A DNA stretch of 15,601 nt from Firmicutes bacterium UBA1440 (lineage in GTDB: Bacteria; Bacillota; Clostridia; Peptostreptococcales; Anaerovoracaceae), in contig DCTM01000028.1 of assembly GCA_002329565.1 (NCBI GenBank), positions 1,578 through 17,178 on the forward strand. Reading direction: 5' to 3'. Under the pieces are notes generated by a model. That model did not search any database, was not told the origin of the DNA, and saw only the letters and a program-made list of their open reading frames with translations. Made by a program: the position numbers and the translations under genes. Positions 1 through 15,601 of the stretch are shown in pieces (the stretch's first letter is position 1; each line of letters opens with the position of its first letter).

Positions 1-62
1 TCCGTACCTGCGCGGCCACGAGATAACATTCGATCCGTGCCTGCGCGGTCACGAGATAACAT
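1..62. repeat. 33-bp tandem repeat, about two copies, cut by the window edge
   Basis: Positions 1-29 and 34-62 are the same 29-mer with two base differences (A/G at 6/39, C/T at 16/49), joined by TCGA, giving a 33-bp period. The unit contains the imperfect hairpin CGTGCC / GGTCACG. The period is a multiple of three and several frames are open, but the two substitutions do not favour any coding frame and there is no ribosome site. I read it as a non-coding tandem repeat that continues leftward outside the window. Its copy number and origin cannot be judged from here. Confidence 0.75.
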
Positions 63-140
63 ATAATATAACGAAATGATTCCTCTGATAAAACAATCTC
101 TTAAATCAGTATGCCATTATCTCTCATCGCAAATGTATCC

Positions 141-205
141 TTCGATCCATGCTGACTGCCGTAAGGCAATATATGAAGAAATGATTCTTCCGAAACAACT
201 CATTC
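141..205. repeat. Diverged second copy of the repeat at 29-100
   Basis: The segment 29-100 begins TTCGATCC-N-TGC and ends GAAATGATTC-N-TC followed by AACAA. Positions 141-205 show the same opening and the same ending, in the same order, with a 7-nt shorter middle. The middle carries a different small hairpin (TGCC-GTAA-GGCA), and the end holds the inverted repeat GAAGAA / TTCTTC at 175-190. Shared ends with a changed core suggest a decayed dispersed repeat. No transposase or target duplication is visible. Confidence 0.5.
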
Positions 206-500
206 CGGGTATTATTATATATTTCATTTGCGCGCGCTATCCGCTGATCTCCGCGACACTATAAATTTATTAAGGATATCTGATAGGCCGTTCCATGCTT
301 TATTCCAATTTCGGAGGTTTCCCAGATTTACTATTATAAATTCGAAGTATGTCCGCACCGCAGATTTTCAATCCATGGCCTGTCTGCGACAGCTTTTGTA
401 TAAATATTCCACCTGCAATCAAGCCGGTGCACTCAAATGAATTCTTTAATTATATACAGTTTATTTGCAGACCTGTCGCGTTCGGATAAATTTATCGGTA
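206..500. other. Gene-free stretch
   Basis: Short open frames exist on both strands, but none has a ribosome site, a protein-like N terminus or a recognisable motif. On the minus strand, 492-572 could encode a 26-residue peptide directly after coaC. It lacks a ribosome site and overlaps a likely terminator, so I do not call it. A perfect 12-bp palindrome, GATAAATTTATC, sits at 485-496. Otherwise I see nothing here. Confidence 0.5.
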
Positions 501-546
501 ATAAACAACAAGCTGCGGACCGACTTCAGCCCTGAACTTACGTCCG
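501..546 (-). terminator. Candidate terminator of coaB-coaC
   Basis: Read on the minus strand, an outer stem CGGAC / GTCCG (516-520 with 542-546) encloses an inner stem TTCAG / CTGAA with a two-base loop (525-536). It is followed by a T-rich but interrupted tract (501-511). It begins 40 nt after the coaC stop. The internal loop and broken T-run make it weaker than the pntB terminators. Confidence 0.4.
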
Positions 547-586
547 ATGCTTGAGAGAAGATTCGCAGCCATAAATATTTCGTTTT

Positions 587-1126
587 CTATTTTCCCAGGC
601 GTTCCTCGACAATTTTGATAATCGTTTCAACGTCAGCCATGGCCCCTTTGCCGATGGTACCGCAAGCCAAATAGGCTTTCTTAGGTTCGATAATCTCAAA
701 TCCATACTTTTTCAGTTTTTCGAGATTATCCTGCACAATCGGATTTTCGTACATATTGGTATTCATCGCAGGCGCGATGTAACGCGGAATTCCGTTGATT
801 GCCAAAGTTACCGAGGTCAGCATATCGTCCGCGATACCGTTTGCCATCTTTCCGATGATGTCCGCGGAAGCCGGCGCAATTAAAAGGCAGTCGGCTTTTG
901 TTGCGAGCGAGATGTGCTTGACCTCGCAGGGATAATCCTCTTGAAAGACGTCTGTATATACTCTGTTCTTCGACAGCGATTGCAATGTCAACGGCGTGAT
1001 GAAGGCTTTGCCACCCGCTGTCATAATCACATCCACGTTATATCCGTCTTTCGTCAGGGTGTTTACAATATCGGCCGCTTTGTATGCGGCGATGCTTCCG
1101 GTTACTCCGACAATAATATTCTTCAT
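587..1126 (-). CDS. coaC: Phosphopantothenoylcysteine decarboxylase, monofunctional CoaC
   Basis: 179-residue flavoprotein that decarboxylates 4'-phosphopantothenoyl-cysteine to 4'-phosphopantetheine with FMN, in the cytosolic CoA pathway. Family marks seen: N-terminal nucleotide-binding stretch GVTGSIAAYKA (about 7-17), the active-site histidine in VKHISLA (about 69-75), the substrate motif PAMNTNMY (about 118-125) and the C-terminal LACGTIGKGAM with the cysteine of the substrate-clamp flap. The length fits the stand-alone form, not the roughly 400-residue CoaBC fusion. The AGGAG ribosome site overlaps the coaB stop and only 4 nt separate the two genes, so translation is probably coupled. 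Upstream coaB supplies the substrate. A different HFCD flavoprotein is possible in principle but unlikely beside coaB. Confidence 0.95.
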   Translation of the reverse strand: MKNIIVGVTGSIAAYKAADIVNTLTKDGYNVDVIMTAGGKAFITPLTLQSLSKNRVYTDVFQEDYPCEVKHISLATKADCLLIAPASADIIGKMANGIADDMLTSVTLAINGIPRYIAPAMNTNMYENPIVQDNLEKLKKYGFEIIEPKKAYLACGTIGKGAMADVETIIKIVEERLGK

Positions 1127-1130
1127 AATC

Positions 1131-1919
1131 TTAACTCCTCTGATTAATCAGCGTGATTACATTGCGTGCGATTTCATCCGCAATTTGCTGCTTTGTCTCT
1201 AAACGCGTATAGTCACCGTTGGCCGTCAGCAAATACCCGATATGGGTGTCCGCCGTGATCTCGCTCGAATCGTTGGCAAGTACAAAATCGCAGGAATTCT
1301 TCCGCAAAAGCTCCATCGCGACAGCAAGCAAATTCTTCGTCTCAACGTTGTTCAGCAACTTAAAGCCCACAAGTACGGCGTCCGGCTGCAAGCTTTTGAA
1401 CATCGAGATCAATTTGGGCGTTTGTTTCATAAATATGGCCAAATCTTCAATGTTCGAGCCAACCTTTTTGTCGCGGTTGATCAACTTATTGTTCGCCTCG
1501 ATGCATTTCCCGATAAAATCAGCCAGCGCCTCCTCATCCCGGAAGTCGCTTGGGACGCATTCGCTCAATCTGTGCGCGATAAACGCCGAAAGGTCTGCTG
1601 TAGTAGTCAAACGATCAACGGTATAATCGCTTACGGCCATCGAATGAACAACCGCATCGATTTTATCTGTGGTCAGTATGCGCTTCAGCGCAGCTTCGGC
1701 GCTAATCACTCCCTCTATATTTACTTCTTCCAGGCAGCCCAACTCCGGTACTATTGTACCTTTCTCACATACGTAGTAGATTTTTTCAATCTTATCTCCA
1801 TATCGCTTTACAAAGGCCTCAGCCGTGAGGCTTCCAAGTTTCCCGGTTCCCGTGTTTTTAATTTTCCTTACTCGGTCTATTCTTTCTGTGGTTCCCCCGG
1901 CAGTAATAATCAATTTCAA
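1131..1919 (-). CDS. coaB: Phosphopantothenate-cysteine ligase, streptococcal-type CoaB
   Basis: 262 residues. Joins 4'-phosphopantothenate to cysteine using a nucleoside triphosphate. The N terminus LIITAGGTTERIDRVRKIKNTGTG matches the CoaB nucleotide-binding start. HSMAVSDYT (about 91-99), KKTPKLIS-like text (here MKQTPKLIS), GFKLL and LANDSSEI are the landmarks of the separate CoaB found in streptococci and enterococci, rather than the CoaB half of CoaBC. The start codon is TTG at 1919-1917, with AAGGAG ten bases upstream. No in-frame ATG precedes it. It is the first gene of a two-gene operon with coaC, behind two candidate promoters at 1958-1966 and 2042-2069. Confidence 0.93.
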   Translation of the reverse strand: MKLIITAGGTTERIDRVRKIKNTGTGKLGSLTAEAFVKRYGDKIEKIYYVCEKGTIVPELGCLEEVNIEGVISAEAALKRILTTDKIDAVVHSMAVSDYTVDRLTTTADLSAFIAHRLSECVPSDFRDEEALADFIGKCIEANNKLINRDKKVGSNIEDLAIFMKQTPKLISMFKSLQPDAVLVGFKLLNNVETKNLLAVAMELLRKNSCDFVLANDSSEITADTHIGYLLTANGDYTRLETKQQIADEIARNVITLINQRS

Positions 1920-1957
1920 AACGGATACTCTCCTTCTCTTTTGTATATGTGGGTTTT

Positions 1958-1966
1958 ATTATACCA
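1958..1966 (-). promoter_or_regulatory. Extended -10 element upstream of coaB
   Basis: On the minus strand the sequence is TGGTATAAT, a perfect extended -10 (TGN-TATAAT). No good -35 hexamer lies 16-18 bp upstream, which extended -10 promoters can tolerate. It is about 40 nt before the coaB start. Directly upstream is the word TATCCTTCGATCC (1967-1979), which recurs at 136-148. Confidence 0.45.
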
Positions 1967-2020
1967 TATCCTTCGATCCTTGGAAGCGTTGCAGCAAGAT
2001 AGGATATAGTGAAATAATTT
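1967..2020. repeat. Partial third copy of the dispersed repeat
   Basis: TATCCTTCGATCC (1967-1979) is identical to 136-148. Further on, ATATAGTGAAATAATTTCTTT resembles the repeat end ATATATGAAGAAATGATTCTT near 171-189 with gaps. The core between them differs. It abuts the extended -10 of coaB, so it may instead be a shared regulatory word. Confidence 0.35.
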
Positions 2021-2041
2021 CTTTTAGGCAATGTTAGGATT

Positions 2042-2069
2042 ATTATACCACAAAGCTTGGAGTATTCAA
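2042..2069 (-). promoter_or_regulatory. Candidate sigma-A promoter of coaB-coaC
   Basis: Minus strand: TTGAAT (2069-2064), 16-bp spacer, TATAAT (2047-2042) preceded by TGG, so the -10 is extended. It repeats exactly the TGGTATAAT of the downstream candidate. It predicts a leader of roughly 115 nt before the TTG start of coaB. Confidence 0.5.
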
Positions 2070-2340
2070 ACATCGGGACATTAATAAGAAACCTTCAACT
2101 ATATTTCACGCCATTATACGGACATAACACCCGAATTTATATTTCCGACCCAACATGGCACCAAAGCATATATCTGCGCCGAGAATAAGTAAAAATTCAA
2201 TTAATTCGAGCTATTACTTTTTTCATCTTTCTAAGTAAACGCAGCGTCAGTGTAGCACCTCACAACTCTTGATATCTTTCTTGATGAATATCGAACCGGC
2301 GGCATTTTCTCGCGAAAAAGCGAATTGGCGAATTTGTGGC

Positions 2341-2513
2341 CAAAAATGAGCAAAATTTCAAGTTGTGCAGACTCTTATAGCACGATATTAAACCTGCAGT
2401 TTAATATCTTTACCGCTGGTTTGATTTAGCTTTAATTTTGCAGGTCCTTGCGGTTGATAAATTACATATTTTGTAAAAGTCTCGTGTATAAGTTGAAAAA
2501 TTGCTCATTTTTC
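2341..2513 (+). other. Folded intergenic element (RNA-like or MITE-like)
   Basis: Positions 2342-2380 and 2512-2471 pair into a long imperfect stem: AAAAATGAGCAA with TTGCTCATTTTT, then TTTCAA with TTGAAA, then further pairs after a small bulge. Inside are two more hairpins: a perfect 10-bp stem GATATTAAAC / GTTTAATATC with a 5-nt loop (2384-2408), and ACCGC / GCGGT (2412-2416 with 2450-2454). Together they form a three-way junction of about 173 nt. Four pairs in the outer stem are G-U in a plus-strand RNA and would be A-C in a minus-strand RNA, which favours a plus-strand transcript. I find no clear promoter. The alternative is a non-autonomous mobile element with degenerate inverted ends. 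I do not recognise a known RNA family. Confidence 0.4.
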
Positions 2514-2544
2514 AGCTAAAAAATCAAAACAGCCAAAAGGATGC

Positions 2545-2571
2545 AAAACGCGGGCAAATTGTCTGCCCGCG
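2545..2571 (-). terminator. Intrinsic terminator of the secreted protein gene
   Basis: Perfect 7-bp GC stem CGCGGGC / GCCCGCG (2549-2555 with 2565-2571), 9-nt loop, followed on the minus strand by TTTT at 2548-2545. It lies about 125 nt after the stop codon at 2695. The short T-run lowers certainty slightly. Confidence 0.65.
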
Positions 2572-2694
2572 CTCTCCGTATTATAATTAAGGTCCTATTT
2601 TGCGTCTTTCATCAAAATGTATTTCATCAAGCTCACATTTTATTTCCCAATCAGGACTGCAGCTGAACAACAGCCTTTACTTGTTGAAATAGGT

Positions 2695-4137
2695 TTAGAT
2701 TTCCTTGTAAAATTCAATCTTGCCGTTGTCCGGTGCGGAACCGGTGGATGCTGCACCGACGATTTTGGTATCGCCATTTCTCGTCTTTCCTGAAGCTTTA
2801 ACTAACAGCTTTTGATTTCCGTAATCTCTGATGGTGCCGAAATCGGAATACATATTTATCCTCCAATAATGAGGTGTGCTGCTTGTTGTGGATTGCAGCT
2901 GAGCGCCATCGGCAGATCCCGGCAGCATAATATAGGTTCCGTCGTAGCCGATGGAATACTTCGGTCCCCGGTCCTCACTGTTGCTCACCAGTTTGATGTT
3001 AAACGGTTTGTCAGGCCTTTCATTACTAAGCTCCAGCCAGTACTGCCCACCTTTTACGGGGTAAAGGAACTTTCCTGATATCTTCAAATAATAATCGCCG
3101 TCAGCTAAAATATCGCCGTTCTTTTTTACTTTTTCCAGCGGGGTCACAGCTGCTTCGTATTTTGTTCCGGTGTAAGCTACGCCCGGTTGAATGACTGCCT
3201 TTCCCGCAGCATCGTCCCAGTATACATTGAACTGTGACGCCGTGCCGGCAAGTTTCTGAGCAAACTCACGAAGCTGGATATAATTGGTGTCGCCGTTGAT
3301 CAGACGGGCGTCCGCAAATGAGAATACTTCCCCGTTCATCTTGAAATTTGTACTGCTGGGCCTTATATACTTGGTGGTTTGCATCTTGCTTCCGGTTACT
3401 ACTCCGGTAAACGGTTTCCCGGGTTCGATCACAGCATACCGGCCGTCCCAGCCTACGTCGAACTGTGCCTCAGATCCGTTGAGCAGCACAGCGATTGCGC
3501 GAAGCTGCAAATAATTTGTATTGTTTATGGTATATGCCTGAGTTACATTTTTCGATATTTCCTTCGCGTTTTTCTCTAAGCTTTTCACCACGAAATCCGT
3601 TTTGCTCGGTGAAGCAGGCACGTTGCCGGTCACAGGATTGGGTTTCACGGCTACCTTTGACCCTCCGAACTGAACCAGTTTATCATCGGGCACTACAAAA
3701 ATTCTGACGTTAAAATTTCTGTAGTTCTCGGAATCTGAAAAGGAATACTCATTATTGACCGCTGCTGTAATGACGCTTCCCTGATTAAAAGGCACATAGA
3801 TGGCATCATCGTAATCACAGGCAAAGTCTACTGTAGGGTACATTGGACCGTCGGTAAATACGATATCGTTGAAAGGCCATAACAGATATGAATGGAAAGC
3901 TTTTGATTCTTTCAGGCATTTTATTGTTGCGGAGGCGGGTACCACAACGCAGTAGGTTGTCGTATAACCGTCTGCCGAAGATTTGGACCAGCTGTCCATA
4001 GCATAGACTTTGGAAACTTCCAGCGTTAAATTGTTGCAGGTTATTGTCTTTGTGCTCGGGGCTGCAAGCGCCGTGGCAGGCAAGAGAGCAATAACCATGC
4101 ACAATGCCACCAGGATACTCATAATACGTTTTTTCAT
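2695..4137 (-). CDS. Secreted protein with two copper-amine-oxidase-N-like repeats and a beta-rich C-terminal domain
   Basis: 480 residues. Residues 1-26 form a signal peptide: MKKR, a hydrophobic core (ILVALCMVIALLPA), then an ALA-A cleavage site. Residues 27-160 are a beta-rich domain I do not recognise. Two related repeats follow, about 200-245 and 275-324, each with INNTNYLQLR/INGDTNYIQLR, then QFDVGWD/QFNVYWD, then IEPGKPFTG/IQPGVAYTG. This is the pattern of the Cu_amine_oxidN1/stalk domain that Clostridia use in extracellular proteins. It has no enzyme active site. Residues about 340-480 have beta-trefoil-like spacing (DGDYYLKI, YLP, W, Q) reminiscent of ricin-type lectin modules, but this is weak. 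GGAGG lies 10 nt upstream of the ATG. The gene is monocistronic. A role in binding wall polymers or glycans is inference only. Confidence 0.8.
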   Translation of the reverse strand: MKKRIMSILVALCMVIALLPATALAAPSTKTITCNNLTLEVSKVYAMDSWSKSSADGYTTTYCVVVPASATIKCLKESKAFHSYLLWPFNDIVFTDGPMYPTVDFACDYDDAIYVPFNQGSVITAAVNNEYSFSDSENYRNFNVRIFVVPDDKLVQFGGSKVAVKPNPVTGNVPASPSKTDFVVKSLEKNAKEISKNVTQAYTINNTNYLQLRAIAVLLNGSEAQFDVGWDGRYAVIEPGKPFTGVVTGSKMQTTKYIRPSSTNFKMNGEVFSFADARLINGDTNYIQLREFAQKLAGTASQFNVYWDDAAGKAVIQPGVAYTGTKYEAAVTPLEKVKKNGDILADGDYYLKISGKFLYPVKGGQYWLELSNERPDKPFNIKLVSNSEDRGPKYSIGYDGTYIMLPGSADGAQLQSTTSSTPHYWRINMYSDFGTIRDYGNQKLLVKASGKTRNGDTKIVGAASTGSAPDNGKIEFYKEI

Positions 4138-4232
4138 TCGGTTTGTTCCTCCTTCTTATTGTCAAAAGTCTTTTTCTGCTCTGCTTTCAGAAATTCAGGC
4201 GGCAAATCGCACATCCGACAGAATGCTTTAAC

Positions 4233-4253
4233 AATCGTTTAGTTATAACGATT
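4233..4253. promoter_or_regulatory. Inverted repeat upstream of the secreted protein gene
   Basis: AATCGTT (4233-4239) and AACGATT (4247-4253) are perfect 7-bp arms with a 7-nt AT-rich centre, about 100 nt before the ATG. The geometry suits a dimeric regulator. I could not place a convincing -35/-10 pair here, and the binding protein is unknown. Confidence 0.35.
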
Positions 4254-4367
4254 TATAATCCACGTTTAGGAATTTTAAATAATCGCTTTCATTTTACCGG
4301 TATAAGCTGCTCGAAAAATGCCTTTTGCCTGAAATGTCGTTTTTTCGGCGTGAAATGTAATCTATAC

Positions 4368-4397
4368 AAAAAACCGCAGGATTTCTTAATCCTGCGG
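4368..4397 (-). terminator. Strong intrinsic terminator of pntA-pntB
   Basis: CCGCAGGATT / AATCCTGCGG (4374-4383 with 4388-4397) is a perfect 10-bp stem with a 4-nt loop, followed on the minus strand by six T (4373-4368). This is the clearest rho-independent terminator in the window. It is second of two after pntB. Confidence 0.9.
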
Positions 4398-4412
4398 CAA
4401 ATTGCAAAATTG

Positions 4413-4443
4413 AAAAATCCGGGCACAAATGAATGCGCCCGGA
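4413..4443 (-). terminator. First terminator hairpin after pntB
   Basis: TCCGGGC / GCCCGGA (4418-4424 with 4437-4443) is a perfect 7-bp stem with a 12-nt loop, followed on the minus strand by TTTTT (4417-4413). It lies some 65 nt after the pntB stop. The arm at 4437-4442 could also pair with CCGGGC at 4464-4469, giving an alternative fold. Confidence 0.65.
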
Positions 4444-4509
4444 AATTCGGATTTTTTATTAAGCCGGGCTCCGCCCCAACATTTGACATAGAGCCAATAT
4501 AATTCTGTC

Positions 4510-5892
4510 TTATAATGCTTTGAGAATCTTGTCTACGGTAGCCTTCGCATCGCCAAAACACATATGCGTATTTTCTTTGAAGAACAGCGGATTCTGAACG
4601 CCCGCATATCCGGTGTTCATCGATCTCTTGAATACGATTACCGAACGAGCCTTCCAAACCTCCAGTACCGGCATGCCGGCAATTGCGCAGTGCGGGTCTT
4701 CTTGTGACATCGGGTTGACCGTATCGTTTGCACCGATTACGAGTACAGTATCCGTTTCGGGGAAGTCCTCGTTGATTTCATCCATTTCCAGAACGATATC
4801 GTAAGGAACCTTGGCATCGGCGAGCAAGACGTTCATATGCCCCGGAAGACGCCCCGCGACAGGATGGATAGCGAAGCGAACATTGATACCCATTGACCTG
4901 AGTTTTCTTGAAATATCCGCGACCGGATACTGCGCCTGTGCTACAGCCATGCCATAGCCCGGTGCTATGATAACCGATTCGGATTGCTTCAGTCTTTCAG
5001 CAACTTCCTCAGGCAGGATTTCGCGATATTCGCCCTCTACGACAACGGAGCTCTTGACCTCATTGCCGAAACCGCCTGCGATTACAGAGATAAATGAACG
5101 GTTCATAGCCTTGCACATGATATATGAAAGGATGGCGCCGGAGGAACCTACCAACGCACCCGTTATGATTAGCAAGTCATTGGAAAGCATGAATCCCGAG
5201 GCAGCCGTTGCCCAGCCGGAGTACGAGTTCAGCATCGATATTACGACCGGCATGTCCGCTCCTCCGATTGAGGCGACAAGATGCAAACCGAAAATCAAAG
5301 CGAGGGCAGTAACAATAGCCAGGTACAGCATAGAGCCGTCTTCATGCAGGAAGAGGCCCATCAATACGGCCATTGCAACCAAAATTCCGAGGTTGATTAC
5401 ATTCTTACCCGGCAACATCAAAGCTTTCGAGCTGAGAATACCTCGCAATTTTCCAAATGCGATGATAGAGCCTGTGAATGTTACCGCACCGATGAATACG
5501 CCGAGATAAATTTCAGAAAGCTCTACGTTGAGCATGGTGCCGCTTACATGGTTTTCGCCCCACAGTATCTTTAAGAAGCTGTTGTATCCAACCAGGACAG
5601 CCGCCAGTCCGACGAAGCTGTGCAGGCAGGCAATCAACTCGGGCATTCCCGTCATCTCGACCTTGCCCGCCAATATTATACCGATTATTGCACCTATCAG
5701 CATAGCGACCAGCATATATGCCAGGGCATCCGGGTTTGCGCTTGCAATCGTAACTGTCAGCGCTATAGACATACCGGCAATACCGTAAAGGTTTCCTCTT
5801 TTTGCAGTCTCCTGTTTTGAGAGCCCCGCAAGACTCAATATAAATAAGATAGCCGCAACAATATATGCTACTGCGATTATTCCTTGTGTCAT
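4510..5892 (-). CDS. pntB: NAD(P) transhydrogenase subunit beta
   Basis: 460 residues, the usual length for PntB. Together with PntA it couples hydride transfer between NADH and NADP+ to inward proton flow across the membrane. The N-terminal half is a bundle of hydrophobic helices (domain II). [19 protein letters not shown] places a histidine at residue 91, the position of the proton-channel histidine of the E. coli protein. The C-terminal third is the NADP(H)-binding domain [46 protein letters not shown] and [17 protein letters not shown] are all present. The AGGAGG site overlaps the pntA stop, with a 10-nt gap, so the two are co-translated. Two terminators follow. In an anaerobe the enzyme would supply or balance NADPH for biosynthesis. 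Confidence 0.97.
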
Positions 5893-5902
5893 GAGCTGCC
5901 TC

Positions 5903-7447
5903 CTATTCCTTATTGAACATCTTTAACATTCTGTGTGTAACTGCGAATCCGCCGAAGATATTGATGCTTGTAAGCAGTATGCCGATAAACGCCATAACGG
6001 TGATTGCGTCCACAACAGGACTGATTTGCAAAAGCACCCCGACAATGATAATGCCGGAAATCGCGTTAGTTACTGACATCAGAGGCGTGTGCAACGCGTG
6101 GGTTACGTTCCAGACAACGTAATACCCGACTATGCAGGCCAATATGAAAACTGAAAAGTGTCCTAAGAATTCCTGCGGTGCATAAAGTGCGATCACCGCA
6201 AATAAAGCAGCTCCGCAAATTCCCAGTATGCCTTTGAGCGTTCCCATGCCCTTTTCCTTTTTCGGCTTTTCCTCTGCTTTCGGAGCCTCAGCCGCCGCCT
6301 GTTTCGGTGCGGCGCTGACGCTGATCGGCGGTGGCGGGAACGTAACATCTCCTTCTTTGACAACACACATATTGCGTAAGATTACATCATCGAAGTCAAT
6401 GCAGATATTGCCGTCTTTTTCTTTTGAGAGTAATTTCGTCAGGTTGACGAGATTCGTGGAATACATTTCCGAAGATTGTGCCGGTAAACCTGCCGAGAGA
6501 TTGGTATATCCTACAATCTTGACGCCCGATTCTGTAACGAAGACTTCGTCAGGTACCGTATACTCGCAATTTCCGCCCGAAGATGCCGCCATATCGACGA
6601 TTACAGAGCCGGGACGCATACTGTCTACCATTTCCTTTGTAATCAATTTAGGTGCCGGTTTGCCCGGAATCTGGGCCGTTGTGACGATGATATCAACTTC
6701 TTTGGCCTGCTCTGCAAAGAGCTCCATTTCCGCCCTGACAAACTCATCGGACATCACCTTGGCATATCCGCTCTCGGTGGAGCCGTCTTCTTCTCCTTCA
6801 AATTTTAATCTAAGGAATTCGCCGCCCGTGGATTCGATTTGCTCAGCGACCTCAAGTCGTGTATCGAAAGCACGTACAACAGCACCCAGAGAATCGGCTG
6901 TACCGATGGCAGCCAGTCCCGCTACGCCTGCCCCGATGACAAGAACTTTAGCCGGAGGAACCTTTCCTGCGGCGGTAACTTGTCCGGTGAAGAAGCGTCC
7001 GAAATGATGTGCTGCTTCGATAATTGCACGATATCCTCCTATGTTAGCGATAGAGGAGAGGGCATCGAGCGACTGTGCCCTGGAAATCCTGGGAACCATG
7101 TCCATCGCCAGTGCGTTGATCTTTTTGGCAGCCAGTTTCTCGGTTAACTGCGTATCTACTCGCGGAGAAAGGAAACTTACTAAAGTCATTCCCTCCCTCA
7201 GCTTCTCGATTTCGTCGTCCAGAGGGGCATTAATCTTGTATATGATCTCAGATTGCCATACTGTATCCCTATCCGCGACTTCGGCTCCCGCCTCCCGGTA
7301 AGCGTCGTCGGTAAAACCGGCTTTTTCGCCCAATCCGCGCTCAACGGTCACATCGAAACCCAATTTCAGTAACTTCTTTACCGAATTTGGTGTGGCGGCC
7401 GCACGGGTTTCATTGGCGACAATTTCTTTTGGAATACCTATTCTCAT
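5903..7447 (-). CDS. pntA: NAD(P) transhydrogenase subunit alpha
   Basis: 514 residues, the single-chain form that joins the NAD(H)-binding domain I with four membrane helices. The start [17 protein letters not shown] is the alanine-dehydrogenase/PNT N domain. [22 protein letters not shown] (about 120-141) and the Rossmann loop GAGVAGL (172-178) followed by the acidic loop region near FDTR (194-197) form the NAD(H) site. A proline/alanine/lysine linker spans about 370-400. Four hydrophobic segments follow from about 404 to 502, including [29 protein letters not shown] text typical of PntA. GGGAG lies 8 nt upstream of the ATG. It is the first gene of pntA-pntB, behind the promoter at 7593-7621 and three Rex-like sites. 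Confidence 0.97.
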
Positions 7448-7533
7448 TGTTTGCTCCCTTCCTTTCTTTCATATGACCCGATTTTCGCTTAGACGTTATT
7501 AAAATACGGAGAAAGAAAAATTTTTTATTTTAT

Positions 7534-7551
7534 TTGTATAAAAATTAACAA
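7534..7551. promoter_or_regulatory. Rex-like operator in the pntA leader
   Basis: TTGTATA-AAAA-TTAACAA. Compared with the clostridial Rex consensus TTGTTAA-N4-TTAACAA it matches 12 of 14 defined bases, with one half-site perfect. It lies just downstream of the predicted transcription start, where a bound repressor would block elongation. The assignment is by pattern only. Confidence 0.45.
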
Positions 7552-7592
7552 ATTAGTATTGATTTATTGTTACCAGAACCAATTGCCAATTT

Positions 7593-7621
7593 ATTTTAGC
7601 ACGATTTTCCAAGCGGTACAA
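7593..7621 (-). promoter_or_regulatory. Candidate promoter of pntA-pntB
   Basis: Minus strand: TTGTAC (7621-7616), a 17-bp spacer, TAAAAT (7598-7593) preceded by TGC, so an extended -10 with ideal spacing. It predicts a leader of about 140 nt. Two Rex-like sites lie directly upstream and one downstream. Confidence 0.5.
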
Positions 7622-7639
7622 GTGTTAAAATATTAACGT
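7622..7639. promoter_or_regulatory. Rex-like operator abutting the pntA -35
   Basis: GTGTTAA-AATA-TTAACGT, 11 of 14 bases of TTGTTAA-N4-TTAACAA, with perfect inner arms GTTAA / TTAAC. It begins at the base next to the -35 hexamer. Confidence 0.45.
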
Positions 7640-7653
7640 TTTCTCGGCTTTTG

Positions 7654-7671
7654 TTGTTAAAAAATAGACAA
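7654..7671. promoter_or_regulatory. Upstream Rex-like operator of pntA
   Basis: TTGTTAA-AAAA-TAGACAA, 12 of 14 bases of the clostridial Rex consensus, with one perfect half. Its centre is 32 bp from that of the site at 7622-7639, close to three helical turns, so both would face the same side of the DNA. Confidence 0.45.
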
Positions 7672-7705
7672 TGTGCCTTTGTAAGTAAATAACGCAATAA
7701 AGAGC

Positions 7706-7727
7706 AAAAAAATACCCCCTCGGCTAT
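7706..7727 (-). terminator. Weak candidate terminator after the ABC operon
   Basis: On the minus strand ATAGCC-GAGG-GGGTAT forms a short stem with one G-G mismatch, followed by seven T. It is about 90 nt after the ATPase stop. The T-run is good and the stem is poor. Confidence 0.3.
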
Positions 7728-7815
7728 GGAAGAATCCCCGTTAAGTCAGATTTACAGCCTGCCTTATGGGAATATCCTTACCGAAAGAGTATTCGTTTTT
7801 GTATATTACTTCTGT

Positions 7816-8565
7816 TTAAAATATCGTCTTTAAAAAATCTTTCATACGCGGGTTCTTAGGATTTTCAAAGATCTCATCCGGCTTACCCTCTTCAACAATC
7901 TTGCCCGCATCCATGAATACAACTCTGTCCGCCACTTCCCTGGCAAAGTTCATTTCATGCGTGACAATAATCATCGACGTATGCTGCTCCGCAAGCTTAC
8001 GCATTACGGTAAGTACTTCGCCCGTGATTTCCGGATCGAGTGCACTCGTCGGTTCGTCAAAGAGCATCAGGTCCGGCTGCATCGCCAATGCACGCGCGAT
8101 AGCAATACGCTGTTTCTGTCCTCCGGAAATCTGTGCCGGATAAGCATCTGCCTTATCCGCAAGCCCTACAAGTTCCAGAAGCTGCCGCGCCGTGGCCTCT
8201 GCTTTACTCCTGGAGATCTTCTTGACCTTCATCGGAGCATATGTGATATTTCTCAGGCATGTCATATGCGGGAACAGGTTGAAGTGTTGGAATACCATGC
8301 CGGTAGTTCCGTACAAGTCCATCTCGCCTTCGGTGATCGTCTCGAGCTCGTTGATGCTACGCAAAAGTGTGCTCTTCCCGGATCCCGACGGTCCGATAAT
8401 AGCCACGATTTCTCCCTTATGCATGCAGAAATTGACATGATCGACTGCTGTGCAGTTCGAGAATTCCTTCACTATGTCCTTCATTTCCAGAATGACATCT
8501 CCTGCAACCAGGTCCTTCTTCGGAGTAATTCTGACGATGCCCCTATCTTTAATCTTTTTGTGCAT
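7816..8565 (-). CDS. Polar amino-acid ABC transporter ATPase, with an internal deletion
   Basis: 249 residues of the GlnQ/ArtP type, energising import by the adjacent permease. Walker [10 protein letters not shown] (58-66), Q-loop [10 protein letters not shown] (Q93), signature SGGQKQR (147-153), Walker B LMLFDEP (166-172) and the switch histidine in VTHEM (H203) are intact. Two oddities appear. About 25 extra residues precede the normal start of the family. The segment between Walker A and the Q-loop is about 17 residues shorter than in E. coli Gln[10 protein letters not shown] runs directly into TTGMVFQ, where relatives carry a loop with a VRR/IRQ-like end. The start ATG follows the permease stop without a gap, with GGGAGG inside the permease end. 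Substrate cannot be told from the ATPase. Confidence 0.93.
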
Positions 8566-9258
8566 TTACTTCACCTCCCTTTCATCGTATTTGGAATATC
8601 TCTTCTCCAAATAGTTTGAAAGTACGGTAAGTACTGCTGTAAAAATAAGATAAATGGCCGCCGCAATCAGATATGCGGTAGTATCCACGTCTCTGTTTAC
8701 TGCACCTCTTGAAGCCTTCATCAACTCACCTACAGTGATGATGGATGCAAGTGCCGTATCCTTGATCAGAACGATGGCTTCGTTCGATACAGGAGGCAGG
8801 ATAATCTTCATCGTCTGGGGGAGCACGATGCCAAACATCGTCTGGCGCTTCGACAGCCCGAGAGCATGTGCCGCTTCGTATTGGCCGCGATCGATACCGT
8901 TGATGCCTCCTCTGTAGATTTCGGCAAAGTATGCCGCATAATTCAGCACAAAGGTAATTACCGATGTGGTAAACGGATCCAACTTGACGCCGTATGCCAT
9001 CGGTAAGAAGAAATAGAAGAAGTACAATTGCAGTATCAGCGGTGTACCTCTGAAAATAAATACATATGTTTGACAGATGGCTTTAATGGGCTTGAACTTC
9101 GCATTGCTGCCGAGCGCGAACGGAAGGCCGAGCGGCAATGAAAGTACGAGCGTCCAAATAAACAACTTAACCGTCACCCAGGCACCTGCCATGAGCGACG
9201 GCATAAGAATTGTCAAATAAGCCATCGTGTCTTGAAATCCGGCTATAAACTCACTCAC
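8566..9258 (-). CDS. Polar amino-acid ABC transporter permease
   Basis: 230 residues of the HisM/GlnP family, with about five hydrophobic segments. The N-terminal helix region SLMAGAWVTVKLFIWTLVLSLPLGLPFALG, the motif FIFRGTPLILQLYFFYF and the EAA loop YEAAHALGLSKRQTMFGIVLPQ, which docks on the ATPase, are the hallmarks of this permease type. The start codon is GTG at 9258-9256, with AGGAGG nine bases upstream. No ATG fits better. It is the middle gene of lipoprotein-permease-ATPase. A single permease gene suggests a homodimeric pore. Confidence 0.94.
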   Translation of the reverse strand: MSEFIAGFQDTMAYLTILMPSLMAGAWVTVKLFIWTLVLSLPLGLPFALGSNAKFKPIKAICQTYVFIFRGTPLILQLYFFYFFLPMAYGVKLDPFTTSVITFVLNYAAYFAEIYRGGINGIDRGQYEAAHALGLSKRQTMFGIVLPQTMKIILPPVSNEAIVLIKDTALASIITVGELMKASRGAVNRDVDTTAYLIAAAIYLIFTAVLTVLSNYLEKRYSKYDEREVK

Positions 9259-9274
9259 TTACTTTATCCTCCTC

Positions 9275-9297
9275 GGAGCCCCCCTGCAGAGGGCCCC
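9275..9297 (-). promoter_or_regulatory. Strong hairpin between binding-protein and permease genes
   Basis: Minus strand: GGGGCCCTC, loop TGCAG, GGGGGCTCC. All nine positions pair (two are G-U). It sits 32 nt after the binding-protein stop and ends one base before the GAGGAGG ribosome site of the permease. It has no T-run, so it is not a simple terminator. Such hairpins can protect the upstream mRNA from 3' decay and lower expression of the downstream gene. Confidence 0.6.
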
Positions 9298-9329
9298 TGT
9301 CTATTCAAATCTGCTGGTCGTTCAATTTT

Positions 9330-10172
9330 TTATTCTGCAGTTATCGGTTCGAGAATTACGATGTTCGTTCCAAACCACTTTTCGCTGATCTTCTTGGCTT
9401 CGCCGTTTTCAATCAGGGCAGCAATAGCCTCGTTGATCTTATCTGCAAGGTCAGTCTCACCCTTTCTGCATCCGATGGCATAGAAGTCATCGCCGAAGTC
9501 AAAGTCGCAAACCTTCATTACATTATCCATCTTATTGTTCTTGTATTCGCCGAGTACCTGGTCCACAACCATGCAATCCGCTCTGCCACCCTTCATAGCC
9601 ATGATGGCTTCATCATAGGTCTTGTATTCGAGAACTTTATCCGCGAAGGAATCCCATTCTTCGTTTGCTTTCATAGCCTGTAGCGAAGCCGAATCAACCT
9701 GGGTCGCAATATTGTAATTTGCAAGATCGGCTGCCGATTCTATCTTCACATCATCTCTGAGAGTCATGATGACGATCTTGTTGTTGAGGTACTGATCCGT
9801 CAGAGCCATGTTCTCTATTCTCTCGGGAGTGACCGACATACCGTTCCAGATGCAGTCGATATTTTTCGATTGCAGTTCAAGTTCTTTGGAATCCCATTCG
9901 ATCGGAACGAATTCCACTTCAACTCCGAGCTGCTCTCCGACCGCTCTTGCAAGGTCGATATCAAATCCCACGAGTTCGTTGTTTTCATCTCTGAATCCCA
10001 TCGGTGCAAACGTATCGTCGAGACCGACTTTCAGAACTCCGTTATCCTGTACATATTGCCATCCGCTCACCGCATCCGCATCATCGGATTTTCCGCAACC
10101 TGTCAATGCGAACATTCCGAGGATAAGGGTCAACATCATCAGGAACGCCATTCCTTTTCTCATTTTTAGCAT
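9330..10172 (-). CDS. Polar amino-acid-binding lipoprotein of an ABC transporter
   Basis: 280 residues from the ATG at 10172-10170, chosen because GGAGG lies nine bases upstream. An in-frame ATG 45 nt further up has no ribosome site. It has a signal peptide with lipobox LTGC, lipidated Cys26, so the protein is tethered outside the membrane. The body is a type II solute-binding fold of the PAAT/SBP_bac_3 family: LKVGLDDTFAPMGFRDENNELVGF, then DIDLARAVGEQLG, WNGMSVTPERIE with the arginine that usually grips the ligand carboxylate, and DQVLGEY. It captures an amino acid for the permease and ATPase downstream. Ligand identity (glutamine, arginine, cystine or other) is not readable here. It is the first gene of its operon, behind a consensus promoter. 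Confidence 0.95.
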   Translation of the reverse strand: MLKMRKGMAFLMMLTLILGMFALTGCGKSDDADAVSGWQYVQDNGVLKVGLDDTFAPMGFRDENNELVGFDIDLARAVGEQLGVEVEFVPIEWDSKELELQSKNIDCIWNGMSVTPERIENMALTDQYLNNKIVIMTLRDDVKIESAADLANYNIATQVDSASLQAMKANEEWDSFADKVLEYKTYDEAIMAMKGGRADCMVVDQVLGEYKNNKMDNVMKVCDFDFGDDFYAIGCRKGETDLADKINEAIAALIENGEAKKISEKWFGTNIVILEPITAE

Positions 10173-10223
10173 ATTAACTTTCCTCCGTTTCCTTTTTAAT
10201 TTTATAAATTTATTCATGCTTTT

Positions 10224-10283
10224 GTATACGTATTGCGTACTTGTATACTATCACTTTAGCGGGCTAACGCAATGTTGCGCAAC
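10224..10283. promoter_or_regulatory. Cluster of palindromes over the start of the ABC operon transcript
   Basis: CGCAA-TG-TTGCG (10268-10279) overlaps the perfect palindrome GTTGCGCAAC (10274-10283), which covers the predicted transcription start. TTAGC-GG-GCTAA follows at 10256-10267. Downstream lie two GTATAC sites (10224-10229, 10243-10248) around TACG / CGTA arms. The position over +1 suits a repressor operator. The protein is unknown. Confidence 0.45.
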
Positions 10284-10287
10284 TTAA

Positions 10288-10316
10288 ATATTAGCAAAAA
10301 ACCAATAATTTGTCAA
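10288..10316 (-). promoter_or_regulatory. Sigma-A promoter of the amino-acid ABC operon
   Basis: Minus strand: TTGACA (10316-10311), exactly 17 bp, TAATAT (10293-10288). The -35 is perfect and the -10 matches five of six. Transcription should start near 10281, giving a leader of about 110 nt to the chosen ATG. No terminator is visible between the M23 gene and this promoter. Confidence 0.85.
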
Positions 10317-10367
10317 GCTTTCTGAACTTTTTTGTTTTGCTTTCATAATTGTATTCGCATATTGTCG

Positions 10368-12431
10368 CTACAGATAATTAAGCGGGTTTTTCGGTGTGCC
10401 CATGTAATGCACTTCAAAGTGCACATGCGGGCCGGTGCTCCTGCCGGTGCTGCCCACATTGGCGATGTGCTGGCCTTGATAAACCTTTTCTCCCGACCTG
10501 ACAAGCAGCTTGCTGCAATGTGCATAAAGAGTCACATAGCCGCCGCCGTGATCAATTTTGACCACGTATCCGTAAGAACCGCTGTAACCGGATGAAATGA
10601 CTGTACCGCCGTCGGAAGCTCTGATATGAGTACCCGTCGCGCAGGCCAGGTCGACTCCGTAGTGCATTCGGCCCCATCTCGGCCCGAACTTAGATGTCAA
10701 TTTTGCTCCCGTCACAGGATATTTGAAAGTGCCCGTACCTTTTTTTACCGGCATAGGCTTCGTCCCTACGTAGACAATTGCGGCGGACGGATTGGAAATC
10801 GTCTTCGCTTCCAGTTCGATAGAAGCAATCTGCACGCCGTTGTTCTTGACAATCTTACGCGTGACCTCGCGTCGGCCGTTGACACCCGCAATCTTGACTC
10901 GGCTTTCCCCCTGGTACATCGAAGCGTTGTTTTCATATTTGGTTTCATATGCTATGTCTTCAATCGCAGTAGTAACCTCGACCGTCTGCACGGTCAGCAT
11001 AGGTACAGCCTGTGTTAGGACAATCTGCTGCCCTATGCTCAAGCGCTCAGGCCGTACAAGCGGGTTCGCTGCTTGCAGATCCGACATCTTAATGCCGTAC
11101 ATCGAAGCGATGCCGGAAAAAGTTTCACCCGCCTGAACGGTATGCGTTTTGACGGATTCCGCACCTGTCAGGATCTTGTAGGCTGCTTCATCCGGACTTT
11201 TTATATATCCAAGTTTCGTATCGAGTTCTTTGATTTCAATATTTTCGGCAAACCCAACATCCTCATAGACCGTCATATCGCTGTCTGTAGTATATTTTTC
11301 CAGTACAAGATTCAACGCGGCCTTGGCCGATTTTTCACTGTCGAGGATAGCCACACGTATTCCGTCTATGTATATCGCATATCCTTTGGCTGTCATATTC
11401 TGCATGTAGGTCAGCTTTTTCAGAACCTGCTCTGTGCCGTCGATATCCTTGCCGGCCGAAAGCACGCGTTTGAAGGCAATGTCTTTGTCGGGATCAATGG
11501 CAATTTCGGCGTTGTGCTCGCTTGAAAGCTTGTCACTTACCAAATCCAAGAGTTTAACCACATCCCGCTGGTCGTCTACAAGTCCGAGCACCCTGCCGTT
11601 GTAAGAGTACTCGTAAGCAGTCAACTGGTTGAGGACAGCCGCAGCCGCAAACAAGGTCAGCAATGTTGCAGCAAGTATCCCGAGCAGCCTGCTCTTGTTG
11701 CGGTCCGCCCAATCGCGCATGCGGTTGAACTTTCCCGTCCCGCGTCGTGCCGCCCTGCGCGCTTTGCCGGCGAGTTCCTCGTTGCGGCTGTCCATCCGGT
11801 TGATGTGCCTGATAAACTTCTCCGCAAATACCTCGTCTTTGGCAACAAGAAAATGCTTGACTCTCTGCCAAGACCGATACAGTTTGAGGTACATGCGCCG
11901 AGCTTTGCGCTCCTTATGCGGTTTCCCTTTAAAAATATATGCTCTCAGATGTAAGATTTTTTCCTTTGTCTTTTTCAGGCCCCGGCGAATCGGCTCCCAG
12001 ATTGCAATCTCGATCTTATCGCTGAGAAAAGGGGCATCCTTAATCATTTGCACGACCGATGCAGGCTTGTCGGCTGCCGTCGTCTCGGCTCCTTCCGTCT
12101 GCGCTTTGCCATCGGCCGTGTCCTCCAGAACCGTATCAAACAATTCCGAAAGCGCCGATTCCTCGATTACCGGGACATTCTGTTCGGATTCCCCGTTCAC
12201 GCGATTCTGCGGCGCTGCCTCTTCAGCAATATTCTCTTTTGTATGCTCATCTTCCAACGCAGCTTCGAACAATTCCCCGAGCGCTTTTTCCGATATGGCC
12301 GGTTCTCGCTCGGCTTTCTTGCGGTCTTTAGACTTCCTTTTAGAGTTGCTCTTACCCTTTTTCGGCGTATCGTTCGTCTTGTTCTTTTCCTCGTTATTTA
12401 CTTTGTTTTTATCTTTTGGGAATTTTGCCAT
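10368..12431 (-). CDS. Membrane-anchored LysM-G5-M23 peptidoglycan hydrolase with a long cytoplasmic tail
   Basis: 687 residues. Residues 1-248 are charged, with a very basic part from about 148. One membrane helix follows at 249-269, so the rest should lie outside (type II topology). Outside are an unassigned alpha/beta region (about 272-420), LysM (about 428-473, THTVQAGETFSGIA), G5 (about 478-557) and a C-terminal M23 endopeptidase. The zinc ligands H590, D594 (HYGVD) and H671, with catalytic H638 (YAH) and H669 (HVH), are all present, so it should be active on peptidoglycan cross-bridges. The tail has two copies of a motif like P-x-I-x-E-x-ALxELFxxxLED (about 44-61 and 88-104). The ATG lies inside the end of the DnaD-domain gene, overlapping by 34 nt, with GAGG eight bases upstream. 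The cell-wall role is firm from the domains. The tail's function is unknown. Confidence 0.93.
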   Translation of the reverse strand: MAKFPKDKNKVNNEEKNKTNDTPKKGKSNSKRKSKDRKKAEREPAISEKALGELFEAALEDEHTKENIAEEAAPQNRVNGESEQNVPVIEESALSELFDTVLEDTADGKAQTEGAETTAADKPASVVQMIKDAPFLSDKIEIAIWEPIRRGLKKTKEKILHLRAYIFKGKPHKERKARRMYLKLYRSWQRVKHFLVAKDEVFAEKFIRHINRMDSRNEELAGKARRAARRGTGKFNRMRDWADRNKSRLLGILAATLLTLFAAAAVLNQLTAYEYSYNGRVLGLVDDQRDVVKLLDLVSDKLSSEHNAEIAIDPDKDIAFKRVLSAGKDIDGTEQVLKKLTYMQNMTAKGYAIYIDGIRVAILDSEKSAKAALNLVLEKYTTDSDMTVYEDVGFAENIEIKELDTKLGYIKSPDEAAYKILTGAESVKTHTVQAGETFSGIASMYGIKMSDLQAANPLVRPERLSIGQQIVLTQAVPMLTVQTVEVTTAIEDIAYETKYENNASMYQGESRVKIAGVNGRREVTRKIVKNNGVQIASIELEAKTISNPSAAIVYVGTKPMPVKKGTGTFKYPVTGAKLTSKFGPRWGRMHYGVDLACATGTHIRASDGGTVISSGYSGSYGYVVKIDHGGGYVTLYAHCSKLLVRSGEKVYQGQHIANVGSTGRSTGPHVHFEVHYMGTPKNPLNYL

Positions 12432-13654
12432 GCTTTCGCCTCTTCGGTGCGCTCAGCGAAACAAGCGCATCGCTCTCCGTTCTCAGTTATCCCTGTATCC
12501 TTACAGATCATACAAATGTATTTAACTTCCATATAATCGGCAGGATACCCGTTATCCGTGAGGGTGGCAGCCTTGGTGGCGACGAGATTCTCAATCTCAT
12601 CGTGTGTGCTCCGTATCAGCTCAGACTTATCCACCGCACCTGACACCATCAAGCGGGACAACTTCGTATTCTTTTCTCTGATCTCTTTTTCAATCTTTGC
12701 AATCTGCGGCAGGGATTTGTAGATTCGGTTCCTGCGATCTTTTGTCTCGCGTTCGCTCTTTTGCCGCAAATAGTCGTAATATTTAAAGACAGTGCCCGGA
12801 GATATCTCTCCGTTGCCCGCCGCAACGGCGCTGTTGCCTTTGCTCGGATCTCTGAGCACTTTGTCGATATATTTAATGTTCGGGTTTGTAATACCGGCAG
12901 TCTTCGCACAGGCTTCAAGGATCTTGTCGATTGAAAGATCAAGCTCATCAAACCATGCACGCATAATGCGTTTTTCTTCCTCCGTAGGATTGCGCATGAA
13001 ACCGAGGGCTTTGAATATCCTGCGGTACAGAAATGCGCGTTTGTCCATATCGGCCAGGTATTCATCGAGAGCTGCCACATCTGTCAGTCCCTTGGTCGCC
13101 CACTCCTTAACAACCTTGGCGATATATTTCACATTATCTTTTTTCAAAGTTCCGCAGCAATATGTATATGCGTAGACTACCATTTCAGGCGTAATGTCGA
13201 AGTCGTCGAGCCATGAGTTTATCTCCATAATTTCACTGTTTCCCAGCGGTCTTGCAACCGCCTTCTCGACTGATTTAAACATATCCTTAATAATCTTGTC
13301 GGACATAGGCCCTTGCTTGTCCGCGGAATCGTCGTCCTGCTTGCTTCCGTCCCCATACAGCATCTCTCGCAAATTCATGAATTCGAGCGTTTTCTTATCC
13401 TTGCCGGTGCGTTTCACAAGGCCCAAGGAAATCCAATAATCCCAAGCCTTTTTAACTTCATATTCTTCAAGCATCAGCAATCCGGCAAGCTCTTCATCCG
13501 AAATCTCCCTGTGCATTTGCAAGTACATCAAGGCCATTAAATAGACCTTGACGTAATCGCCCGGGGCCGTCACCATGTATTCGTTTATGTATATATTTTC
13601 CACACCCGTCTCATAGAGATAGTGGGTTTTTGCAGTTGCTTGCTTCAGTTTCAT
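12398..13654 (-). CDS. DnaD-domain replication protein fused to a helicase-loader N-terminal domain, no AAA+ domain
   Basis: 418 residues from the ATG at 13654-13652, chosen for GGAG seven bases upstream; the reading frame is open for 24 more codons without a ribosome site. Residues about 1-100 look like the winged-helix DnaD N-terminal domain. Two DnaB_2/DnaD-type repeats follow, about 125-195 and 208-275, each ending in a KYIAKVVKEW / KYIDKVLRDP helix. Residues about 295-418 change character: a basic helical stretch (RRNRIYKSLPQIAKIEKEI), then LTDNGYPADYMEVKYI and a CxxC...CxC zinc ribbon (C381, C384, C396, C398). From memory, that is the order at the start of clostridial DnaC/DnaI helicase loaders, just before their ATPase. 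Here the protein ends 20 residues after the last cysteine. Following dnaB by 10 nt, it likely acts in helicase loading at replication initiation. How ATP-dependent loading is done is unclear. Confidence 0.88.
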   Translation of the reverse strand: MKLKQATAKTHYLYETGVENIYINEYMVTAPGDYVKVYLMALMYLQMHREISDEELAGLLMLEEYEVKKAWDYWISLGLVKRTGKDKKTLEFMNLREMLYGDGSKQDDDSADKQGPMSDKIIKDMFKSVEKAVARPLGNSEIMEINSWLDDFDITPEMVVYAYTYCCGTLKKDNVKYIAKVVKEWATKGLTDVAALDEYLADMDKRAFLYRRIFKALGFMRNPTEEEKRIMRAWFDELDLSIDKILEACAKTAGITNPNIKYIDKVLRDPSKGNSAVAAGNGEISPGTVFKYYDYLRQKSERETKDRRNRIYKSLPQIAKIEKEIREKNTKLSRLMVSGAVDKSELIRSTHDEIENLVATKAATLTDNGYPADYMEVKYICMICKDTGITENGERCACFAERTEEAKAWQNSQKIKTK

Positions 13655-13664
13655 GGGATCGCTC

Positions 13665-14999
13665 CTATCCTTGATAATTGCTCTTGTCCACGAAACGCGT
13701 GTACTTTTCCAGCCACGCCAACTCAACGGTGCCTATCGGTCCGCTTCTGTGCTTGGCTATGATGACATCACACACGCCCGGTTTCTGTGATTCTTCTTTT
13801 GTGTAATAGTCGTCACGGAACAGGAATAAGACAATGTCGGCATCCTGTTCAATCGAGCCCGATTCTCTAAGGTCGGACAGCATCGGCTCGTGACTTGCGC
13901 GCAGTTCGGGCGCTCTCGAAAGCTGAGAAAGCACGAGAACCGGGCAGTCCATCTCCCTTGCAAGTAATTTCAGGAAACGCGATAACGCTGAAATCTCCTG
14001 TTGACGCGACTCAGAACGCGCGTCATAGGTCATTAATTGCAAATAGTCAAGTACGATCAGATCAAGGCCGTGTTCGATCTTCGTTCTCCTGCACTTGTTC
14101 TTAATTTCCATTACCGAGATACCGGGTGTATCGTCAATGAAAATTTTTGCATTTGAAAGCGTATCGATTGCTATCGTCAAGCTGTCCCAGTCCGCTCTGT
14201 CAAGCTGTCCGGTTTTCAGCTTTTGCATCTCGATACGCGATTCCATCGACAGTAGTCTCTGTCCGAGCTGCTCCTTAGGCATCTCCATTGAAAAAATCAA
14301 TACTGACGCGTTGCTCTTCAAGGCTGCATTTTGGGCGATGTTCAAGGCAAATGCCGTCTTACCCATCGCAGGCCGCGCCGCGAGAATAATCAAGTCGGAC
14401 TTCTGCAGTCCGTTCGTCTTGGCATCCAAATCGCGGAATCCCGTCGAGATGCCGGTAATCTCTCCGTTGAGATTGCTTGCCCTGTCTATCATCTCGATGT
14501 TCTCAAGCAAGACATCTCGCAGCGGAATGATGTCTTTGGCCTGCCGGGATTGTGAAATCTCAAAAACACTGCGCTCCGCAAGATCGATGACCGCCTCTGC
14601 GTCCATCTTGCCCGAATAGCTTTCCTGTGAAATTTCCTCTGAAACCGAAATCAGCTTCCGCAGCATCGCCTTTTCAGCGACAATCTTAGCATATGAGCCT
14701 GCGTTGGCTGTCGAAGGCACATCAGCGGAAAGACTTGCTATGTAAGCTCTCCCTCCTGAAAGTTCAAGCGTGTTTTTCCTTTTCAGTTCCTCGGATACCG
14801 TAAGAGTATCCACAGGTACATTTCTTCTGTAGAGGTCGGAGATGGCTGCAAAAATTTCTTTATGTTTTGAGTCGTAAAAATCTGTCGGCCGCACTTCCTC
14901 CAATACATCGAAGAGCGCGTCACGGCTCAACATCGCCGCACCCAGCACCGACCGTTCCGCATCGTCGTTGTGCGGTGGAATTCTTTCCGTGATAGACAT
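13665..14999 (-). CDS. dnaB: Replicative DNA helicase
   Basis: 444 residues, normal length. The hexameric helicase that unwinds DNA at the fork (called dnaC in Bacillus subtilis). The N-terminal helical domain opens PPHNDDAERSVLGAAM. After the linker comes the RecA-like motor: STGFRDLDAKTNGLQKSDLIILAARP into Walker A with MGKT (212-215), Walker B LIVLDYLQL (314-322), LSQLSRAPE (358-366), MLSDLRESGSIEQDAD (373-388) and the arginine-finger region AKHRSGPIGTVEL (415-427). No intein. GAAAGGAAG precedes the ATG. It follows rplI by 17 nt, the usual Firmicutes arrangement, and its stop overlaps the ribosome site of the DnaD-domain gene, its likely loading partner. Confidence 0.98.
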   Translation of the reverse strand: MSITERIPPHNDDAERSVLGAAMLSRDALFDVLEEVRPTDFYDSKHKEIFAAISDLYRRNVPVDTLTVSEELKRKNTLELSGGRAYIASLSADVPSTANAGSYAKIVAEKAMLRKLISVSEEISQESYSGKMDAEAVIDLAERSVFEISQSRQAKDIIPLRDVLLENIEMIDRASNLNGEITGISTGFRDLDAKTNGLQKSDLIILAARPAMGKTAFALNIAQNAALKSNASVLIFSMEMPKEQLGQRLLSMESRIEMQKLKTGQLDRADWDSLTIAIDTLSNAKIFIDDTPGISVMEIKNKCRRTKIEHGLDLIVLDYLQLMTYDARSESRQQEISALSRFLKLLAREMDCPVLVLSQLSRAPELRASHEPMLSDLRESGSIEQDADIVLFLFRDDYYTKEESQKPGVCDVIIAKHRSGPIGTVELAWLEKYTRFVDKSNYQG

Positions 15000-15016
15000 C
15001 TGTATTCTTCCTTTCG

Positions 15017-15460
15017 TTACACGGATACCGTAACCCTCACGATTCCTTGGACCTCGGAAAACAGCTTCACCGGCACTTCAAAATTGCCTGCCGTCTTAAT
15101 CGGGTTGTCGAGAACAAATTTTTTCTTATCTATTTTTATCTTGTGCTGCTCGTTGAGTGCGTCCGCGATGTCCTTGGAAGTGACGGAGCCGAACAATCTG
15201 CCGCCCTCGCCTCCCTTTGTCTTAATTTCAACGCAGACAGTTTTTAATTTTTCTGCGAGCTGCTGCGCTGCCGCCTTTTCGGCCGCCGTCTTCTCCGCCG
15301 CAAGCTCCTTTTGCTTTTCAAGGTTCCTGACGTTTCCTTGTGTGGCCTCCTGCGCCATTCCGCGAGGGATGAGCATATTTCTTGCATAGCCGTCCGAAAC
15401 CTTCACGATGTCTCCGGCTTTGCCTGTACCCTTCACATCTTTTAATAATATTACTATCAT
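15017..15460 (-). CDS. rplI: 50S ribosomal protein L9
   Basis: 147 residues, the family's usual size. [36 protein letters not shown] is the N-terminal rRNA-binding domain with its GxGKxGdxvxVxxGYaRNxLiP signature. A long Lys/Glu/Ala connecting helix follows (about 45-75), then the C-terminal domain with [20 protein letters not shown]. The frame is open for 46 codons further upstream, but those overlap gdpP in another frame. The ATG at 15460-15458 has GGGAGG eight bases upstream and follows the gdpP stop by one base. Confidence 0.98.
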
Positions 15461-15461
15461 A

Positions 15462-15601
15462 TCAATTACCTCCCTCTTTATCTTTGTAAATAATTCCCAA
15501 AAGTTTCGCTTCTGTCTCATCGGCCGATAAATCTGTCTGAGCTCCGGCCGCAGACATATGCCCGCCGCCGCCGAGTTCCTCCATGATGACCTGCACATTC
15601 T
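15462..15601 (-). CDS. gdpP: Cyclic-di-AMP phosphodiesterase GdpP, C-terminal end only
   Basis: The last 45 codons are in the window; the gene continues beyond the right edge. The visible text [21 protein letters not shown] is the C-terminal DHHA1 motif (GGGH..AAG) of the DHH phosphoesterases, in the form typical of GdpP/YybT. The last residues are an acidic and then basic helix ending KDKEGGN. GdpP is a membrane PAS-GGDEF-DHH/DHHA1 enzyme that hydrolyses c-di-AMP, which governs potassium and osmotic balance. The gdpP-rplI-dnaB order supports the call. Another DHH protein such as NrnA would also carry this motif, but not normally this order. Confidence 0.88.

Follow-up and report, generated by a model that had tools for sequence, protein, structure and literature searches.

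Phage lambda P is known to load the helicase without an ATPase of its own. It is named beside DciA, which likewise loads the helicase without an ATPase in the loader itself, in the available parts of PMC5109545 and PMC9912922; DciA, however, was not found in any of the 119 genomes of the family studied here. Closer in composition are the C. difficile DnaD-like protein CD3653 and loader CD3654, which the available text of PMC5204125 gives as adjacent genes. In that pair a DDBH1-DDBH2-DDBH2 protein stands beside a loader, as in all 73 unfused loci opened in this study, a likeness set by description. In B. subtilis, as far as PMC13326638 describes it, a DnaD/DnaB-type co-loader cooperates with a zinc-domain loader, where the C-terminal tail of DnaB binds the ATPase domain of DnaI. 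Finally, the isolated helicase-binding domain of E. coli DnaC, a loader part devoid of ATPase, is reported to load DnaB in vitro to about half the wild-type level (PMC8213410, in the portion available). The Anaerovoracaceae protein described below differs from each: it is one protein where C. difficile has two, it lacks both the co-loader tail and the loader AAA+ domain, the parts that are in contact in B. subtilis, its joint is covalent, and it is a natural form fused to DnaD where the E. coli domain is a laboratory truncation.

The window, that is, the whole 15,601-nucleotide stretch analyzed, encodes this protein on the reverse strand (Table 1). An earlier note on this DNA had described a 418-aa frame running from DnaD repeats into what looked like the N-terminal domain of a helicase loader, and the frame is present as described, with its ATG at 13654 and its stop codon at 12398-12400. 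The sequence AGGAG is read at 13662-13666, 7 nt 5' of the ATG, and 10 bp separate the start from the stop of the dnaB helicase gene. At its other end, 34 bp of the fusion gene overlap the neighbouring gene, which codes for an M23/G5/LysM cell-wall peptidase, when that gene is taken from its first ATG. The N-terminal portion has the DnaD/DnaB (DDBH) co-loader architecture, a winged-helix DDBH1 domain followed by DDBH2 domains, as indicated by structure matches and by PF07261 in two stretches of the protein (E 2.3e-26, Pfam).

Table 1 Features of the fusion locus in the window
Feature	Position	Strand	Basis
dnaD-loader fusion gene P0001, 418 aa	12398..13654	(-)	ORF reading; homologues in 114/119 family genomes
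DDBH1 winged-helix domain, residues ~14-106	13337..13615	(-)	structure matches to DnaD N-terminal domains 2v79, 2vn2
First DnaB_2/DDBH2 domain, residues 126-199	13058..13279	(-)	PF07261
Second DnaB_2/DDBH2 domain, residues ~208-270, limits approximate	12845..13033	(-)	PF07261; model helices 225-268
Short linker, residues ~271-288	12791..12844	(-)	position of unfused DnaD tail; model confidence low at 273-281
Loader N-terminal domain (helicase-binding, zinc-ribbon by homology), residues 289-402	12449..12790	(-)	NF005304; hhalign
First cysteine pair, C381 + C384	12503..12514	(-)	invariant in 86 aligned homologues
Second cysteine pair, C396 + C398	12461..12469	(-)	invariant in 86 aligned homologues
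Replicative helicase dnaB, 444 aa, directly upstream of fusion gene	13665..14999	(-)	PF00772 + PF03796

Profile comparisons bear out the assignment of the C-terminal portion. The NCBIfam model NF005304 (PRK06835), a clostridial-type loader profile of 330 positions, matches residues 289-402 through its positions 9-121 only (E 6.8e-25), and profile-profile comparison (hhalign) of this domain with the clostridial loader N-terminal domain returns 100% probability and an E of 8.8e-43 over 124 columns. The four cysteines named in the earlier note are all present, and both pairs are also invariant across 12 aligned rows that include fused and unfused proteins. A Pfam search finds no match in this domain, so names such as 'DnaD domain protein', where given, miss the loader part. 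When the fusion, the loader domain and unfused loader N-terminal domains were compared with solved structures, the loader domain had no believable match; Foldseek and VIA-align matched only the DnaD parts, the latter by its own statement having barely tested the others, and a single-sequence model of the domain is poor (pLDDT 64.5). Judged by homology, the fusion would carry a helicase-binding function through this domain.

The protein ends just past the cysteine motif, where the AAA+ ATPase would begin. PF01695, the AAA+ ATPase with its Walker motifs, is absent from the fusion protein in Pfam and NCBIfam searches, no AAA+ domain occurs in the same frame in any of 48 fused proteins, and none of 108 loci and proteins unites the DnaD, loader and AAA+ parts in a single frame. 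The linker leading into the AAA+ domain, in which Q121, S131, L137, F142 and F145 are invariant in 12 unfused loaders, is likewise gone. Nor does a remnant follow downstream, as the earlier note had said: the peptidase gene comes next, and NF005304, searched across the genome, detects no AAA+ part on the window's contig. Unfused DnaD proteins mostly possess a C-terminal tail of ~30-66 aa; this co-loader tail is missing from the fusion, where the DnaD and loader profile matches lie a median of 9.5 aa apart (range -85 to 23, 48 fused proteins). Given that the B. subtilis DnaB tail binds the DnaI ATPase domain, joint loss of the DnaD tail and the loader ATPase makes sense.

Conservation was assessed in 119 Anaerovoracaceae genomes from 91 genera. 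A fusion homologue is present in 114 of them, including all 68 of good quality; the five genomes in which no match was found are 60, 80, 83, 84 and 89% complete. By visual count, 110 of the 114 give a single continuous match that takes in the cysteine region, in two more the match is split in two within one frame, and two are truncated at contig ends. A stop falls inside the aligned stretch in 12 genomes, and in the three of these loci that were opened (L024, L036, L050) the DnaD and loader parts share an uninterrupted frame. The helicase gene lies upstream on the same strand at 25 of 30 family loci, within 60 bp at 10; the window locus was scored there from a longer TTG frame, and by its ATG it would make an eleventh.

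We next consider whether a separate loader accompanies the fusion. None over the curated cut-off was found in any of the 119 family genomes, a search in which at most 16 candidates per genome were scored with known profiles. Within an order-level sample of 118, such a loader occurs in none of the 17 family members, in none of the 3 members of family f9 and in 93 of the 98 others. The DciA profile (PF05258) that matched none of the 119 family genomes also gave nothing in 24 others checked, with the control search positive in 7 of 14 known genomes. PF01695 detects only frames sized like DnaA, RuvB, Clp or FtsH in G088 and G095, two genomes of one contig each, and in the single-contig G071 it detects frames of these sizes and one prophage DnaC. 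The window's genome itself is a 68-contig draft, 90.6% complete, that shows no DnaA-sized match; genes are evidently missing there, and the absence of a loader therefore rests on the relatives. None of the three outcomes that the earlier note had named as refuting its reading was obtained: the loader-domain match is strong, no frameshift artefact is present, and sampled relatives within the family have no separate loader over the curated cut-off. Of the two options that note had offered, the evidence favors loading that needs no ATPase on this subunit over an ATPase supplied in trans, since neither a conserved DnaC/DnaI-type ATPase nor DciA was found.

The usual arrangement is seen in relatives. 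At the 73 opened unfused loci, the dnaD gene adjoins the AAA+ loader gene on one strand with a median gap of 8 bp. The earlier note had placed this pair after or in association with dnaB in most Clostridia; the adjacency of the pair holds, and the helicase gene is mostly outside the view of the opened loci, so that 'dnaB followed by' the pair is not general. Long DnaD frames of ~500-720 aa occur in other families, and at those that were opened (L148-L170) the AAA+ loader is a separate next gene.

Its anatomy and conservation, the two genes standing side by side in relatives, the recurrence of the fusion in other families described below and the lack of any loader ATPase that could be recognised lead us to favor, at a probability of roughly 0.7, the reading that the fusion is the family's chromosomal replicative-helicase loader, rebuilt as one ATPase-free protein. 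An ancestor with the usual adjacent dnaD and loader genes would have had their reading frames joined, with the DnaD C-terminal tail and the whole loader AAA+ domain lost, presumably in one step, such that a DnaD module binding DNA and DnaA became linked to the helicase-binding zinc domain of the loader. Helicase binding, ring opening, loading and release are inferred steps: most likely the DnaD part is brought to the origin that DnaA has opened, the zinc domain would keep the DnaB ring open through its binding energy alone, much as the isolated E. coli DnaC N-terminal domain can, single-stranded DNA would enter the opened ring, and the contact could be ended by primase or DNA binding rather than by ATP hydrolysis. 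The accessible portions of published work are consistent with parts of this scheme. The DnaI N-terminal domain interacts with the helicase C-terminal domain (PMC3791466), and Walker mutants of the C. difficile loader apparently load or activate the helicase and cannot restrain it (PMC5204125). Counter-evidence comes from the B. subtilis/B. stearothermophilus complex, in which the loader ATPase domains also touch the helicase (PMC3791466). The same source gives the E. coli DnaC N-terminal domain as not homologous to that of DnaI, so its behavior serves as an analogy only, and whether DnaI shares the helicase site of DnaC and DciA is left undecided in the available part of PMC9912922.

It is unlikely, in our estimate, that the ATPase acts in trans, with DnaA or a diverged AAA+ protein giving the nucleotide switch and the fusion serving only as a helicase-binding adaptor. 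The AAA+ domain of DnaA is related to that of DnaC, and AAA+ elements of the two are compared in PMC8213410 (portion available); DnaA-sized PF01695 matches (frames of 449-478 aa) occur in 15 of 16 genomes, and an unrecognised AAA+ protein could act, as the family search relied on known profiles. However, no extra DnaC/DnaI/IstB-type AAA+ protein is common to the single-contig genomes, and DnaA is not an added part because bacteria with a full loader have it too. Quite improbable is a fused domain that tethers or restrains the helicase without loading it, leaving the ring to self-assemble around single-stranded DNA. Such assembly is conceivable because the C. difficile helicase is of the ring-maker type and monomeric at low concentration (PMC5204125, text available in part), yet the domain and its cysteines are kept in the opened fused lineages despite loss of the remaining loader, which is more readily explained by a needed function than by a leftover. 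There is very little to recommend mobile-element DnaC or IS21 IstB ATPases as the loader in trans: such genes are found in the window's genome (istB beside istA), the G071 prophage and several other family genomes, as well as some of f9 and f50, but they are scattered, istB stands with its transposase, and single-contig genomes 98-99% complete (G088, G095) have none. Although the window comes from a draft of 68 contigs, an assembly error, the frameshift envisaged in the earlier note or a decaying pseudogene is refuted by the presence of the protein in 114 of 119 genomes, single-contig ones included, with conserved cysteines.

Beyond Anaerovoracaceae, the same DnaD-loader fusion is found in four further families, f9, f50, f78 and f16. 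In f78 the fusion is known from 2 opened of 5 sampled genomes, G529 and G563 having been left unopened and G407 showing no loader domain at all. Both states seem to occur in family f16: in G319 and G482 the fused form alone is seen, and five other sampled genomes of their genus, g154, give loader-model matches (E 3.6e-39 to 5.7e-47) whose genomic place is unseen. Of 11 f50 genomes, 3 (69, 77 and 89% complete) had no DnaD match and no loader domain. In a quick tree of the DnaD part the fused families form three clades and a single origin is rejected. The loader-domain tree, built from a short alignment of 127-130 columns, groups f50 with f1/f9 (90/94 in one run, 99/98 in another); there, one clade of all fused forms is not rejected (p 0.13), nor is placement of f50 with its DnaD sisters (p 0.088). 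That is to say, the DnaD part points to three origins, which the loader part does not confirm for f50, where the grouping may reflect convergence of a short domain or its transfer.

The odds appear evenly balanced on a broader proposal, that these proteins constitute a further class of bacterial chromosomal loader, in which an ATPase-free chimera of DnaD and the helicase-binding domain replaced the two-protein DnaD and AAA+ loader in at least three separate clostridial lineages, in each case through joining of the frames and loss of the DnaD tail and AAA+ domain, which would show that a loader can do without its ATPase when the helicase-binding domain is attached to an origin-binding partner. 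A search by title and start of abstract in open-licence PubMed Central found no literature on a DnaD-loader fusion. According to the available text of PMC5109545, dna[CI] and dciA are both absent from a few species, which may include Anaerovoracaceae members. The purpose of the helicase-loader ATPase is an open question, as the isolated DnaC binding domain already loads (PMC8213410, in the part available). The ATPase seems to have been deleted naturally throughout one family as well as in other lineages, always along with fusion to DnaD, which suggests that replication start with a motor-free loader is possible in Anaerovoracaceae. This provides a natural system for testing the ATPase as loading motor versus brake and timer, with Aminipila luticellarii as a named species with a single-contig genome.

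No readable pattern emerges from the nine positions at which the helicase consensus differs between 34 fused-loader rows, some of which are two copies of one genome, and 9 two-gene rows. Inspection of the unfused DnaD tails reveals a short motif, picked after the tails had been viewed, in 54 of 78, compared with a mean of 6.1 and a highest count of 13 after shuffling.

The gene next to dnaB in the window encodes a single frame that joins DnaD to the N-terminal domain of a helicase loader, a joining that the earlier note had read from the sequence and that database searches bear out. Pfam matches the protein to DnaB_2 (DnaD) in two stretches (E 2.3e-26) and to no family besides, and NCBIfam reports a DnaD domain together with the clostridial-type loader model NF005304 at residues 289-402 (E 6.8e-25), corresponding to model positions 9-121 of 330. 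Profile-profile comparison of the C-terminal part from Anaerovoracaceae and the related family f9 (10 rows) with N-terminal domains of unfused loaders from two-gene relatives (12 rows) gives a probability of 100% (E 8.8e-43, 124 columns). C381, C384, C396 and C398, which that note had assigned to a loader-type domain, are invariant in 86 fusion homologues and share alignment columns with cysteines of the unfused loaders. Past this point, unfused loaders continue through a conserved linker into an AAA+ domain; in fused proteins of Anaerovoracaceae and f9 the chain stops no more than about 25 residues after the last cysteine, and in two from family f16 it stops 31 and 40 residues after. The ATPase is indeed absent downstream, where the next gene, overlapped for 34 bp by the fusion gene when counted from its own first ATG, encodes an M23/G5/LysM peptidase. 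AGGAG stands 7 nt 5' of the fusion ATG. A structure model built from 86 sequences (mean pLDDT 83.6, pTM 0.40) is confident within domains and uncertain at the joints, and its DnaD parts match the solved DnaD pieces 2zc2, 2i5u, 2vn2 and 2v79.

Features of the window, with coordinates and strand
Feature	Position	Strand	Remarks
dnaD-loader fusion	12398-13654	(-)	418 residues
dnaB helicase gene	13665-14999		stop 10 bp ahead of fusion gene start
two adjacent separate genes resembling CoaBC decarboxylase and synthetase halves	587-1919	(-)	read from sequence
two genes resembling NAD(P) transhydrogenase subunits PntB, PntA	4510-7447	(-)	read from sequence
amino-acid ABC transporter-like genes	7816-10217		beside PntB/PntA-like pair; read from sequence

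Relatives carry the same fusion, a point the earlier note had raised: it is present in 114 of 119 Anaerovoracaceae genomes sampled (91 genera), and in all 68 with >=90% completeness and <=5% contamination. Counted by eye, a single unbroken match extends across the cysteine region in 110 of the 114; the match falls into two stretches of a single frame in G060 and G076 and is cut by contig ends in G042 and G074. Homologue P0206, from Aminipila luticellarii (Anaerovoracaceae per NCBI), has a row identical to that of genome G071 in the DnaD-part tree, and other homologues come under the names Anaerovorax, Emergencia, Aminipila and Sinanaerobacter. Of 30 Anaerovoracaceae loci, 25 have the helicase gene upstream of the fusion gene in the same orientation, with a gap of <=60 bp in 10 of the 25 when the window locus is taken from an upstream TTG, or 11 when it is counted from the ATG. 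No paper on a DnaD-loader fusion was found in open-licence PubMed Central (titles and abstract starts).

The loader ATPase is missing rather than moved in Anaerovoracaceae. NF005304 finds no loader over its curated cut-off in any of the 119 genomes; among the matches listed are the fused domain, frames of DnaA or IstB size and, here and there, frames of ~281-296 aa resembling mobile-element DnaC. Within an order sample of 118 genomes, a loader exceeds the cut-off in 0/17 Anaerovoracaceae, 0/3 f9 and 93/98 others, the five below it being G155, G161, G163, G177 and G203, four of them <90% complete; a class sample gives 318/391. Among Peptostreptococcales, Anaerovoracaceae seem to be exceptional. 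DciA, the ATPase-free loader type, is found in 0/119 Anaerovoracaceae genomes by a search whose control was positive in 7 of 14 known genomes. Neither a loader over cut-off nor DciA is found in 24 re-searched genomes (including f9, f50, f78 and f53, the last with a diverged full-length loader), and IstB-sized matches occur in some f9 and f50 genomes. A passage in PMC5109545 mentions a few species with neither dna[CI] nor dciA.

The main rival explanation is that an ATPase is supplied in trans, with DnaA as the candidate. In G088 and G095, both single-contig genomes, the loader/IstB ATPase model PF01695 matches only frames sized like DnaA, RuvB, Clp or FtsH; in G071, likewise single-contig, it also matches a prophage-like DnaC adjoining a RusA-like gene. 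These names were assigned by the size of the frame, the extent of the match or the sequence rather than by family search. A DnaA-sized match is present in 15 of 15 other genomes compared; neither PF01695 nor NF005304 gives one in the window's genome (1.48 Mb, 90.6% complete), whose draft is therefore short of genes and probably lacks dnaA. Because the draft is incomplete, the absence of the ATPase rests on relatives, not on this genome, where the sole PF01695 match is an istB beside istA. That IS21-type pair (locus L001, contig C4; istA with one ambiguous residue) adjoins pieces resembling, as read from sequence, type I restriction specificity subunits.

In unfused loci, the two genes are separate neighbours. 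Each of the first 30 loader loci examined outside Anaerovoracaceae (L070-L099, the best-scoring) has dnaD immediately preceding a full loader gene, and with further loci added, dnaD and loader share one strand with a median gap of 8 bp in 73 of 73 loci chosen by their matches, not randomly. Purpose-built profiles classified 108 loci and proteins as 48 fusions without AAA+, 53 two-gene pairs and 7 DnaD alone (5 single proteins lacking context and 2 whose diverged loader fell short of the AAA+ threshold); none holds DnaD, loader domain and AAA+ in one frame. Unfused DnaD proteins mostly carry a tail of 30-66 aa, and a short tail motif, picked after inspection, occurs in 54 of 78 (shuffled mean 6.1, highest 13). 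In fused proteins the DnaD and loader matches lie a median of 9.5 aa apart. The tail of the co-loader DnaB in B. subtilis is described, in a passage of PMC13326638, as binding the DnaI ATPase domain. If the clostridial DnaD tail binds the loader ATPase likewise, both sides of one contact would have been lost, with a covalent joint instead.

Loading without a loader ATPase could proceed as follows. The DnaD module would deliver the zinc domain to the opened origin; binding of this domain would open the helicase ring, and DNA or primase would drive release. In that scheme the ATPase would be a timer, dispensable under covalent tethering. Excerpts from published work describe the components: the N-terminal zinc domain of DnaI interacts with the helicase, which its ATPase domains touch too (PMC3791466); the helicase-binding domain of E. 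coli DnaC alone gives about half of wild-type DnaB loading, plus activation, and DciA-type loaders are ATP-independent (PMC8213410); DciA and DnaC share one helicase site, also predicted for DnaI (PMC9912922); and Walker mutants of the C. difficile loader appear able to load or activate the helicase, whose activity requires primase, but not to restrain it (PMC5204125).

The fusion extends to other clostridial families. It occurs in 3 of 3 f9 genomes, and a class-wide profile search of 391 genomes found it in f50, the sole family of its order (n=11), where 7 of 7 opened loci are fused (404-450 aa, without AAA+) and an eighth, G479, is judged by match range only. Longer proteins of 560-613 aa, present in two f78 and two f16 genomes, carry additional DnaD repeats and end in that same loader domain (NCBIfam loader-domain E 1e-13 to 9.4e-7). 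Their loci (L201, L202, L203 and L204 in G427, G447, G319 and G482) belong to small-genome Clostridia of 0.9-1.8 Mb, with a long DnaD and loader zinc domain without AAA+. Genus g154 of f16 seems to hold both fused and loader-bearing genomes.

The fusion probably arose more than once. For the DnaD part, a quick 63-row tree unites Anaerovoracaceae with f9 (98), places f50 beside Acetivibrio-type two-gene DnaD (89) within a clade at 100, and places f78+f16 (98) beside two-gene f14/f19/f52/f70 (92), so that the fused state requires three changes. This part rejects a single clade of all fused rows (p 2e-47) and clades of Anaerovoracaceae+f9+f50 (p 2e-39), f50+f78+f16 (p 4e-6) and Anaerovoracaceae+f9+f78+f16 (p 0.007). 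Unlike it, the loader-domain tree joins f50 to Anaerovoracaceae/f9 (90/94 and 99/98) and does not reject one clade of all fused forms (p 0.13); three origins are therefore likely. Among two-gene loci, L150 encodes a 714-aa DnaD protein (5680-7821, (-)) whose first ~400 residues match nothing in Pfam or NCBIfam at E 0.01, with the loader as a separate next gene. Family f53 has a strongly diverged two-gene DnaD and full-length loader (L175 and L174 in G279 and G353); NF005304 scores these loaders at only E 2.6e-25 and 2.7e-27, and the L175 loader keeps a Walker-like APPQSGKT.
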